From Marivirga tractuosa DSM 4126 (GTDB taxonomy: Bacteria; Bacteroidota; Bacteroidia; Cytophagales; Cyclobacteriaceae), in contig NC_014759.1 of NCBI RefSeq assembly GCF_000183425.1, positions 4,331,001-4,395,000 of the forward strand: DNA of 64,000 nucleotides. The letters run 5' to 3'. Position 1 is the stretch's first letter; every line of letters begins with the position of its first letter. Below are positions 1 to 64,000 of the stretch, piece by piece. Made by a program: the position numbers and the translations under genes. The notes beneath the pieces were generated by a model. It was given only the letters and a program-made list of their open reading frames with translations. It ran no database searches and was not told the DNA's origin.

Positions 1-19
1 TTACCGCATTAATATTTTG

Positions 20-106
20 ATGCTTTTAAGTTAAGACATATATCCTTCTCCCCTTAGGAGAAGGATAAAAGGATGAGGCGAAATAAAAAGCTTAACTTAA
101 AAGCAT
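20..106. repeat. Nested palindromic intergenic element
   Basis: The outer arms are a perfect 16-bp inverted repeat (20-35 against 91-106). Inside lies a second perfect hairpin with 10-bp arms (42-51 and 57-66) and a 5-base loop. The two nested stems suggest a REP/MITE-like unit or an RNA that folds strongly. It sits directly upstream of the first gene with no T-run behind it, so a simple terminator is less likely. Confidence 0.6.
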
Positions 107-154
107 TAGGTCTTCTTTATTAAGCTGACCTTTATTTAACTTAATTCTACGGAA

Positions 155-1189
155 ATGGACTTTTTGAAACTGATCAGAATGACCACGGCAGTTATGTCTA
201 TCATTCTGGCTATTGTTGCTATTCTTTTCGTGGCTTTTATTTTTATAGATGAGGCTCCTCAGTGGTTGGGAATCTCATCTTCAAAAGCTAGTAAAGAATG
301 GAAATTGCCCAATATTGAAACAGATTTGCCTGATGGTAAGCAAGGAAAGCAAGTGAAATTTGGTTATTTATTGGCCACAGAATCTCCAAAGTGGATGGGG
401 CCTCAAGTAATCAATAAGGATGAAAGGCTTTATGCTGGAAATAATTTGACTTGCCAAAATTGTCATTTGGAAGGAGGAACAAAACCTGGTTCAGGTTCAT
501 GGGTAGGAGTGACTAACCGCTTTCCTCAGTTTAGAGGAAGGGAAAATAAGATAGGGTCTATTGAAGAACGCATCAATGGTTGCATGGAACGCAGCATGAA
601 TGGAAAAGCTTTGCCGGAAGATTCTGAGCAAATGGAAGCATTGGTAGCCTATATGGAATGGCTGAGTGAAGATATTCCTGAAGATACAGCTGCTTGGTAC
701 AAAGGTTTTGTAAGTGTAAAAATTCCTTCAGTAAAAGCGGATACCATTTTCGGAAAACAAGTTTACATCAATGAATGTCAGGTTTGCCATGGTGAAGATG
801 GACAAGGAACTAAGTTAGCGGATGAGCGAAAAGGCTACCAATATCCCCCACTTTGGGGAGATGATTCTTTCAATCATGGGGCTGGTATGCACAGGGTTTT
901 AACTGCGGCTCAATTTATCAAAGCCAATATGCCACATCTTGTTGCTACCAAAGAAAACCCAAAATTAACGGATGAAGAAGCTTTTCATGTAGCAGCTTAT
1001 ATCAATAGCTTTAATAGACCTCAAAAACCAGATACGGACAAAGATTTCCCAGACTTGAAATTGAAACCTGTTTCAACTGCCTACGGGCCATGGGACGATC
1101 CATTTCCAGCGGAACAGCATAAATTCGGGCCATTTCAGCCTATAGTACAGTATTACGACAGTCTATATCAAATCAAGAAAACCAAATAA
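155..1189 (+). CDS. Diheme c-type cytochrome, thiosulfate dehydrogenase (TsdA)-like
   Basis: This is a membrane-anchored periplasmic cytochrome of 344 residues. A single hydrophobic helix (about 8-32) would anchor it. Two heme motifs are visible, CQNCH at 100-104 and CQVCH at 208-212. The segment after the first heme (GTKPGSGSWVGV, FPQFRGRENK, INGCMERSMNG) is typical of the TsdA family, in which a cysteine is the distal ligand of one heme; Cys143 is in the right place for this. Family members oxidise thiosulfate to tetrathionate or run the reverse reaction. The substrate here is inferred. The stop codon abuts the ATG of the next gene, so the two are probably translated together. Confidence 0.8.
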   Translation: MDFLKLIRMTTAVMSIILAIVAILFVAFIFIDEAPQWLGISSSKASKEWKLPNIETDLPDGKQGKQVKFGYLLATESPKWMGPQVINKDERLYAGNNLTCQNCHLEGGTKPGSGSWVGVTNRFPQFRGRENKIGSIEERINGCMERSMNGKALPEDSEQMEALVAYMEWLSEDIPEDTAAWYKGFVSVKIPSVKADTIFGKQVYINECQVCHGEDGQGTKLADERKGYQYPPLWGDDSFNHGAGMHRVLTAAQFIKANMPHLVATKENPKLTDEEAFHVAAYINSFNRPQKPDTDKDFPDLKLKPVSTAYGPWDDPFPAEQHKFGPFQPIVQYYDSLYQIKKTK

Positions 1190-2530
1190 ATGAAGTTTAC
1201 TTCTTTACAAATCATATTTTTTTTATTTCCATTTTTTCTATTTGCCCAAAAGGACGATGCTGAAAAGAAAAAAGGGATTCTAAGTGGCCAGTGGCGTAAT
1301 TATTATATGCATTCCTTTAATGAGGGCGATTTGCAAGATTGGTATGCAGTGGCTACAGGACTAAAAATAAAATACACTTACGATTTTAATAAAAATTGGC
1401 AAATTGGAGGAGCGGTTTATAGTAGTTGGAATACGGGTATAAGTAATGTAGAAAAAAATGATCCGACAACTGGTAGGGAGAGTAGATATGTTTCTGGTAA
1501 TTTTAATGTTCAAGATCTTTCTCAACGATTTATAGGGTATCCAGGCGAACTCTATGTTCAATATAAAAATGGTGATCATCAAGTGAAAGTGGGGCGTCAA
1601 GGCTTCTTTTCTCCTTTTATGAACGGGCAAGATGGTAGGATGATTCCAACGCTTTTTGAAGGTGCTTTTTATAAGTATGAAGAAAAAGATCAGTTAAAGT
1701 TACAATTGGGAGCCATAAACAGAATTGCCCCCAGAAGTTATAATGGCTTTGAAAATATTGGGCAGACTTTGGGCATTTATCCTGTAGGAAGAAATATAGA
1801 CGGGCAAGGTAGCGAATACAGAGAAAACTCCCAATCGGATTATGTTGCACTACTGAATACTGATTACCGATTCAAAGATTTAAAGATTGAACTTTGGGAT
1901 TATTATGTGGATAATATTTTTAATGTATTGTATATAAAGCCAACTTATGATATCAAAAACTATGGTTTATCCGTAGCTTTTGAATGGCTTTTGCAAAATA
2001 GAGTAGGAGATGGTGGAAATGCCGACCCAGCTTTACAATATGTTCAAAGTAAAAAAGCACAAATTTTTGGAGCTCAAATTTCACATTCTATTCCAAATGG
2101 TAAAATCAGTTTGGGGTATGATCATATAACCGGAGAAGGAAGGTTTTTATTTCCAAGAGAGTGGGGGAGAGAGTTTTTATTCAGCTTTCAGAAAAGGGAA
2201 AGAAGCGAAGGATTTGGAGATAATCATGCAGTAGTGATGTACTACCATCAAAATCTCAAATTTTCAGATCAGAAATTAAAGTCCATTCTTAGTGTTGGAC
2301 ATCAATGGCGACCTTCAGTTACCGAACCTACACTAAACAAATATGCTATTCCCAATTATATGCATATCAACTTAGATTTATTTTATGAAAATGCTAAATG
2401 GAAAGGCTTTAAACCTGAGCTACTATTGACTTATAAACGAGGAACAGGAGATTTCCCAGAAAATCCAGTTTTCATTTTGAATAAAGTCAATCTGTTTTTG
2501 ATTAATGCGATAGTGAATTATGATTTTTAA
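1190..2530 (+). CDS. Outer-membrane beta-barrel protein, porin-like
   Basis: The protein has 446 residues with a signal peptide (hydrophobic 5-18, cleavage likely after FLFAQ). Amphipathic, aromatic-rich strands follow up to a C-terminal strand ending in YDF, the usual end of an outer-membrane barrel. Stretches such as KVGRQGF and the repeated Tyr/Trp girdles recall OprD-like or alginate-type porins, but I cannot assign a substrate. The ATG follows the upstream TAA with no gap, which suggests translational coupling. It may supply a sulfur or organic substrate to the cytochrome. Confidence 0.7.
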   Translation: MKFTSLQIIFFLFPFFLFAQKDDAEKKKGILSGQWRNYYMHSFNEGDLQDWYAVATGLKIKYTYDFNKNWQIGGAVYSSWNTGISNVEKNDPTTGRESRYVSGNFNVQDLSQRFIGYPGELYVQYKNGDHQVKVGRQGFFSPFMNGQDGRMIPTLFEGAFYKYEEKDQLKLQLGAINRIAPRSYNGFENIGQTLGIYPVGRNIDGQGSEYRENSQSDYVALLNTDYRFKDLKIELWDYYVDNIFNVLYIKPTYDIKNYGLSVAFEWLLQNRVGDGGNADPALQYVQSKKAQIFGAQISHSIPNGKISLGYDHITGEGRFLFPREWGREFLFSFQKRERSEGFGDNHAVVMYYHQNLKFSDQKLKSILSVGHQWRPSVTEPTLNKYAIPNYMHINLDLFYENAKWKGFKPELLLTYKRGTGDFPENPVFILNKVNLFLINAIVNYDF

Positions 2531-2915
2531 AGTCTAACCTCAATCTCTAGTCTGCCTAGTGGAAGAATAGTGTTCCTATCGCCATCCTCTGGATGATGAT
2601 GATTACTAGCTCCTCTGGAGCAAATTAATATTTCTCTAGACTAGCAATGAAATAGTAAATAGGGGTTGATGTTTTATCAATTCGATAGCGAATCATAAAA
2701 TGTACAAAAAAAGACTTCCTCTCGGAAGCCTTTTCAAACATGAAACACCTTTTGGTGTGAACCACGGAAACGGTATTTTTACTAATAAATATTGGTCGTA
2801 ACTTAAAGGTTCTAATAATTCCCTAAAACTGTGCTTCTTCTATATACTGGTCGGTGTGCCACCGACCAGGGAAAGCTGCCCCATGGTTGGTGGCACACTA
2901 ACTATTTTAGAGCTA
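2531..2915. other. Intergenic region with small hairpins and a REP-like unit
   Basis: There is no convincing ORF between the convergent barrel and aceA genes. Two small hairpins with TCT loops lie in series (2583-2595 and 2609-2621), followed by a minus-strand terminator (2706-2732), a hairpin with arms ACACC/GGTGT near 2745-2758, and the palindromic unit described separately. Confidence 0.6.
2706..2732 (-). terminator. Probable intrinsic terminator of the aceB-aceA operon
   Basis: Read on the minus strand, a 7-bp stem (one G-U pair) with loop GAGA is followed by seven T residues. It lies about 185 bases after the aceA stop. On the plus strand the same stem has an A-C mismatch, so it is directional. 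Confidence 0.6.
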
Positions 2916-2934
2916 CTAAAACTGTGCCTCTTCT
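2822..2934. repeat. REP-like palindromes between two copies of the aceA 3' end
   Basis: A perfect 10-bp hairpin (2847-2869, arms CTGGTCGGTG and CACCGACCAG, loop TGC) is followed by a second copy of the same motif in inverted orientation near 2884-2899 (14 of 16 bases match). Next to the hairpin, bases 2823-2840 repeat the last codons of aceA including its stop (minus-strand reading GAA GAA GCA CAG TTT TAG). The true copy is at 2916-2933. Insertion of a small palindromic element with duplication of the gene end would explain this. Confidence 0.65.
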
Positions 2935-4190
2935 GTTGAACCTTTCAATGCAGTAGTGGAAGATTTGCCTTGAGTGACAGCATTCTGAACAGCATCAAAA
3001 TAGCCAGTCCCCACAAAAGCTTGATGTTTAACTGCTTTAAAGCCTTGCTCTTGTAAAGCAAATTCTCTTTGCTGTAATTCAGAATACCCGGCCATCCCCT
3101 TATTTTTATAAGCAGTAGCCAATTCGAACATAGCTGTATTTAAGGCATGGAATCCAGCTAATGTGATGAACTGGAATTTGTAGCCCATTTCAGCTAATTT
3201 TTCTCGGTACTCTAACATTTCACTTTCAGTAAGTTTTGCTGCCCAATTGAATGAAGGCGAGCAATTATAAGCCAACATTTTATGTGGATATTTTTCCTTG
3301 ATGGCTTGTGCAAATTCCCTTGCTTCTCCCAAATCAGGATGCGAAGTTTCACACCATACCAAATCAGCATATGGCGCATAGGCAAGTCCTCTATTAATGG
3401 CTTGTTCCAATCCGTTTTTAACGCCAAAGAATCCTTCGTCTGATCTCTCACCTGTTAGAAATTGATGATCTCTTTCATCAACATCTGAGGTTAATAGATT
3501 AGCAGCATCTGCATCCGTTCTTGCAATAATAATAGTTGGAACTCCCATAACATCAGTTGCCAATCTTGCCGAAATCAATTTATTGATGGCTTCTTGAGTT
3601 GGAACTAACACCTTGCCTCCCAAGTGTCCACATTTCTTAGCAGATGATAATTGGTCTTCAAAATGTACTCCAGCTGCTCCAGCTTCTATCATGCCTTTCA
3701 TTAATTCAAAAGCATTCAAATTACCACCAAATCCAGCTTCAGCATCTGCCACTATAGGTGCCATCCAATGAATATCACCTTCTCCGCTAACCGACTGAAT
3801 TTGATCAGCTCTCAAAAGTGCGTTGTTAATTCGTTTCACTACATTAGGAACACTATCTGCAGGATACAAACTCTGGTCAGGATACATTTGTCCTGCAAGG
3901 TTAGCATCTGCTGCAACTTGCCATCCGCTTAAGTAAATGGCTTTTAATCCGGCCTGAACTTCTTGTATGGCTTGGTTTCCAGTCAAGGCTCCTAAGCCAG
4001 ATACGAATTCTTCTGTTTTTAGCAAATCCCATAATCTTTCAGCGCCTAATCGGGCTAAGCTGTGGTCAATTTTTACGGTTCCTGCTAATTTAACTACTTC
4101 TTCAGCAGTATAAGTTCGTTCTACGTCTTTCCATCTTGGGTTAGTGTCCCAATCTGATATTAATTGATTGATTTTTTCTTGCTTGTTCAT
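2916..4190 (-). CDS. aceA: Isocitrate lyase
   Basis: The enzyme cleaves isocitrate to glyoxylate and succinate, the first step of the cytoplasmic glyoxylate shunt. The 424-residue length suits the bacterial family. The signature KKCGHL is at residues 185-190 with catalytic Cys187, and the substrate and metal segments [15 protein letters not shown] and GVHFEDQ are intact. It lies 34 bases downstream of aceB in the same direction, so the two are surely one operon. This allows growth on acetate and fatty acids. A short copy of its 3' end lies just downstream. Confidence 0.97.
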
Positions 4191-4224
4191 GTCGTTTATA
4201 TTTATAGTATGATTTAAAATTGAT

Positions 4225-5817
4225 TTATAAATGTGGGTATGCTTTTAATGTCAGGAAGTCTTCAAAATCCTCGCTCTTCACCAGGTTTTTCAAAAGATCT
4301 CTGGCAATTGCCAACTTGCCTGTTTCTACTCTTTCCTGACCTAGCATTTCTTTTACTTTTTCAGTCTCCTCTTCCAAAAGCACACAGAAAAGTGCTCTAT
4401 TAAATATCTTCCCATTTTTGAAGGATACTTGGTGATGAAACCATTGCCATAATTGAGCTCTACTGATTTCAGCTGTTGCAGCATCTTCCATTAAATTGTA
4501 GAGAGCTGCTGCTCCAGTTCCTTGCAGCCAAGATTCGATGTATAAAAGTGCCACATTGATGTTCATGCGAACTCCTTTTTCAGTTACTTCTCCATACATC
4601 ACATTAGGACTTGTTAAAGCAGATGGAGTGGTGTTGAATTCATCTCTTAGTACATGTTTTTGATGAGGTTTATCTCCAATGATTTGATCAAAAACAGCTT
4701 CAACTGCAGGGATTAAGGCAGGGTGAGCTACCCAGCTGCCGTCATATCCTGCCAAAGCTTCCTCCGTTTTGTCATTTCTTACTTTGTCGAATATTTTCTC
4801 GTTCTGCTCTTTATCTTTAGTCGGAATGAAAGCAGACATACCGCCAATGGCATGAGCACCTCGTTTATGGCAAGTTTTAACCAACAGATTCGCATATGCT
4901 TTCATGAATGGCACTTGCATGGTTACTTGGTTTCTGTCTGGTAGAATGTAATCGGGTCTATCTCTAAATTTCTTGATAAAGCTAAAGATGTAATCCCATC
5001 TGCCTGCATTCAAACCAGCCATATGGTCTCTCAATTCATAAATAATTTCTTCCATTTGGAAAGCAGCTGTGATTGTTTCTACTAAAACCGTTGCTTTTAT
5101 AGTGCCAACTGGAATCCCTAGTTCATTTTGGGCAAATATGAACACTTCATTCCATAGTCTGGCCTCACATCGGTGTTCTAATTTTGGTAAGTAAAAGTAT
5201 GGACCACTTCCATTTCTAATCAATTCGTGTGCATTGTGAAAAAAGTATAAGCCGAAGTCGAAGAGTGAAGCAGAAATTTGTTCCCCATTAACCAAGAAGT
5301 TTTTCTCTGATAAATGCCAGCCTCTGGGTCTCACTTTTAGAACAGCGGTTTTATCTTTTAACTTGTAGGTTTTACCATTTTCTGCGGTAAAGTCAATTTG
5401 TTTTCTGATTGCATCATATACGTTTTGCTGTCCATCTGTGATGTTTTTCCAAGAAGGACTTGTAGCATCTTCAAAGTCAGCCATAAAAACCTTTGCACCT
5501 GAGTTTAGTGCATTGATGATCATTTTCCGATCTACAGGACCAGTAATTTCTACTTTCCTATTCTGTAGGTCTTTTGGCAAGGGAGCAATTCTCCAATCAG
5601 GATTATTTCTAATGTCTTCTGTAGTTTTAGGGAAATCCAGATCTTTTCCATGTCTAATTTGATCAGTGACTTGCTCTCTTCTACCTAAGAGCTCCAATCT
5701 TCTCTCATTGAACCTTTCGTGCAGTTTATTTAAAAATGAAATAGCTTCATCTGTCAATAAGGTAAAGCGCTCATTTTCCTTTTTAGTATTTCTTAATTGT
5801 GCTGATGTAGTTTCCAT
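4225..5817 (-). CDS. aceB: Malate synthase A
   Basis: It condenses glyoxylate with acetyl-CoA to malate, the second step of the glyoxylate shunt. The 530 residues match the A isoform. Typical segments are visible: [12 protein letters not shown] (acidic active-site loop), [42 protein letters not shown] and [11 protein letters not shown]. It is the first gene of the operon. The promoter lies only about 30 bases upstream and carries two palindromes likely bound by the divergent ScfR-like regulator. Confidence 0.97.
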
Positions 5818-5849
5818 TTGATTATCAGTTTTTTGTGTGATCGATGTTT

Positions 5850-5880
5850 CAAATGTAGGTCATCGAAAAATAAATAACAA
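5850..5880 (-). promoter_or_regulatory. Promoter of aceB-aceA
   Basis: Read on the minus strand, TTG (5878-5880) is followed after 20 bases by TACATTTG (5850-5857), close to the Bacteroidota consensus TTTG-N19/21-TAnnTTTG. Transcription would start near 5845, about 28 bases before the aceB ATG. Confidence 0.7.
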
Positions 5881-5922
5881 GCGAATATTCGCTATTGGAT
5901 TTTATTCGCTATATTAGCGAAT
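5881..5922. promoter_or_regulatory. Tandem palindromic operators upstream of aceB
   Basis: There are two palindromes built on the same half-site. The first is the perfect GCGAATATTCGC at 5881-5892. The second is ATTCGC at 5904-5909 paired with GCGAAT at 5917-5922 across 7 bases. The first directly abuts the -33 element, a position typical of activator binding. The likely ligand is the regulator encoded divergently at 6293, since RamB, a relative, controls the same genes in corynebacteria. The binding itself is inferred. Confidence 0.65.
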
Positions 5923-6292
5923 GCTATTAAAAGAAGCAGAGAATAAATAGGGCTACGAAAAAAAAATGAAAAAACTTTCTTCGCTTTTTAGGAGAATGAT
6001 TTAAATGCGAATTTTTTGCTTTTTTATCTAAAAACTTAATAATTCTGTTACGATTTAGCATTAGATATGCTCGGAGGATGGGCATTATTTATTTTAGAGA
6101 TTTTGTTTTCAAAAGGAGGATTAGAAATAAAAATGTTTGAGACCTCCCTGGGGGAGGTTGAGCTTTTTTTTGTTTCCCTCCTGTGAAATCAAAATCACGT
6201 TAAGAAATAAATACAGCCCTAGATTTTTGTTTACTTTTTATCAATGAAAAAGTAAAAGCCTACCCGGCTTGAGGGTATTAAAACAACTAACA
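5923..6292. other. Long leader region with an orphan intrinsic terminator
   Basis: No plausible protein gene is visible in this 370-base stretch, only ORFs of 8-12 codons. Half-sites TTCGC (5980-5984) and GCGAA (6007-6011) resemble the aceB operators. The terminator inside implies that some RNA on the plus strand ends here. Confidence 0.5.
6142..6171 (+). terminator. Intrinsic terminator without an upstream gene
   Basis: A perfect 7-bp stem ACCTCCC/GGGAGGT (6142-6158, loop TGG) is followed by a run of eight T residues (6164-6171). No gene on this strand ends nearby, so it may end a small RNA or act as an attenuator for the downstream regulator. Confidence 0.6.
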
Positions 6293-7777
6293 ATGGCTAT
6301 ATCCCAAGAAAATGTAAAATTGATATTTGGTTTGAAAGTGCGGCAATTACGTCTGGAAAAAGGCTTGTCTTTTGCGCAATTATCAAAGCAAACAGGCTTG
6401 TCCGCATCTTACTTAAACGAAATAGAAAAAGGTAAAAAGTATCCTAAAATTGAGAAGATCAACAAGCTTTCAGAAACACTTGAAGTCAGTTTTGATGATT
6501 TGGTTTCTTTACAACTTAGTAAAAAATTAGCTCCATTAGGGGAATTATTGCAATCCAACCTATTCAAAGAACTGCCTTTAGAGCTTTTCGGTATTGAGCC
6601 AGCTCATCTATTAGATTTGTTAAGTAATGCACCTGCAAAATTAGGTGCATTTTTAAGTACACTAATAGAAATTAGTAGAAATTATGGCTTAAGAGTAGAG
6701 AGTTTATATCTGAATATGTTACGTTCATTCCAGGAAATGCATGATAACTATTTTGAAAGCATAGAGGAGGAAGTTGAAGGATTTAGAACTCTGTTTTTTA
6801 AAAAAGCTTCCTTTCCTTATAGTTTTCAGCAATTAGAAGAGATACTCAAATCTGAATATGATTATCAAGTGTTGCCAAAAGGATTAGAGCATCAGCAAGA
6901 ACTTAAACCTTTGCGATCAATGACAGTTCCTGGTGAAAATCCACGATTGTTGATGAACCCTAAATTAACGGAATCGCAGCAGCTCTTTACAATGGCAAAA
7001 GAATTGGGGTATCATACTTTAGAATTGAATCCGCGCCCCTTAACTTCCAGTTGGATTTCGGTCAATTCTTTTGAAGAGGTATTGAACAATTACAAAGCCT
7101 CCTACTTTGCTTGCGCGTTGGCATTACCTGAAAAAGCAATCGTGGAAGATTTAAGGAAGTTCCTTTCAGAGCAACAATTCAATTCAGACCTACTTCTCAA
7201 TATTTTGGAAACTTACCAATGTACCCCTGAAATGTTGATGCACAGAATGACAAACCTGTTGCCCAAGGTATTTGGGATTAAAGAGCTCTTCTTTCTAAGA
7301 TTTAGTACATCAAACGAAGAAACTTTTAAACTAACAAAGGAAATGCATCTTTCAGGTTTGCATAATCCTCATGGAACGGCTTTAGATCAGCACTACTGCA
7401 GAAGATGGGCATCCATTGAAATCCTCAAGGAATTACGAAATCAAGAAGGAGAAGATGATAACTTTAAATGCAAAGTTCAAAGGAGTCAATATGTAAATTC
7501 TGAAAATGAATATTTAATTATCAGCCTAGCTAAGCCGAGTAATAAAAATATTGGTCAAAATAGCAGTGTATCTATTGGTTTATTAATTACACCTGCCATG
7601 AAACGAAAAGTGAAATTTCATAATGATTCGGTTATTCCTATTAGGATTGTGAATGAAACTTGCGAAACTTGTCCACTTTATGATTGCCAAGAAAGAGCTG
7701 CCCCTGCACATGTTTATGAAGAAACCCAACAATTGAATGCTATGAAGAAGGCGGTGGAATTATTAACTAGGCAATAA
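6293..7777 (+). CDS. ScfR/RamB-like XRE-family regulator of short-chain acyl metabolism
   Basis: An N-terminal helix-turn-helix (about residues 8-62, LRLEKGLSFAQLSKQTGLSASYLNEIEKG) is followed by an IrrE/DUF955-like middle region and a C-terminal DUF2083-type domain. The end carries the family pattern CETCPLYDCQERAAP, four cysteines that may bind metal. Relatives (RamB, ScfR group) sense acyl-CoA status and control the glyoxylate or methylcitrate pathways. Divergence from aceB-aceA strongly supports such a role here. I chose the ATG at 6293; an in-frame TTG at 6269 adds eight residues that look unrelated to the family. Confidence 0.85.
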   Translation: MAISQENVKLIFGLKVRQLRLEKGLSFAQLSKQTGLSASYLNEIEKGKKYPKIEKINKLSETLEVSFDDLVSLQLSKKLAPLGELLQSNLFKELPLELFGIEPAHLLDLLSNAPAKLGAFLSTLIEISRNYGLRVESLYLNMLRSFQEMHDNYFESIEEEVEGFRTLFFKKASFPYSFQQLEEILKSEYDYQVLPKGLEHQQELKPLRSMTVPGENPRLLMNPKLTESQQLFTMAKELGYHTLELNPRPLTSSWISVNSFEEVLNNYKASYFACALALPEKAIVEDLRKFLSEQQFNSDLLLNILETYQCTPEMLMHRMTNLLPKVFGIKELFFLRFSTSNEETFKLTKEMHLSGLHNPHGTALDQHYCRRWASIEILKELRNQEGEDDNFKCKVQRSQYVNSENEYLIISLAKPSNKNIGQNSSVSIGLLITPAMKRKVKFHNDSVIPIRIVNETCETCPLYDCQERAAPAHVYEETQQLNAMKKAVELLTRQ

Positions 7778-7785
7778 TTTGAGCG

Positions 7786-7814
7786 CTTTTCCAAAGTTTC
7801 AAACTTTGGAAAAG
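7786..7814. repeat. Perfect 14-bp stem-loop after the regulator
   Basis: Arms 7786-7799 (CTTTTCCAAAGTTT) and 7801-7814 are exact reverse complements with a single C between them. No T-run follows. It could serve as a processing or stop signal for the regulator transcript or be a dispersed repeat. Confidence 0.6.
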
Positions 7815-7901
7815 TTAGCTTCAATTCTTTCTGTAACAAAGTTACATCTTGAGGTCTATTTTTGATTAAGGTTATTGGTAAAAACCACTAGAAGAAAAGT
7901 T

Positions 7902-8111
7902 ATGAAAGCCAATATGGGAGCAGCTGATAAAACCGTGAGGATTGTATTAGCTATTGCAGTAGGAGGTTTGTATTTCTTTGGAGTTATATCTGGAACTATA
8001 GCCATCATCCTAGGAATCCTAGCTATAATAATTGTGGCAAGCAGTTTTATTAGTTTTTGCCTGCTTTATTATCCATTTGGGATATCTACAAGGAGAAAAG
8101 CAGCAAAATAG
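7902..8111 (+). CDS. DUF2892 (YgaP-like) small inner-membrane protein
   Basis: This protein of 69 residues starts MKANMGAADKTVRI, the standard opening of the DUF2892 family. Two hydrophobic helices follow (about 15-31 and 35-60). The family is often fused to or placed beside rhodanese or cytochrome modules, and its biochemical role is unknown. The ATG at 7902 is preferred to an upstream TTG at 7875 because the family begins there. Confidence 0.75.
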   Translation: MKANMGAADKTVRIVLAIAVGGLYFFGVISGTIAIILGILAIIIVASSFISFCLLYYPFGISTRRKAAK

Positions 8112-8125
8112 TAAGCTTTGTAAAT

Positions 8126-8151
8126 AAAAAAGGCGACTCATAAGAGTCGCC
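8126..8151 (-). terminator. Intrinsic terminator of the surface lipoprotein gene
   Basis: A perfect 8-bp stem GGCGACTC/GAGTCGCC (8132-8151) with loop TTAT on the minus strand is followed there by six T residues. It lies 60 bases after the stop of the gene ending at 8211. Confidence 0.85.
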
Positions 8152-8210
8152 CTAAACCATTAAACTACTACGAAAAATGGTTTGTTATTCTAAACAAACT
8201 AGAATTGTTT

Positions 8211-10349
8211 TTAATCCGTAATTGCAATAGTTCCTGTCATAGAGCTATGGAATTCACAATTATAGAATAAGGTATTAGGAGCATCGTTAGGAACTGTAAA
8301 AGTCACCGTTCCAGACTGAGCACCATTATTAGTTACTCCATTGTTATATGCATTGGAAGTACCTGTTCCTTGCGTTTCATTAATGTAGAATGGATGTCCG
8401 GAAGCATTTACTGTGAAAGTATAAGTTTCACCTCTTACTAAGGTAAGATCAGGGTTTGAAGCATCAGTTAAGCCATCCCCCGTAAATATATAAGAACTTG
8501 TCCCATCATTGGTTACATCATAATTGATGGTAGTTGCTGTTGAAACTTCAATGTCAGAGAATGTAATAGGATTGTCAAAGCCATTAGCACCGTCAAATTC
8601 GTATTCACCTACAACACCATTATCATTGTGTAACATTATCCATAATGTTTCTCCGTCCTCGACAGTCTCGCCATCAGCAAAAGATATTTCAACATCGGTT
8701 GAGGTTCCTGCTTCCAAAGCAACTGGCTCTGATATTATCCCTGGTGCTACAAAAGAGCCCATTCCGTTGTCTCTATGAATCACTACCCATGAAGGCTGAC
8801 CTACTGTTATACTTTCAACTATGACATTACCGTTGGTTAAAGTTTGGTTATTTGCAGTAAATTCACCTGTTGGGGCTTCAATAGTAATAGCTTGAGTGGT
8901 AATTGGACCATCAAAACCATTTGCTCCATCAAATTCATACTCTCCGATTGTTCCATTTTCAGTATGTAACATAACATACAATACATCTCCGCCATTAACT
9001 GCTTCTGTCAATTCAATTTCTACATTATCATTTGAACCTGCCTCTAATTGTACTGGGGTTGAAATAATTTCTGGTACTTGTGGGCCATCGCCAGCTTCAT
9101 TGCTAGCATGTACAACCACCCATGCAGTAGCGTCAACAGTTAAGTTACTTGCAAGAAGTGTGTTTCCTTGTATAATTTGATCTGAAGCCGTAATGCTACC
9201 TGTTGGTGCATTAATTGTAATCTTTTCAGTGGTAATAGGTCCATCGAAACCGTTAGCTCCATCAAATTCGTATTCACCAATTACACCATTTTCAGTGTGC
9301 AGCATTATATATAGCTCATCTCCACCGACTACAGTTTCGGTTAATTCGATTTCGACATCACTATTAGAACCTGCCTCCAATTGTACTGGAGTAGAAATGA
9401 TTTCCGGCACCTGCGGACCGTCACCTGCTGCATTGCTTGCATGCACCACTACCCAAGCAGTTGCATTTACCGTCAAATCACTTACAGTGATAGTATTTGC
9501 ATCAACTACTTGATTTTCAGCTGTGATTGATCCTGTAGCTGCAGTTGTTTCCATACCTACTACTATCACGTTTTCACCAAATACTTCTGGACCATCTCCA
9601 TTATCAGGGAAGCCATATTCTCCATCAGCAGGACTTTCAATGTGTAACATTGGGAACAACATTTCACCACCTGCGAAAGTAGCATCACCTAAATCAACAG
9701 AAACGTTTTCATTTAGTCCTGCTTCAACAAAGGTTTGACCTAAAACTGTGCCAGGGTTACCTTCGCCATCATCCTCATGGATTACAATCCAGCCATCAAC
9801 AGCAGCATTTACTTCCTCAATGGTTACCATATTTTCATTCACTACCTGATTTCCAGCAGTAATACTTGGTGCCGCTAGCGTGATTTCACTCATTACGATT
9901 TCTCCTTCTTCTGTAGTGATAGGAGCATCTAATCCACTGGCTCCATCAAATTCATATACACCTTCCTCTCCATCATCTGTATGCAACATAACCCAAACAT
10001 TTGCTCCATCTGATAGGCTGGAAAAATCGTTTAGTGTTATTTCAATGTCACTGCTTTCGCCTGCTTCTACAAGAACTGGTTCTGAAATAATATCAGGAAC
10101 TACAGGACTACCTCCTTCGCTTGCATGTACTACAATCCAGCTGTCATGCTCTAAATTGGCACTTGATACTACAATGGTATTTTGAGAAATGCTTTGATCA
10201 GAAACGGTTAGCATGCCAGTTGGCATTTCAGGTTCTATCGTCCCATCCTCTTCATTGTTACAGGCTGTGAATAGTAAACTTGAAGCTGCTATTCCTAGTA
10301 AGCTGTTCTTAATAATACTCTTAAAATTTCGTTTTTTTATCTTCATCAT
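8211..10349 (-). CDS. Surface lipoprotein with five DUF7282-type repeats and a cupredoxin-like C-terminal domain
   Basis: The protein has 712 residues with a lipoprotein signal (LLFTAC, acylated Cys near 30). Five tandem modules of about 110 residues follow (about 45-600), each with the pattern NQ...W.VVHAS...V.LEAG...V.I.L...LW.MLHT..G..G.YEFDGANG.D.PI. Modules 3 and 4 are nearly identical, also in DNA. The last about 105 residues look like a cupredoxin: GHPFYI, then FYNCEFHSSMTG, which offers the His, Cys, His and Met ligands of a type 1 copper site. It is probably displayed on the outer membrane. A redox or adhesive role is possible. A terminator follows the gene, which stands alone. Confidence 0.75.
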   Translation of the reverse strand: MMKIKKRNFKSIIKNSLLGIAASSLLFTACNNEEDGTIEPEMPTGMLTVSDQSISQNTIVVSSANLEHDSWIVVHASEGGSPVVPDIISEPVLVEAGESSDIEITLNDFSSLSDGANVWVMLHTDDGEEGVYEFDGASGLDAPITTEEGEIVMSEITLAAPSITAGNQVVNENMVTIEEVNAAVDGWIVIHEDDGEGNPGTVLGQTFVEAGLNENVSVDLGDATFAGGEMLFPMLHIESPADGEYGFPDNGDGPEVFGENVIVVGMETTAATGSITAENQVVDANTITVSDLTVNATAWVVVHASNAAGDGPQVPEIISTPVQLEAGSNSDVEIELTETVVGGDELYIMLHTENGVIGEYEFDGANGFDGPITTEKITINAPTGSITASDQIIQGNTLLASNLTVDATAWVVVHASNEAGDGPQVPEIISTPVQLEAGSNDNVEIELTEAVNGGDVLYVMLHTENGTIGEYEFDGANGFDGPITTQAITIEAPTGEFTANNQTLTNGNVIVESITVGQPSWVVIHRDNGMGSFVAPGIISEPVALEAGTSTDVEISFADGETVEDGETLWIMLHNDNGVVGEYEFDGANGFDNPITFSDIEVSTATTINYDVTNDGTSSYIFTGDGLTDASNPDLTLVRGETYTFTVNASGHPFYINETQGTGTSNAYNNGVTNNGAQSGTVTFTVPNDAPNTLFYNCEFHSSMTGTIAITD

Positions 10350-10656
10350 ACTTCTATTTTGATTTCCCTAAGACTTACGATGCAGAATTAAAAGCAGATT
10401 CTTTTTGTCTTTAAAATCTGGTTTTTGCACTGGAATTGTAGGTGTTGATGTTGTTAAAGTGCTGTTTATTAGGTGTTTAAATTAGGTATAACTATTTTAA
10501 AAATTTAGTAGAAAGATACGAAAGCGCTGAAGTTTATATCTTTTATTTGGATTGAATTAATTGTTTTAAGCGAAAAAACTTTTATATCTTACTTCCTTCT
10601 TAATCTAAGTTAATGCTTTGTTTCGTAGATAGGAGCAGGTAACTTATTATAATTGT
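10350..10656. other. Divergent intergenic region
   Basis: This 307-base AT-rich spacer lies between two divergently transcribed surface-protein genes. I see no ORF and no clear TAnnTTTG promoter element or repeat. It must contain the promoters of both genes. Confidence 0.5.
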
Positions 10657-11466
10657 ATGCACATGAAATTCAGTAGAATACTATTAATTATATCACTTTT
10701 TATTTTCTTTGGTGGATGTGAATATGAAAGAATTGCCGGTCCTAATGGAGATTGTGATGCTAGCTCTTTTGAGCTTATTATTGAGTCTGTAAAAAATACT
10801 GCATGTAATGAAGCTGCTGGTGAAATAGAATTAAGCGTAACTGGAGATATTGAGGTTGAATATAAGTTAAACGATGGTGATTTTACTGAAGACCCAGTGT
10901 TCACTAGTCTCTCAGCTGGGAATTATAGTGTTCAAGCCAGGTCAATATCTTCAAATTGTGTAAGTGAACAAATAGAGGTAACCATTGATAATATAGATGG
11001 TTTGCAAATTTCAGTAGCTGAAAAAGATAATTCGAATTGTGGAGATAACACGGGAAAGATTATAGTAGAACAACAAGGAGGGGTTGAGCCCATCGAATAT
11101 ATAATTAATGAAAATGAAATACAGGGAAGTCCGGAATTTACCGGATTATCCAACGGAAATTACACTATTGTGGCGCGTGATGCAAATGGCTGTGAGGCGG
11201 AAATTTCAGGAATTGAAATTTTAAGTGGGATTAGTTTTAACAATGATATTAAAGCAATCATTTCTGCAAATTGTGCGATTAGTGGCTGCCATAATGGTAC
11301 TCAATCACCTAATTTTACGATTGACAATAATATTATTCAAAATGCTTCCAGAATAAAAACCAGAACAGGAAATGGTTCAATGCCTCCTGCTGGAAGACCT
11401 GATTTGTCAAATGATGAAATTCAAGCTATAGCTTGCTGGGTAGATGATGGAGCTTTAAACAATTAA
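10657..11466 (+). CDS. Lipoprotein with SprB-like repeats and a C-terminal CX4CH cytochrome-like domain
   Basis: The protein has 269 residues with a lipobox (FFGGC, Cys near residue 23). Two SprB-type modules of about 80 residues follow (pattern C....G.I.....GG..PIEY.IN......P.F.GLS.GNYTI.A.D..GC). The last about 80 residues (FNNDIKAIISANCAISGCHNG) resemble a domain common in Bacteroidota in which CX4CH is proposed to hold heme, with a later Met (SMPPAG) as candidate ligand. Heme attachment is not proven. It begins a cluster with a barrel protein and a true diheme cytochrome, which supports an electron-transfer or surface redox function. Confidence 0.6.
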   Translation: MHMKFSRILLIISLFIFFGGCEYERIAGPNGDCDASSFELIIESVKNTACNEAAGEIELSVTGDIEVEYKLNDGDFTEDPVFTSLSAGNYSVQARSISSNCVSEQIEVTIDNIDGLQISVAEKDNSNCGDNTGKIIVEQQGGVEPIEYIINENEIQGSPEFTGLSNGNYTIVARDANGCEAEISGIEILSGISFNNDIKAIISANCAISGCHNGTQSPNFTIDNNIIQNASRIKTRTGNGSMPPAGRPDLSNDEIQAIACWVDDGALNN

Positions 11467-11473
11467 AATATAT

Positions 11474-12304
11474 ATGCGGAAATTACTTATAGTTTTGATG
11501 GTGCAGTTTTGGGTGTTTGATGTTTTGTCTCAAGAAGACCGAGAAAAAGTATTTAGAGATACCAGGATTGTCAATGGACATTCTACAGAAGTGCTACCTA
11601 AGGGAATGATGAAGTTTATCATTTCTCATAGGTTTGGAGCAGTTAGCTCAGGGGTTCAGCAGCTTTGGGGTCTTGATAATTCCACTATTCGAATCGGACT
11701 GGATTATGCTTTTACCGATAATATTAATGTAGGATTCGGGAGAAGCTCTTTACAAAAGCATTATGATTTCTATTTAAAATATAGATTTCTACAACAGCGT
11801 AAGGAGGGAGGAAGCCCAGTTTCTTTGGTTTATTACACCAATGCTGCTATCAGAACTATCCAAACGCCTCAAACTGAAGATCTATCTTTTACAAATAACT
11901 TGAGTTTTGTACATCAATTGCTCCTAGCCAGAAAATTTAATGAATTTATTAGTTTTCAAATTATGCCGACTTACGTACATCGTAATTTTGTATTAGACTT
12001 AGAAAGCAATAATGATATTTATAGCATTGGTACAGCGAGTAGAATCCAAGTCACTAAAGTATTAGCCTTTAATTTAGAATACTATTTTAATCTACCAGAT
12101 CAATTGGCAAGCCAATATCAATCGTCAGCAGGTTTAGGAATTGAATTAGAAACCAAAGGTCATATTTTCCAATTGAATTTCACCAACTCTTTGGGGATGA
12201 TTGCTCCTTTATATGTTGCAGAGACTACTGGGAGAATTGAAGAAGGAGATATTCATTTTGGTTTTAATATCACCAGGGATTTCAAAATTGGGGCAAGAAA
12301 ATAA
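11474..12304 (+). CDS. DUF5777-family outer-membrane barrel protein
   Basis: The protein has 276 residues with a signal peptide ending near VLSQ. Family-like segments are visible: RIVNGHSTEVLPKGMMKFIISHRFG, LWGLDNSTIRIGLDYAFTDNINVGFGRS and a barrel of beta strands. It lies 7 bases after the SprB-like lipoprotein and 9 bases before the cytochrome gene, so the three form one operon. Members usually sit beside cytochrome or electron-transfer genes. The function is unknown, and a role as an outer-membrane partner of the two heme proteins is inferred. Confidence 0.75.
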   Translation: MRKLLIVLMVQFWVFDVLSQEDREKVFRDTRIVNGHSTEVLPKGMMKFIISHRFGAVSSGVQQLWGLDNSTIRIGLDYAFTDNINVGFGRSSLQKHYDFYLKYRFLQQRKEGGSPVSLVYYTNAAIRTIQTPQTEDLSFTNNLSFVHQLLLARKFNEFISFQIMPTYVHRNFVLDLESNNDIYSIGTASRIQVTKVLAFNLEYYFNLPDQLASQYQSSAGLGIELETKGHIFQLNFTNSLGMIAPLYVAETTGRIEEGDIHFGFNITRDFKIGARK

Positions 12305-12313
12305 ATTTATCAG

Positions 12314-13336
12314 ATGCATAAATTGAAATATAAATACTGGTACATATCATCATTAAGTCTGCTGATTTTGATGTTTTCTTTTACTCCTTTCAGTGACAAA
12401 GAAATTACTCATCAGCAAAACTTAGTGGATGTATTGAAATCATTAGGACAGGATTATCCTGAACACTATATTGAAAATCCTGATTCTTTAGATGTAAAAA
12501 GAGGGTATGACCTCATTCATAAAGGAAAAACGAAGCCTCCAGATGGCTTTGCTTCAAATGCTATAAGTAAGTTTTACACCTGCACCAGTTGTCATAATGT
12601 TGTAAGAGAAGATCCCGATCTTACTGTGGTCGATCAAGATGCTCGATTAAAATATGCTATGCAAAATGAACTCCCCTATTTACAAGGTACTACATTTTGG
12701 GGTGCTGTCAACAAAGAATCATGGTATAATGACGATTATGTTTTGAAGTATGGAAGTTTGGTAGAAAAGGCTAAAGGAAGCTTAAAAGAAAGCATCAATT
12801 TGTGTGCTACAGTTTGTTCTCAAGGAAGAGAATTAGAAGATTGGGAAATGAAGAGTATCCTTTCATATCTGTGGAGTCTTCAGATGAAAATTGGTGATTT
12901 AGACTTAACAGATAAAGAAATTGACCATATTAATAAATTGGCAGAATCCGATAGCGACAGTGCCAAAGCTTATCTAAAATCTCATTATTTAACAAAGTCA
13001 CCAGCTACTTTTGCAGATTTACCAGATAGCAAAGAAAAAGGGTATCCTATGGAAGGAAGACCACAGTTTGGAAAAGCTATTTATGAACTAGGCTGTCAGC
13101 ATTGCCATCATGCCTATGGAGAAAGTGATTTGGTTTTAGATAATTCTATTTTGACTTTTAAATGGCTTAAAAAGCATATACCCGAGAATAGCAAAAAGTC
13201 AATATATGAAATAATTAGAAATGGTTCTTATTCTGAATTGGGACATAAAGAATATATGCCAAATTATACTTTAGAGAAAATGAGCCATCAGCAAGTGGAG
13301 GATTTAAGAGCTTATATTGAATTGAATTTGAAGTGA
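12314..13336 (+). CDS. Diheme c-type cytochrome
   Basis: The protein has 340 residues. A hydrophobic N-terminus (about 9-25) may be a signal or anchor. Heme motifs are CTSCH (90-94) and CQHCH (261-265). The first domain carries an extra cysteine pair (CATVC near 164-168), and the C-terminal domain has a Met (YMPNY) as possible axial ligand. The domain order resembles TsdA/SoxA-like diheme cytochromes, although similarity is weaker than for the protein at 155. It is the last gene of the operon and probably acts in the periplasm with its two neighbours. Confidence 0.75.
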   Translation: MHKLKYKYWYISSLSLLILMFSFTPFSDKEITHQQNLVDVLKSLGQDYPEHYIENPDSLDVKRGYDLIHKGKTKPPDGFASNAISKFYTCTSCHNVVREDPDLTVVDQDARLKYAMQNELPYLQGTTFWGAVNKESWYNDDYVLKYGSLVEKAKGSLKESINLCATVCSQGRELEDWEMKSILSYLWSLQMKIGDLDLTDKEIDHINKLAESDSDSAKAYLKSHYLTKSPATFADLPDSKEKGYPMEGRPQFGKAIYELGCQHCHHAYGESDLVLDNSILTFKWLKKHIPENSKKSIYEIIRNGSYSELGHKEYMPNYTLEKMSHQQVEDLRAYIELNLK

Positions 13337-13388
13337 AATAAGCCCTATACTTTTTAAGAAATTAACCTTAAAAATCCCTTGCAAAGCG

Positions 13389-13396
13389 TATATTTG
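13389..13396 (+). promoter_or_regulatory. Candidate -7 promoter element just before the Rrf2 gene
   Basis: TATATTTG matches TAnnTTTG and ends 5 bases before the ATG, so a transcript starting there would be leaderless or nearly so. No good -33 TTTG is seen at the expected distance. Confidence 0.4.
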
Positions 13397-13401
13397 CCTA
13401 C

Positions 13402-13845
13402 ATGATTTCCAAAAAGTCAAAATACGCCATTAACGCATTAGTCCATTTGGGTAGAAAATACGGAGAAGGGCCCACATTAATCAGTACAATAGCTGAAGAA
13501 GAAAGTATACCGCAGAAATTTTTGGAAGCCATACTCCTTGAATTAAAAAATGATGGCATTTTAGGCAGTAAAAAAGGAAAGGGAGGAGGTTATTACCTTC
13601 GAAAAGATCCTGAAACGGTAAACCTAGCTCAAGTATTAAGATTATTTGATGGTGCTATTGCTTTGCTTCCTTGCGTTACTTTTAAGTTTTATGAATGCTG
13701 CGAGGAATGCAAAGACGAAGAAACTTGCTCTATTCGAGAAGCCTTCCTGAAAGTTCGTAATGAAACGGTTAAAATTTTTAAGGGACAAACCCTCAAGGGA
13801 CTGTTGGACAGAGAGAAAAAATTGATAGCGAAGAAGAAGGGATGA
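13402..13845 (+). CDS. Rrf2-family transcriptional regulator
   Basis: The protein has 147 residues. The N-terminal winged helix opens ISKKSKYAINALVHLG and continues with IPQKFLEAILLELKNDGILGSKKGKGGGY. A cysteine cluster (PCVTF...ECCEECKDEETC, about residues 93-111) is placed like the iron-sulfur ligands of IscR and NsrR. It is therefore probably a redox, NO or iron-sulfur sensor. It follows the cytochrome operon by 65 bases and may regulate it. It converges with the kinase gene at 14068 across a perfect inverted repeat. Confidence 0.85.
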   Translation: MISKKSKYAINALVHLGRKYGEGPTLISTIAEEESIPQKFLEAILLELKNDGILGSKKGKGGGYYLRKDPETVNLAQVLRLFDGAIALLPCVTFKFYECCEECKDEETCSIREAFLKVRNETVKIFKGQTLKGLLDREKKLIAKKKG

Positions 13846-13848
13846 AAT

Positions 13849-14066
13849 GCCCCCTAACCCCCAAAGGGGGAATTGGCACAGATTTACTTTAGCATTAAAT
13901 AGTAAATTTCATCAATCTTTTTTTATTAAGTTATTTCAATTGGGAAATCATCTGAATCTTTCAAAATCTCCCAACTTCCTAAACCTAACTTCCCGCTTCT
14001 AACTTTTTATCTAAACCATTTTCAATTTAATTGGTGCAGTCATTCCCCCTTTGGGGGTTAGGGGGC
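13849..14066. repeat. Perfect 25-bp inverted repeat between convergent genes
   Basis: Arms 13849-13873 and 14042-14066 are exact reverse complements. Each contains its own hairpin CCCCCAAAGGGGG. The 168-base interior is AT-rich without an ORF. The arms begin 3 bases after one stop and end 1 base before the other. It may act as a two-way terminator or be a small mobile repeat. Confidence 0.75.
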
Positions 14067-14067
14067 T

Positions 14068-17000
14068 TCACCCCTTCAAAGGAAATTCAATAGTTATCCT
14101 AGTAAATACAAATTCTTCAGTTTCTACTTTAAGTTTAGCCCCTATTTTTTCTACTGCAACTTTCACTAAATATAATCCCAGTCCATTTCCTAATGATTTT
14201 TCAGAACCTCTATAGAACATTTCGAAAATCCTAGGCAGTTGTTTTTCAGCAATCCCCACTCCATTGTCTTCTATGGATAGATAGAAAGTGTTTTCCTTTC
14301 TTAAAGTACTAAGCTTAATTTCTTGTTGTGGTTTTTTATCATCAGCATAAATCAGTGCATTTTCCAGCAAGTTGAGTAAAATCAGCTCCAGCATTTTTTC
14401 GTCTGTTTTCAACTCATTTTCATTTTTCAGATCGAACTGAAACTTGAATTTTGATTGTTCAACCAACGGACTGATCTTTTCCATTACTTCCTTAAAGATG
14501 GTTGGAATATCAATGGTATTATATTCAACTTTGGAATTATAGATATTATGAACTTGAGTTAGCTTGCTCAAGAGAATGTCCATCTCTTTGGTGGTCTTTT
14601 CAATCAAATCCAAATACTTATCAGTCTTAGATTCTGGGTTTTCAAACCTTGCCAATGCTAATATACCTTTGATTCTACTGATTGGTCCCTTTAAATCATG
14701 CGATGTTTTATAAGTGAAAGTATCTAAATCTTTATTGGTTTGCTGCAGTTTTTTAATAGTGTCTTTTATCTTCGCAGTCCTTTTTTCTACCCTTGTTTCC
14801 AAGGCCTGATTTAACTCTTGAAGTTTATTATTTGCAGAGATAATTTGATCTTGTGAACTTTCTAATTCCTGATTTTTTTCTAGAATATCATCTCGTTGTT
14901 GACTAATCTCCTCATTGAGATTTGACATTTTTAATAGTTGTTTCTCTATAACTTTTTTCTGTTGGATTACTTCAAAGGTGCGGTCAGCTACAATTAATTT
15001 CAGTCTTTTTCTTTGTTGGCGGACTCTGTAGGTATAGGCTAACATCAAAAGCCAGATGATGGTGACTATAATAATGCTGAATATAAAGTAGGCCCAAGTA
15101 GTTTGATACCAGGGCGGTAAAATTTCAAATTTGTAAATAGCCGTTTTACCTTCTGTATCGTATAAATTCTTAGACTTTACTTTGAATTGATACTTACCTG
15201 CTGGCAAATTGGTGTATTCCTTATTGTTCATACTTGACCATCCTGACCATTCCTTGTCAAAACCTTGAAGCTGATAGGAGTATTTATTTCTTTCAGGCTG
15301 CTCATAAAAAAGTGCACTAAATTCAAATTTGATATTATTATTCGAAAATTTGATTTTAGGAACCGATGTTTCAGGTTGATCAATTACTAAGGTTGGAATG
15401 CTATCTGAAGCCCTAAATTCTGTGTATAATCCTTTTGAAAGTATAGAATCATTTAGACTTACTCCTTTTATAAAGGTATTAAATGAGGCATCTAAATTTA
15501 GTTTTACTTTTTCGTCAAATCGATATAAACCTTCATTTCCTGCGATCCAAACTATGCTATCCTCCAGATCATCCACATAAACACTTGAGAAATTCTGATT
15601 AGGGATGACCTTTAAGGATCTTTCTATCTTTTGGTAACTTCCATTTTTATTTCTTTGAAGTTTTATAACGGATTGATTTTGCGACTTATCAACTACAGTT
15701 AGCCACAGGTTTCCATTTTCATCTTGGTCAATATGGTTAATGTTCAGCTTTTCATCTGTGATGGAAGAATGAGGGATAAATAAATTACTCGAATCAGCTT
15801 TAGGATTTTTATTTAATGTATAAAAACCCTTCGTGGTTGTAAAGAGGATTTCATTATCAACTGATTTTAAAATACTGATTGCATTTACATCAGGTAAACC
15901 GTGATTTTGGTTAAAATACTTCCATTTGGGTTTTCCCTCATTTTCATCAATTAAGTAAACCCCCTCCGATTTGTAACTGAGCCAGTGTTTGGAGCCTAAA
16001 CTCAGTATGCTGGTACAAAAGCCAGTTATTTCAGGTAAATAATCTTTAGTTTCATTGGAGTCAATAGAGTATTGAATGATTCCGTTTCTTGAAGTGGTAA
16101 CATAAATTTTATTTGCATTGGAGAGGAAAAGATTGGTTCCCATCCTAATTGGGACTGTATTAATTAGTTTAGAGTTTTTGAATTTATAAAGCCTATTATC
16201 GCCTAATGCAAGTACAAAATCTTTGATATGAAAAATACTAAAGAGCCTGTCTTTAGAATTCTCTATAAGGTTAAGACTTTGATCTTTAGTAAAGGTATAA
16301 GCCCCATCAAAAGTCGATAGATAAATTTGATTTTTAATATTCAAGATTTTACTAATTGGAGCATCAAAATCCAAATCTTCACCCCAATGCATGATTTTTT
16401 TTGATCCTTGAATTCTAGTAATGCCTTCTTGATGCATTGCCCAGATCCCATTTTGTTTGTCAGAATAGATATTAAAATTAATGTTACTTGCTAAGCCTTT
16501 ACTAACATCCAAATGATTAAATACTGAATCTCCTATGTTAAAATTAAAAATACCGTTGTTGGCAGTCGCTGCCCAATAGGAATTGTCTTTATTTTTACTC
16601 AGTGAAAGCAATAAATCTCCAAATGGATATTGATCTTTAGTCTCTATTATTGAATCGTTTCTAAAGATAAAGCCTTTCTTTTGACCTATTCCAATAATAT
16701 ACTTCTCGTTTAAATCATTTGCAGTAATAGTATTACCTCTTATAGCTACAGGTATTTCTATATTAGGTCCTGAAAGGGCAATTAAACTATCTTTGTTAAG
16801 TTTTAAAAGTGCCTGATTAGATTGTTTGATGTATAGTTTTTCTTGGTGAATAAATCCTCCAACACCTCTTTTTAATTCCCAATATTTAAAAACATCCTGA
16901 TTAAAACGTATAAGGTATTTCGAGCTAATGAAATATATATCATTTTTTATACTTAAGATTTGAAGTATTTGTCCAAATCTTTTTAGTTCAAGATTGTTAC

Positions 17001-17400
17001 TTAATGATTGATAATAAGTGTTTCCACTATTGTCAATATCTAAATATCCAAATTCATCATTACTACCGACAAAAATTCTTCCATTATGATCTCGATGAAT
17101 AGCTCGAGAAATTTTCCCTCCTTTAATAGTTATATATTGCCATTCCTTACCGTCAAAATGAAGTAGTCCAGAGAGATTAGAGAAGAATAGAAGATCGTCT
17201 GTAGATTGAAGCATATCCCAATTTGATAGTCCCGCTTTATAGTCTTTTGCGGAATAATGATGCATCATCGGTGAGAAGAATGACTGACTATTACTTGGGA
17301 AAACATGATAAAATGAAAGAAATATGAAAAAGACCACGTAAGTGGTTTTTTTCTCTCGGTAGGCTTTGCTTATATGTAAGAGTTTTCCTTTCAAATTCAC
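14068..17400 (-). CDS. Propeller-type sensor histidine kinase
   Basis: The protein has 1110 residues. After a signal segment (about 20-38) come propeller repeats (about 45-680, motifs such as GKEWQYITI, NGIWAMHQEGI, NGNLWLT) and a Y_Y_Y domain (YSYQLQGFDKEWSGWSSMNN...YTNLPAGKYQFKVKSKN, about 690-760). A membrane helix, a long coiled coil and a kinase core follow. The core shows the H box TSHDLKGPISR (His901), N box ELILLNLLENALIYAD, and G boxes DNGVGIAEKQ and GNGLGLYLVK. It lacks the receiver and AraC parts of the Bacteroides hybrid systems, so its response regulator must be elsewhere. The ligand is unknown and is sensed in the periplasm. Confidence 0.88.
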   Translation of the reverse strand: MNLKGKLLHISKAYREKKTTYVVFFIFLSFYHVFPSNSQSFFSPMMHHYSAKDYKAGLSNWDMLQSTDDLLFFSNLSGLLHFDGKEWQYITIKGGKISRAIHRDHNGRIFVGSNDEFGYLDIDNSGNTYYQSLSNNLELKRFGQILQILSIKNDIYFISSKYLIRFNQDVFKYWELKRGVGGFIHQEKLYIKQSNQALLKLNKDSLIALSGPNIEIPVAIRGNTITANDLNEKYIIGIGQKKGFIFRNDSIIETKDQYPFGDLLLSLSKNKDNSYWAATANNGIFNFNIGDSVFNHLDVSKGLASNINFNIYSDKQNGIWAMHQEGITRIQGSKKIMHWGEDLDFDAPISKILNIKNQIYLSTFDGAYTFTKDQSLNLIENSKDRLFSIFHIKDFVLALGDNRLYKFKNSKLINTVPIRMGTNLFLSNANKIYVTTSRNGIIQYSIDSNETKDYLPEITGFCTSILSLGSKHWLSYKSEGVYLIDENEGKPKWKYFNQNHGLPDVNAISILKSVDNEILFTTTKGFYTLNKNPKADSSNLFIPHSSITDEKLNINHIDQDENGNLWLTVVDKSQNQSVIKLQRNKNGSYQKIERSLKVIPNQNFSSVYVDDLEDSIVWIAGNEGLYRFDEKVKLNLDASFNTFIKGVSLNDSILSKGLYTEFRASDSIPTLVIDQPETSVPKIKFSNNNIKFEFSALFYEQPERNKYSYQLQGFDKEWSGWSSMNNKEYTNLPAGKYQFKVKSKNLYDTEGKTAIYKFEILPPWYQTTWAYFIFSIIIVTIIWLLMLAYTYRVRQQRKRLKLIVADRTFEVIQQKKVIEKQLLKMSNLNEEISQQRDDILEKNQELESSQDQIISANNKLQELNQALETRVEKRTAKIKDTIKKLQQTNKDLDTFTYKTSHDLKGPISRIKGILALARFENPESKTDKYLDLIEKTTKEMDILLSKLTQVHNIYNSKVEYNTIDIPTIFKEVMEKISPLVEQSKFKFQFDLKNENELKTDEKMLELILLNLLENALIYADDKKPQQEIKLSTLRKENTFYLSIEDNGVGIAEKQLPRIFEMFYRGSEKSLGNGLGLYLVKVAVEKIGAKLKVETEEFVFTRITIEFPLKG

Positions 17401-17492
17401 TTGCTCAATATCTCTGAAATAGAAATATATAGAATAATATTGAAAACTATTAGGCCTTTATGATATATGGAGATAAAAAATTGTTTTGTTTG

Positions 17493-17539
17493 AAAAAAAA
17501 AGACGGCAGAAGAACATGATATTACAACTACCGTCTTTT
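17493..17539 (-). terminator. Intrinsic terminator after the DUF1399-like gene
   Basis: A 9-bp stem AAAAGACGG/CCGTCTTTT (17498-17506 with 17531-17539) continues on the minus strand into a run of T residues. It lies 20 bases after the stop at 17560 and defines the end of the small operon. Confidence 0.7.
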
Positions 17540-17559
17540 ACTAAACCTTTATAAAAATA

Positions 17560-18069
17560 TTAGCGTTTTAAAGCTTTTAATTTCTCTTTGCTAAATTTTT
17601 CAGGATACTCTTCATACCACTTGCTAACTGTTTCAGCTCCCAGTTTGTCGTAAATGTAGGACAACTGTTGACTTAATTTTTCTTCTTGGTGCTTTTCAAA
17701 TTTTTGTTTTTCAACATCACTATCAAAACCTTTTACCTTTGCTGAGGGAAGAGTAGGTTCATGATGCACAAACAAATTAAGCTTATCATTGCAAAACTTC
17801 TGATAAGAACGTGTATGCAAAATGAAGTTATGCCACATCTCATCAATGATCAGTAATGAGCTGTCAATAAAGAGACGAAATCGTTTCTTTTCTTTGATAT
17901 TTTCGGAAGCTAACCATAGCCATTTTTTGGTCTCTTGTAAGATTTCTTCTGCATCCTCACGATTTATGGAATATCTTTCCATAAAACCTTCGATGATGAT
18001 ATGATCCTCATTGCTATCTAATGCTCTTAGTAAGCTTTCATTAGATTTATCAGTTGCTGATTGAAACAT
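17560..18069 (-). CDS. DUF1399/GRDP-like protein
   Basis: The cytoplasmic-looking protein has 169 residues, with no signal or membrane segment. The central part (FIDSSLLIIDEMWHNFILHTRSYQKFCN, about 65-92) resembles the core of plant and bacterial glycine-rich-domain-like proteins (DUF1399), which have the pattern D..WH....h...Y..FC. The C-terminal third is charged and helical. The function is unknown. It lies 19 bases downstream of a 42-codon gene under one promoter and before a terminator, so the two form a closed two-gene unit. Confidence 0.6.
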   Translation of the reverse strand: MFQSATDKSNESLLRALDSNEDHIIIEGFMERYSINREDAEEILQETKKWLWLASENIKEKKRFRLFIDSSLLIIDEMWHNFILHTRSYQKFCNDKLNLFVHHEPTLPSAKVKGFDSDVEKQKFEKHQEEKLSQQLSYIYDKLGAETVSKWYEEYPEKFSKEKLKALKR

Positions 18070-18088
18070 GAGACTTAAAGTATCGATA

Positions 18089-18217
18089 TTAATTGCTTAC
18101 ACAATTTGTCTCACATAACTGATGCTGATTTGTTTTCTTGTCTCTTAAGATTCTCTTTAATAATTGTTCTTTTTCTGTGTTTACCTTTGACCTAGTTTTT
18201 GTAGTAGTAGTTTGCAT
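18089..18217 (-). CDS. 42-residue cysteine-containing peptide upstream of the DUF1399-like gene
   Basis: The ATG at 18217-18215 opens 42 codons ending TAA. The product has a Thr-rich start (MQTTTTKTRSK), a basic helical centre (EKEQLLKRILRDKKT) and a C-terminal part QHQLCETNCVSN with a CxxxC pair. A near-perfect promoter lies 40 bases upstream, and the next gene follows after 19 bases. The shape (charged leader-like part, short Cys-containing tail) recalls a modified-peptide precursor, but no known modifying enzyme is nearby. It could also be a small regulatory protein. Translation is inferred from context. Confidence 0.55.
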   Translation of the reverse strand: MQTTTTKTRSKVNTEKEQLLKRILRDKKTNQHQLCETNCVSN

Positions 18218-18256
18218 TTCTTGTACTTTTTGGAGTTAAATAAAATTTTCAGAGCG

Positions 18257-18286
18257 CAAAGGTATTTTCTGATAATTAGTAAACAA
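18257..18286 (-). promoter_or_regulatory. Promoter of the peptide and DUF1399 operon
   Basis: On the minus strand TTGTTT (18286-18281) precedes TACCTTTG (18264-18257). From the TTG to the -7 element there are 19 bases, matching the Bacteroidota housekeeping consensus. The start site would be near 18250, about 33 bases before the peptide ATG. Confidence 0.75.
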
Positions 18287-18514
18287 GTAAAAACACAACT
18301 ATTTGAAATACTGTATTTTAACCGATTTAATAAATCATGATATATTTAATTATAATATAAATATATCAATATATTTATTGAAACAGTTATTTAAAAATGT
18401 TCATAAAATTGAGTAAGTTTTAAGTGGTTTTTTGATGACTTAATTATCATAATTCTTAGAAGATTAAAATATCAACTAGAGAATTATTTAAATGTTTAAA
18501 TTGCATTAAACCTA

Positions 18515-19783
18515 TTAGGTCTTTTTCTTTTTCTTCTTCGCAGCCGGAAATAAAATATTATTTAAGATCAATCTATAACCAGGAGAATTGGGATGTAAAT
18601 TCAAATCTGTTGGAGGTTCGCCTACAAAGTGTTGGTAGTCTTCTGGATCATGACCGCCATAGAAAGTCCAAAAGCCATCACCAAAAATCCCGTGAATATA
18701 GCGCGCTTCATTGATGGAGGAATTTTCTCCTAAAATAACAACATCTGGTTTTATTAATTTCTTTTTATAAGCGGTAGTTTGTCCCATGAAGCCTTTTACT
18801 AGCTTTTCATGATTTTGAGTCAACATAGTTGGAATTGGATCCCACTTTGCCGAGAATTCAAATAAGGTGAAGAAATCATTTCCTTCTTTTATTCCAGGTC
18901 TGTCAATTTGGTTTTGGTCAATATTTGAGTACTCATATTCTAGCGGGTTCATTTCAAGTTTAAAGTCCTCAAAAGCTAGGGTCTGCTCATAATCTAATTT
19001 TTCTTGTGCATCGGGGTCTGCCGGATCTCCATCATACATTCTTGCTGCTAGGTCAACACCAGCTGCCGACAAGGCAATATCATAGGTGTCGGTTGCTGAG
19101 CACATAGCAAATAGAAAACCTCCCTTATTAACAAAGCTTCTTATTTTATGCGTAATTGCGAGTTTAAGTTGAGATACTTTTCTGAACCCATGCTTTTTTG
19201 CCATAGCTTCATATTCTTTCTGTTGCTCTATATACCAAGGTTGATTGGCATAACTGCGGTAGAATTTACCATATTGGCCGGTGAAATCTTCGTGGTGTAA
19301 ATGCAACCAATCGTAATCCGATAAACCTTCTGTCATGATCTCATCATCGAAAATAACATCGTAAGGAATTTCAGCATAAGTTAATACCAAGGTTACAGCA
19401 TCATCCCAAGGCTGTTTTGATTTTGGAGAATAGACGGCAATTTTGGGCACTTTATCTAAACGCATTGCATCTTTATTGGAGGAAGGACTGGCTATTTCAT
19501 CTAACATATTATTGGCAACTGCATCAGAAATAATCTCATAAGAAACACCTCTAATGATTAATTCATTAACGATTGACTGCTTGCTTTCAATCATAAAACT
19601 GCCTCCTCTATAGTTTAGTAGCCAATCAACAGGGATTTCTTTCTCTAAAACCCAAAAAGCTACTCCATAGGCTTTCAAATGATTGGACTGCTCCTCATCC
19701 ATAGGAACTAAAATTTGATTCGCTTTCAGAGCTTGGGTGGAGAGAAAAATAATAAGTATATAAAGAAAAATTTTTCGTGTCAT
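18515..19783 (-). CDS. Exported protein of unknown function (often misnamed asparagine synthetase B)
   Basis: The protein has 422 residues with a signal peptide (hydrophobic 5-20, cleavage near LKAN). Relatives in Bacteroidota are frequently labelled asparagine synthetase B, but I see neither the N-terminal catalytic Cys of a class II glutaminase nor a synthetase ATP loop. Segments such as KIAVYSPKSKQPWDDAVTLVLTY and GGFLFAMCSATDTYDIAL look more like a Rossmann or glutamine-amidotransferase-like fold. The tail is a run of lysines. It stands alone between intergenic regions. I expect a periplasmic role but cannot name it. Confidence 0.6.
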   Translation of the reverse strand: MTRKIFLYILIIFLSTQALKANQILVPMDEEQSNHLKAYGVAFWVLEKEIPVDWLLNYRGGSFMIESKQSIVNELIIRGVSYEIISDAVANNMLDEIASPSSNKDAMRLDKVPKIAVYSPKSKQPWDDAVTLVLTYAEIPYDVIFDDEIMTEGLSDYDWLHLHHEDFTGQYGKFYRSYANQPWYIEQQKEYEAMAKKHGFRKVSQLKLAITHKIRSFVNKGGFLFAMCSATDTYDIALSAAGVDLAARMYDGDPADPDAQEKLDYEQTLAFEDFKLEMNPLEYEYSNIDQNQIDRPGIKEGNDFFTLFEFSAKWDPIPTMLTQNHEKLVKGFMGQTTAYKKKLIKPDVVILGENSSINEARYIHGIFGDGFWTFYGGHDPEDYQHFVGEPPTDLNLHPNSPGYRLILNNILFPAAKKKKKKT

Positions 19784-19919
19784 TTTTAATAAAATTCAAT
19801 TCTTAAATGTATAACTAAATATAATATATGGAGTTTCAAATCAAAGTTTCTTACTTTTATGTAATATATCGTGAATAATCACATTAAATTGCTAAAATTT
19901 ACAAAAAAATATACTGCTT

Positions 19920-21158
19920 TTGGATTATCTGGAAAATATTAAAGAGGGCGTAAGATCGATTAAGGGCAATCGATTAAGAACCATATTGACGGCTGCAATT
20001 ATTGCAATTGGTATCACAGCTTTAGTTGGAATATTAACTGCTATTGATGGAATACAGAATTCTGTCAGTGGCAATTTGGCTGGTTTAGGAGCTAATAATT
20101 TTGATATTGAGACTAGAGGGCAAGACGGAAGAAGAAGTACTTCTGACGGAAAGAAGGAAAAAACCTATGAACCAATAGGTTACAAAGAGGCTGTTCAATT
20201 TAAAAGTAAATACAACTTTGTTGGAGATGTATCCATATCGACCAGAATAACTGGAAGTGCTGAATTAAAATACAAATCCGAGAAGACGACTCCGACCATT
20301 CGAGTTTATGCTTCAGATGAAAATTATTTGATTCAAAATGCATATGAAATTGAGAAGGGTAGAAACTTTTCTCCCTTGGAAATTCAAAACAATAGTGGGG
20401 TGGTTATCCTAGGTGCAAATGTGGTTGATAAGTTATTCAAAGAAAATGTTGACCCAATTAATAAAGATATCTCCTTTTTCGGAGCACGTTTTAAGGTAAT
20501 CGGAGTATTGGAAGAGCAAGGTGGAATGGGCGGTGGAGGTGCCGACCAGTCTGTAGTAATTCCAGTGGGGCTATCTACCTTATTTGCAAATCGCACTTTG
20601 CAGTATGGGATAACGGTTTCTTTACCTGATCCAATTTTGATGGAGCAAGGCATTGCTGAAGCAACTGGTGTGATGCGTGGAATTAGAAGTGATGGAATCG
20701 GTCAGGAAAATTCCTTCAAAATTGAAAAAAGTGAATCTCTAGCAGAAAGGTTAGAGGAAATTGCGGGATATTTAAGAATTGGAGGTTTTGCTATAGGAGC
20801 CATTACGCTCTTAGGTGCATCCATAGGTCTGATGAATATAATGATGGTGTCAGTTACAGAAAGAACAAGGGAAATAGGTATCAGAAAAGCAATCGGGGCA
20901 TCGCCAACGAAAATAAGGCTACAATTTTTATGGGAAGCAATTGTAATATGCCAAATTGGAGGAATAGCGGGCATTATTTTAGGTATTAGCATAGGTAATG
21001 GAATATCTGCGATAATTGGTGATGGTGGCTTTGTTGTTCCTTGGTTGTGGATGATTGTGGGTGTTATTATTTGTGTAGTAGTTGGATTGATTTCTGGGTA
21101 TTATCCGGCTTTTAAAGCTTCCAAACTAGATCCTATCGAATCATTAAGATATGAGTGA
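19920..21158 (+). CDS. MacB-type ABC transporter permease
   Basis: The protein has 412 residues. A first helix after [23 protein letters not shown] is followed by a large periplasmic MacB-PCD domain (about 45-265), then three helices in an FtsX domain (about 275-405, with [25 protein letters not shown]). It would work with an ATPase in export of lipoproteins, peptides or drugs. No ATPase gene is adjacent. The likely start is TTG at 19920, because an in-frame stop lies at 19893 and no ATG follows before the conserved N-terminus. Confidence 0.88.
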
Positions 21159-21174
21159 TCGATAAGTAAAACTC

Positions 21175-21951
21175 ATGAAAAAATACTTTTTCTTCATATT
21201 ATTTATTGGATTGTCCTTTTCGCTGGTGGGCAAAGACAGTTATTTCAGAGGTTTTTACCATGGAAAAAATGTGTTTGTCCGAAACCCGTATTTAGGACAA
21301 GATTCTGGTTTTTGTATTGAGGAGATTTATTTGAATGGTGATTTAGTAGTTGAAAATCCAAAAGTGTCTGCCTATGAGATTGATATGCAGAATCTTGAAC
21401 AAGAAAGTAGGGTGGTAATTCGAATTGTGCATCATGACGATTGTGAACCGGAACTCACCAACCCAGAAGTTATTCGAGGAGATTTGAAATTTAGTTGGCT
21501 GAAAGTTTATGTAGATGAGAATCAAATAATTTGGCTAACAACCAAAGAATCTAAAGATGGATTTTACATTGTAGAAAAAGACACTAAAGATGGATGGTTC
21601 CCGATAGATACTGTCAAGACGAAGGGTGGGATTTTTATTAATCAACATAGCTTAGAATTAGATCATGTTCAAGGAGATAATCTCTATAGAGTCCAATATC
21701 ATGATCCTGAAATGGAAGTTAAGGTTTCGGAGAGCTTTAATTTTCATTCTGATAAAAGGGAAATTACTCACGCCATTGATGAAGAGAAATGGATTATAGA
21801 ATTTACCGAAGAAGTGAGTTATTTGCTTTATGATGAAAACAGCAGGATAATCAAAAGAGGGAAAGATGTTTCCTGTAACATCCAAAAGCTGCCAAGAGGA
21901 AAGTACATGATCAAATATGACGGCAAGGAAATCTATTTTGATAAGAAGTAA
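21175..21951 (+). CDS. Exported protein of unknown function
   Basis: The protein has 258 residues with a signal peptide (MKKYFFFILFIGLSFSLVG). The first third (FRGFYHGKNVFVRNPYLGQDSGFCIEEIYLNG) is found near the start of many Bacteroidota exported proteins of unknown role. The rest is beta-rich, and the end (YDENSRIIKRGKDVSCNIQKLPRGKYMIKYDGK) resembles a sorting-type or immunoglobulin-like strand set. It lies 16 bases after the ABC permease gene and is probably cotranscribed with it. I do not recognise a specific family. Confidence 0.55.
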   Translation: MKKYFFFILFIGLSFSLVGKDSYFRGFYHGKNVFVRNPYLGQDSGFCIEEIYLNGDLVVENPKVSAYEIDMQNLEQESRVVIRIVHHDDCEPELTNPEVIRGDLKFSWLKVYVDENQIIWLTTKESKDGFYIVEKDTKDGWFPIDTVKTKGGIFINQHSLELDHVQGDNLYRVQYHDPEMEVKVSESFNFHSDKREITHAIDEEKWIIEFTEEVSYLLYDENSRIIKRGKDVSCNIQKLPRGKYMIKYDGKEIYFDKK

Positions 21952-22195
21952 TTATTCATTAGTAATCTTCGGATAGAATTTTTTGCGCAATTGTCCATTT
22001 AATCCTCGTTCTGGTTAATGAAATCGATGTTTTTGTAGATTAGCAATTAGACGATTTCAATTGTCAGACCACATTACGATTCTTGAGTTAGTTTTAAGAT
22101 GCAATAGGTACGAACTGGGAAGTTCGCATTTAGGGTTACGAGCAAGGAAGTTCCTGGCAGGGAAATGCCTTGTAGAGAAATTCAATAGATAAGAA

Positions 22196-22223
22196 CGTCA
22201 TCCCTTTGAAGAAAGGGATGACG
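22196..22223. repeat. Perfect GTCATCCC hairpin, copy 1
   Basis: Arms CGTCATCCCTTT (22196-22207) and AAAGGGATGACG (22212-22223) pair perfectly around a GAAG loop. A decayed copy in the opposite loop orientation is at 32931-32959, so this is a dispersed palindrome and not a local terminator. Confidence 0.7.
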
Positions 22224-22305
22224 CACGGAATATAATACAATGAATAATTGCTTTCATAGTGCAGTAAATGTAATTTTTTTCCTCTAAGCTAGGGCAAGCT
22301 TCGCC

Positions 22306-22380
22306 TAGATTGGTCCAAGCGGACGCTTGAACCAGAGCAAAATTGAACCTAATTGCACTAGCGCAAGCGTCCGCTTGTGC
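22306..22380. repeat. 75-bp paired palindrome (AAGCGGACGCTT family), copy 1
   Basis: A first arm of 30 bases (22306-22335, core CAAGCG-GA-CGCTTG flanked by GGT and ACC) and a second arm of 20 bases (22361-22380, core CAAGCG-TC-CGCTTG flanked by GC and GC) are separated by 25 bases. The unit at 29677-29751 has exactly the same length and order. Confidence 0.8.
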
Positions 22381-22595
22381 TTAGAACTAGAAGCGAGCTT
22401 CCCAGTTCGTGCTTTTTAACCCATTTATAATTCAAAATATAGGACTTATTCTCCTTTAAACACTACTTTTTCCAACTTTTCATTCTTGATTTCTTAGATA
22501 AATACAAATTTAATTCTAACAAACGCTTGTAAGTTAGATTTAAGTTTTGCAAATTACTCTGCATACAGCATAAATTATAACCAAAACTAATCACT

Positions 22596-24140
22596 ATGGA
22601 AATGAGAAAAATTTTAACAGTATTATTAGCTTCAGCTCTTTTATGGTCTTGTGCCCAAGATGATGAAGATTTGAGCTTAATTGATGAAAATGTTCAGCCA
22701 GAACAAGAGATTGACATTGTCCCCAAATCGGAAATTGATGCCATTATTAGAAGCGCATTGGAGGAGAAAAACGAATTCAATTGGTCAGAATTGAATGATG
22801 TACAGTTATGGAGTGCTTTAGTCCATTCAGATAGCATTCTTACAGTCGGTTATTTAGCCTCAGGTGAGAGCAATATTAATGAAAGAATAACTGCCATTAA
22901 TGTTCAAGATCCTAATTGGGTAAATTCTAGAATAGATATTATTGAGGAAACCCGAGCTGTACTTGAAAGAAAAAGACAGCAGAATATTACCGATGAGGAA
23001 TTGCCAAATTTCTCACATGAAGTATTGCCGTTTGTAGAAATGAAGGTGTATGACCTTGAAGTGATCAATAGATTACGATCTTTGGATAATGTTCGATATG
23101 TTGAGCCACTAAGTTATCAAGTAGATTTTCAAAAGTATGGAGAAAATGAGCGCTACAGTGATTCTGGATGTTCAAATGATCCTAATTACAACTTGTCAGG
23201 GCTTTATACTGACATTGCGCCTGGTGCTAAAATGTCTTGGAATTACCCGCAGATGGGCATTGATCAGGCATGGAATTATAGTACTGGTGCAGGTATTACA
23301 ATAGGTATGATTGATACTGGTCTATCACCTGACCAAGCAAAACTAGGAAGCCAATTCAATTCAGGATATTCACAAAATAGAACAGTAGAAAGAATTGGAA
23401 CCTATCAAACGGGCTCGTGGTGGTGGAAGAAATATGATGGCCCAGATGATAAATGCGGTCATGGAACTTCAATGGCAGGTGCGGCTACTGCTCCAAGAAG
23501 TAATGACGGCTCCGCAGTTGGAGTAGCCTATAATGCTAATTTAGTTGGTGTTAGAGGTACAAGTGATGTTATTGTAAACGGGGGTAATGAAAAAGACGGA
23601 GTTACAGAAGCCTTGGTTTATTTAGGAAATCGCTCTGATGTTAAAATCATCAGCATGTCAATAGGAGATGTTTTCAATAATTCCAAAGTAGCAGACGGGA
23701 TTCGTTATGCTTATGGAAGAGGCAAGTTGATTTTTGCTGCTGCTGGAACTTCCACTAGCTGGACAAACTGGTATGGCGTTATTTTTCCAGCAAACATGAA
23801 TGAAACGGTGGCTGTTACTGGTGTAAAAGAAGGACAATATGAAAGATGTAATACTTGTCATTCGGGTAGCAAAGTAGACTTCACCGTGATCATGGAAAAA
23901 GCCGGGTCTGATGCCCATCCTCTTTCAGTAGCTATGAGTGGAAACCAGCCTTCAACCGTTGGCGGTTCCTCAGTGGCTACAGCTACAACTGCAGGAATTG
24001 CAGCATTAGTATGGTCCAAAAATCCATCATGGAACAGGGATCAAGTTTTACAAAAACTGAGAGAGTCATCAGATTTTTATCCAAATAGGAACTCACAATT
24101 TGGATACGGAAACTTAAATGCACTAACTGCAGTGCAATAA
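22596..24140 (+). CDS. Subtilisin-like (S8) serine protease, lipoprotein
   Basis: The protein has 514 residues. A lipobox (LLWSC, Cys19) implies attachment to a membrane. A propeptide-like region (about 30-180) precedes the peptidase domain, with Asp240 in GMIDTG, His289 in CGHGTSMAG and Ser459 in GGSSVATA. The oxyanion-hole Asn expected in the motif AAGN appears to be Thr (FAAAGTST near 380-387). A CNTCH sequence (418-422) has the form of a heme-c motif. No type IX sorting domain follows. The gene stands alone with its own terminator. It is probably a cell-surface protease for peptide nutrition or protein processing. Confidence 0.85.
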   Translation: MEMRKILTVLLASALLWSCAQDDEDLSLIDENVQPEQEIDIVPKSEIDAIIRSALEEKNEFNWSELNDVQLWSALVHSDSILTVGYLASGESNINERITAINVQDPNWVNSRIDIIEETRAVLERKRQQNITDEELPNFSHEVLPFVEMKVYDLEVINRLRSLDNVRYVEPLSYQVDFQKYGENERYSDSGCSNDPNYNLSGLYTDIAPGAKMSWNYPQMGIDQAWNYSTGAGITIGMIDTGLSPDQAKLGSQFNSGYSQNRTVERIGTYQTGSWWWKKYDGPDDKCGHGTSMAGAATAPRSNDGSAVGVAYNANLVGVRGTSDVIVNGGNEKDGVTEALVYLGNRSDVKIISMSIGDVFNNSKVADGIRYAYGRGKLIFAAAGTSTSWTNWYGVIFPANMNETVAVTGVKEGQYERCNTCHSGSKVDFTVIMEKAGSDAHPLSVAMSGNQPSTVGGSSVATATTAGIAALVWSKNPSWNRDQVLQKLRESSDFYPNRNSQFGYGNLNALTAVQ

Positions 24141-24167
24141 ACTATTTTAAATGCTGTATGGTAAAAG

Positions 24168-24199
24168 GCTGTTTTATATTAAATAAGACAGCTTTTTTT
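24168..24199 (+). terminator. Intrinsic terminator of the protease gene
   Basis: A 10-bp stem (24168-24177 with 24183-24192, one G-U pair) is followed by seven T residues. It starts 28 bases after the protease stop. Confidence 0.75.
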
Positions 24200-24237
24200 A
24201 TTTTTATATTTGTCCCGTCCTGAAATAGCGCAACCCA

Positions 24238-24388
24238 GCGCAAGTGTCCGCTTGTGCTTTTTTATGGCCCAAAGATTGAATTCATCACGGTAGATTGGTC
24301 CAAGCGGACGCTTGAACCAGTAAGCAGTCATTTGCATAGTTCAAGCGCCCGCTTGGACTTTACATAGCTGGCAAGCGTCTGCTTGTGC
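24238..24388. repeat. Paired palindromes (AAGCGGACGCTT family), expanded copy
   Basis: Four arms of the same family lie in a row: 24238-24257 (second-arm type), 24291-24320 (identical to the first arm at 22306), 24339-24358 and 24370-24388. The rest of the 384-base gap up to the TonB receptor is AT-rich without an ORF. Confidence 0.8.
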
Positions 24389-24524
24389 TATAATTATTAA
24401 GTACCAAATAATCCAATCCCTCATTCCCTACACTTCATCCTAGTAATTCTACACTTCAGTCATATTTAATTTATATTAATAGAAAACTACCCCACATTTG
24501 GTGCATAGAAAAAAATGAAGCACC

Positions 24525-26675
24525 ATGAAAAAGTTCATCACCATATTACTCATCATATCAAGTTTCGGAGTGGAGGCACAGAACATAATCTCAGGTTATG
24601 TAACTTCTACCAAAGGAGACAGCCTGCCGGGCGTGAGTGTTTATATTAAAAATACCTATGACGGAACCTCAACAAATGCAAAAGGCTTCTTTTCATTTAA
24701 AACTGCTGTTAATGGCAGCCAATTTTTAGTTGCACAATCAGTAGGTTATAAAAATCAAGAGCTAGCTGTTAACTTGAATGAATCGCCTCTACAAATTGAA
24801 ATTCAACTTAAAGAAGCTATTGACCAATTAAATGCTGTAACCATAACGGCAGGAGCCATGGAAGCTTCTGACGAAAATAAAGCAGTGGTGCTAAAGCCTT
24901 TGGATATTGTAACTACGCCAAGTGCAATGGGTGATATCATTGGTGCATTTCAAACTTTACCAGGAACATCAACAGTGGGGAATGATGGGAGGTTGTTTGT
25001 TAGAGGTGGTGATGCTTCTGAAACCGCCATTTTTATTGATGGGCTTCAAGTAGGAAATGCATTTGGTACTACCGCTTCAAATGTACCTACTCGCACTCGA
25101 TTTAGTCCGAATCTTTTTAAAGGTTCCTTTTTTAGTACTGGTGGATATTCGGCTGAATATGGTCAGGCCTTATCCTCCGCTTTAGCTTTAAATACGGTAG
25201 ATATTCCACTTCGAAGTCAAGGAGATGTAAGCATTATGTCATTGGGTGGAGGTTATATACAAACTTTGGTTGGTAAAAATAACAGCATAACGGCTTCGGC
25301 TAATTATTTTGATCTTTCTCCTTATCAATCACTAATAAAGCAAAACTTCGATTGGGAGCGTAGCCCGTATGGTTGGGATTTTTCAGTTGCTGGTACTCAA
25401 AAAGTAGGCAATGGTGGTTTTCTAAAAGCTTACTTCCAAAAAGAATCAAATGGTTTAAAATTATGGCAAAAGCAGCCTGGTGATACGGGCAGAGGTAATC
25501 TGATTGGTATTAAAAATGATTATACCTATGCACAAAGTAACATCAAACTGATTGGGCAAAATAACTGGAGCTATACTGCTGGGATTTCGTACTCAGATAA
25601 TTTTGATCAATTTGATTTAAGTGGTCAAAAAGTGAATCAACGAAGCAGATTGATACATGCCAAAGGAGTAGCTATAAAAGATTTTTCAGATGCGATTTCC
25701 TTGAAAACAGGTTTGGAAAGCACTTGGTCAATTTTTGAAGAATCGCTGGTAAATGAAGGACTGACTAGAGATTTTTTGGATCAACGCTATAATGTGTTTG
25801 TTGAGTCAGATTATTATTTGAGCAATCAACTGATTTTCAGAGGTGGAGTAAGGTCTGGCTACAGCATACTAGGTGATGAACTTTGGGTAGATCCTAGAGC
25901 CTCAGTTTCATATAAATTTGAACATGAAGGGCAACTATCTTTTGCCTATGGTAGATTTAGTCAGCTTCCGATGGATAAGTTTAGAGTCCTAAATAATAGC
26001 TTAGGAAATACTGAGGCAGAGCACTTTATTTTAAATTATTTTATTTCCAAAAAGGGCAGAACATTCCGAGCTGAAGCTTTCCATAAATCTTACGATAACT
26101 TAATTACTTTCAGTGGATCAAATTTAGCACCTGAAAATATCTCCCTAAGTGGAACTGGCTACGCAAAAGGGATGGATTTCTTCTATAGAGATCGAAAATC
26201 CATTAAAGAGACTGATTTTTGGGTGACTTATAGTTTTGTAGACTCGAAAAGAAAGTTTGATTCCTTCGAAACGCAAGTGCAACCTAGTTTTGCACCAAAA
26301 CATAATGCCTCAATAGTAGCTAAACATTTTGTTTCTGCTCTTCAATCTCAAATTGGAATGTCATTTAGTTTTAATGATGGATATGTTTTTACAAATCCAA
26401 ATTTAGCAGGAGAACAAAATTCCAAAACCAAAAGCTTTCAGGATTTGAGCCTTAGCTGGAGTTATTTACCAAAACCCAACCTCATCATTCATTTAGCATG
26501 TAGTAATGTGCTAGGGCGAGATAATATTTTCGGTTATCAATATGCTTCTCAACCTAATGAATCAGGTTTAGTCCCTGGAATGCCTATTGCACAGGGGGCT
26601 CCTCGGTTCTTATTTATGGGAATTTTCTTAACCCTTTCAAAAGACAAAACAGCAAATCAATTAAACAACTTATAA
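24525..26675 (+). CDS. TonB-dependent receptor with carboxypeptidase-like N-terminal domain
   Basis: The protein has 716 residues with a signal peptide (to GVEAQ). A CarboxypepD_reg-like domain (ISGYVTSTKGDSLPGVSVYIKNT...TSTNAKGFFSF, about 20-105) is followed by a plug (SAMGDIIGAFQTLPGTSTVGNDGRLFVRGGDASETAIFIDGLQVG, about 130-225) and a barrel to the end. It imports a large nutrient or metal chelate through the outer membrane, powered by TonB. It is at the small end for the family. No SusD partner lies beside it, so a polysaccharide locus is unlikely. An exported TPR-like gene follows after about 100 bases. Confidence 0.88.
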   Translation: MKKFITILLIISSFGVEAQNIISGYVTSTKGDSLPGVSVYIKNTYDGTSTNAKGFFSFKTAVNGSQFLVAQSVGYKNQELAVNLNESPLQIEIQLKEAIDQLNAVTITAGAMEASDENKAVVLKPLDIVTTPSAMGDIIGAFQTLPGTSTVGNDGRLFVRGGDASETAIFIDGLQVGNAFGTTASNVPTRTRFSPNLFKGSFFSTGGYSAEYGQALSSALALNTVDIPLRSQGDVSIMSLGGGYIQTLVGKNNSITASANYFDLSPYQSLIKQNFDWERSPYGWDFSVAGTQKVGNGGFLKAYFQKESNGLKLWQKQPGDTGRGNLIGIKNDYTYAQSNIKLIGQNNWSYTAGISYSDNFDQFDLSGQKVNQRSRLIHAKGVAIKDFSDAISLKTGLESTWSIFEESLVNEGLTRDFLDQRYNVFVESDYYLSNQLIFRGGVRSGYSILGDELWVDPRASVSYKFEHEGQLSFAYGRFSQLPMDKFRVLNNSLGNTEAEHFILNYFISKKGRTFRAEAFHKSYDNLITFSGSNLAPENISLSGTGYAKGMDFFYRDRKSIKETDFWVTYSFVDSKRKFDSFETQVQPSFAPKHNASIVAKHFVSALQSQIGMSFSFNDGYVFTNPNLAGEQNSKTKSFQDLSLSWSYLPKPNLIIHLACSNVLGRDNIFGYQYASQPNESGLVPGMPIAQGAPRFLFMGIFLTLSKDKTANQLNNL

Positions 26676-26776
26676 ATCTAAAAATTATGAAATCGAGCAT
26701 TGCAAAAAGTTATTTACAAAGATGATTTTCGAATGCGAGATTCCATATAGCAAAGTAAAAACTAAATAATAATCAT

Positions 26777-27427
26777 ATGAAAAAGTACATTTTAACAATC
26801 GCAATTACCTTTATAGGAGTACTAAATTTAATGGCTAACGATTCTGCTTATGTAGAAGCCATGAAAACACAACTGCAGCAATTTGATGAAGCTAAATCTC
26901 CTGAGGATTTCCAAAATGTAGCCAATGCCTTTGCCCGGATAGGGGAGATGAATACATCCGAATGGTTGCCGAAATATTATGCGGCTTTTGCATTAACCAA
27001 CGCTGGATTCAGAACGGAAGGGATTAAGGAAAAGGACGCATTTTTTAAACAAGCTCAAGATCTAATTGATAAAGCAGTTCAAGAAAATGGAGAGAATTCT
27101 GAATTAGTGGCTATGAAAGGCTATGCACTAATGGGTGAACTGGCTGCCGATCCCGCTAGACGTGGGCAACATATGTCTGGCTTAGTAATGAGCACTTTTG
27201 GGAAAGCACTTTCTTATGACCCTGAAAATCCTAGAGCTATGATTTTAATGGCGCAAATGGAGCAAGGGACAGCTAAGTTTTTTGGAACAGGGCCTGAAAA
27301 AGCTTGTGGTATGGCAAAAAAGAGCTTACAGCTTTTTGAATTGGAAGCCGGTTATGTTAATGAAAACCCTTTAGCTCCAAAATGGGGAAAAGATATGGCT
27401 GAAAAAATGACTCAGCAATGTCAGTAA
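26777..27427 (+). CDS. Exported TPR-like protein of unknown function
   Basis: The protein has 216 residues with a signal peptide (MKKYILTIAITFIGVLNLMAN). The rest is helical, with TPR-like pairs (FFKQAQDLIDKAVQENGENSELVAMKGYALMGEL and FGKALSYDPENPRAMILMAQMEQGTAKFFG, about 95-180). Two cysteines (GPEKACGMA and MTQQCQ) could form a disulfide. It follows the TonB receptor by about 100 bases in the same direction and may be cotranscribed. A periplasmic scaffold for the receptor is conceivable but unproven. Confidence 0.6.
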   Translation: MKKYILTIAITFIGVLNLMANDSAYVEAMKTQLQQFDEAKSPEDFQNVANAFARIGEMNTSEWLPKYYAAFALTNAGFRTEGIKEKDAFFKQAQDLIDKAVQENGENSELVAMKGYALMGELAADPARRGQHMSGLVMSTFGKALSYDPENPRAMILMAQMEQGTAKFFGTGPEKACGMAKKSLQLFELEAGYVNENPLAPKWGKDMAEKMTQQCQ

Positions 27428-27709
27428 TTTTAAAAATTTACTAACCTGAGTTCGACTCTAATTTGTATATTCAGATTTTTATATAATTCAAACTAAATTT
27501 TCTATCGCTAGCCACTGGCTAGTGATAGTTACTTGTGTCTTTGGCACGGAATACAACAGCTTGCTTTAGAAACAAAAGGGACGTTTCATAGATTAAGAAT
27601 TTTCCTGAGGCGGGAGTAATTCCCACTAGTCAGAGGCTAGAGGAAGTGTAATCTATTTATTTATCTAAAAATACAAGCTAGATGATTACAGAAAATCAAA
27701 TCCTGAAAA
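27428..27709. other. Intergenic region before the two-component pair
   Basis: It holds an imperfect hairpin (27502-27528, CTATCGCTAGCCA/TGGCTAGTGATAG, 12 of 13 pairs). A 13-codon ORF (ATG at 27682, stop 27721-27723) overlaps the kinase ATG and might couple translation. Nothing else is clear. Confidence 0.45.
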
Positions 27710-28843
27710 ATGCTCCTCATTAAATTTATGAGTAGTTTAGGACTTAGTTTTCTTAATGCTAAACAAATTATTGAAATGGGCTACTTTTACTTTATAAAGC
27801 AAGAATCTGCACCAAAAAGAATCGGAAAGTTTATTCTGGTCAATATGATAATTGCACTAGGATTGGTAGTGTTTTTTTGTCCAAAGTGCTTTTTGAGTTT
27901 GAGAGGACTTAAATTGATTTATCCAGATTTTATTTTCTCTTTTTTCATGTCTTCTTCATTGGCGTATGGAGGATTTGTGGTTGAAGCTTACTTTAACAAG
28001 AAAATCAGTTGGGTGAGTTTCCCAGTGAAACGCTTGTTCTTAACATTACTTATTTATTTAACCTATTCGTTTGTAGTTAGTTATCTTATTTCAGTAATAG
28101 GGTATTTGATCATGATACCTGAAATTACGCTGGACAATATCAATTGGGTTTCTATGATGGACGAAACAATTTTCCCAGTTGGAGTCGCGCTAGTTCTTAT
28201 TACCTTATTTACTGCTAGGTCGTGGCTTTATGAATGGCGTAATGCTGCTATTGAGGCGGAACAATTACGAACAGAAAAGTTAGCAGGGCAATATCAATCC
28301 CTCAAAAACCAGCTCAACCCACATTTTTTATTTAATTCACTAAATGTTTTGACGAATTTGGTTTACGAAAATGCGGATCAGTCTGCTTCATTTATTCAAC
28401 AATTATCGAAGATCTACCGATACGTACTGGATGTTCAACAAGAAGAATTGGTAAGTCTGGCAGATGAAATTGGATTCGCACAAAATTATTTGAGCCTACA
28501 GAAGATAAGGTTTGAAGAGAACTTAATCTATGACATCAAAACGGATTATATTGATAATTTTTACTTGCCGCCACTTTCTTTACAGCTCTTGTTGGAAAAC
28601 GCTATTAAGCACAATGTAGTTAGCATGGAACATCCACTTAAAATTACTATTCATCAAAAGGGAGATGTTTTGATAGTTTGCAATAATTTGCAAGCTAAAA
28701 ATTCCCAAGAGATAGGAAGGAAGGGAATTGGCTTGGAAAATATAAAAAGGCGCTATGAATTGATGAGTGATAAAATGCCTGTAATTACTAAGACGGAAAC
28801 TGAATTTAGTGTGAAACTACCCTTGCTTATTTTGAAGAAATGA
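27710..28843 (+). CDS. LytS/YehU-type sensor histidine kinase
   Basis: The protein has 377 residues. Four membrane helices (about 40-58, 72-90, 108-135, 155-168) precede a His_kinase domain with the motif KNQLNPHFLFNSLNVL (His205) and an ATPase domain with LLLENAIKHN and GIGLENIKRRYEL. The next gene starts inside its stop codon (ATGA overlap), so the pair is translationally coupled. It is a membrane sensor with an unknown signal. It lies downstream of the TonB receptor cluster, though the gap makes a shared operon uncertain. Confidence 0.9.
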   Translation: MLLIKFMSSLGLSFLNAKQIIEMGYFYFIKQESAPKRIGKFILVNMIIALGLVVFFCPKCFLSLRGLKLIYPDFIFSFFMSSSLAYGGFVVEAYFNKKISWVSFPVKRLFLTLLIYLTYSFVVSYLISVIGYLIMIPEITLDNINWVSMMDETIFPVGVALVLITLFTARSWLYEWRNAAIEAEQLRTEKLAGQYQSLKNQLNPHFLFNSLNVLTNLVYENADQSASFIQQLSKIYRYVLDVQQEELVSLADEIGFAQNYLSLQKIRFEENLIYDIKTDYIDNFYLPPLSLQLLLENAIKHNVVSMEHPLKITIHQKGDVLIVCNNLQAKNSQEIGRKGIGLENIKRRYELMSDKMPVITKTETEFSVKLPLLILKK

Positions 28844-29595
28844 GAGTTCTAATTATTGAAGACGAAAGACCTGCGGCAACCAGGATGAAGCAACTTATTG
28901 TTAAGTATTTGCCTCAGGCTGATATTTATGGCCATTTAGATAGTATCTCCTCAGCTGTGAAATGGCTTCAAAATGAGCCCACACCTGATTTGATCTTTTG
29001 TGATATTGAACTTGCCGATGGGCAAAGTTTTGAGATCTTTGAACAGGTTGAAATCAAAAGCCCTATAATTTTCACTACCGCCTATGATCAATTTGCTATC
29101 AAAGCATTTAAGCTAAATTCAATAGACTATCTCTTAAAACCTATAGATCCTGAAGAGTTAGAACAGGCAATTTTGAAATTCAAAAATCAGCAATTTCAAC
29201 CTCAATTAGATTTAGGTCAGATTCAGCAGCTATTGAAACCTCAAGGAGTCCATTATAAAAGTCGGTTTATGGTAAAGATAGGAGAGAAGATTCAGAGCAT
29301 TCCAACTGATGAAGTGTCCTATTTTTTTAGCGCAGAAAGAACGACTTTTATGCAGACAAACGAAGTTGGCAAAAGATATATTTTGGATTATACGCTCGAC
29401 CAAATTGAAGAAATGCTTGAACCCACAAATTTTTTCCGATTAAATCGAAAATACATAGCTTCTTTTAAATCTATAGATCAAGTCTTGAGCTATTCCAACA
29501 GCCGTTTAAAAATCAAACTTAAAAACAGTGAAGACAATGACATCCTTATCAGCCGAGAAAAAGTAGCCAAGTTTAAGGAATGGCTGGATGATTGA
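28840..29595 (+). CDS. LytTR-family response regulator
   Basis: The protein has 251 residues. The receiver domain (1-120) carries acidic residues IIEDERPA, phospho-acceptor Asp55 (DLIFCDIELADG) and Lys in YLLKPID. The LytTR DNA-binding domain (about 145-250) has MVKIGEKIQSIPTDEVSYFFSAERTTFM and FFRLNRKYIASFKSID. It is the cognate partner of the kinase it overlaps by 4 bases. Its targets are not visible here. Confidence 0.93.
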   Translation: MRVLIIEDERPAATRMKQLIVKYLPQADIYGHLDSISSAVKWLQNEPTPDLIFCDIELADGQSFEIFEQVEIKSPIIFTTAYDQFAIKAFKLNSIDYLLKPIDPEELEQAILKFKNQQFQPQLDLGQIQQLLKPQGVHYKSRFMVKIGEKIQSIPTDEVSYFFSAERTTFMQTNEVGKRYILDYTLDQIEEMLEPTNFFRLNRKYIASFKSIDQVLSYSNSRLKIKLKNSEDNDILISREKVAKFKEWLDD

Positions 29596-29676
29596 TTTTA
29601 CCACAAGGAGTTAGTACGAGCTCTAGACCACACTTTTTCTTCTGGGAAGATCACATAGTAGCTGGATGAAACTGTT

Positions 29677-29751
29677 TAGATTGGTTTAAGCGGACGCTTG
29701 AACCAGTGCTAAAATGAAACTGACTGCAATGGCGCAAGCGTCCGCTTGTGC
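29677..29751. repeat. 75-bp paired palindrome (AAGCGGACGCTT family), copy 3
   Basis: The first arm is 29677-29706 and the second 29732-29751, with a 25-base spacer, the same geometry as the copy at 22306-22380. Second arms are identical, first arms differ at two bases, and spacers are clearly related. The rest of the 388-base gap before typA has no ORF. Confidence 0.8.
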
Positions 29752-29900
29752 CACGAGTAGATATTTTCTTAGAGAATCTCAGTGTAAAACTTAGCGCAAC
29801 TTTGTGGTTAACCCTTCACAGCCTTTGGCTGTCTTACAAATCTTCCGTTATCTAATCATTAATTTATTTCTAAAAGTATTATCGCCCAAACTATTTTACT

Positions 29901-29908
29901 TACCTTTG
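29901..29908 (+). promoter_or_regulatory. Promoter -7 element of typA
   Basis: TACCTTTG fits TAnnTTTG, 75 bases before the ATG. The -33 element is poor. The implied leader contains a weak stem (TAGTTGAGA near 29918 with TCTTAACTA near 29941). Confidence 0.5.
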
Positions 29909-29983
29909 CAACTTGATTAGTTGAGAATAATATGTAATAATCTTAACTAGTTGAATATCAGTTAATTTATTTATATTATTTAG

Positions 29984-31780
29984 ATGTCAGAAATTAGAAA
30001 TGTGGCGATTATTGCCCACGTTGACCACGGTAAAACTACTTTGGTTGACAAAATTATCTATGCTTGTCAGGAATTTCGTGAAGGAACGGAATCAGACGAA
30101 TTAATTTTGGATAATAATGATCTAGAAAGAGAGCGTGGAATTACTATTTTGAGTAAAAACGTTTCTGTTACTTATAACGGAGTTAAGATTAATATTATTG
30201 ACACTCCTGGTCACTCTGACTTTGGAGGTGAAGTAGAGCGTGTTTTGAAAATGGCCGATGGGGTTCTACTTTTAGTAGATGCCTTTGAAGGACCAATGCC
30301 GCAAACCCGTTTCGTACTTGGAAAGGCATTAGACTTAGGCTTAAAGCCAATAGTGGTAGTCAATAAAGTGGATAAAGAAAACTGTCGTCCTGATGAAGTG
30401 CACGAACAAGTTTTTGATTTGATGTTCAACTTGGATGCGACTGAAGACCAGTTGGATTTCCAAACCATATACGGTTCAAGTAAAAACGGTTGGATGAGTA
30501 CTGATTGGAAAGAGCCAACTGATAATGTTTTGCCACTTTTGGATGAAATCATTAAAACAATCCCTGCGGCACCTGTTAAAGAAGGTGTACCGAAATTACA
30601 GATCGTATCCCTAGATTATTCTTCTTTCGTAGGGCGAATAGCAATTGGAAGATTATATCAAGGTACCTTGAAAGAAGGTATGCAAATAGGTCTTTGTAAA
30701 AAAGACGGTTCCGTTAAGAAAATGAGAATCAAAGAATTGCATACGTTCGAAGGCTTAGCAAGAAAAAGAGTGGAGGAAGTACATTCAGGCGATCTTTGTG
30801 CAATCATTGGTTTAGATGGTTTTGATATTGGAGATACGGTAACTGATCCTGAAAATCCAGAGCCATTACCAAGAATTTCTATTGATGAGCCTACCATGAG
30901 TATGCTTTTCACTATCAACAACTCGCCATTCTTTGGTAAGGAAGGTAAATTTGTTACTTCTCGTCATTTGCGTGATCGTTTGATGAAAGAGACTGAGAAA
31001 AACTTGGCCTTGCGTGTAGAGTCTACAGATTCTGAAGATAAGTTTTTGGTTTACGGAAGAGGGATTTTGCACTTATCTGTTTTGATTGAAACAATGAGAA
31101 GGGAAGGCTATGAATTACAAGTAGGTCAGCCACAAGTATTATATAAAGAAATTGATGGCGTTCGTTGTGAGCCAATTGAGCATATGGTTATTGATGTTCC
31201 AGATGATGTTTCAGGTAAAGCCATTGAGTTAGTGACCCAAAGAAAAGGTGAACTTTTAGTAATGGAGCCGAGAGGTGATGTACAGCATTTGGAATTTGAA
31301 ATTCCAGCTCGAGGTATTATAGGCCTAAGAAATAATATGATGACCGCTACAGCTGGAGAAGCTGTAATGAATCATAGATATAAAGAATATGCTCCATTTA
31401 AGGGACATATTCCGGAAAGGAATAAAGGCTCATTAATTTCCATGGAGGAAGGAGCTTCTACAGCATTTGCGATCAATAGATTGCAAGACAGAGGTGTATT
31501 CTTTGTTGAACCAGGTGATGTGATCTATAAAGGTCAGGTTATTGGACAACACTCGAGAGATAATGATCTGGATGTAAATATCAATAAAGGAAAGCAGTTA
31601 ACAAATATGCGTAAATCAGGTAGTGATGATGCAGTGAGAATTGCTCCAAAAATCAATTTCTCTTTAGAGGAGGCCATGGAATTTATTCAGAAAGATGAGT
31701 ATTTGGAAGTAACTCCAAAAAGCATCCGAATGCGTAAAATTTACCTTGACGAAAATGAGCGTAAAAGAATGTCGAAATAA
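29984..31780 (+). CDS. typA: Translational GTPase TypA/BipA
   Basis: The protein has 598 residues, the normal length for the family. GTPase motifs are AHVDHGKTT (G1), GITI in RERGITI (G2), DTPGHSDF (G3) and NKVDK (G4). EF-Tu-like and EF-G-like domains and the BipA-specific C-terminal domain (MEPRGDVQHLEFEIPARGIIGLR, ERNKGSLISMEEG) follow. It binds the ribosome and helps assembly and stress or cold adaptation. It is a single-gene unit with its own promoter and terminator. Confidence 0.97.
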   Translation: MSEIRNVAIIAHVDHGKTTLVDKIIYACQEFREGTESDELILDNNDLERERGITILSKNVSVTYNGVKINIIDTPGHSDFGGEVERVLKMADGVLLLVDAFEGPMPQTRFVLGKALDLGLKPIVVVNKVDKENCRPDEVHEQVFDLMFNLDATEDQLDFQTIYGSSKNGWMSTDWKEPTDNVLPLLDEIIKTIPAAPVKEGVPKLQIVSLDYSSFVGRIAIGRLYQGTLKEGMQIGLCKKDGSVKKMRIKELHTFEGLARKRVEEVHSGDLCAIIGLDGFDIGDTVTDPENPEPLPRISIDEPTMSMLFTINNSPFFGKEGKFVTSRHLRDRLMKETEKNLALRVESTDSEDKFLVYGRGILHLSVLIETMRREGYELQVGQPQVLYKEIDGVRCEPIEHMVIDVPDDVSGKAIELVTQRKGELLVMEPRGDVQHLEFEIPARGIIGLRNNMMTATAGEAVMNHRYKEYAPFKGHIPERNKGSLISMEEGASTAFAINRLQDRGVFFVEPGDVIYKGQVIGQHSRDNDLDVNINKGKQLTNMRKSGSDDAVRIAPKINFSLEEAMEFIQKDEYLEVTPKSIRMRKIYLDENERKRMSK

Positions 31781-31818
31781 AGACAAGTCTTGATTAAAAA
31801 CATATTATTAAAAATGAA

Positions 31819-31843
31819 AAGCCGGTTGATGCCGGCTTTTTTT
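31819..31843 (+). terminator. Intrinsic terminator of typA
   Basis: A 7-bp stem AAGCCGG/CCGGCTT with a 6-base loop TTGATG is followed by T residues. It is nearly identical to the terminator at 32837. Confidence 0.92.
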
Positions 31844-32199
31844 GTGCTTATTCATTTTAACAGATGCTTTTTTTTAACTACGCTAGTATAGTATAGTGCT
31901 TTTTTGTGATAAATTAATGACTCTTAATTACAAAGTGTAATAGTCATAATTTTTAGTAGTATACTTAAATTTTAAAAAAATACTTATACATTTACATTGT
32001 AAGTTCATTTTCATCCAAAACCTAAGGTCGTTTGCACTTATCATGTCAGCTTTAGTTTTTGGTTTCGAAAAGGTTCAAATAGTCCTTTGATCTTAATTTT
32101 GGTATATTCAAAAACAGGTTCAAGGAATTTTAAAGTCAATAATTTTTGATATTCAAATAAGCACTTAAAATAAATCATACCACTATATTTTTTTAACAA
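31844..32199. other. AT-rich intergenic region
   Basis: 356 bases between typA and the next lipoprotein gene. I see no ORF, repeat or clear promoter consensus. Confidence 0.5.
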
Positions 32200-32829
32200 A
32201 TGACAAATACGATTACAAAACTTTTCACAATTGCAAGTATCTTTATTTTATCAGGATGTGCTGCATCCTATAAGCCCATCTACCCTGTTTCATTAAATTA
32301 TGATTCTCATCAATCCCAAGGTGGTGTAGAATTATCCTATAAATATGATGTGTTAAGGGAAAATGGGAATAAAAAGTATGCCAAAAAGGAAAACAAAAAA
32401 GGAGTAAAACTAGTAGCAGTTAAGATCACCAATAATTCGCAATCAGTTGTTAATATTGGGAAAAACTTGACTTTATACTCCGGAAATAATCAGATTAGGC
32501 CAATGGAGCCTATGGTAGTAAAGGAATCGATCAAGCAGAATGTACCAGGGTATTTACCCTATTTGCTATTAAGTTTTGTCAATTTAACTACAACAAAACA
32601 ACAGAATGGAACAATAGAGTATAATGTAATCCCAATTGGTTTAGTTTTAGGGCCGGGTATAACGCTCGGTAATATGCTGATCGCTGCAGATGCCAATACC
32701 AAATTATTAGATGAATTAAGATTATATAATGTAATAGGTAGAGATATTAAGCCTGGAGAAACAGTCCACGGAATTATAGGTGTTCGAGATATCGGGTATA
32801 GTCCGATTACAGTTGAGTTCACCGAATAA
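32200..32829 (+). CDS. Lipoprotein of unknown function
   Basis: The protein has 209 residues with a lipobox (FILSGC, Cys21). The mature part is beta-rich (VKLVAVKITNNSQSVVNIGKNLTLYSGNNQIRPMEP), and there is a hydrophobic stretch around 120-160 (YLPYLLLSFVNLTT, VIPIGLVLGPGITLGNML). The end (LYNVIGRDIKPGETVHGIIGVRDIGYSPITVEF) resembles immunoglobulin-like lipoproteins of unknown role. It is a single gene with its own terminator. Confidence 0.6.
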   Translation: MTNTITKLFTIASIFILSGCAASYKPIYPVSLNYDSHQSQGGVELSYKYDVLRENGNKKYAKKENKKGVKLVAVKITNNSQSVVNIGKNLTLYSGNNQIRPMEPMVVKESIKQNVPGYLPYLLLSFVNLTTTKQQNGTIEYNVIPIGLVLGPGITLGNMLIAADANTKLLDELRLYNVIGRDIKPGETVHGIIGVRDIGYSPITVEFTE

Positions 32830-32836
32830 AGTTTCT

Positions 32837-32862
32837 AAAGCCGGTTGATACCGGCTTTTTTT
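32837..32862 (+). terminator. Intrinsic terminator of the lipoprotein gene
   Basis: An 8-bp stem AAAGCCGG/CCGGCTTT with loop TTGATA is followed by T residues. It starts 8 bases after the stop. The rest of the gap to 33201 holds only a decayed palindrome. Confidence 0.92.
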
Positions 32863-32930
32863 ATGCTGAAAATTTAAATATTTCCCACTATTTTTATGAT
32901 TGTATTGTAATGATTAAAGCATGCTTGAAC

Positions 32931-32959
32931 CGTCATCCCCTTCTTCAAAGGGATAGACG
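32931..32959. repeat. GTCATCCC hairpin, decayed copy 2
   Basis: It has the same arms as 22196-22223 with the loop in the other orientation (TTCTTC). One inserted A and one C/T change break the pairing. Confidence 0.55.
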
Positions 32960-33201
32960 CACAGCTCTATCTTTTAAAGCGCTCTGTCATGTTATTTCAT
33001 TTCTTCTACTTCATCCCGGAGATCTCTTAGCCTAGGATTCATTTTCTAAATCAAGCTTATTTTCAATTTATTAGGTGTTTGAATAGAATAAAGAGATGAC
33101 TTATGAACTCAATAAAATTTCTATGAAATGATATTTATCTCCTATTTCATTATATTGGTAGATGATTAATCAAAAACTAATTGATTCAAAAAATAACTGC
33201 C

Positions 33202-33624
33202 ATGGCTGAATTAAAAACCAAAAAGAATGATGCGGATGTTTTCGAGTTCATTAATTCATTTGCTAATACTGAGCAAAAGAAACAAGATAGTTATGAACTT
33301 GTAAAGTTGATGCAAGCAGTTTCAGGACAAGAACCCAAAATGTGGGGCGAATCTATTATAGGATTCGGACAATATCATTATAAATCTGAAAGAAGTAGCC
33401 AAGAAGGTGACTGGCCACTGATTGGTTTTTCGCCTCGAAAATCTGCCATTTCGCTTTATGTTTATAGCGGTTGTGCAGGTCAGGAAGAACTACTTAAAGA
33501 CCTGGGGAAATTCAAAATGGGAGCAGCTTGTATTTACGTCAAGAAGCTTTCCGACATAAATCAAGAACCACTCAAGAAATTAATGAAATCAACCATTAAA
33601 TTTCTAAAAGCAAAACACGGCTAA
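33202..33624 (+). CDS. DUF1801 (YdhG-like) protein
   Basis: The protein has 140 residues. The DUF1801 pattern is clear: a helical start (VFEFINSFANTEQKKQDSYELVKLMQAVSG), then EPKMWGESIIGFGQYHYKSERSSQEGDWPLIGFSPRK and ISLYVYSG, and a helical end ALKKLMKSTI-like. Members are small cytoplasmic proteins without a known reaction. I chose the ATG at 33202 rather than a TTG 21 bases upstream. The next gene starts 16 bases later in the same direction and belongs to a domain family often found beside DUF1801. Confidence 0.8.
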   Translation: MAELKTKKNDADVFEFINSFANTEQKKQDSYELVKLMQAVSGQEPKMWGESIIGFGQYHYKSERSSQEGDWPLIGFSPRKSAISLYVYSGCAGQEELLKDLGKFKMGAACIYVKKLSDINQEPLKKLMKSTIKFLKAKHG

Positions 33625-33640
33625 TCAAACCAGGAACACT

Positions 33641-34192
33641 ATGGACAAGGCAGCACAAACCATGATCGACAACTTGCATAAAAACACAGGTAAAACGCTG
33701 GAGCAATGGATAGAGATCGTACAAGCACAAAACTTTAGCAAGCATGGCGAAATTATGAAGTTCCTTAAAGAAGAACACGGGCATTCACATGGATTCGCTA
33801 ATCTGATTGCGCATAAAGCCAAAGGTTCTGATGCAGGCTCTGCAGAAAATCAAGATGATTTGATTGTAAAGCAGTATAAAGGTAAAGAGCATTTAAAGCC
33901 CATATATGACCAACTTATTTCAGAAATTAAAGCCTTTGGTGATGACATCGAAATAGCCCCAAAAAAAGCTTATGTTAGTTTGAGGCGCAAGAAACAGTTT
34001 GCACTATTGAACCCAGCTACAAAAACAAGATTTGAAATTGGTATTAACCTTAAAGGACAAGAACCTAAAGGAAAACTGGAAGCCGAAAAACCTAATGCAA
34101 TGTGTTCGCACAAAATCAAACTAACTGATATTAATGAGATTGATAGTGAAGTGTTGGATTGGTTGAAGATGGCCTATGAAAATGCAGGTTAA
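33641..34192 (+). CDS. DUF4287 and DUF5655 domain protein
   Basis: The protein has 183 residues in two parts. The N-terminal DUF4287 (about 1-65: MIDNLHKNTGKTLEQWIEIV, KHGEIMKFLKEEHGHSHGFANLIA) is followed by DUF5655 (about 75-183: YKGKEHLKPIYDQLISEIKAFG, ALLNPATKTRFEIGINLKG). Both are small cytoplasmic families of unknown function that occur with DUF1801 genes, as here, and the genes are probably cotranscribed. DUF5655 is related to a domain found in some nuclease or DNA-uptake contexts, but that gives no firm role. Confidence 0.8.
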   Translation: MDKAAQTMIDNLHKNTGKTLEQWIEIVQAQNFSKHGEIMKFLKEEHGHSHGFANLIAHKAKGSDAGSAENQDDLIVKQYKGKEHLKPIYDQLISEIKAFGDDIEIAPKKAYVSLRRKKQFALLNPATKTRFEIGINLKGQEPKGKLEAEKPNAMCSHKIKLTDINEIDSEVLDWLKMAYENAG

Positions 34193-34326
34193 GATTGTAT
34201 TAAAATTAAATAACTGATCAAATTATGTAGCATACAGTTTTTCTAACTACATACTGTTTCATTGAGCAACCATTTCTGAAGATCTCGCATCTACCTTAAA
34301 AGATTCTCACATCAAAAAAAAGTGGA

Positions 34327-34743
34327 ATGCTAGAAAATCCAAAAGTCAATATCAAAATCAAGCTTGCGTTATTATGGTCTTCTGTACTGTTCTGTTATCT
34401 GTATGGCGATTACTTTGAATTGTATGTTCCTGATAAAGTAAATGGCATGATGACAGGAGATTCTATGCTTGATAGCCCTACCAAATTGTTGATTGCTTCT
34501 TTAGTTATAGCAATCCCGGCCGTGATGGTTGCCCTATCCATCCTTTTGAAACCAAAAATTAGTAGGTTTTTTAATCTATTGTTCGGAAGCTTATTTACAC
34601 TAATGATGCTATTGATAGGGATCAATTCTTTAACACCATGGTACAGTTTTTATGTATTCTTCGCATTTTTGGAAAGCATAATTACCTTTTCAATTGTGTG
34701 GTTTGCTTGGAAATGGCCTAAGCAAACAGCAACTTTGAACTGA
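34327..34743 (+). CDS. DUF6326-like four-helix membrane protein
   Basis: The protein has 138 residues with four hydrophobic helices (about 12-28, 58-78, 85-103, 106-130). The segment LLWSSVLFCYLYGDYFELYVPDKVNGMM fits DUF6326, which is annotated only as an inner-membrane protein. It begins 134 bases after the previous gene and appears to be its own unit. Confidence 0.7.
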   Translation: MLENPKVNIKIKLALLWSSVLFCYLYGDYFELYVPDKVNGMMTGDSMLDSPTKLLIASLVIAIPAVMVALSILLKPKISRFFNLLFGSLFTLMMLLIGINSLTPWYSFYVFFAFLESIITFSIVWFAWKWPKQTATLN

Positions 34744-34807
34744 AAAAATAGCCTTAATGAAAACAGCAGCAAGAACAACCGATTTAAGTTAATCTAATTG
34801 GTAAATC

Positions 34808-35269
34808 TCACCACCTATACCCAAATTTTACTCCCACTACATTCCAAGCTAAAAATTCAAGCTGTAATGGTGCAATTTCAAAAGCAAAATTAAAATGATT
34901 AGCACCTACGAATTGAATGCCAATTGGAAAATAAGGTAAAAATTCAAGTCCAACAGCAGGAAATAAAGATCTTGCAACCGCTGCTCCTATATATGGCGTC
35001 CAATTTCTTTCCGACCCACCCCAAAGGTGAACTTTCATCCCAATATGAACTCCTATAAAACCAATGCCTGCTTCTGCATTTAAATGAGGGGTGAGGAAAC
35101 GATCATAGGAAACAGATCCTATGGCATTAGGGCCAATGCCATATAAACTGATGCCAGAAGAATCTTTTAGTCTAGGGTTTTGGTCTTGACTCTCAGTTTG
35201 TTGGGCTTGGATTCTCTGAGTAGAAAATACAACCAACATTATGAGCGAAAGTTTAAGAATTTGCTTCAT
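34808..35269 (-). CDS. Exported small barrel-like protein of unknown function
   Basis: The protein has 153 residues from the ATG at 35269, which starts a clear signal peptide (MKQILKLSLIMLVVFSTQRIQAQQ). The longer frame from 35299 would add ten residues before it and is less likely. The mature part has glycine-rich beta strands (YGIGPNAIGSVSYDRFLTPHLNAEAGIGFIGVHIGMKVHLWGG) as in small outer-membrane proteins, ending FGYRW. The function is unknown. Confidence 0.6.
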   Translation of the reverse strand: MKQILKLSLIMLVVFSTQRIQAQQTESQDQNPRLKDSSGISLYGIGPNAIGSVSYDRFLTPHLNAEAGIGFIGVHIGMKVHLWGGSERNWTPYIGAAVARSLFPAVGLEFLPYFPIGIQFVGANHFNFAFEIAPLQLEFLAWNVVGVKFGYRW

Positions 35270-35859
35270 CTCATTATGAAATCTTATTGAAGATAGCATT
35301 ATATGCTCAGTAAAACAAGGTAAAAATCATACCCCTTTGCCCTTTTGCCAAAAAAGAATTTGACAACACTAAAGAAATTCAAGATGTGAAGAGTTGAGAA
35401 ATTACTTAACACTTAGTTTCGAATTCAGTACAAACTTTTCGACTAAAAGTATAATTTATGGGATGTAAATAAAATTTATTCTTTTATATTTAGGTTATTA
35501 GTTCAGAGTAGATCAAAACCGACATTGTACTTTTCGCTTTGGCAATACATTGAGGTTTTTAATGCTTTGAAAATCCTAAGTGAAATAAATGTGCTAGGGC
35601 ATATTTATTCCTAGATATTAGCGAATACGTATAAATTGAGTGGTACGTGTTCAAACGTTGTACGCAAGCTGAAAAGTCACAAACGGTCAAGCACATTTGG
35701 TTTTTCCGACACTCAAAGCCAACGCTAAAAAACCAAAAGAGCTTGCCCTTCCCCACCACCACTCAAGAGTAAATATCATTGGAACTTGATGTTAAAACAG
35801 AAAATTATTTTTATTTTTGCTAAAAATAGGTCAAATCATATTTTGATTAAATTGTAAAC
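35270..35859. other. Left boundary region of the restriction-modification island
   Basis: 590 bases without a credible gene. A 67-codon minus frame (35559-35762) has a biased, non-protein-like composition. The stretch 35641-35760 contains the repeat shared with the right boundary. Just before the XRE gene lies a weak inverted repeat (AATCA...TGATT near 35835-35850) that might be a controller-protein box. Confidence 0.5.
35688..35746 (+). repeat. Left flanking direct repeat of the island
   Basis: This segment (starting CAAGCACATTT and including CCAACGCT...AAAACCAAAAGAG) matches 39647-39704 in the same orientation, with gaps: CAAxCACATTT, then AACGCT, then CCAAAA...AAAAGAG. It lies 115 bases before the first island gene. 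It could be a recombination site that brackets the cassette. Confidence 0.5.
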
Positions 35860-36192
35860 ATGGCAAGTTTCGGACAATACATAAAATCGGAAAGAGAAAG
35901 ACGAGAATGGACACAAACTGAATTCGGTGCGAAAATCGGAATTAATACAAGTGCCATTAGTCGAATTGAAAACGGAAGTCAACAATTCAGTAAATCAAAA
36001 CTGAAAAAATTGGCACAGCTATTTAAAACCGACTTTCAGACCGTTACAGATTTGTTTTTTGCAGATAAGTTTGTAAGAGAAGCTTTTAAGTACAAATGTT
36101 CAGAATCCATTTTTACAGTAGCCGAAGACACAGCTAATTATTTAAGAAATACAAATACCAAACAAGGAACATTGAACTTTGATAATGAGTAA
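35860..36192 (+). CDS. XRE-family regulator, likely controller of the restriction system
   Basis: The protein has 110 residues. The helix-turn-helix (about 5-60: IKSERERREWTQTEFGAKIGINTSAISRIENG) fills the first half. A short tail follows. It is the first gene of the island and overlaps the first methyltransferase by 8 bases. Controller (C) proteins of type II systems have this size, fold and place, and they delay nuclease expression after transfer. That role is inferred from context. Confidence 0.8.
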   Translation: MASFGQYIKSERERREWTQTEFGAKIGINTSAISRIENGSQQFSKSKLKKLAQLFKTDFQTVTDLFFADKFVREAFKYKCSESIFTVAEDTANYLRNTNTKQGTLNFDNE

Positions 36193-37225
36193 AAAATATA
36201 ACGTTATAGATCTATTCTGTGGGTGTGGAGGTCTTTCTCAAGGATTTATAGAAGCGGATTACAATGTAATTCTAGGAATAGACCATTGGAAGGATGCAAT
36301 TGAAACTTTTAACTATAATCATAAAAATTCAAAAGGAATTGTTGCTGATTTACTAAACCTAGACCCTCAAGAAATAAAGACAAGATATGCCATTGAAAAT
36401 GTCGATTTAATAGTAGGCGGTCCACCTTGTCAAGGTTTTTCTATTGCTGGGAAAAGAATAATTGATGATGAGCGAAACCAACTTTACAAATCTTTTCTGC
36501 GATTTGTAGATTATTTTAAGCCTAAAGGATTTGTTATGGAGAATGTTCCTAACATTCTTTCAATGGGCAATGGTGCTGTTAAGAGTCAAATTTTAAAAGA
36601 CTTTAAAGATATCGGGTATAAAATAAACTATAATAAACTATTAGCCTCTGATTTTGCAGTCCCCCAAAATAGAAGAAGAGCTTTTTTTGTTGGTTTGAAA
36701 AATAGTTTGGAGTTTGAATTTCCTAAACCAATAACAACTGATAATAAAATAACATCTGAAGAAGCCATTTCCGACCTGCCAAAAGATAGTTTAGAAGATG
36801 GATGTCAATACACCATTAATCCCAAAAGTGTTTTTCAAAGAGAAATGAGAAACGGGAATAAGGTGGTTTTTAATCATCAAATCACAAATCATAGTGAAAA
36901 AACGGTTGAAATTATTGGTATGGTTCCAGACGGAGGTAATTACAAAGACTTGCCAAAAGAACTTCATGAAACGAGAAAAGTAAATATCGCCTGGACTAGA
37001 CTTAACAGCAAAAAACCTAGTTTTACAATAGATACTGGTCATAGACATCACTTTCATTATGAATTTAATCGAGTTCCAACAGTAAGAGAAAGTGCAAGAA
37101 TACAATCATTCCGTGATGAGTTCATTTTTTGTGGTAGCAAAACAAGTCAATATAAGCAAGTGGGTAATGCAGTACCACCATTGTTAGCAAAGGAGATAGC
37201 TTTGAAAATCAAAAATTATTTATGA
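36185..37225 (+). CDS. DNA (cytosine-5) methyltransferase
   Basis: The protein has 346 residues from the ATG that overlaps the controller gene. C5 methyltransferase motifs are motif I (VIDLFCGCGGLSQG), motif IV with catalytic Cys82 (GGPPCQGFS), motif VI (FVMENV), motif VIII (QNRRRAFFVG) and motif X (YKQVGNAVPPLLAKEIA). It protects host DNA by methylating C in the recognition site. The next gene, the nuclease, overlaps its stop by 4 bases. A TTG at 36179 is a less likely start. Confidence 0.93.
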   Translation: MSKKYNVIDLFCGCGGLSQGFIEADYNVILGIDHWKDAIETFNYNHKNSKGIVADLLNLDPQEIKTRYAIENVDLIVGGPPCQGFSIAGKRIIDDERNQLYKSFLRFVDYFKPKGFVMENVPNILSMGNGAVKSQILKDFKDIGYKINYNKLLASDFAVPQNRRRAFFVGLKNSLEFEFPKPITTDNKITSEEAISDLPKDSLEDGCQYTINPKSVFQREMRNGNKVVFNHQITNHSEKTVEIIGMVPDGGNYKDLPKELHETRKVNIAWTRLNSKKPSFTIDTGHRHHFHYEFNRVPTVRESARIQSFRDEFIFCGSKTSQYKQVGNAVPPLLAKEIALKIKNYL

Positions 37226-38661
37226 CTAAACCTTTAAAATATAAAATACCTGACGATTATTTTTTTAGGCTACATCACGTTAGACCCCGCTTCAAGAATG
37301 ACGTTGAAGAGGTTTTGCTTTATGTTGCCACTTCTATTTCGGAAATGCCAATATTGGACAAAGAAGTATTTAGAGATGAATTAAATAAAGTTCTTTTTAG
37401 CTTCAAGAAAAATGCCACGTCTACTCAAAAAACGGTTGATAATTGGAGAACTGAAATTTCAGCATTATTTGGTTTTATTCAAGAATCTAATGGTAAACAA
37501 TATCCTGGAGTAACTGCAAAGAGATTAGCAAATAATCAATATTTGGATGAATTTTTTAATTACTTCTTGTTCAGTTTTCAATATCCAGGTGGACATATAA
37601 AATCTCAAAATGTAATTAAGCAAATTGAAGCTGGCGTACGATTCAAACCTTGTCAATTCATCTTGCGACTGCTAATCGAAGGAGAGAAAATATTGGGTAA
37701 ACCATTTAGTTTTACTGCGGAAGAACTTACACAATGTGCATACTTTGACCTAAGAGTTACTAGAGATGGAAGACATCCAAAAGAAGTTGCTGAACTGATA
37801 TTGTCAAATAGATTCCGAAATTTAGAATATGAACACAGGTACGAGCAACTTAAAAACCATCGAACTGGCTCTTATCCCTCAAGAGGTGATGTATATCGCT
37901 ATGCTGGAGATATTTTAGATTATATGGTGCTAGCAAATTTATTACATCATAAAGGAACTGGCTACTATTATTACTTAAATGATCAAAATAAAGACGCTAT
38001 TAATTTTCATTTGAAAAACTCGGTTTGGTTCAAAGAGTATGACGAGTTCTATAAAATTGATTCAATTACAAACCCTGAAATTGGCACTCTTGAAGAATTG
38101 TGGTTTGATTTTGTTAACAGCTTCGATGAAATCGAAGAATTTAAACCTCAATTAGATTCTAATGAAGTTGAAAGCATTTCTGCATTGATTCAAGAGTATT
38201 ATGCTAGAATGACGGGTGATGCAAAAGTTCCAACCAAAATCTTTGGAGATTACGGAGAAACATTAATTCTAGCGCACGAATATCTTAGAACCAAAGACGG
38301 TTCAAACCGACAACATTTAATAAATAAAATCCCAACACCATTAGGTGTAGGTTATGATTTACAAAGTATTGAGATTGAGAAAAAGAAAAGATACATTGAA
38401 GTTAAAACAACAAAATCAAGAAAAGCAATAAATAGCAATCGATTTAAGCTAACCCCAAATGAATGGGATACTGCTGAAACGCTTGGCGACAATTATTATG
38501 TTTATTATTTAGTCATTAATGACTCTGGTAAAAACATCTTTGTAATCAATAATCCAGTCAAGGAATATGAAAGCGGCAATCTCAAAATTGACAAAAATTT
38601 AGTAGTAGAATTTTCAAACAAATCTGGACAATGGCAAAAATTAATAGAATTAAGAAATTAA
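37222..38661 (+). CDS. Restriction endonuclease-like protein with DUF3883 nuclease domain
   Basis: The protein has 479 residues. The N-terminal about 330 residues are helical and of unknown family, probably for DNA recognition. The C-terminal part (about 340-465) is DUF3883-like with a PD-(D/E)XK core: Glu345 (GDYGE), Asp379 in GVGYDL and IEVK at 392-395. It lies between two C5 methyltransferase genes, overlapping the first by 4 bases and the second by 31, so coexpression is certain. I infer a type II restriction enzyme. Its recognition site cannot be read from sequence. Confidence 0.8.
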   Translation: MTKPLKYKIPDDYFFRLHHVRPRFKNDVEEVLLYVATSISEMPILDKEVFRDELNKVLFSFKKNATSTQKTVDNWRTEISALFGFIQESNGKQYPGVTAKRLANNQYLDEFFNYFLFSFQYPGGHIKSQNVIKQIEAGVRFKPCQFILRLLIEGEKILGKPFSFTAEELTQCAYFDLRVTRDGRHPKEVAELILSNRFRNLEYEHRYEQLKNHRTGSYPSRGDVYRYAGDILDYMVLANLLHHKGTGYYYYLNDQNKDAINFHLKNSVWFKEYDEFYKIDSITNPEIGTLEELWFDFVNSFDEIEEFKPQLDSNEVESISALIQEYYARMTGDAKVPTKIFGDYGETLILAHEYLRTKDGSNRQHLINKIPTPLGVGYDLQSIEIEKKKRYIEVKTTKSRKAINSNRFKLTPNEWDTAETLGDNYYVYYLVINDSGKNIFVINNPVKEYESGNLKIDKNLVVEFSNKSGQWQKLIELRN

Positions 38662-39767
38662 AAGCTGCATCATTTTTTTGTGGTTGTGGAGGAATGGATT
38701 TAGGTTTAGTAGGTAATTTCAATTATCTGAATGGAAACTACTCATCTTTACCATTCGAGATAGTATATGCTAATGACTTTGATACATATGCGACTGAAAT
38801 TTACAATAGTAATTTTGAACATAAGTGTATAACTAAGGATATCAAAGATGTTTCTATGTCCGAAATTCCAGAACACGATATTCTTTTGGGTGGTTTTCCC
38901 TGTCAATCGTTTTCAATAAGTGCACAGAATCCACCGAGATTAGGCTATAAAGATGAAAGAGGTCTTTTATTCTTTGAAATGGTCAATATTCTTAAAAATA
39001 AACAGCCTAGATTCTTCATTGCAGAAAATGTAAAAGGCATTCTGTCTGCCAATAAAAAGAAAGCTTTTCCAATGATAATTAAAGAGTTTGAAAAAGCAGG
39101 ATACCATGTAAAGTATCAGCTATTTAATGCTTCGGAATATGGTGTTCCACAAAAACGGGAACGAGTTTTCATAATTGGCTTCAAGAATTATGAGGACTTT
39201 GCATATTTCAATTTTCCTCAACCAACTACTTTGAACGACTCAAAGGTTAAATTAAAAGAAGTAATAGACAAAAAAGCTAATAAAGATGAAAAATGGTTTT
39301 TCAGTCAAAGAGCAGTAGATGGAATGATGCGAGTTCAAAAAAAAATGAACAAAGGAAGAGACCAAAATTTGGAAGAACCTTGTAATACGATTAGTTCTCA
39401 TCTAGCTAAAGTCAGCTTAAACAGTACTGACCCAGTTTTAAAAATTGATGGAAGATACAGAAGGTTTACACCACGGGAAGCAGCAAATATTCAATCCTTC
39501 CCTGACAATTTTAAATTGGATTCTGTTTCTGATGCAAGACAATATCGAGCGATTGGAAATGCTGTACCACCAGTATTAATGTGGCACATTGCTAAGTCAT
39601 TGAGCCGATTAGTTGAAAAAGATATAATGCGGGCCAACTCTGAAAGCCAAACACATTTACAGTTCGCACAAGTCAACGCTTCACCAAAAACTGCAAAAGA
39701 GTATGTCTGTTCCAATGCTGATAAAAACGAGTTGAATGAAAAAAAGCTAGCGTACAATATTGTATAA
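38631..39767 (+). CDS. Second DNA (cytosine-5) methyltransferase
   Basis: The protein has 378 residues. Motifs are ASFFCGCGGMDLG (I), GGFPCQSFS with catalytic Cys91 (IV), FIAENVKGI (VI), PQKRERVFIIG (VIII) and YRAIGNAVPPVLMWHIA (X). Two C5 enzymes in one system usually mean an asymmetric site, one enzyme for each strand. The domain should end near residue 336 (VEKDI). The last about 45 residues are encoded by the flanking repeat and look like read-through into non-coding DNA, which suggests that the original stop was lost. Confidence 0.93.
   Translation: MAKINRIKKLKAASFFCGCGGMDLGLVGNFNYLNGNYSSLPFEIVYANDFDTYATEIYNSNFEHKCITKDIKDVSMSEIPEHDILLGGFPCQSFSISAQNPPRLGYKDERGLLFFEMVNILKNKQPRFFIAENVKGILSANKKKAFPMIIKEFEKAGYHVKYQLFNASEYGVPQKRERVFIIGFKNYEDFAYFNFPQPTTLNDSKVKLKEVIDKKANKDEKWFFSQRAVDGMMRVQKKMNKGRDQNLEEPCNTISSHLAKVSLNSTDPVLKIDGRYRRFTPREAANIQSFPDNFKLDSVSDARQYRAIGNAVPPVLMWHIAKSLSRLVEKDIMRANSESQTHLQFAQVNASPKTAKEYVCSNADKNELNEKKLAYNIV
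39647..39704 (+). repeat. Right flanking direct repeat of the island
   Basis: It is related to 35688-35746 in direct orientation. It lies inside the 3' end of the second methyltransferase frame. Nearby AGCTAGCGTACAATATTG (39745 onward) also resembles the reverse complement of a left-side stretch near 35650-35670 (CGTTGTACGCAAGCT), so the boundaries share more than one motif. Confidence 0.5.
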
Positions 39768-39931
39768 AAATAATAGAGGTTTAATTGCTAAAACGAAACA
39801 AAGTAGGTATAGACAAGACCAGTGCTAACCTGAAAAGTTAGTGGGTATAAATCAGCTACTGCTCTTATACTTGACTTTTAAAAACCACTACCCAACAAAA
39901 TTAAATCTGCTTTAAAAAACCTTTTAAACCA

Positions 39932-40222
39932 TCAAATAGGCTCATTTTGAGATGCATTGGAAATAGCTTCACTAATGTTACTAACCTCTAATTTTCCGAA
40001 TAATTTTCGTCTATGAAACTTTACGGTATCGGAAGAAATAAATAGTTTTTCGGAAATCTCATTGATACTAGATCCTCTAATTGAATATCGTAGGATTTCC
40101 TTTTCTTTATCCGATAAGGCTATTTTTTCTATTCTCTTCCAGCAACAGCTAATTAAATCATATTTATAAGTTTCATTATATCTATTCCGCTGTATTATAA
40201 TATTGCCATAGTGCTGTTCCGT
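39932..40222 (-). pseudogene. C-terminal remnant of a LuxR-family regulator
   Basis: Read on the minus strand, 96 codons between an upstream TGA (40225-40223) and the final TGA encode a LuxR-type helix-turn-helix: IALSDKEKEILRYSIRG...INEISEKLFISSDTVKFHRRKLFGKLEV. There is no in-frame ATG and the N-terminal part is missing. A regulator gene was evidently truncated. It lies 165 bases from the restriction island, so the truncation may be linked to arrival of that island. Regulators with this C-terminus usually pair with TPR kinases. Confidence 0.75.
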
Positions 40223-40395
40223 TCACAAGTAGACTAAACAACTCGCTTTTATATTGTTTGGAGGGTTATGTCAATAAGCAAGAGGCTAGGAGGAAGCTTG
40301 TAGTGGAATAATTATTTCTTTTTTGATTTTTAAATCAGAATTTTATTTTCGAAATGGTATTAAACCATTTTATACAAGTTTCAAAATTGCTTGCT

Positions 40396-41130
40396 TCAAA
40401 AAGTATAAGAAAAATAGAATCTCTTACTGTTTTGATCTATCATAGGTACAAAATTGATGTTTTCATTCTTTTTAAATGGGTTAAAGTTTTCAAGGGGTTC
40501 GAAATAGTAGACCAATTCAGTAACCAAAATGCCTATGCCTGCACCTACTAATACGTCCGAAATCCAGTGCCGGTCATTTATAACCCTAAACGCAGCTGTT
40601 GTGCTGGAAAAGAAATAACCGCTATAAGCCAAAACTGGAGCGCTGTCCTTAAACTCATGCATTAAAACACTGGCATTAGTAAATGAAAAAGTGGTATGCC
40701 CGGAAGGGAAGGAATGCTCAGATGACAAATCGGGTCGTGTTTTTAGGGTGATTCTTTTTAAACCTTGAGTTATTGCCGTTGAGATAACATTTGAAATCAA
40801 TAGGTATTTTGTTTGGTCAAACCAATGGTTTTTAGCTTCTACTTGCAAAACATCAGCAAGATACATTTCAACTATGGGTACATATTGAAAATGATCATCA
40901 ATTTTAAATTGAAAATTATTCCCCACTTTTGCTCTTATGCTTGATTGTAAATCTTTTTCAAATTGGCTGTTATTGGTGAAAAGCCCGGCAGTTATAAGTG
41001 AAAAGGGCAGGGCAGCACTTTTTATTAGGTGATATTTTGTCTTCAGAGAATCGGAATCTCTGTCAGCAGTTTGCTGGGCTTGAAGATTGAAAATACTGAG
41101 AGAAAAGATAAGTATGAATATATATTTCAT
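40396..41130 (-). CDS. PAP2-family phosphatase
   Basis: The protein has 244 residues with a signal peptide (to LQAQ). The three PAP2 motifs are visible: KRITLKTRP, SFPSGHTTF and FRVINDRHWISDVLVG, the last with Phe where most members have Ser. Helices around 150-210 anchor it. It acts on phosphatidic acid, undecaprenyl pyrophosphate or a similar lipid phosphate at the periplasmic face. It is transcribed as a single gene on the minus strand. Confidence 0.88.
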   Translation of the reverse strand: MKYIFILIFSLSIFNLQAQQTADRDSDSLKTKYHLIKSAALPFSLITAGLFTNNSQFEKDLQSSIRAKVGNNFQFKIDDHFQYVPIVEMYLADVLQVEAKNHWFDQTKYLLISNVISTAITQGLKRITLKTRPDLSSEHSFPSGHTTFSFTNASVLMHEFKDSAPVLAYSGYFFSSTTAAFRVINDRHWISDVLVGAGIGILVTELVYYFEPLENFNPFKKNENINFVPMIDQNSKRFYFSYTF

Positions 41131-41252
41131 TGATATTTGAAGCTGTTGTTTCTGCTCTGATTTGTTCTGAACCGATCAGTCATACCGTTAAATTTAGCAG
41201 TCGCAAATAAAGAATTATTTACTCTTTATAATAGTGGATGTGCTTTTAAAAC

Positions 41253-41289
41253 AAAACAGCCAACGAAACCCAATTCCGTTGGCTGTTTT
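41253..41289 (-). terminator. Intrinsic terminator of the aldo/keto reductase gene
   Basis: A perfect 13-bp stem AAAACAGCCAACG/CGTTGGCTGTTTT with an 11-base loop lies 54 bases after the reductase stop. On the minus strand it ends in a T-rich run. Three near copies of ATTCGTAATT lie between 41290 and 41343. Confidence 0.8.
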
Positions 41290-41342
41290 AATTCGTAATT
41301 AACCAATTTCTAATTCGTAATTACCTCATTCGTAATTCCTAA

Positions 41343-42296
41343 TTATTCTCCCCAAAGGCCAGCCATGCTGTAAGGCGAGCCTTCTTGTGTCCAAAAACTA
41401 CCATCAACGAATCGGTATTTTCTATCTTCTTGATTGATGGCCTCTACCTCTTCTCTTGTCAGTTCGATAGCATCCGCTTCTATGTTTTGTTTGATTCTTC
41501 CCGCATTTGTTGATTTAGGGATTACGGAGATCCCTCTATTTAAACCGTATGCAATCAAAATCTGAGCAGGTGTTTTGTCATATTTTGCAGCTAAGTTTTT
41601 AATGATAGGAAGCTCGAATAAATCCGGTTCATTATCTTTTTTCATTTGGCTAGCTCTGTCTTTCGATCCTAAAGGAGAATAAGCAGTCATTAAAATATCA
41701 TGCTTTTTACAAAATCGTACCAATTCCTCCTGCACAAGGTTAGGGTGTAATTCTACTTGGTTCATCTCCGGTTTTATGGTGGCTATTTCCCTTAATTTTT
41801 CCAGGTTATTGATATTGAAGTTCGCAACGCCTATGTGTTTGGTCAGCCCTTCTCCCACCAATTTTTCCATAGCTTTCCAAGTCTTTTGAATAGGAGCCAA
41901 GTCTTGTCCCAGAAAATCATCAGCTGACTTCGGGAATTCTGATTCAGGCTTTTGAGCGACTGGCCAGTGCATCAAATACAAGTCTAAGTAGTCTAACTGT
42001 AAGTCTTTTAGAGTTTGCTTAAGCGCTGGTTCAACATCTTCAGCTAAGTGTGCATTGTTCCAAAGTTTAGAGGTGATGAAAATATCTTTTCGGGTGCAAA
42101 GACCTTCCGAAAATGCCTTTTGTAGTGCATCTCCAATTTCTTTTTCATTTCCATAGATGTAGGCGCAATCAATATGGCGATAACCCACTTTAATAGCTTC
42201 TAATACTGCTTCATAAACCTCTCCAGGCTCTGATTTCCAAGTTCCTAGTCCTAAAGCAGGTAAAATATCTCCGTTTCTGAAAGTTAATTTTCTCAT
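41343..42296 (-). CDS. Aldo/keto reductase
   Basis: The protein has 317 residues forming a TIM barrel. Motifs are LGLGTW, DCAYIYGNEKEIG (catalytic Asp and Tyr), FITSKLW (Lys), YLDLYLMHWP (His) and the NADPH-binding end (ISVIPKSTNAGRIKQN). It reduces aldehydes or ketones with NADPH in the cytoplasm. The C-terminal SPYSMAGLWGE resembles the AKR1/AKR5-like alcohol dehydrogenase [NADP+] type. It is a single gene with its own terminator. Confidence 0.93.
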   Translation of the reverse strand: MRKLTFRNGDILPALGLGTWKSEPGEVYEAVLEAIKVGYRHIDCAYIYGNEKEIGDALQKAFSEGLCTRKDIFITSKLWNNAHLAEDVEPALKQTLKDLQLDYLDLYLMHWPVAQKPESEFPKSADDFLGQDLAPIQKTWKAMEKLVGEGLTKHIGVANFNINNLEKLREIATIKPEMNQVELHPNLVQEELVRFCKKHDILMTAYSPLGSKDRASQMKKDNEPDLFELPIIKNLAAKYDKTPAQILIAYGLNRGISVIPKSTNAGRIKQNIEADAIELTREEVEAINQEDRKYRFVDGSFWTQEGSPYSMAGLWGE

Positions 42297-43043
42297 GTGT
42301 TAGTTAGTTTTATAGTCTCTATTATTATACTACTGAGAGCATATTATGTTGAATAAAATGTGAAAACTCCTTTATCTCACTATGTTGATATTAAGTTTAA
42401 GATCTAAATTTCGGCAAAGCCGAAAATGGTAACTCTCGCAAAGACGCGGAGACGCAACGACCTCGCAACGAAAAAAGAAAAAAGACATTTAATAGCTATG
42501 CTATAATACTATGTTTCCCTTTATGTATATGCTATACTTTTGTCTTTCAAAATAGAGAACAAAAATCTTTTTTTGCGAAAACTTTGCGGCTCAACGACTC
42601 CCGACTAAAGTGCGGGACAGGTTTTGCGAGACATATTAAGCGTCAATGACGCCTGCGGACGTTTATTATATAATAGAAAAAGAAAGCTAAAGATGTACTT
42701 AAGCATGCTATTCTATTTTAATCCCTAAGGAAATTATAAGAATGCTCTTTTATTTTAATGATGAAAATTGTGAAAGGTCTAGCTGACTTCAATAAGTTGC
42801 CTCGGTAACAAAATACCAATTCAAACCAATCTCAAACATTTTCAACACTTAGAGTAGAATTCATTGCATTATTCCGCTAATTTCTTCTAAATGCAGAAAA
42901 GTTCAATAACTATCCTATTTATAATTTTTCTAAATTAGTATTGTTTTCACTTATAAAAATACTATAAATCTCTTTATATCAGATAATTAAGCCCATTTTT
43001 ATGAATTGGGATATAAAAATAGCAAATTTGTATTCGAAATGTA
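42297..43043. other. Long gene-free region upstream of the respiratory operon
   Basis: There is no ORF of note. It contains a hairpin TTTCGGC-AAA-GCCGAAA (42409-42425), an inverted pair of TCTCGCAAA (42434-42442 and 42623-42631) with related CGCAAAG motifs inside, and a TCCCG/CGGGA stem near 42599-42616 followed by GCGTCA-A-TGACGC near 42639-42651. The right part (42780-43040) is AT-rich with nothing obvious. Confidence 0.55.
42434..42631. repeat. Inverted pair of the TCTCGCAAAGACGC repeat
   Basis: Left TCTCGCAAAGACGCGGAGACG and right TTTGCGAGA with TTTGCGGC further in are inverted relative to each other. The right copy is interrupted by about 23 bases with their own stem. This looks like a decayed dispersed repeat with a second repeat inserted. 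Confidence 0.5.
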
Positions 43044-43074
43044 TTTGAAATAATGGCTTTGGGCAGTAGATTTG
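43044..43074 (+). promoter_or_regulatory. Promoter of the act-cox operon
   Basis: TTTG (43044-43047), 19 bases, then TAGATTTG (43067-43074), a perfect match to the Bacteroidota consensus. Transcription would start near 43080 and excludes any translation start before that, which supports the actA ATG at 43123. Confidence 0.8.
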
Positions 43075-43122
43075 TACCCAATTAATAATTGGTGTTCCCA
43101 GATGCTAAATGAACAAATAAAT

Positions 43123-44394
43123 ATGTCCTTGAAAACGTATATTACTCGCTTATCTTTTATAGCATTCCTATTAGTGAGTTTTTTATCATTACCGAATAAT
43201 GCTTTTGCTCAGGCTGAAGAATTGCCTACAAGTGAAGAAGCAATTGCAAATGGTGAAAAACTATTTAAAAATAATTGTGCTGTTTGTCACCAAGTCCAAA
43301 ATAAAATGGTTGGACCTGCTCTTAAAAACGTCTACGAAAGAAGAGAGTTGCCTTGGTTATTGAATTTTATTAAGAATTCTCAAAAAGTAATTCAAGGAGG
43401 AGATGAATACGCAGTAAACCTTTACAATGAATATGGAAAGGCTGTGATGCCTAATTTTGATTATTTCGCAGACGAGGAAATCAAAAGTATTCTTGGTTAT
43501 ATCAAGTATCAAACTGAAAATCCACCGCAAGAAGCAACTGCTGATGCTGGTGGGGCAGCTACTGAAGCTGGTGCTGGTGGAGGTGGAGGCATCCCGTCAG
43601 AATACCTAACGCTGATTATAGTAGGGTTTGTGATAGTCCTAATTTTGATTTTGGTTGTATTGGTTTTGATTGTAACCGTATTGACCAAATTCATCAATCA
43701 GAAAGAAGATATTGACGAAAGAGATAGAGAGTTTGTCAATCAAAAGTTAAACCTCAACAAATTGGTAAGAAGCAACGGCTTCTTATTCTTTGTGATTTTA
43801 ATATTTACTGCGGTTGTCGCAAAAACTGTTATTGATGGTCTTTATACAGTAGGTGTTCAGCAAGGATATCAACCTACGCAGCCAATTGCTTTCTCTCATG
43901 AGATTCATGCAGGTCAGTATGAGATTGAATGTCAGTACTGTCATACTGGAGTGATGATTAGTAAAAGTGCTAACATTCCTTCTGCTAATATTTGTATGAA
44001 CTGTCACACAGCTATCAAAACAGAATCAAAAGAAATAGCAAAAATTTATAAGGCTATAGATTACGATCCTGAAACTGGTGAGTATGGTGATAATGTAAAG
44101 CCAATTGAATGGGTAAGGGTACATAACCTTCCGGATTTGGCTTATTTCAACCACTCTCAGCACGTAAATGTAGGTGAAATTGAATGTCAAACTTGTCATG
44201 GTCCTATAGAGGAAATGGCAGTAGTAAAACAGTGGAGCACATTGACTATGGGATGGTGTATTAACTGTCACAGAGAGACTAAGGTAAATGCAAAAGGTAA
44301 TGCATATTACGATCAATTAGTCGAAGCACATGATGGTGGCGACTTGAAAGTTGTAGATATAGGCGGTTTAGAATGTGCAAAGTGTCATTATTAA
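43123..44394 (+). CDS. actA: Alternative complex III subunit ActA, multiheme cytochrome c
   Basis: The protein has 423 residues from the ATG at 43123, which opens a signal peptide (to NAFAQ). An N-terminal monoheme domain (CAVCH at 52-56, MPNF ligand) is followed by two membrane helices (about 160-188 and 220-245) and a five-heme part (CQYCH, CMNCH, CQTCH, CINCH, CAKCH). Six heme motifs in total, where the usual ActA core has five. It passes electrons from the quinol-oxidising complex to periplasmic carriers or the oxidase. It heads the operon. I rejected a TTG start at 43072 because it overlaps the promoter. Confidence 0.9.
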   Translation: MSLKTYITRLSFIAFLLVSFLSLPNNAFAQAEELPTSEEAIANGEKLFKNNCAVCHQVQNKMVGPALKNVYERRELPWLLNFIKNSQKVIQGGDEYAVNLYNEYGKAVMPNFDYFADEEIKSILGYIKYQTENPPQEATADAGGAATEAGAGGGGGIPSEYLTLIIVGFVIVLILILVVLVLIVTVLTKFINQKEDIDERDREFVNQKLNLNKLVRSNGFLFFVILIFTAVVAKTVIDGLYTVGVQQGYQPTQPIAFSHEIHAGQYEIECQYCHTGVMISKSANIPSANICMNCHTAIKTESKEIAKIYKAIDYDPETGEYGDNVKPIEWVRVHNLPDLAYFNHSQHVNVGEIECQTCHGPIEEMAVVKQWSTLTMGWCINCHRETKVNAKGNAYYDQLVEAHDGGDLKVVDIGGLECAKCHY

Positions 44395-44429
44395 TTAAAA
44401 ATATTTAATCGACTTCATTAATCATAGAT

Positions 44430-47400
44430 ATGAGTGATCAAAAAACATATTGGAAAGGAACTGAACAATTAACAAATGATCCTTCATTTGTTAAAAATGC
44501 GGAAAAGGAATTTCCTGAGTACTTGCCAATCAATGATAAAAAAGAGTCCAATGGAGGTAGTCCTTCCAGAAGAGATTTCTTGAAAATGATGGGGTTTGGT
44601 GTGGCTGCAGCTTCTTTAGCTGCTTGTGAAGCACCTGTAAGAAAAGCAATCCCTTATTTAAATAAACCTGTAGATGTTGATCCGGGTATCGCTAACTATT
44701 ATGCTTCTACCTATTCAGTAGGGGGTGATTATGCCAGCATTGTAGTAAAAACCCGTGAAGGAAGGCCAATCAAAATAGAAGGTAACAAGAACTCTTCTAT
44801 TACTCAAGGTGGTGTTAATGCTCAAGTGGAGGCTTCAGTACTTTCTTTATACGACCAAGAACGATTAAGAGGTCCTTTGAAAGAAGGCAAAAATGCAGAT
44901 TGGAAAACAATCGATAAAGAAATAACAGAGCAACTTCAGGCTATTAGCGATGCTGGAGGACAAATTAGAATTGTCTCTAATACAGTAAATTCACCTTCAA
45001 CTTTGAAAGCTATTCAGGAAATGGCTGATAAGTATGGTAATACAGAGCACGTTATGTATGATGCTATTTCTCAGCATGGTATGTTAATGGCTAATGAGAC
45101 AATGTTCGGAATTAAAGCTGTCCCTGCTTATGATTTCAGTAAAGCTAACACCATCGTAAGTTTTGGTGCTGATTTCTTAGGAACTTGGGTTTCTCCAATA
45201 GAACATACTAAACAATATAGTAAGACCAGAAAGGTAAATAGTGAGAACAAAAACATGTCTCGTCACTATCAGTTTGAGGCGAACCTTTCACTAACAGGTT
45301 CTAATGCTGATTATAGAACTCCAGTTAAACCTTCTCAAGAAGGATTAGCAGTAGCTGCTTTATATAATGAAGTAGCAAAAATGACTGGAAATTCTCCTAT
45401 CAACACTAATAAAGTAGAGATAGCGAATATTAGTAAAGCTGCAAAAGACTTAGTTTCTAATAAAGGTAAATCTTTAGTGGTTGCTGGTTCAAATGATACA
45501 GATATTCAGATATTAGTGAATGGTATCAATTCCATGTTAAACAATTATGGAACTACTGTTGACTTGAATCACTATTCAAATGCAAGAAAAGGAGATGATG
45601 CTTCTTTCAGTAAATTTGTAAATGAAGCTAAATCTGGAAATATTAAAGCGGTAATTTTCTATAATGCCAATCCAGTTTATGATTCAGGAATGGGAGAGGA
45701 GTTAAAAGCAGCTTTAGGAAAAGTTTCTTTGACAGTATCTACTTCTGATAGAAAAGATGAAACGGCTGATGTTGTTAAATATGTTGCGCCAGATCACCAC
45801 TTCTTGGAGTCATGGAATGATGCAGAGCCTAAAAAAGGACAGTTGAGCTTAACTCAGCCTACTATTTCTCCATTGTTCAAAACTCGTCAGGCTCAAGATA
45901 GCTTCATGACTTGGTCTGGAAACAAACAAGAATACTATAATTTCCTTAGAAAGAATTGGGAAGACAATCACTTCAGTGGTCAAGAACCAACATTCGATAT
46001 TTTCTGGGATAAAACTTTACATAATGGTGTATTCACCTATGAGGTAGAAAATAGTGATTTAACTGTTCAAAACGTAGATTTATCTGCTTGTGCAAACAGA
46101 ATCAACAAGAATTATAAGCCAGCTAACAATGGCCTAGAAGTTGTTTTCTATCAAAAAGTATCCATTGGAAACGGTTATCATGCAAACAATCCATGGTTGC
46201 AAGAATTACCGGATCCTATTTCAAAAGCCACGTGGGATAACTATGCTACTATTTCACAAAAGATGGCGAATGATTTAGGGATTAAAATATTTGAGGGTAA
46301 AACTTCTAAAATCAATTTAACTATCAATGGCCAAGCTATGGAAGTACCTGCTTTGGTGCAACCTGGTCAAGCTAACGGTACTATTGGTCTTGCACTAGGA
46401 TACGGTAGGAAAATGGCAGGTAAAGTGGCCAATGGAGTTGGATTTGATGTTTATCCGTTCTTAAGTCAGCTTAATGGCACGAAATCTTATGCTATAACGT
46501 CAGGTATTAGTGTTGATGGAACAGCTGGAAGCTATCAGTTGGCACAGACCCAAACGCACCAAACTTTCATGGGACGTGAGACTGTAATCCAGGAAGCTTT
46601 ATTAGAGGATTATAAAAAGAAGGGATGGGAGAGAGATTTCCAACCGCATATTGAAACAAGTAAAGGAAAAGTAAAGCCTTCTAAACTAACACTTTGGAAT
46701 GGTCATAAATACAATAACCATCATTGGGGATTAGCAATTGACTTGAACTCATGTACGGGCTGTGCGGCATGTACAATTGCATGTCAGTCTGAAAATAATA
46801 TTCCAGTTGTAGGTAAGGAAGAGGTAGTAATGAGAAGAGATATGCAGTGGATGCGTGTTGACCGTTACTACAGTTCAGATGCAGCACCAGATGATACTGC
46901 AGGTTTAGAAAAAGCTGCAGAAAATCCTGAAGTTACTTTCCAACCGATGATGTGTCAGCATTGTAATAATGCTCCTTGTGAAACTGTTTGTCCGGTTGCG
47001 GCCACAACTCACAGTACGGAAGGCTTAAACCAAATGACTTATAACAGATGTGTGGGTACAAGATATTGTGCAAACAACTGTCCTTATAAAGTAAGAAGAT
47101 TTAACTGGTTTAAATACCATGATAACACCAAGTTTGATAAAAATTCATCAATGAATAATGATCTTGGTAAAATGGTATTGAATCCTGATGTAACGGTTCG
47201 TTCTCGTGGAGTTATGGAGAAATGCTCTATGTGTGTTCAGAGAATTCAAGCTGGTAAATTGAAAGCTAAGAAAGAGAAAAGGCAATTAGAAGATAAAGAT
47301 GTTAACACAGCTTGTGCTTCAGCCTGTCCTTCTGATGCTATTGTTTTCGGTGACTTGAATAATCAGGACTCAGCTATTTCAAAATACTTGAAATTGAAAG

Positions 47401-47534
47401 AAAGAACTGATGAACCAATTAAAGAGGTGAATGAAGAACGCGCTTACCATGTATTGGAAGAATTGCGTGTAGCACCTAACGTTTGGTACATGACCAAAAT
47501 CAGAAATAAAGATAAAGTAAATACTAAGGCTTAA
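44430..47534 (+). CDS. actB: Alternative complex III subunit ActB, molybdopterin-like and iron-sulfur protein
   Basis: The protein has 1034 residues. It begins with a twin-arginine type signal (SRRDFLKMMGFGVAAASLAAC, also a lipobox). The first about 750 residues resemble molybdopterin oxidoreductases but without the cofactor ligands, as in other ActB1 domains. The C-terminal part (about 765-1000) carries four cysteine groups for iron-sulfur clusters: CTGCAACTIAC, CQHCNNAPCETVC, CVGTRYCANNC and CSMCVQ...CASAC. It would relay electrons from the quinol site in ActC to the ActA hemes at the periplasmic side. Confidence 0.95.
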   Translation: MSDQKTYWKGTEQLTNDPSFVKNAEKEFPEYLPINDKKESNGGSPSRRDFLKMMGFGVAAASLAACEAPVRKAIPYLNKPVDVDPGIANYYASTYSVGGDYASIVVKTREGRPIKIEGNKNSSITQGGVNAQVEASVLSLYDQERLRGPLKEGKNADWKTIDKEITEQLQAISDAGGQIRIVSNTVNSPSTLKAIQEMADKYGNTEHVMYDAISQHGMLMANETMFGIKAVPAYDFSKANTIVSFGADFLGTWVSPIEHTKQYSKTRKVNSENKNMSRHYQFEANLSLTGSNADYRTPVKPSQEGLAVAALYNEVAKMTGNSPINTNKVEIANISKAAKDLVSNKGKSLVVAGSNDTDIQILVNGINSMLNNYGTTVDLNHYSNARKGDDASFSKFVNEAKSGNIKAVIFYNANPVYDSGMGEELKAALGKVSLTVSTSDRKDETADVVKYVAPDHHFLESWNDAEPKKGQLSLTQPTISPLFKTRQAQDSFMTWSGNKQEYYNFLRKNWEDNHFSGQEPTFDIFWDKTLHNGVFTYEVENSDLTVQNVDLSACANRINKNYKPANNGLEVVFYQKVSIGNGYHANNPWLQELPDPISKATWDNYATISQKMANDLGIKIFEGKTSKINLTINGQAMEVPALVQPGQANGTIGLALGYGRKMAGKVANGVGFDVYPFLSQLNGTKSYAITSGISVDGTAGSYQLAQTQTHQTFMGRETVIQEALLEDYKKKGWERDFQPHIETSKGKVKPSKLTLWNGHKYNNHHWGLAIDLNSCTGCAACTIACQSENNIPVVGKEEVVMRRDMQWMRVDRYYSSDAAPDDTAGLEKAAENPEVTFQPMMCQHCNNAPCETVCPVAATTHSTEGLNQMTYNRCVGTRYCANNCPYKVRRFNWFKYHDNTKFDKNSSMNNDLGKMVLNPDVTVRSRGVMEKCSMCVQRIQAGKLKAKKEKRQLEDKDVNTACASACPSDAIVFGDLNNQDSAISKYLKLKERTDEPIKEVNEERAYHVLEELRVAPNVWYMTKIRNKDKVNTKA

Positions 47535-47552
47535 TTTAATAACTGTAGCAAT

Positions 47553-48926
47553 ATGGAAGTCACTTCACCTGTAAGAGAAGTATTAGTAACAGGAAATAAA
47601 ACGTATCATGATGTATCTCATGATATCTGTAGGCACGTAGAAGCCAAACCAAATCCAAAATGGTTGGCAGCAATGGCCGTTTCTTTAGGAGCATTTTTAA
47701 TCGGAGGCTACGCACTGGCTATCACCCTTTGGGATGGTATCGGTATGTGGGGTCTGAACAAAACTGTCGGATGGGCATGGGATATCACCAACTTTGTGTG
47801 GTGGGTAGGTATCGGTCACGCAGGAACATTGATTTCTGCTGTACTTTTGTTGTTCCGTCAGAAATGGAGAACTTCCATTAACAGAGCGGCAGAAGCAATG
47901 ACAATATTTGCCGTAATATGTGCATTATTGTTCCCATTGATTCACACAGGAAGACCTTGGTTAAGTTTCTACTGGTTCGTTCCAATTCCAAATACTTGGG
48001 GATCATTATGGGTTAACTTTAATTCTCCATTATTATGGGATTTCTTTGCGATCTCAACTTACTTTACAGTTTCCTTAGTATTCTGGTACATCGGTTTGAT
48101 TCCTGATTTTGCTACAATCAGAGATAGAGCTACCAATAAAATTTCTAAAGCAATTTATGGAGCTTTAAGTTTTGGATGGGATGGAGCTGCAAAAACATGG
48201 CAACGTTATGAAACCGTTTCTTTAGTTTTAGCAGGTCTTGCTACTCCACTTGTACTTTCAGTACACACTATTGTATCCATGGACTTTGCAACCTCAGTTA
48301 TTCCTGGATGGCACACCACCATTTTCCCTCCTTATTTTGTGGCTGGTGCAATATTCTCAGGATTTGCGATGGTACTAACCTTAATGTTGGTAACTAGAAA
48401 AGTCTATAATCTAGAGGACTACATAACCATTAACCATATTGAATTGATGAACATCATCATCATGATAACAGGTTCAATTGTAGGGGTTGCCTACATTACT
48501 GAGTTATTCATGGCATGGTATTCTGGTGTACAGTATGAGCAATATGCATTTTTAAATAGAGCAACCGGTCCTTATTGGTGGGCATATTGGGCAATGATGA
48601 CATGTAATGTGATTTCGCCTCAATTATTCTGGTTCAAGAAAATTAGAACAAGTTTATGGGCTACTTTCATTTTATCTATAGTGGTAAATATTGGAATGTG
48701 GTTTGAAAGATTTGTAATTATAGTGACTTCTCTGCATAGAGATTATTTACCATCAAGTTGGGCAATGTTTAGCCCTACTATTTATGATATGGGTATCTAT
48801 CTATTCAGTTTTGGTTTATTCTTTACACTGTTCTTCTCTTTTGCTAAATTCTTCCCAGTGATTAATATGGCAGAAGTAAAGTCAGTATTGAAATCTAGTT
48901 CAGGTGAAATTGAAAACAAAAAATAA
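47553..48926 (+). CDS. actC: Alternative complex III subunit ActC, NrfD/PsrC-like
   Basis: The 457-residue membrane protein has about ten helices. Segments such as [33 protein letters not shown] and [44 protein letters not shown] are family signatures. It binds and oxidises menaquinol and may help move protons. It lies 18 bases after actB. Confidence 0.95.
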
Positions 48927-48928
48927 TT

Positions 48929-49453
48929 ATGGAAAGCGGTAAAAACTTTATCGTAGGGATTTTTGATGACGAGTCAGTACTTTTAAGTGCAGTCAAAAAA
49001 GTCCGTGGAAGCGATGTAAAAATTCATGAATGTTATACTCCATATCCAGTGCATGGGTTGGACGATGAATTGGGCTATAAGCGTTCCAGAATTTCCATAG
49101 CTGCTTTTATGTTTGGTATCACTGGAACCTGTTTGGCTTTCCTAATGATGATATACATGATGGGAATTGATTGGCCCATGATTATAGGTGGTAAAGATCA
49201 CATAGCTATCCCTTCTTTTGTGCCAGTTGGCTTTGAGGTAACTGTTTTATTAGCTGCTTTAGGCATGGTAGGTACTTTTTTCGTGATAAGTAATCTTAAG
49301 CCTTATGGAAAACCAAGAATTTATGATATTCGAAGTACAGATGATAAGCATGTTATGGCAATTGATTTGGCTAAGAATAAAAAGTCTACAGACGAATTAA
49401 GTTCTATCTTGAAAGAATCAGGTGCTGTGGAAATTAATGAAAAGAAATTTTAA
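48929..49453 (+). CDS. actD: Alternative complex III subunit ActD (DUF3341)
   Basis: The protein has 174 residues. An N-terminal soluble domain (FIVGIFDDESVLLSAVKKVRGSDVKIHECYTPYPVHGLD) is followed by two membrane helices (about 58-80 and 100-125). This is the usual layout of ActD, a structural subunit. It starts two bases after the actC stop. Confidence 0.92.
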   Translation: MESGKNFIVGIFDDESVLLSAVKKVRGSDVKIHECYTPYPVHGLDDELGYKRSRISIAAFMFGITGTCLAFLMMIYMMGIDWPMIIGGKDHIAIPSFVPVGFEVTVLLAALGMVGTFFVISNLKPYGKPRIYDIRSTDDKHVMAIDLAKNKKSTDELSSILKESGAVEINEKKF

Positions 49454-49466
49454 GTTGAATTATCAA

Positions 49467-50111
49467 ATGATGACTACAAATAAAATATTTCAAATCTTAT
49501 TTTTCGGCTTCCTTACAGTGTTGGTTGTTTCGTGTAAGCCAGGAAAAGATAATCCAGGAACGGAATATGCACCCAATATGTATCATGCTGTTTCTTATGA
49601 GCCTTTGACACAGATTACGGAGAAGGATGCTGGTGCTTGGGTTTCTTCTGATGAGGATGAATATGGTGAGTATTATAACTCAAATCCTAATAATCCTTTT
49701 GGAATGACCATGAGAGAGCCAGCTAAAAATACAGTTCCAAGAAATGAAAATGGCATGTTACCTTATAGATTGCCTAAAGATAGCGTGGAATTAGCAGCCA
49801 GAACTTTAAAAAATCCTTTGCCTGACACCAATGAGATATTAGAAGAAGGTAAAGTACTTTATACAAAATATTGTACGCATTGTCACGGTGAAAATGGTGG
49901 TGGATCTATGGATGAAACTGCTAAAGTAGGCAAAGTTTACCAAGGTGTTCCATCTTATAGTGCTGGTGCTACTTCTCAATTATCAGAGGGTCATATTTTT
50001 CACGTGATTACGCATGGTATTAGAAGAATGGGAGCGCATGGTTCTCAGGTGCAACAAGAGGACAGATGGAAAATTGTACGTTATGTACAAACTTTACAAA
50101 AACAAGATTAA
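49467..50111 (+). CDS. actE: Alternative complex III subunit ActE, monoheme cytochrome c
   Basis: The protein has 214 residues. The ATG at 49467 begins a lipoprotein signal (MMTTNKIFQILFFGFLTVLVVSC). The cytochrome domain has CTHCHG (about residues 140-145) and a Met (RRMGAHG) as likely sixth ligand. It follows actD after 13 bases. A longer frame from a non-ATG codon at 49422 would overlap actD and hide the lipobox, so I reject it. Confidence 0.92.
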   Translation: MMTTNKIFQILFFGFLTVLVVSCKPGKDNPGTEYAPNMYHAVSYEPLTQITEKDAGAWVSSDEDEYGEYYNSNPNNPFGMTMREPAKNTVPRNENGMLPYRLPKDSVELAARTLKNPLPDTNEILEEGKVLYTKYCTHCHGENGGGSMDETAKVGKVYQGVPSYSAGATSQLSEGHIFHVITHGIRRMGAHGSQVQQEDRWKIVRYVQTLQKQD

Positions 50112-50136
50112 TAAAACAGTTTTAAGATAATTTATC

Positions 50137-51453
50137 ATGGCTGAAGAACAATTTCAATTTACTCCAAAAGCAAAAAAGAGACTATCTATTTTAGCTATTG
50201 TAGGTGTCGTTTTACTTATATTAGGTATTTTTTCTGCAAGCTCTAATTCCCATGCTGATGAAGCAAGTCATGGTGAACAGACTGAACAAGTAGCGGAAAG
50301 TCATGGAGAGGAAGCACATGCGACTGAAGAGCATGCAGGAGAAGAAGGACATGGATACCACTGGTCGAAAAGAATATTTGCTAACCTATGGATCAACAAT
50401 ATGTATTTTGTTGGTTTAGCCTTATTAGGGGTTTTCTTTGTGGCAATTCAATACGTTTCACAAGCCGGTTGGTCAGCAGCTTTAATACGAATCCCAATGT
50501 CTTTTGGTAATTGGTTACCAATTGGAGGTATATTAACTTTAGCTATCTTTCTTTTAGGTGGTCATGATATTTTCCATTGGACACATGAATATCTTTATGA
50601 TGTAAATGATCCGCGTTATGATGCTATCATTGCAGGTAAGGAAGGTTATCTAAATACGCCTTTCTTTTTAGCAAGAATGGTAGTTTACTTTGTGGTATGG
50701 TATTTAATGTTTAGATGGATTCAGAAGAAGTCTTTAGAAGAAGATTTAAATGGTAGTTCTGATTACTATTTTAAATTAAGAGGCATTTCTGCAGGATTCA
50801 TTGTTTTCTTTGCAGTTACATCTTCTACTTCTGCTTGGGATTGGATTTTATCAGTCGATACTCACTGGTTCTCTACTATGTTCGGATGGTATGTATTCGC
50901 TTCATGGTGGGTAACAGCTTTAGCCGCCATTACATTAATCACTGTAATTTTGAAAGAACAAGGTTATTTGAAAATTGTAAACACTGGAGTTTTACATGAC
51001 TTAGGTAAATTTGTTTTTGCATTCTCTATTTTCTGGACATATATCTGGTTCTCTCAGTTCATGTTAATCTATTATTCTAACATTCCAGAGGAAACTGTTT
51101 ATTTCATTGAGAGACTTTCAAGTGATCATTATAGCATAGTATTTTTTGTTAACTTGATATTAAACTTTTTCTTTCCATTCTTGGTTTTCATGCCAAGAGA
51201 TTCAAAAAGACATACAGTTTTCTTGAAAATCGTTACAATCGTTGTTTTAATTGGTCATTGGTTTGATTTTTATTTAATGATTACACCAGGTGTTTTGAAA
51301 GAGAATGGAGGTTTTGGATTACTTGAAATTGGTATGGCAATAATTTTCGGAGTGGCCTTCTTATTTGTAGCTCTTACGGGCTTATCTAAAAAGCCATTGA
51401 TTGCTAAGAATCATCCAATGTTGAAAGAAGCAGAACATCATCACGTATTTTAA
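50137..51453 (+). CDS. actF: Alternative complex III subunit ActF, NrfD-like
   Basis: The protein has 438 residues with about ten membrane helices. The region after helix one is rich in His and Glu (SHADEASHGEQTEQVAESHG, about 37-73), an odd low-complexity loop that may bind metal. Family-like segments are WINNMYFVGLALLGVFF, TSSTSAWDWILSVDTHWFSTMFGWYVFASWWVTALA and NFFFPFLVFMPRDSKR. It pairs with ActC in the membrane part of the complex. Confidence 0.93.
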   Translation: MAEEQFQFTPKAKKRLSILAIVGVVLLILGIFSASSNSHADEASHGEQTEQVAESHGEEAHATEEHAGEEGHGYHWSKRIFANLWINNMYFVGLALLGVFFVAIQYVSQAGWSAALIRIPMSFGNWLPIGGILTLAIFLLGGHDIFHWTHEYLYDVNDPRYDAIIAGKEGYLNTPFFLARMVVYFVVWYLMFRWIQKKSLEEDLNGSSDYYFKLRGISAGFIVFFAVTSSTSAWDWILSVDTHWFSTMFGWYVFASWWVTALAAITLITVILKEQGYLKIVNTGVLHDLGKFVFAFSIFWTYIWFSQFMLIYYSNIPEETVYFIERLSSDHYSIVFFVNLILNFFFPFLVFMPRDSKRHTVFLKIVTIVVLIGHWFDFYLMITPGVLKENGGFGLLEIGMAIIFGVAFLFVALTGLSKKPLIAKNHPMLKEAEHHHVF

Positions 51454-51477
51454 TTTAATTAAGTAACAGCAATATAT

Positions 51478-52524
51478 ATGTTCAATTTAGCTATAGGTTT
51501 AGGAGTAGTACTTTTACTGGCAATTTTGTTCTTGATCTTTAGGATTTCCTCTTTGATAAGCGTAGCCAAAGGAAATACCAATAAGATTGCGACTAGTTCC
51601 AATAAAATAAATGGAGCTTTATTTATGCTCTTCTTAATAGGAGGGGGCTTCTTATTTTTCTGGTATTCAATTAAGGAGTTTGATAATTATAATTTACCAG
51701 TTGCCTCAGAACATGGTTCCGAATATGAATTTATGTTTTGGATTACAATGGCAGTAACAGGTGTTGTATTTGTTTTAACTCAAATTTTATTGTTTTATTT
51801 CTCTTGGAAATATCAATATAAGGAAGATTCTAAAGCACTTTTCTACCCTGAAAACAACAAATTAGAAGTAGTTTGGACATTTGTACCAGCTGTTGTTCTA
51901 GCAATCTTAGTATTTACAGGTTGGAGAGTATGGACAGATATTACAGCACCAGCTCCTGAAAATACAAATAACATTGAAATCATGGGTTACCAATTTGCTT
52001 GGGGTGTTCGTTACCCTGGTTTAGATGGTGAACTAGGTAATTCTGATTATAGAGAAATTGATGCGACTAATAACTTTGGTATCGATTTTAATGATAAAGC
52101 AGCTTATGATGATTTCATTCCTCGTGAAATGCATATCCCTAAGGGAGAGCCTGTAACTTTTAACATCAGAGCAAGAGATGTTTTACATAGTGTGTTCGCA
52201 CCTCATTTCAGATTAAAAATGGATGCAGTGCCTGGTATGCCAACATCATTTACTTTTACGGCTACCAAAACAACTGAAGAAATGAGAGAGGAATTGAATG
52301 ATCCTGAATTCAATTATGAAATTGCTTGTACTGAAATATGTGGAAGAGGTCATTATTCTATGAAATTAACTTTAATAGTAGATGAGCCCGAAGAATATAG
52401 AGAATGGTATGCTGAACAAGAGTCATTCTTGAAAAGGAATCCTGAGTACTTAACAAAAGTTCCAAATGACTTAAAAGAAGTGGCACTTTTGAAAACAGGA
52501 ATTGATAACAAAGAGTTAGACTAA
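51478..52524 (+). CDS. coxB: Cytochrome c oxidase subunit II
   Basis: The protein has 348 residues. Membrane helices lie near 1-22, 42-62 and 77-105. A periplasmic cupredoxin-like domain carries the binuclear CuA site: DVLHSVFAPHF (His) and CTEICGRGHYSM (two Cys, His, Met). It receives electrons from cytochrome c or from alternative complex III. No fused cytochrome c domain is present, so the enzyme is aa3 and not caa3. Confidence 0.95.
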   Translation: MFNLAIGLGVVLLLAILFLIFRISSLISVAKGNTNKIATSSNKINGALFMLFLIGGGFLFFWYSIKEFDNYNLPVASEHGSEYEFMFWITMAVTGVVFVLTQILLFYFSWKYQYKEDSKALFYPENNKLEVVWTFVPAVVLAILVFTGWRVWTDITAPAPENTNNIEIMGYQFAWGVRYPGLDGELGNSDYREIDATNNFGIDFNDKAAYDDFIPREMHIPKGEPVTFNIRARDVLHSVFAPHFRLKMDAVPGMPTSFTFTATKTTEEMREELNDPEFNYEIACTEICGRGHYSMKLTLIVDEPEEYREWYAEQESFLKRNPEYLTKVPNDLKEVALLKTGIDNKELD

Positions 52525-52542
52525 AAATTAAATCATAAAGTT

Positions 52543-54411
52543 ATGTCAACAGCGGCAGAAGTAAATATAGATCAGGATGTTCACCACGATGAGCATCACG
52601 ATCACGAACAAAGCTTTATTTCAAAATATATTTTCACTACTGATCATAAAATGATTGGTAAGCAATTCTTGGTTACGGGGATAATGTGGGGATTGATAGG
52701 TGTAGGAATGTCAGTAATCTTCCGTCTCCAATTAGGATTTCCTGAAATGGATTTAGGATGGTTAAGACCTTTATTAGGAGGTTGGATTTCTGAACAAGGA
52801 AAATTAGATCCTGAGTTCTACCTTGCACTAGTTACCATGCATGGTACTATTATGGTATTCTTTGTTTTGACTGCAGGTCTAAGTGGTACTTTCAGTAACT
52901 ATTTGATTCCATTGCAGATTGGTGCCCGAGATATGGCATCAGGATTTATGAATATGTTATCATACTGGTTCTTTTTTGCATCAAGTGTGGTAATGATGAC
53001 TTCAATCTTTATTGAAACTGGTCCTGCCGCAGGTGGATGGGTTGTTTATCCACCATTAAGTGCTTTACCACAAGCTATTCAGGGTTCAGGTCTTGGAATG
53101 ACTTTATGGCTAGTTGCAATGGTATTCTTTATTGTTTCAATGTTATTAGGTGGTATTAACTACATCACTACTGTAATTAATTTGAGAACTGAAGGAATGT
53201 CATTTTCTAGATTGCCATTAACAATTTGGGCATTCTTCTTAACTGCAGTAATAGGTTTATTATCATTCCCAGTTTTATTTGCTGCAGCTTTATTATTAGT
53301 ATTTGATAGAAGTTTTGGTACCTCTTTCTACTTATCTGATATCTACATTGGTGGTGAGGCATTGCCAAATATGGGAGGAAGTCCTATTTTATATCAGCAC
53401 TTGTTCTGGTTCTTAGGTCACCCTGAAGTTTATATTGTATTATTACCTGCTTTGGGTATTACATCTGAGGTTATTGCTACCAATTCAAGAAAACCGATTT
53501 TTGGTTACAGAGCAATGATTGGTTCTATGTTAGGAATTACAGTTCTTTCATTCGTTGTGTGGGCTCACCACATGTTCGTTTCAGGATTGAATCCATTCTT
53601 AGGTTCAGTTTTCATGTTCTTAACATTAATTATTGCAATTCCGTCAGCAGTTAAAGTGTTTAACTATTTAACGACACTATGGAAAGGTAATATCATATTT
53701 ACACCAGCCACATTGTTTTCCATTGGTTTGGTTTCATTCTTTATTTCCGGTGGGTTAACAGGTATTTTCTTAGGAAACTCTGTGATTGATATTCAATTAC
53801 ACGATACTTATTTCGTGGTTGCCCACTTCCACTTGGTAATGGGTAGTTTATCGATCTTCGGTTTACTAGCTGGTGTTTATCACTGGTTCCCTAAGATGTT
53901 CGGTAGAATGATGGATGAAAAATTAGGACATATTCACTTCTGGATGACTTTCATTGGGGTTTATATGATTTTCTTCCCTATGCACTATATTGGTATTGCA
54001 GGTTTCCCAAGAAGATATTACTCTTGGACTAATTTTGATGCTTTCAGTAGCTATACTGATTTGAATATGTTTGTGTCTATAGCAGCTTTCGTAACTGTTG
54101 CGGCTCAGTTTTTATTCTTATTTAACTTCTTCTACTCAATGTATAGAGGAAAGAAAGCGCCTCAGAATCCATGGAGATCAAATACGTTAGAGTGGACAGC
54201 TCCAATCGAGCCTGGTCACGGAAACTGGCCTGGAGAGATTCCGAAAGTGTACAGATGGCCGTATGACTACAGTAAGCCTGGTGCTAAAGAGGATTTCATT
54301 CCGCAGCACATTCCATTGTCGCAAACTCCTGAGTCTAATTTAGATCACGAAGTAGAATTAGCGAAAAAAGAGGTTGTTGATAAAACAGCTGATGCAAAAT
54401 CAGAGGCATAA
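52543..54411 (+). CDS. coxA: Cytochrome c oxidase subunit I
   Basis: The protein has 622 residues with twelve core helices and extra ends. An early heme a ligand is in TMHGTIMVFF. CuB residues are in FLGHPEVYIVLLPA (cross-linked His-Tyr pair and D-channel Glu, A1 type) and WAHHMFV. The heme a and a3 ligands are in HDTYFVVAHFHLVMG. It reduces O2 to water and pumps protons. The gene overlaps ctaA by 20 bases at its end. Confidence 0.97.
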   Translation: MSTAAEVNIDQDVHHDEHHDHEQSFISKYIFTTDHKMIGKQFLVTGIMWGLIGVGMSVIFRLQLGFPEMDLGWLRPLLGGWISEQGKLDPEFYLALVTMHGTIMVFFVLTAGLSGTFSNYLIPLQIGARDMASGFMNMLSYWFFFASSVVMMTSIFIETGPAAGGWVVYPPLSALPQAIQGSGLGMTLWLVAMVFFIVSMLLGGINYITTVINLRTEGMSFSRLPLTIWAFFLTAVIGLLSFPVLFAAALLLVFDRSFGTSFYLSDIYIGGEALPNMGGSPILYQHLFWFLGHPEVYIVLLPALGITSEVIATNSRKPIFGYRAMIGSMLGITVLSFVVWAHHMFVSGLNPFLGSVFMFLTLIIAIPSAVKVFNYLTTLWKGNIIFTPATLFSIGLVSFFISGGLTGIFLGNSVIDIQLHDTYFVVAHFHLVMGSLSIFGLLAGVYHWFPKMFGRMMDEKLGHIHFWMTFIGVYMIFFPMHYIGIAGFPRRYYSWTNFDAFSSYTDLNMFVSIAAFVTVAAQFLFLFNFFYSMYRGKKAPQNPWRSNTLEWTAPIEPGHGNWPGEIPKVYRWPYDYSKPGAKEDFIPQHIPLSQTPESNLDHEVELAKKEVVDKTADAKSEA

Positions 54412-55492
54412 TAAATCATTTAAAATAAGCAGCTATTACCGTAATTTAGTTACAGTTACGGTAGTAGCTGTTTATCTTTTGATACTTGCTGGCGGTATTG
54501 TAAGAAGTACAGGTTCTGGCATGGGTTGTCCTGACTGGCCTAAGTGTTTTGGTCAATGGGTTCCACCTACTTCAGCGGAAGAGTTGCCTGAAGATTATCA
54601 AGACTTTTATGCTGAGTATAGACATCAAAAGAATATCAAATTTGCGAAGTACTTAGATGTTTTTGGATATTCCGAAATTGGAAAAGCCATTTTGGAAGAT
54701 GAATCTATTAAGGAAGAAGCAGCTTTTAATGCTTCTAAAACTTGGACAGAATACGTAAACAGACTTCTAGGAGCTGTGGTAGGTTTTTTGATTATTTTAT
54801 GTGTGGTAGGTGCTGTATACTATATAAAGAAATCAAAAACAATATTCATCTTAGCTTTTTCATCATTGGTATTAGTACTTATTCAAGGTTGGATTGGCTC
54901 AGTTGTAGTTTCTACTAATTTGCTTTCTTGGTTAATTACTGTTCATATGGTATTAGCTTTAGTGATTTTAGCTGTTCTTACAGCATTATATTTTGTGGTG
55001 CATCGCAAAGAAGATCAGAAGGAAATGCAATTTATAGAGCATAATAAGCTTACCTACGTATTAGTGGTGGCTATGATCATGATTCTGGTGCAAATAGTAT
55101 TAGGGACTCAGGTTAGAGAATCTTTGGATATAGTAGCTAGTAGATTAGGAGACGCTTTAAGAGGAAGCTGGATTGAAGGTTTAGGAATTGAATTTTATAT
55201 TCATCGTTCTTTTTCAATTGCAATTGCAATTATTCACATTTATCTTTTGTTTAAGTTTTACAAATTAAAAGATGAGTTAAAGAAAATCTACACCAATGTT
55301 AAGGTTTTAATGAGTCTTATAGTATTAGAGATTTTATCCGGGACTATAATGGCTTATTTTGCGATTCCATTTTGGGCGCAACCAATTCATTTGGTTTTAG
55401 GAAGTATGATTTTTGGGGCACAGTTTTATATATTTTTGCAAGTAGTTTATACTACTCAAAAGACAAATAAAAAGGAGTATGCAATATCCTGA
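54392..55492 (+). CDS. ctaA: Heme A synthase (CtaA/Cox15)
   Basis: The protein has 366 residues from the ATG at 54392, which lies inside coxA. About eight membrane helices are seen. Family motifs are GGIVRSTGSGMGCPDWPKCFGQWVPP, TWTEYVNRLLGAVVG, QGWIGSVVVSTNLLSWLITVHMVLAL and GTQVRE. It oxidises the C8 methyl of heme O to make heme A. Coupling to coxA and ctaB ensures supply of the cofactor. Confidence 0.93.
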   Translation: MQNQRHNKSFKISSYYRNLVTVTVVAVYLLILAGGIVRSTGSGMGCPDWPKCFGQWVPPTSAEELPEDYQDFYAEYRHQKNIKFAKYLDVFGYSEIGKAILEDESIKEEAAFNASKTWTEYVNRLLGAVVGFLIILCVVGAVYYIKKSKTIFILAFSSLVLVLIQGWIGSVVVSTNLLSWLITVHMVLALVILAVLTALYFVVHRKEDQKEMQFIEHNKLTYVLVVAMIMILVQIVLGTQVRESLDIVASRLGDALRGSWIEGLGIEFYIHRSFSIAIAIIHIYLLFKFYKLKDELKKIYTNVKVLMSLIVLEILSGTIMAYFAIPFWAQPIHLVLGSMIFGAQFYIFLQVVYTTQKTNKKEYAIS

Positions 55493-56381
55493 CACACAAA
55501 ATTTATCTATAACGGACTTAGTTTTAAGTTACGCAAGGAATTTATTTATTCTATTAAAGCCCAGATTAAGCTTCTTAGTAGCTTTTTCATCAGCTTTCGG
55601 TTATGTGCTAGGGTTTAGTGGAAGTGGGATTAATTATACGGTACTAGCATTCCTTTCTTTAGGCGGATTTTTAGTTTCTGGTTCTGCTGTAACGATTAAC
55701 CAAATCATTGAGGTTGATCTTGACAAGAAAATGGATAGAACAAAAAATCGTCCATTGCCTACTGGTAGAATATCGATTCATGAAGCTACAATTTATTCGG
55801 TTATTACTGGACTTGTAGGTTTAGGGCTATTATTTGTTTATACTAATATCCTAACTACCATTCTTTCATTAGTTTCATTGATTTTATATAGTTTTGTTTA
55901 CACCCCTTTGAAAAGAGTTGGACCGATTGCTGTTTTTATGGGAGCAATTCCGGGGGCTTTACCGCCATTATTAGGCTGGGTGGCAGCAACGAACGGCTTT
56001 AGTATAGAAGCTTGGATTATCTTTGGAATTCAATTTATTTGGCAATTCCCACATTTTTGGGCCATTGCTTGGGTAGCTGATGAAGACTATAAAAAAGCAG
56101 GCTTTAAGTTATTGCCTTCTGGTGGTAAAAAGGATTTGAATACCGCTATACAAATCATGATTTATACCTTGTTTTTAATTCCTTTAGGCTTATTGCCTAC
56201 CATGTTTGGAATTACAGGAATTTATTCTGCATTGGTAGCCACCATTTGTGGAGTTTTGTTTTTAAGTCAAACATTCTATCTGATGAAAGAATGCAGTAAA
56301 GAGGCAGCTTTAAAAATAATGTTTGGTTCGTTTTTATATTTACCAATAGTGCAAGTAGCTTATCTTTTAGATAAAATTTAA
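55479..56381 (+). CDS. ctaB: Protoheme IX farnesyltransferase (heme O synthase, CtaB/Cox10)
   Basis: The protein has 300 residues with about nine membrane helices. The prenyl-diphosphate motif is NQIIEVDLDKKMDRTKNRPLPTG and the second YTPLKRVGPIAVFMGAIPGALPPLLGW. It adds a farnesyl group to heme B, giving heme O, the substrate of CtaA. It overlaps ctaA by 14 bases. Confidence 0.95.
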   Translation: MQYPDTQNLSITDLVLSYARNLFILLKPRLSFLVAFSSAFGYVLGFSGSGINYTVLAFLSLGGFLVSGSAVTINQIIEVDLDKKMDRTKNRPLPTGRISIHEATIYSVITGLVGLGLLFVYTNILTTILSLVSLILYSFVYTPLKRVGPIAVFMGAIPGALPPLLGWVAATNGFSIEAWIIFGIQFIWQFPHFWAIAWVADEDYKKAGFKLLPSGGKKDLNTAIQIMIYTLFLIPLGLLPTMFGITGIYSALVATICGVLFLSQTFYLMKECSKEAALKIMFGSFLYLPIVQVAYLLDKI

Positions 56382-56383
56382 TA

Positions 56384-56977
56384 ATGGATACCTCAATAAA
56401 TAAGGAACAACAGCAATTACAACCGAGTATTAAAATACTCTCTATGCATCCTTTAAAGTTTGCATTGTGGCTTTTTATCGTCACGGTTGTTATGATTTTT
56501 GCAGCATTGACCAGTGCATATATCGTACGTCAATCTGAGGGTAATTGGTTAATATTTGAATTACCGACTGTTTTTTTATACAATACAATTATTTTGGTTG
56601 CGAGTAGTGTAAGCATGCACCTGGCTTACTTGGCAGCTAAGAAGGATAATTTTAAAAGTCTGAAGCTTTTCATGATATTGACAGCAGTATTAGCAGTAGC
56701 TTTTTTTGTGGGGCAATATGAAGCTTGGGGTGCATTAGTAGATCGGGATGTTTACTTTGTAGGCAATCCATCGGGGTCTTTTTTATATGTAATTTCAGGA
56801 TTACATGCATTTCATTTAATTTCTGGGCTGATATTTATTTTAATTATGTTATTTTCGGCTTTTAAATATAAGGTTCATTCTAAAAATATGGTGAAAATGG
56901 AAATGTGTACAACATATTGGCACTTTTTAGATGGACTTTGGGTATATTTATTTATATTTTTGTTGTTAAATCATTAA
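56384..56977 (+). CDS. Cytochrome c oxidase subunit III, first copy
   Basis: The protein has 197 residues with five helices. Motifs are KFALWLFIVTVVMIFAALTSAYIVR, GSFLYVISGLHAFHLISGLIF and TTYWHFLDGLWVYLFIFL. It is shorter than the second subunit III gene that follows after 23 bases. Such pairs are common in Bacteroidota, where one may act as a structural partner. Confidence 0.88.
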   Translation: MDTSINKEQQQLQPSIKILSMHPLKFALWLFIVTVVMIFAALTSAYIVRQSEGNWLIFELPTVFLYNTIILVASSVSMHLAYLAAKKDNFKSLKLFMILTAVLAVAFFVGQYEAWGALVDRDVYFVGNPSGSFLYVISGLHAFHLISGLIFILIMLFSAFKYKVHSKNMVKMEMCTTYWHFLDGLWVYLFIFLLLNH

Positions 56978-57000
56978 TCCTATTTTGAACAGTTAAATTT

Positions 57001-57744
57001 ATGGCAACTACTGCAACAATTGATACTACAAAAAGCAGATGGGGAGGTGGAGTAGCCCCCATGAATGCTAGTTATGGAAAACTGATGATGTGGTTCTTTC
57101 TTTTATCAGATGCATTTTCATTTTCAGCTTTATTAATAACTTACGGTCTAATTCGCTATTCACATCCTGCTTATCAGGGTACCGTATCTGAATTTGAATT
57201 CAGTACGGAATATTGGCCAATACCAGAAATGGTTTTTGAAGCCGTTCCTTTCTTGCATGGTGTTCATGCACCATTGATCTTTGTGGGTATCATGACTTTT
57301 ATATTGATTTTAAGTAGTGTGACCATGGTATTAGCTGTAGAGGCGGGGCATAGAATGGATCGTCAGGGAGTTATCAAATGGATGCTCTGGACTATCATTG
57401 GTGGTTTGACTTTCTTAGCTTGTCAGGCATGGGAGTGGAGTCACTTCATTCACGGTACTGCTGAAGGAACGGTCAATGCAATGGGAGAAACTATTTTTGG
57501 AGCCAATTTAACAGAGAATCAATATGGGCCACCACTATTTGCCTCCTTGTTCTTTTTCATTACAGGTTTTCACGGATTCCATGTGTTCAGTGGGGTAGTA
57601 ATTAACTTTATTATATTCTTCAACGCAGTAGTGGGTACTTATGAAAAAAGAGGGCATTACGAGATGGTGGAGAAAACAGGACTTTATTGGCACTTTGTTG
57701 ATTTGGTCTGGGTATTTGTATTTACACTTTTCTACTTGATTTAA
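57001..57744 (+). CDS. coxC: Cytochrome c oxidase subunit III, second copy
   Basis: The protein has 247 residues with five to seven helices. Motifs are GKLMMWFFLLSDAFSFSALLITYG, CQAWEWSHFIHG, FFFITGFHGFHVFSGVVINF and GLYWHFVDLVWVFVFTLFYL. It stabilises subunit I during turnover. It is closer than the first copy to the usual bacterial CoxC. Confidence 0.93.
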   Translation: MATTATIDTTKSRWGGGVAPMNASYGKLMMWFFLLSDAFSFSALLITYGLIRYSHPAYQGTVSEFEFSTEYWPIPEMVFEAVPFLHGVHAPLIFVGIMTFILILSSVTMVLAVEAGHRMDRQGVIKWMLWTIIGGLTFLACQAWEWSHFIHGTAEGTVNAMGETIFGANLTENQYGPPLFASLFFFITGFHGFHVFSGVVINFIIFFNAVVGTYEKRGHYEMVEKTGLYWHFVDLVWVFVFTLFYLI

Positions 57745-57858
57745 CTTTTTTTAAGTAAGGCCTATTAGGCAATAAAATGATTATATTATATTTCTGTTTG
57801 ATAGTAAGTTTGAAGTAGAAATTTTTTGAGATATTAATTATTAGAATCCATTTAAGAT

Positions 57859-58185
57859 ATGTCACACGAAGAAACTAATAACGTTCAGGTAATTCCTGAA
57901 GATAAAGAAAAGACAAAGAAGATTTGGAAAGTAGCGGGCATCTTAGCCGTTGTTACTATCATCGAATTTATCTTTGCATTCACTTTGCCAAGAGGTATCA
58001 TTTTGGTATCCATTTTCTTAGGCTTAACTGTAGTGAAAGCCTTTTATATAGTTGCAGAATTTATGCACCTTAAACATGAGCAAAAGGCTTTAATTTGGTC
58101 TATCTTAATCCCTACCATACTGATTTTGTGGTTAGTAGTTGCCCTAATGGTAGAAGGTAGCGCAATATTTAACATTAGAAATTAA
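57859..58185 (+). CDS. Cytochrome c oxidase subunit IV (prokaryotic type)
   Basis: The protein has 108 residues with three helices (about 25-45, 50-68, 78-98) and the segment VKAFYIVAEFMHLKHE, typical of the COX4 prokaryotic family. It ends the first part of the operon and is followed by a terminator. Confidence 0.88.
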   Translation: MSHEETNNVQVIPEDKEKTKKIWKVAGILAVVTIIEFIFAFTLPRGIILVSIFLGLTVVKAFYIVAEFMHLKHEQKALIWSILIPTILILWLVVALMVEGSAIFNIRN

Positions 58186-58208
58186 TTCAATTCAGTTGAA
58201 AGTTTAAT

Positions 58209-58242
58209 AAATCAGGTTGGTCTAAATCAGCCTGATTTTTTT
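58209..58242 (+). terminator. Intrinsic terminator after subunit IV
   Basis: An 8-bp stem AAATCAGG/CCTGATTT (58209-58216 with 58231-58238) is followed by T residues. It would end or reduce transcription just before the Sco-like gene at 58247. Confidence 0.8.
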
Positions 58243-58246
58243 GTTT

Positions 58247-58882
58247 ATGAAGAAGTCAAAAATTCTAATCTTAGTAATCACCCTTACTTTCCCGGTAATC
58301 CTCTATTTGTTTTTACGATCTTTTGGTCAGAATGAATTCGCATTACCTGTATTTTTTGAGAATGAAGAGCCGGTTTATTGTAATGATTCATTAGAAATGA
58401 AAGGCCATCTTGAGCTAGTCGATTTAAGTAGTAAAAATCTTGTTAAGTTATCAGAAATCTATTCAGATGATTATAAGGTTATTCATCTCCCAAATGTTCA
58501 AGACCCTGAAATCCAAACATTGAAAAATGAAATAAATAGGATTTTGAATACCTTCGATGATGTGTCATTGAGTATTGTTAGTTTTCAACCGCTGTTTAGT
58601 AAGGATGTAGATCAAATTGAGGCAGAGTCATTTTTATTAGCAGACAGGGCAAATACCTATCTTTTTTCCCCAGATGATAAGGATTTCTTTGTAAACTGCT
58701 TGTATGCGTTTCCGACAGATGAGTGGGACGGCAAGCATCCGTCAGAGGAAACTCTTTCGATAGATCACACTCTAGTCTTGCTTGATGATGAAAATAAGAT
58801 TAGAGGATATTATGATGGTTATGAAACAAAAGAAGTAGACAGATTGATATTAGAAATTAGAGTATTATTAAGTAATAAATAA
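58247..58882 (+). CDS. Sco1/SenC-like protein lacking the copper-binding cysteines
   Basis: The protein has 211 residues with an N-terminal membrane anchor (about 7-24). The end (LSIDHTLVLLDDENKIRGYYDGYETKEVDRLILEIRVLL) is a clear Sco signature, and the His of IDHT corresponds to the copper-ligand His. The CxxxC pair that should lie in the first third is missing; the only Cys residues are in VYCND and VNCLY. It may have lost copper transfer or act as a thiol-free chaperone for CuA assembly. It abuts the DUF420 gene with no gap. I chose the ATG at 58247 over an in-frame TTG at 58241. Confidence 0.7.
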   Translation: MKKSKILILVITLTFPVILYLFLRSFGQNEFALPVFFENEEPVYCNDSLEMKGHLELVDLSSKNLVKLSEIYSDDYKVIHLPNVQDPEIQTLKNEINRILNTFDDVSLSIVSFQPLFSKDVDQIEAESFLLADRANTYLFSPDDKDFFVNCLYAFPTDEWDGKHPSEETLSIDHTLVLLDDENKIRGYYDGYETKEVDRLILEIRVLLSNK

Positions 58883-59470
58883 ATGAGTTCGTTAGACAGT
58901 AATCAAAAATTATATCTGAAATTAATATGGGTCTTGTCCATTGCAATTCCTATCGTAGTGGCAATTCTGATTTTTGCGCCAGATAAGATTAAGGGAGCAG
59001 GAGACTGGGTTTATATTCTCCCACATTTGAATGCGACTTTTAATTCTATTACTTCAATTGTGTTGCTATTAGGTTTATATTTTATCAAGCAAAAAAATGT
59101 AAAGGCTCATAAAAGCATGATGTCAATAGCTTTTACTTTGGGAAGTTTATTTTTAGTGAGTTATGTTGTCTATCACTCTACAGCAGATTCTACTATCTAC
59201 GGAGATCTAAATAGGAACGGTGTATTAGATGATGTTGAAAAAACCAAAGATGTCATGTTTTGGCGTGGGTTTTATCATGGTGTTTTATTACCCCATATCA
59301 TTTTAGCAGCAGTAGTGGTTCCTTTTGTTCTTTTCGCATTTTATTATGCTTTGTCGGATAAAATTGAGAAGCATAAGAAAATTGTGAAATGGACATTTCC
59401 GATTTGGTTGATAGTTTCCATAACTGGGGTGGTGGTTTACTTAATGATAAGTCCTTATTATCCTAAATAA
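58883..59470 (+). CDS. DUF420 (CtaM-like) oxidase assembly protein
   Basis: The protein has 195 residues with five helices. The segments LPHLNATFNSITSIVLLLGLYFIKQKNVKAHKSMM and FWRGFYHGVLLPHIILAAVVVPFVLFAFYYAL match DUF420, known as CtaM in Firmicutes, where it is needed for aa3-type oxidase activity. It starts directly after the preceding stop. Confidence 0.88.
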   Translation: MSSLDSNQKLYLKLIWVLSIAIPIVVAILIFAPDKIKGAGDWVYILPHLNATFNSITSIVLLLGLYFIKQKNVKAHKSMMSIAFTLGSLFLVSYVVYHSTADSTIYGDLNRNGVLDDVEKTKDVMFWRGFYHGVLLPHIILAAVVVPFVLFAFYYALSDKIEKHKKIVKWTFPIWLIVSITGVVVYLMISPYYPK

Positions 59471-59517
59471 GTAGAACTCATTATGTGTTTTTTGAGTTTT
59501 ATAGTAAAAATGATTCA

Positions 59518-59787
59518 ATGAAAAAAATTCTGCTTTTTGTTATTTCCTTTCTGTTTATTAATCTTAATGATATTTTGGCTCAGTGCGCTATGTGCAGGGC
59601 CACAGTGGAGAACAATGTAAATAATGGTGAAATAGGAATCGCCAGTTCATTGAATTTCGGCATCTTATACTTGTTTGCTGCTCCTTACTTAGTGGCTATG
59701 GTGATAGGCATTTTATGGTATAGGAATAGCAAAAAGCAGGGTAAGAAAATTGATGTAAAGGCTATTTTGTCAAGGAATAAGTATTGA
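59518..59787 (+). CDS. Small membrane protein with a CxxC motif
   Basis: The protein has 89 residues. A signal or first helix (MKKILLFVISFLFINLNDILAQ) is followed by CAMCRATVEN and a second helix (about 47-68). Small proteins with this CAMC motif are common at the end of oxidase clusters in Bacteroidota and may handle copper or heme. That role is inferred from position. The start at 59518 fits a signal peptide better than a GTG at 59485. Confidence 0.7.
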   Translation: MKKILLFVISFLFINLNDILAQCAMCRATVENNVNNGEIGIASSLNFGILYLFAAPYLVAMVIGILWYRNSKKQGKKIDVKAILSRNKY

Positions 59788-59794
59788 TCATTGA

Positions 59795-61603
59795 TTAGGC
59801 GAGTTTCGACTGTGTATTTTCGTCTTCTTTGGGTTGATAATTGCTTTCAACCGGAATGCTTATAACAACATTAATTCCACTCCCTGGTTTTGAATTAAAG
59901 TACACAGCTCCATTAATTGTATTGACTCTCGCATAGATACTTCTCATTCCCATCCCTGAGTCTACCACATTTTGAACATCAAAGCCTATTCCATCATCTT
60001 CGTAAAAGACGTTTATTTCATTTTCAGCTTGGCTGATTTGTAAATTTATAATATTTGCTTTGGCATGTTTTATGGTATTGTTGAGCAATTCTAATATTAT
60101 ATGGTAAATATTGCGCTCAATATCTACCGATAGTCGGCTATGCAATCCATAAATTGATAAATCCGCTTTTATTCTTTCTGCCTCATTGATTGTTCTTACA
60201 GTATCCTTCAGTGCAGTTTCTAAACCAAACCGACTTAGCAAATCGGTTGATAGGTTATGAGATATTTCTCTGGTTTCTTTAATAGCCTCATTAATGTTTT
60301 GTAATACTTTATCTGCTGCAACTGGAATATCGCTTGATTGAAATAGAAGTTTGATGGACGATAATCTAGCACCAAGTCGGTCGTGTAAATCACTTGCAAT
60401 ACGGTTTCGTTCTTCCTCCTGACCGTGCATCATAGCATTGAGTTCCTTGAGCTCTTGCTCGGTTTTCATATTGGCAATTTCCTCGTTTTTCAGTCGCTTT
60501 AAGTATTTTTGTTTTTGTATAAAGAACCAAATACTAGATAGCATTAGGATAACTAGCAATATGCTTAAACTTAAGAATAAATTCTTCTGAAAGTTTTCAC
60601 GTTCGATAGCGATTTTCTGGGCACGTATTTCCTCTTCTTTTCTAGCGGTTTCATATTTGGTTTCCAAATTCTTAACTTCCTCCATTTTTTCATTGTCAAA
60701 AAGAGAATCCCTTAAATTATTGTACTTCTGAAATAGGAGAGAGGCTTCTTCGACAGCACCGATACCCATCTTTGCTTTTACCATATTGGAATAGAGGTGC
60801 ATTTTAAGATTCGAATCACCGATATATTCTGCCAATTCTAAACTTTTTTCATAATGACTTAGGCTTTCTTTAAACTTGTCTTGCTTAAGGTAGATATTAC
60901 CTAAATTAAGTCTGGAGGTGGCTAATCCGTGTAGATCTCCCAAGTTAGATTTCAACTTTATAGATTTTTTGTAATTTGCTATAGATGCGGAATAATTTTC
61001 TTGTTTTTCATATAAAAAACCCAAGTTATTATAAAGTAATGAGAGATTAGAGGAGTCACTAACTTTTTGAAAAGATTCTAAAGCATTTAAATAGTAGTAC
61101 ACTGCTGAGTCGTAGTTCATCCTTTCAAAATCATTTGAGGAATACAATACTCCAATGTTCATGTTAATTACAGCAGATTTCCTATCTTCTTTCAATTTTG
61201 AAAGCAATTCTATTGCCATTTGATAGTACTCCAATGCAATTTTTTTATCATCTGACGAGTAGTAATTTGCTAAATTGTTATAGTTATTGACCAATCCAGA
61301 TACATTATCAATTTTCTTATTGATTTCAATGGATTTGTAAAAATAATCTAATGCATTTTTCTTATTGTTTCTATAATTCGCTATCAGCCCCAAATAGTTT
61401 AGTGATCCAGATGTTAATTCTGATATGTTATTAGTACGAGATTCAATGGAGATGATTTTTTTGAAGAGTATTATAGATGAATCAATCTTATTTTCTCTTC
61501 GAAAGCTTTTCGCTTGTTCAAAACTTTCTTCCAAGTCTATTTGACTTAGTAAGCTAAAATTACCTAAAAAAAATATTAAAATAAAGATTAGTAACTTCTT
61601 CAT
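59795..61603 (-). CDS. TPR sensor histidine kinase (HisKA_3 type)
   Basis: The protein has 602 residues. A signal peptide, about seven TPR units (about 35-290), a coiled coil, one membrane helix (about 342-362) and a kinase core with RIASDLHDRLGARLSSIKLLFQ (His407) and an ATPase domain (LLNNTIKHA, DDGIGFD, GMGMRSI). This NarL/DegS-like type pairs with LuxR-type regulators. No intact one is adjacent; the nearest is the remnant at 39932. A small lipoprotein gene lies 39 bases upstream in the same operon. Confidence 0.9.
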   Translation of the reverse strand: MKKLLIFILIFFLGNFSLLSQIDLEESFEQAKSFRRENKIDSSIILFKKIISIESRTNNISELTSGSLNYLGLIANYRNNKKNALDYFYKSIEINKKIDNVSGLVNNYNNLANYYSSDDKKIALEYYQMAIELLSKLKEDRKSAVINMNIGVLYSSNDFERMNYDSAVYYYLNALESFQKVSDSSNLSLLYNNLGFLYEKQENYSASIANYKKSIKLKSNLGDLHGLATSRLNLGNIYLKQDKFKESLSHYEKSLELAEYIGDSNLKMHLYSNMVKAKMGIGAVEEASLLFQKYNNLRDSLFDNEKMEEVKNLETKYETARKEEEIRAQKIAIERENFQKNLFLSLSILLVILMLSSIWFFIQKQKYLKRLKNEEIANMKTEQELKELNAMMHGQEEERNRIASDLHDRLGARLSSIKLLFQSSDIPVAADKVLQNINEAIKETREISHNLSTDLLSRFGLETALKDTVRTINEAERIKADLSIYGLHSRLSVDIERNIYHIILELLNNTIKHAKANIINLQISQAENEINVFYEDDGIGFDVQNVVDSGMGMRSIYARVNTINGAVYFNSKPGSGINVVISIPVESNYQPKEDENTQSKLA

Positions 61604-61642
61604 ATTTAAAGTTACTAATCAATTCTTTACTAAGAAAGAAAA

Positions 61643-61786
61643 TTAATCGCCTAATTCAGCTGTTTCTGTTTGACTTCCACCCGTCTCAGTAGTATCAAAG
61701 TTTGGTTCTTCGATTAATTCACAAGCTGAAAAAGTGAACATTGCTGCTATTATAAATACGAATTTAAGTGTTTTTAATGCTTTCAT
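61643..61786 (-). CDS. 47-residue lipoprotein upstream of the TPR kinase
   Basis: The ATG (61786-61784) opens 47 codons. The product has a basic start, a hydrophobic core and a lipobox (FTFSAC, Cys22), then an acidic, Thr-rich tail of 25 residues (ELIEEPNFDTTETGG...). The kinase gene begins 39 bases after its stop. It could supply or modify the signal sensed by the kinase, as small lipoproteins do in some other systems; here this is only inferred. Confidence 0.7.
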   Translation of the reverse strand: MKALKTLKFVFIIAAMFTFSACELIEEPNFDTTETGGSQTETAELGD

Positions 61787-61851
61787 AATTTCTATTTTTT
61801 TATTTTCCCTAATTAATGTACAATATTATATTGTTTTAACTTGCTGTGAAA

Positions 61852-62139
61852 CACCTATTTAGGGGTTTTTATAACTAAAATAGGGGTGAGCTGAATACCC
61901 ATTTGGTGGTTTTAGAATTTTTATGAAAAGAAAATTGCGCTCTAGATCTGGGGTTTAAAAGCCTTCTATACCTTATAAAATCTGGCTTAATTAAAAGTAC
62001 ATGCAGTTTTTGTAGTTCTTTTAGGTGGTTTTATAGCTGATTTTGTAATTGTATTATTCTAATATAGCCGTGTTAAATACCCCCATTTGGGTATATTTTA
62101 TACCCCCAAAAAAGTTTAAAATTACCCCTAAAATGGTGT
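61852..62139. promoter_or_regulatory. Cluster of ACCCC-ATTT-GGGT operator-like motifs
   Basis: Six related motifs lie in two groups: CACCTATTTAGGGG (61852-61865), ACTAAAATAGGGGTG (61874-61888), ATACCCATTTGGTGG (61895-61909), ATACCCCCATTTGGGTAT (62078-62095), TACCCCCAAAAAAG (62101-62114) and TACCCCTAAAATGGTG (62123-62138). Several are inverted about their centre. They flank the divergent promoters and could bind a LuxR-type regulator working with the nearby TPR kinase. Confidence 0.5.
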
Positions 62140-62161
62140 TTTTTATTAGGTTTTACCTCCC

Positions 62162-62169
62162 TACCTTTG
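62162..62169 (+). promoter_or_regulatory. Promoter -7 element next to the operator cluster
   Basis: TACCTTTG matches TAnnTTTG. No TTTG is found at the -33 position, where the last operator-like motif (62123-62138) lies instead. This is the layout of an activator-dependent promoter. Confidence 0.5.
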
Positions 62170-62171
62170 AA

Positions 62172-62237
62172 ATGTCGTCACAAGAATATGCGAGAGCAAT
62201 CAACCAAGACTTTTTATATATAGACGACATTACCTGA
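62172..62237 (+). CDS. Possible leaderless 21-codon ORF
   Basis: ATG two bases after the promoter element, 21 codons (MSSQEYARAINQDFLYIDDIT), TGA. Transcription would begin at or next to the ATG. Its ends form an 8-bp inverted repeat (ATGTCGTC at 62172-62179, GACGACAT at 62223-62230). A longer open frame upstream (from 62049) would run through the operators and promoter and is not credible. Coding status is uncertain; it may instead be part of a structured RNA. Confidence 0.3.
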   Translation: MSSQEYARAINQDFLYIDDIT

Positions 62238-62243
62238 CTAGGT

Positions 62244-62304
62244 CGGGGCAGTTTAAATGAAAGTATAACTTCTCCCCTATTGTTGTTATTCAGTCATTGC
62301 CCCG
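62244..62304. other. Structured segment after the mini-ORF
   Basis: CGGGGCA (62244-62250) pairs with TGCCCCG (62298-62304) around a 47-base loop. There is no T-run, so it is not a simple terminator. It may fold as part of a leader RNA for the GAF-PAS gene. Confidence 0.4.
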
Positions 62305-62453
62305 TCTTAGCAGGTTTTTACATACCTAAAATATTTGATGTTCCATAGTTTGGGATAAAAAGGATATCATTCATCAATTAGGTGCTCTTCTTGGTCAGTT
62401 TAATTATTAAATAATAATATGGACAATAGCTGATTTATTTAACACTCCTGCTC

Positions 62454-63530
62454 ATGAGTATACCTAAAATAAATAACAACCAGATTTTTGAACCTCGTTT
62501 GCAAATTTTGCACGAGCAAATGGATTCTGTTCTTAAGATGCTTTGCAATCTTACGAAGGCAGATCAAGTATTTTTGTCTTTTTGGAATGACGGTTATAGT
62601 CAGGTGTATAATGAGGATAGTGGATTTTATACAACGGAAGATTTGGAGTGCCGACAATTAGAAAAGAAGTTTAAATCTTTATTTTCAGAGGTTATCTATA
62701 TTTCGAATGCACGTTTACATACTCTAATACAAGACATCAAGTTTTTTTCTACTAGCGGAAAAAACACTAATGTATTTCTTTTGCCTTTGATTGATGCTAA
62801 GGATGATAGGATAGGAGTTTTGGGTTTGAATATGACTGAAGAAGGAGCTTTTGATTTTGGACAGATTGTTCATCAAATTGAAAGTATTGGAGAACATATA
62901 GTATCTATTTATGATAATTTATTAGGTAAAAATGCAGCCTTTTATACTAATAAAGTAAATTTTGAACATATGCCTGCAGCTTTTCTCAATTTTAGTATTA
63001 ATAAAGATGCAGAATTATTGGATTGCCATTTCAGTAATCATTTAATAAGAAAACATCCTGCCTTTTTGAATTATTCAGGTAATTCAATGGAAAAGTTGGA
63101 GCCACTGCTGCAAATGACTTTGCAGGAGTTTACCAAAATGTTGTTGAAATCCCAGAACGACCAAAGTATTGAATATGTTTATCCTTATTTGGTAGATGGC
63201 AAGGAGAAAAAGTACTTTTTGATTAAAATACATGTATCCCTTTCTACTGACGGTGTTTACCAATGTCTTGCTTTTATAGATGATATAAGTATTCATCGTA
63301 AGTACAATGCCACTTTAGATCAGATTTTGTTTGATATCTCTCATGTAATGAGAAGGCCAGTGGTGAGCATGAGGGGATTGACTAATCTTATTAATTTGAA
63401 TGAATTTGATAGAAATGAGATTTGCGAGATTGCAAGCAAGATCAAAGTAGTCTCCGATGAAATGGAAGACTATATCCGGGCAATGTTTAAGATATATGAA
63501 GCTAAACAGGAAGCTGAATATCTTTTGTGA
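62454..63530 (+). CDS. GAF-PAS sensor with a phospho-acceptor helix but no ATPase domain
   Basis: The protein has 358 residues, soluble, no signal. A GAF-like domain (about 15-160) and a PAS-like domain (about 168-282) are followed by a HisKA-like helix pair: LFDISHVMRRPVVSMRGLTNL with His297. The protein ends about 60 residues later, where the HATPase domain of a kinase should begin. It could be a phosphotransfer intermediate, a dimerising sensor for another kinase, or a natural truncation. A terminator-like hairpin follows. Confidence 0.7.
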   Translation: MSIPKINNNQIFEPRLQILHEQMDSVLKMLCNLTKADQVFLSFWNDGYSQVYNEDSGFYTTEDLECRQLEKKFKSLFSEVIYISNARLHTLIQDIKFFSTSGKNTNVFLLPLIDAKDDRIGVLGLNMTEEGAFDFGQIVHQIESIGEHIVSIYDNLLGKNAAFYTNKVNFEHMPAAFLNFSINKDAELLDCHFSNHLIRKHPAFLNYSGNSMEKLEPLLQMTLQEFTKMLLKSQNDQSIEYVYPYLVDGKEKKYFLIKIHVSLSTDGVYQCLAFIDDISIHRKYNATLDQILFDISHVMRRPVVSMRGLTNLINLNEFDRNEICEIASKIKVVSDEMEDYIRAMFKIYEAKQEAEYLL

Positions 63531-63547
63531 TTTGTACAAGAAATGAT

Positions 63548-63581
63548 AATCCGGAACAGGTTTGAATATCTGTTCCGGATT
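63548..63581. terminator. Perfect hairpin between convergent genes
   Basis: Arms AATCCGGAACAG (63548-63559) and CTGTTCCGGATT (63570-63581) pair perfectly around a 10-base loop. It lies between the GAF-PAS gene and the convergent kbl-like gene. The T-runs are weak on both sides. Confidence 0.6.
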
Positions 63582-63587
63582 TCACTT

Positions 63588-64000
63588 CTAAATAATATTA
63601 AGCTCTTTCCCTACTCTTGTAAATGCTTCAACTGCTTTATCTAAATGCTCTTTTTCATGAGCAGCTGATAATTGCACTCTTATTCTAGCTTGTTCTTTAG
63701 GAACCACCGGGTAGAAAAATCCAATAACGTAAATACCTTCCTCTAATAGCCGATCCGCAAATTTTTGAGATAAGGCAGCGTCATACACCATTATTGGTAC
63801 AATTGCTGAATCGCCATCTTTTATATCAAAGCCAGCTTTCTTTATGTTTTCCTTAAAGTAATTCACATTATCTTCAAGTTTATCTCGTAATTCCGTTGAG
63901 CTACTTAATAAGTCAAATACCGCAATTGAAGCGCCTACAATTGAAGGGGCTAAGGAATTGGAGAACAAATAAGGTCTTGATTTTTGACGCAGCATTTCAA
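63588..64000 (-). CDS. kbl: Glycine C-acetyltransferase (2-amino-3-ketobutyrate CoA ligase), C-terminal part
   Basis: The last about 137 residues are present; the gene continues past the window edge. LRQKSRPYLFSNSLAPSIVGASIAVFDLL and the end (GFFYPVVPKEQARIRVQLSAAHEKEHLDKAVEAFTRVGKELNII) fit Kbl, a PLP enzyme of the alpha-oxoamine synthase family that acts in threonine breakdown. A related member such as BioF is possible but less likely given these motifs. Confidence 0.88.
   Translation of the reverse strand, partial: EMLRQKSRPYLFSNSLAPSIVGASIAVFDLLSSSTELRDKLEDNVNYFKENIKKAGFDIKDGDSAIVPIMVYDAALSQKFADRLLEEGIYVIGFFYPVVPKEQARIRVQLSAAHEKEHLDKAVEAFTRVGKELNII

Follow-up and report, generated by a model that had tools for sequence, protein, structure and literature searches.

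A short Cys-containing peptide and its DUF1399-like partner in Marivirga and beyond: a putative minimal RiPP-type unit

What could a 42-residue peptide and a protein of a domain family without an assigned activity do together? The question is raised by a compact locus of Marivirga tractuosa DSM 4126, located in a stretch of 64,000 nucleotides (named the window hereafter; features in Table 1). A sequence-only reading of this locus had proposed that both genes form a closed operon with their own promoter and terminator, and that their fixed pairing points to peptide maturation, export or a small regulatory pair.

Table 1. Features of the peptide/DUF1399-like locus, in window coordinates
Feature	Position	Strand	Details
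42-aa peptide ORF	18217-18089	minus	ORF translation
DUF1399-like gene, 169 aa	18069-17560	minus	19 nt after the peptide ORF
Promoter, Bacteroidota-type	18257..18286	minus	TTG 18286-18284 and TACCTTTG 18264-18257
Intrinsic terminator	17498..17539	minus	12-pair outer stem and U-tract
Sensor histidine kinase, 1110 aa	14068..17400	minus	Reg_prop, Y_Y_Y and HATPase_c above cut-off; HisKA below
Candidate operator block TCATGATTTATTAAATCGGTTAAAATACAGTATTTCAAATAGTT	18297..18340	minus	5' of the promoter; inverted repeat GATTTA-T-TAAATC

The two ORFs and the gap between them are as first described, and the elements that flank them also withstood scrutiny. The box TACCTTTG, together with its TTG partner, fits the promoter consensus of Bacteroidota, and a TAnnTTTG motif is found 45-47 nt 5' of the peptide ATG in 10/10 same-genus loci (L001-L010). 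The site is absent from the list returned by a sigma-70 scan, which revealed no excess of sites (11 versus 14.5 in shuffles). The terminator is predicted to fold at -17.3 kcal/mol (z -5.6), a value that none of 200 shuffles equalled. The view of a closed operon holds for promoter, pair and terminator, but not for the unit as a whole, since the next gene after the pair encodes a sensor kinase, here and, more generally, in Marivirga and Fulvivirga (19/80 loci). In the window, the terminator lies between the pair and the kinase gene, so that transcription of the latter probably relies on a start of its own or on read-through. On the other side of the pair, a 44-base block is more conserved than its upstream flank among nine same-genus loci, and its first 29 bases occur only once in the genome even with up to three mismatches allowed, which suggests that the unit is probably regulated. 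This block, present in 4/16 kinase-type loci and absent from the other 12, is a candidate for an operator dedicated to the pair. Further upstream, a 422-aa protein (window 18515-19783) has no family match above cut-off; L036, L037, L039 and L040 likewise encode, upstream of their pair, proteins that are 91-95% identical to it.

The short ORF behaves as a true peptide gene. It is intact in 10/10 same-genus genomes, where it encodes 41-42 aa just upstream of the DUF1399-like gene, and displays a dN/dS of ~0.43 (36 pairs of nine same-genus sequences, the most diverged one, L010, being left out). In the same nine sequences, both Cys are retained while their codons alternate between TGT and TGC. 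Peptide coding, initially a presumption, is thus backed by selection at the protein level, and the gene has the properties of a genetically encoded short precursor as expected for a RiPP. The same data bear on another possibility, in which the ORF would be translated as a regulatory leader for the gene that follows, the peptide itself being functionless. Although its position 19 nt before the next start codon and behind the same promoter would suit such a role, synonymous changes exceed amino-acid changes, the peptide gene is found downstream of the DUF1399-like gene in Pseudoalteromonas and 1.7-2.1 kb upstream of it in Shewanella, and one locus (L084) carries it in two tandem copies. We consider this explanation highly improbable. 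The peptide itself is made of a conserved N-terminal segment, NTEKEQLLKRIL, and a variable Cys-containing end, LCETNCVSN, a layout that corresponds, as judged from sequence, to the conserved leader and variable core of RiPP precursors. The C-terminal CxxxC that was anticipated to be conserved did not hold, the pattern ranging from CxxC to three or more Cys across loci. Used as a query against the window's genome, the peptide matched nothing but itself.

The pairing extends well beyond the genus. Relatives of the DUF1399-like protein were found in 20 of 59 genomes, 14 of them at E <1e-20 (10 same-genus and 4 others). All ten same-genus genomes keep the pair, and the four other strong-match genomes (five loci: L011-L014, L021) display a Cys-containing ORF of 33-43 aa upstream. 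The spread of the family is patchy: in a phylum draw of 395 genomes, 17 showed a match, two of them a strong one (including the window's own genome), and the 15 weaker matches were mostly long GRDP-like proteins. When named genomes were scanned with a profile of 15 proteins, 100 relatives emerged, from which 80 loci were kept. The majority come from Bacteroidota (Marivirga, Fulvivirga, Marinoscillum, Flavobacterium, Tenacibaculum, Aquimarina, Mucilaginibacter and others), besides Proteobacteria (Pseudoalteromonas, Shewanella, Paraglaciecola, Kosakonia, Pseudomonas, Luteibacter), cyanobacteria and some MAGs of other groups. Going by record names, we take the phyla with a peptide-bearing pair to be Bacteroidota, Proteobacteria and Cyanobacteria, together with an Oligoflexales MAG.

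Within 350 nt upstream, 63/80 loci carry a small ORF whose second half contains two or more Cys, compared with 17/517 control genes, which were other genes of the same loci (anchored at the called ORF start plus 20, and at the start of the tblastn match for the 80 loci). The check suggested by the first reading, i.e. looking for a short Cys ORF just upstream of homologous genes, thus came out in favor of a fixed pairing across several phyla. The excess persisted when loci were thinned by identity of the DUF1399-like protein (54/69 at 90%, 33/45 at 70%, 26/38 at 60% and 16/25 at 50%), and therefore does not result from relatedness alone. Two of the 63 upstream ORFs (L059, L062) were judged to be chance, because the genuine peptide of that group is encoded downstream, and were treated as misses in the thinned counts. 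An after-the-fact tally accepting all peptide placements and tailed proteins reached 75/80 loci; its additions are downstream or distant peptides (L059, L061-L064, L076, L077, L072), single-Cys or weak cases (L103; L057 and L115, with leader E-values of 1.3 and 3.9) and tailed proteins (L100, L114, L082). The tests used revealed no peptide in 5/80 loci (L060, L079, L087, L088, L101); three of these (L060, L087, L088) sit on records of <6 kb, and only 160 nt separate the start of L079 from a contig end.

A partner that recognises the leader predicts that leaders, more than cores, should be common to the different genomic contexts, and this is what we observed. A leader-only profile was built from 18 kinase-type peptides, from which everything from the first Cys on had been removed, and was run on the small ORFs (6541) of the remaining 62 loci, one of which, L115, is of the kinase type. 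The top five matches all lie upstream of a DUF1399-like gene, and ORFs adjacent to such a gene account for 16 of the best 30 matches versus 84/6541 overall (hypergeometric p 1.5e-23, uncorrected for relatedness). Single E-values are weak, the best being 0.0067 and all but five exceeding 0.5. The matches include cyanobacterial, Oligoflexales and Pseudoalteromonas peptides, and the leader includes a short stretch that roughly follows KxxLIxxIxxK.

The pair is probably best understood as a minimal RiPP-type unit composed of a precursor and its cognate maturation factor. The short gene would encode the precursor, with an N-terminal leader and a variable C-terminal core that contains, as a rule, at least two Cys. 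The DUF1399-like partner would recognise the leader and, via its D/E/H/H/Y residues, modify the Cys core or ready it for modification. In Marivirga and Fulvivirga, the product may be exported and would then probably be perceived outside the cytoplasm by the propeller kinase encoded beside the pair, forming a circuit of peptide signalling; other lineages have the pair next to a TonB/ABC operon or an ABC exporter with a C39 peptidase. Comparison of the loci establishes the pairing, the leader/core layout, the similarity of leaders across contexts, the exporter context and, for some proteins, the Cys tails. Among the roles initially put forward, maturation of a RiPP-like precursor is the best supported; leader binding, core modification, export and sensing by the kinase are inferred.

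The DUF1399-like partner deserves particular attention. It shows no Pfam or NCBIfam match above cut-off; PF07173 gave no match at E-values up to 1, hence below its gathering cut-off, and identities as Sigma70_r2 or TIGR02985 were rejected because of scores far below cut-off. Similarly, PF07173 is not among 25 of the 33 weak families listed for 76 relatives, of which at most one member could match. In spite of this, the term 'DUF1399-like' proved justified at the profile level, as the window family aligns with GRDP-like proteins with an hhalign probability of 98.9% (E 1.7e-17, 92 columns). The target was an alignment of 19 hand-picked proteins (13 matching PF07173 at E up to 0.1) that omits L016, L018, L020, L117, L123, L126, L133 and L134. 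Since PF07173 found matches in just 2 of 149 genomes of the class, its model misses the DUF1399-like family. The homology with GRDPs (PF07173, e.g. plant AtGRDP2) spans the IDxxWH...HxP region, but the window protein differs from them by the absence of both a PF07173 match and a glycine-rich tail. Its own motif reads DEMWH ... Y ... HHxP. In the alignment of 76 proteins, which omits 9/80 loci with doubtful starts, longer proteins or near-duplicates (L060, L079, L082, L093, L100, L103, L105, L108, L114), positions F29, D76, E77, M78, W79, H80, L84, Y89, H103 and G144 are invariant, and H102, P105, Y140, T147 and W151 nearly so. E77 is not universal, since L082, outside this alignment, reads DKMWH with K in its place. 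The conserved D/E/H/H/Y residues look like a metal or catalytic site. A PDB search with the 76-protein profile returned no solved relative, its three matches (E 0.67-0.86) being taken as chance. In L060 (2519-3136), the DUF1399-like part ends a 589-aa frame whose start resembles a glycosyltransferase by eye, possibly a fusion or an assembly artefact.

In several proteins, the Cys-rich segment is found in cis. The DUF1399-like proteins of L100 (Kosakonia), L114 (Pseudomonas) and L082 (Saccharospirillum) are longer and end in a Cys-rich tail, e.g. GCGCSGKGCGAGCSCN; no separate peptide was seen in these loci, where an ABC-exporter-like ORF comes next (by eye). The leader profile did not match these tails (two rank 255 and 443 of 657), so what we claim here is a Cys-rich tail and not a leader. 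By eye, the C terminus of the 19 hand-picked GRDP-like proteins consists of Cys/Gly repeats in 14 cases and of another Cys-rich tail in three; with E up to 0.1, three of the 19 match 'YxzE-like putative bacteriocin'. A Cys tail is absent from L118 and L136, which are part of this set, and from L016 and L018, which were left out of it. Long GRDP-like proteins of other Bacteroidota genomes (L119-L131, L133) bear tails such as SSCGSSCGSSCGGCGGD. In borosins, enzyme and precursor are fused in one protein, and some DUF1399-like proteins are similar in bearing a Cys-rich C-terminal tail instead of a separate peptide. Borosins differ by their backbone N-methylations; no methyltransferase family appears among 25 of the 33 weak families listed for the 76 DUF1399-like proteins. 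A bolder extension, which we put forward tentatively and consider possible at best, is that DUF1399/GRDP proteins constitute a new class of peptide-modifying enzymes acting on Cys-rich cores, in trans on precursors with a leader in bacteria from several phyla and, in longer relatives, in cis on their own Cys-rich tail, and that the Marivirga/Fulvivirga product is an autoinducer read by the kinase. If DUF1399/GRDP proteins were such a class, a biochemical role could also be proposed for the GRDPs of plants, which are uncharacterised. Publications bearing the word DUF1399 deal, by title, mainly with plants, besides a fungus and actinobacteria with plants, and, within the open-licence literature searched, no paper was found to connect RiPPs with DUF1399, with PF07173 or with 'glycine-rich domain-containing protein'.

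RiPPs of the MNIO type, such as methanobactin and chryseobasin, offer another comparison. The most common context of the pair is shared by 31/80 loci, in which a protein of 299-311 aa directly follows the DUF1399-like gene (L065:10486-11400 and 30 further loci); scanned representatives show no Pfam or NCBIfam family above cut-off, and it is possibly a second maturation protein. A TonB receptor, a lipoprotein and an ABC ATPase accompany it in 23 of these 31 loci. The Cys-containing core and the TonB receptor nearby are reminiscent of MNIO RiPPs, but the MNIO enzyme model MbnB_TglH_ChrH (PF05114) has no match in any of the 10 same-genus genomes. This context would also be compatible with a metal-handling pair, in which a metal, free or chelated, would be bound by the Cys peptide and loaded or read by the DUF1399-like protein. 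Indeed, HCSNCGHC is found in 25/31 upstream peptides of the TonB/ABC type, acidic and His residues are conserved in the DUF1399-like proteins, and the single TonB receptor that was scanned is siderophore-receptor-like, although its best model, MxcH, scores below cut-off. The sole lipoprotein run against Pfam matches DUF4374, among whose members a passage of PMC13142918 places the siderophore-binding XusB, but with a score under the curated cut-off. Moreover, the Marivirga cores have two Cys only and no conserved His, and the window unit adjoins a sensor kinase instead of an uptake operon. A metal-handling pair is accordingly an unlikely explanation in our opinion.

C39-peptidase ABC exporters were recognised by motif in 4/80 loci (L076, L077, L081, L103) and confirmed in all three that were scanned (L077, L081, L103); GG or GA precedes the core in the exporter loci. 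From their ORFs, L098 and L088 resemble this group. As in C39-peptidase (PCAT)/GG-leader RiPP pathways, a short precursor with a conserved leader and a variable Cys core is encoded, in these relatives, beside a C39-ABC gene. Kinase-type loci depart from these pathways in that they share a kinase neighbour and that the window's genome has no C39 match. The GG-type leaders and C39 exporters of some relatives would equally fit class II bacteriocins, and the pair is small and self-contained, so that the peptide could be an unmodified secreted bacteriocin- or pheromone-like molecule (with a disulfide at most) and the DUF1399-like protein an immunity or self-protection factor. However, this partner keeps ten invariant positions over 76 proteins while peptide cores vary, most immunity proteins show the opposite trend, Cys tails in cis are unexpected for such proteins, and the leader rather than the core is what the contexts have in common. 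We regard this alternative, too, as rather improbable. The remaining contexts (26/80 loci) are diverse. In Pseudoalteromonas, the DUF1399-like gene is followed by the peptide ORF and by methyltransferase-like and P450-like ORFs (the last two by eye). In L088 (597-1925; Rickettsiaceae MAG) and L072 (8645-9943; Shewanella), a protein of 245-247 aa and a second protein are encoded before the DUF1399-like gene; in L088, the former is without Pfam match and the latter is a DUF6817 protein.

Which known enzymes could assist the putative maturation factor? C39 peptidases gave no match in the window's genome, a gap in leader removal and export that speaks against our reading. LanC-like cyclases have no match in this genome either, and matches in 1/10 same-genus genomes, where three of them (G005:C1:1360571-1365185) lie ~64 kb from the pair. 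The YcaO domain has no match in any of the ten, the window's genome included. No SPASM maturase is encoded at the locus, and the single TIGR04085 match of the genome is ~1.77 Mb away. One unlinked SPASM-type radical SAM gene is present in each of the 10 same-genus genomes, and its product could act in trans on the peptide. According to PMC11225308, antiSMASH assigned type III PKS and terpene clusters to Marivirga strains generally, and lanthipeptide and RiPP-like clusters to one strain each. Given that the pair is present in 10/10 same-genus genomes, such units are probably missed by mining of this kind. If our proposal is correct, the pair would add a RiPP-type family built on a domain without assigned activity, in a two-gene system small enough to be tested in E. 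coli, and would open DUF1399/GRDP proteins, also present in plants, to biochemical study for the first time.

Finally, the context of the window itself is that of the 19/80 loci (Marivirga and Fulvivirga) in which a propeller/Y_Y_Y histidine kinase, usually of ~1100 aa, is encoded after the pair, with a gap of 54-856 nt between called ORFs. In these loci, the kinase is the only widely shared neighbour cluster. The window kinase matches those of 17/19 loci at E <1e-50, with identities of 67-79% for four close full-length kinases and 33-37% for twelve other full-length ones. Over 16 of the 19 loci (L036, L049 and L115, partial or short, being left out), identities of the DUF1399-like proteins and of the kinases are correlated, with a Spearman coefficient of 0.77, or 0.73 without pairs among L037-L040 (pairs being non-independent). 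Furthermore, Fulvivirga marina and F. imtechensis each have two cassettes that match across species for both genes. The kinase and DUF1399-like genes thus tend to be inherited together, although the nearest relative agrees for both proteins in only 10/16 loci. In L048 and L052, a second, convergent kinase-type gene lies downstream.
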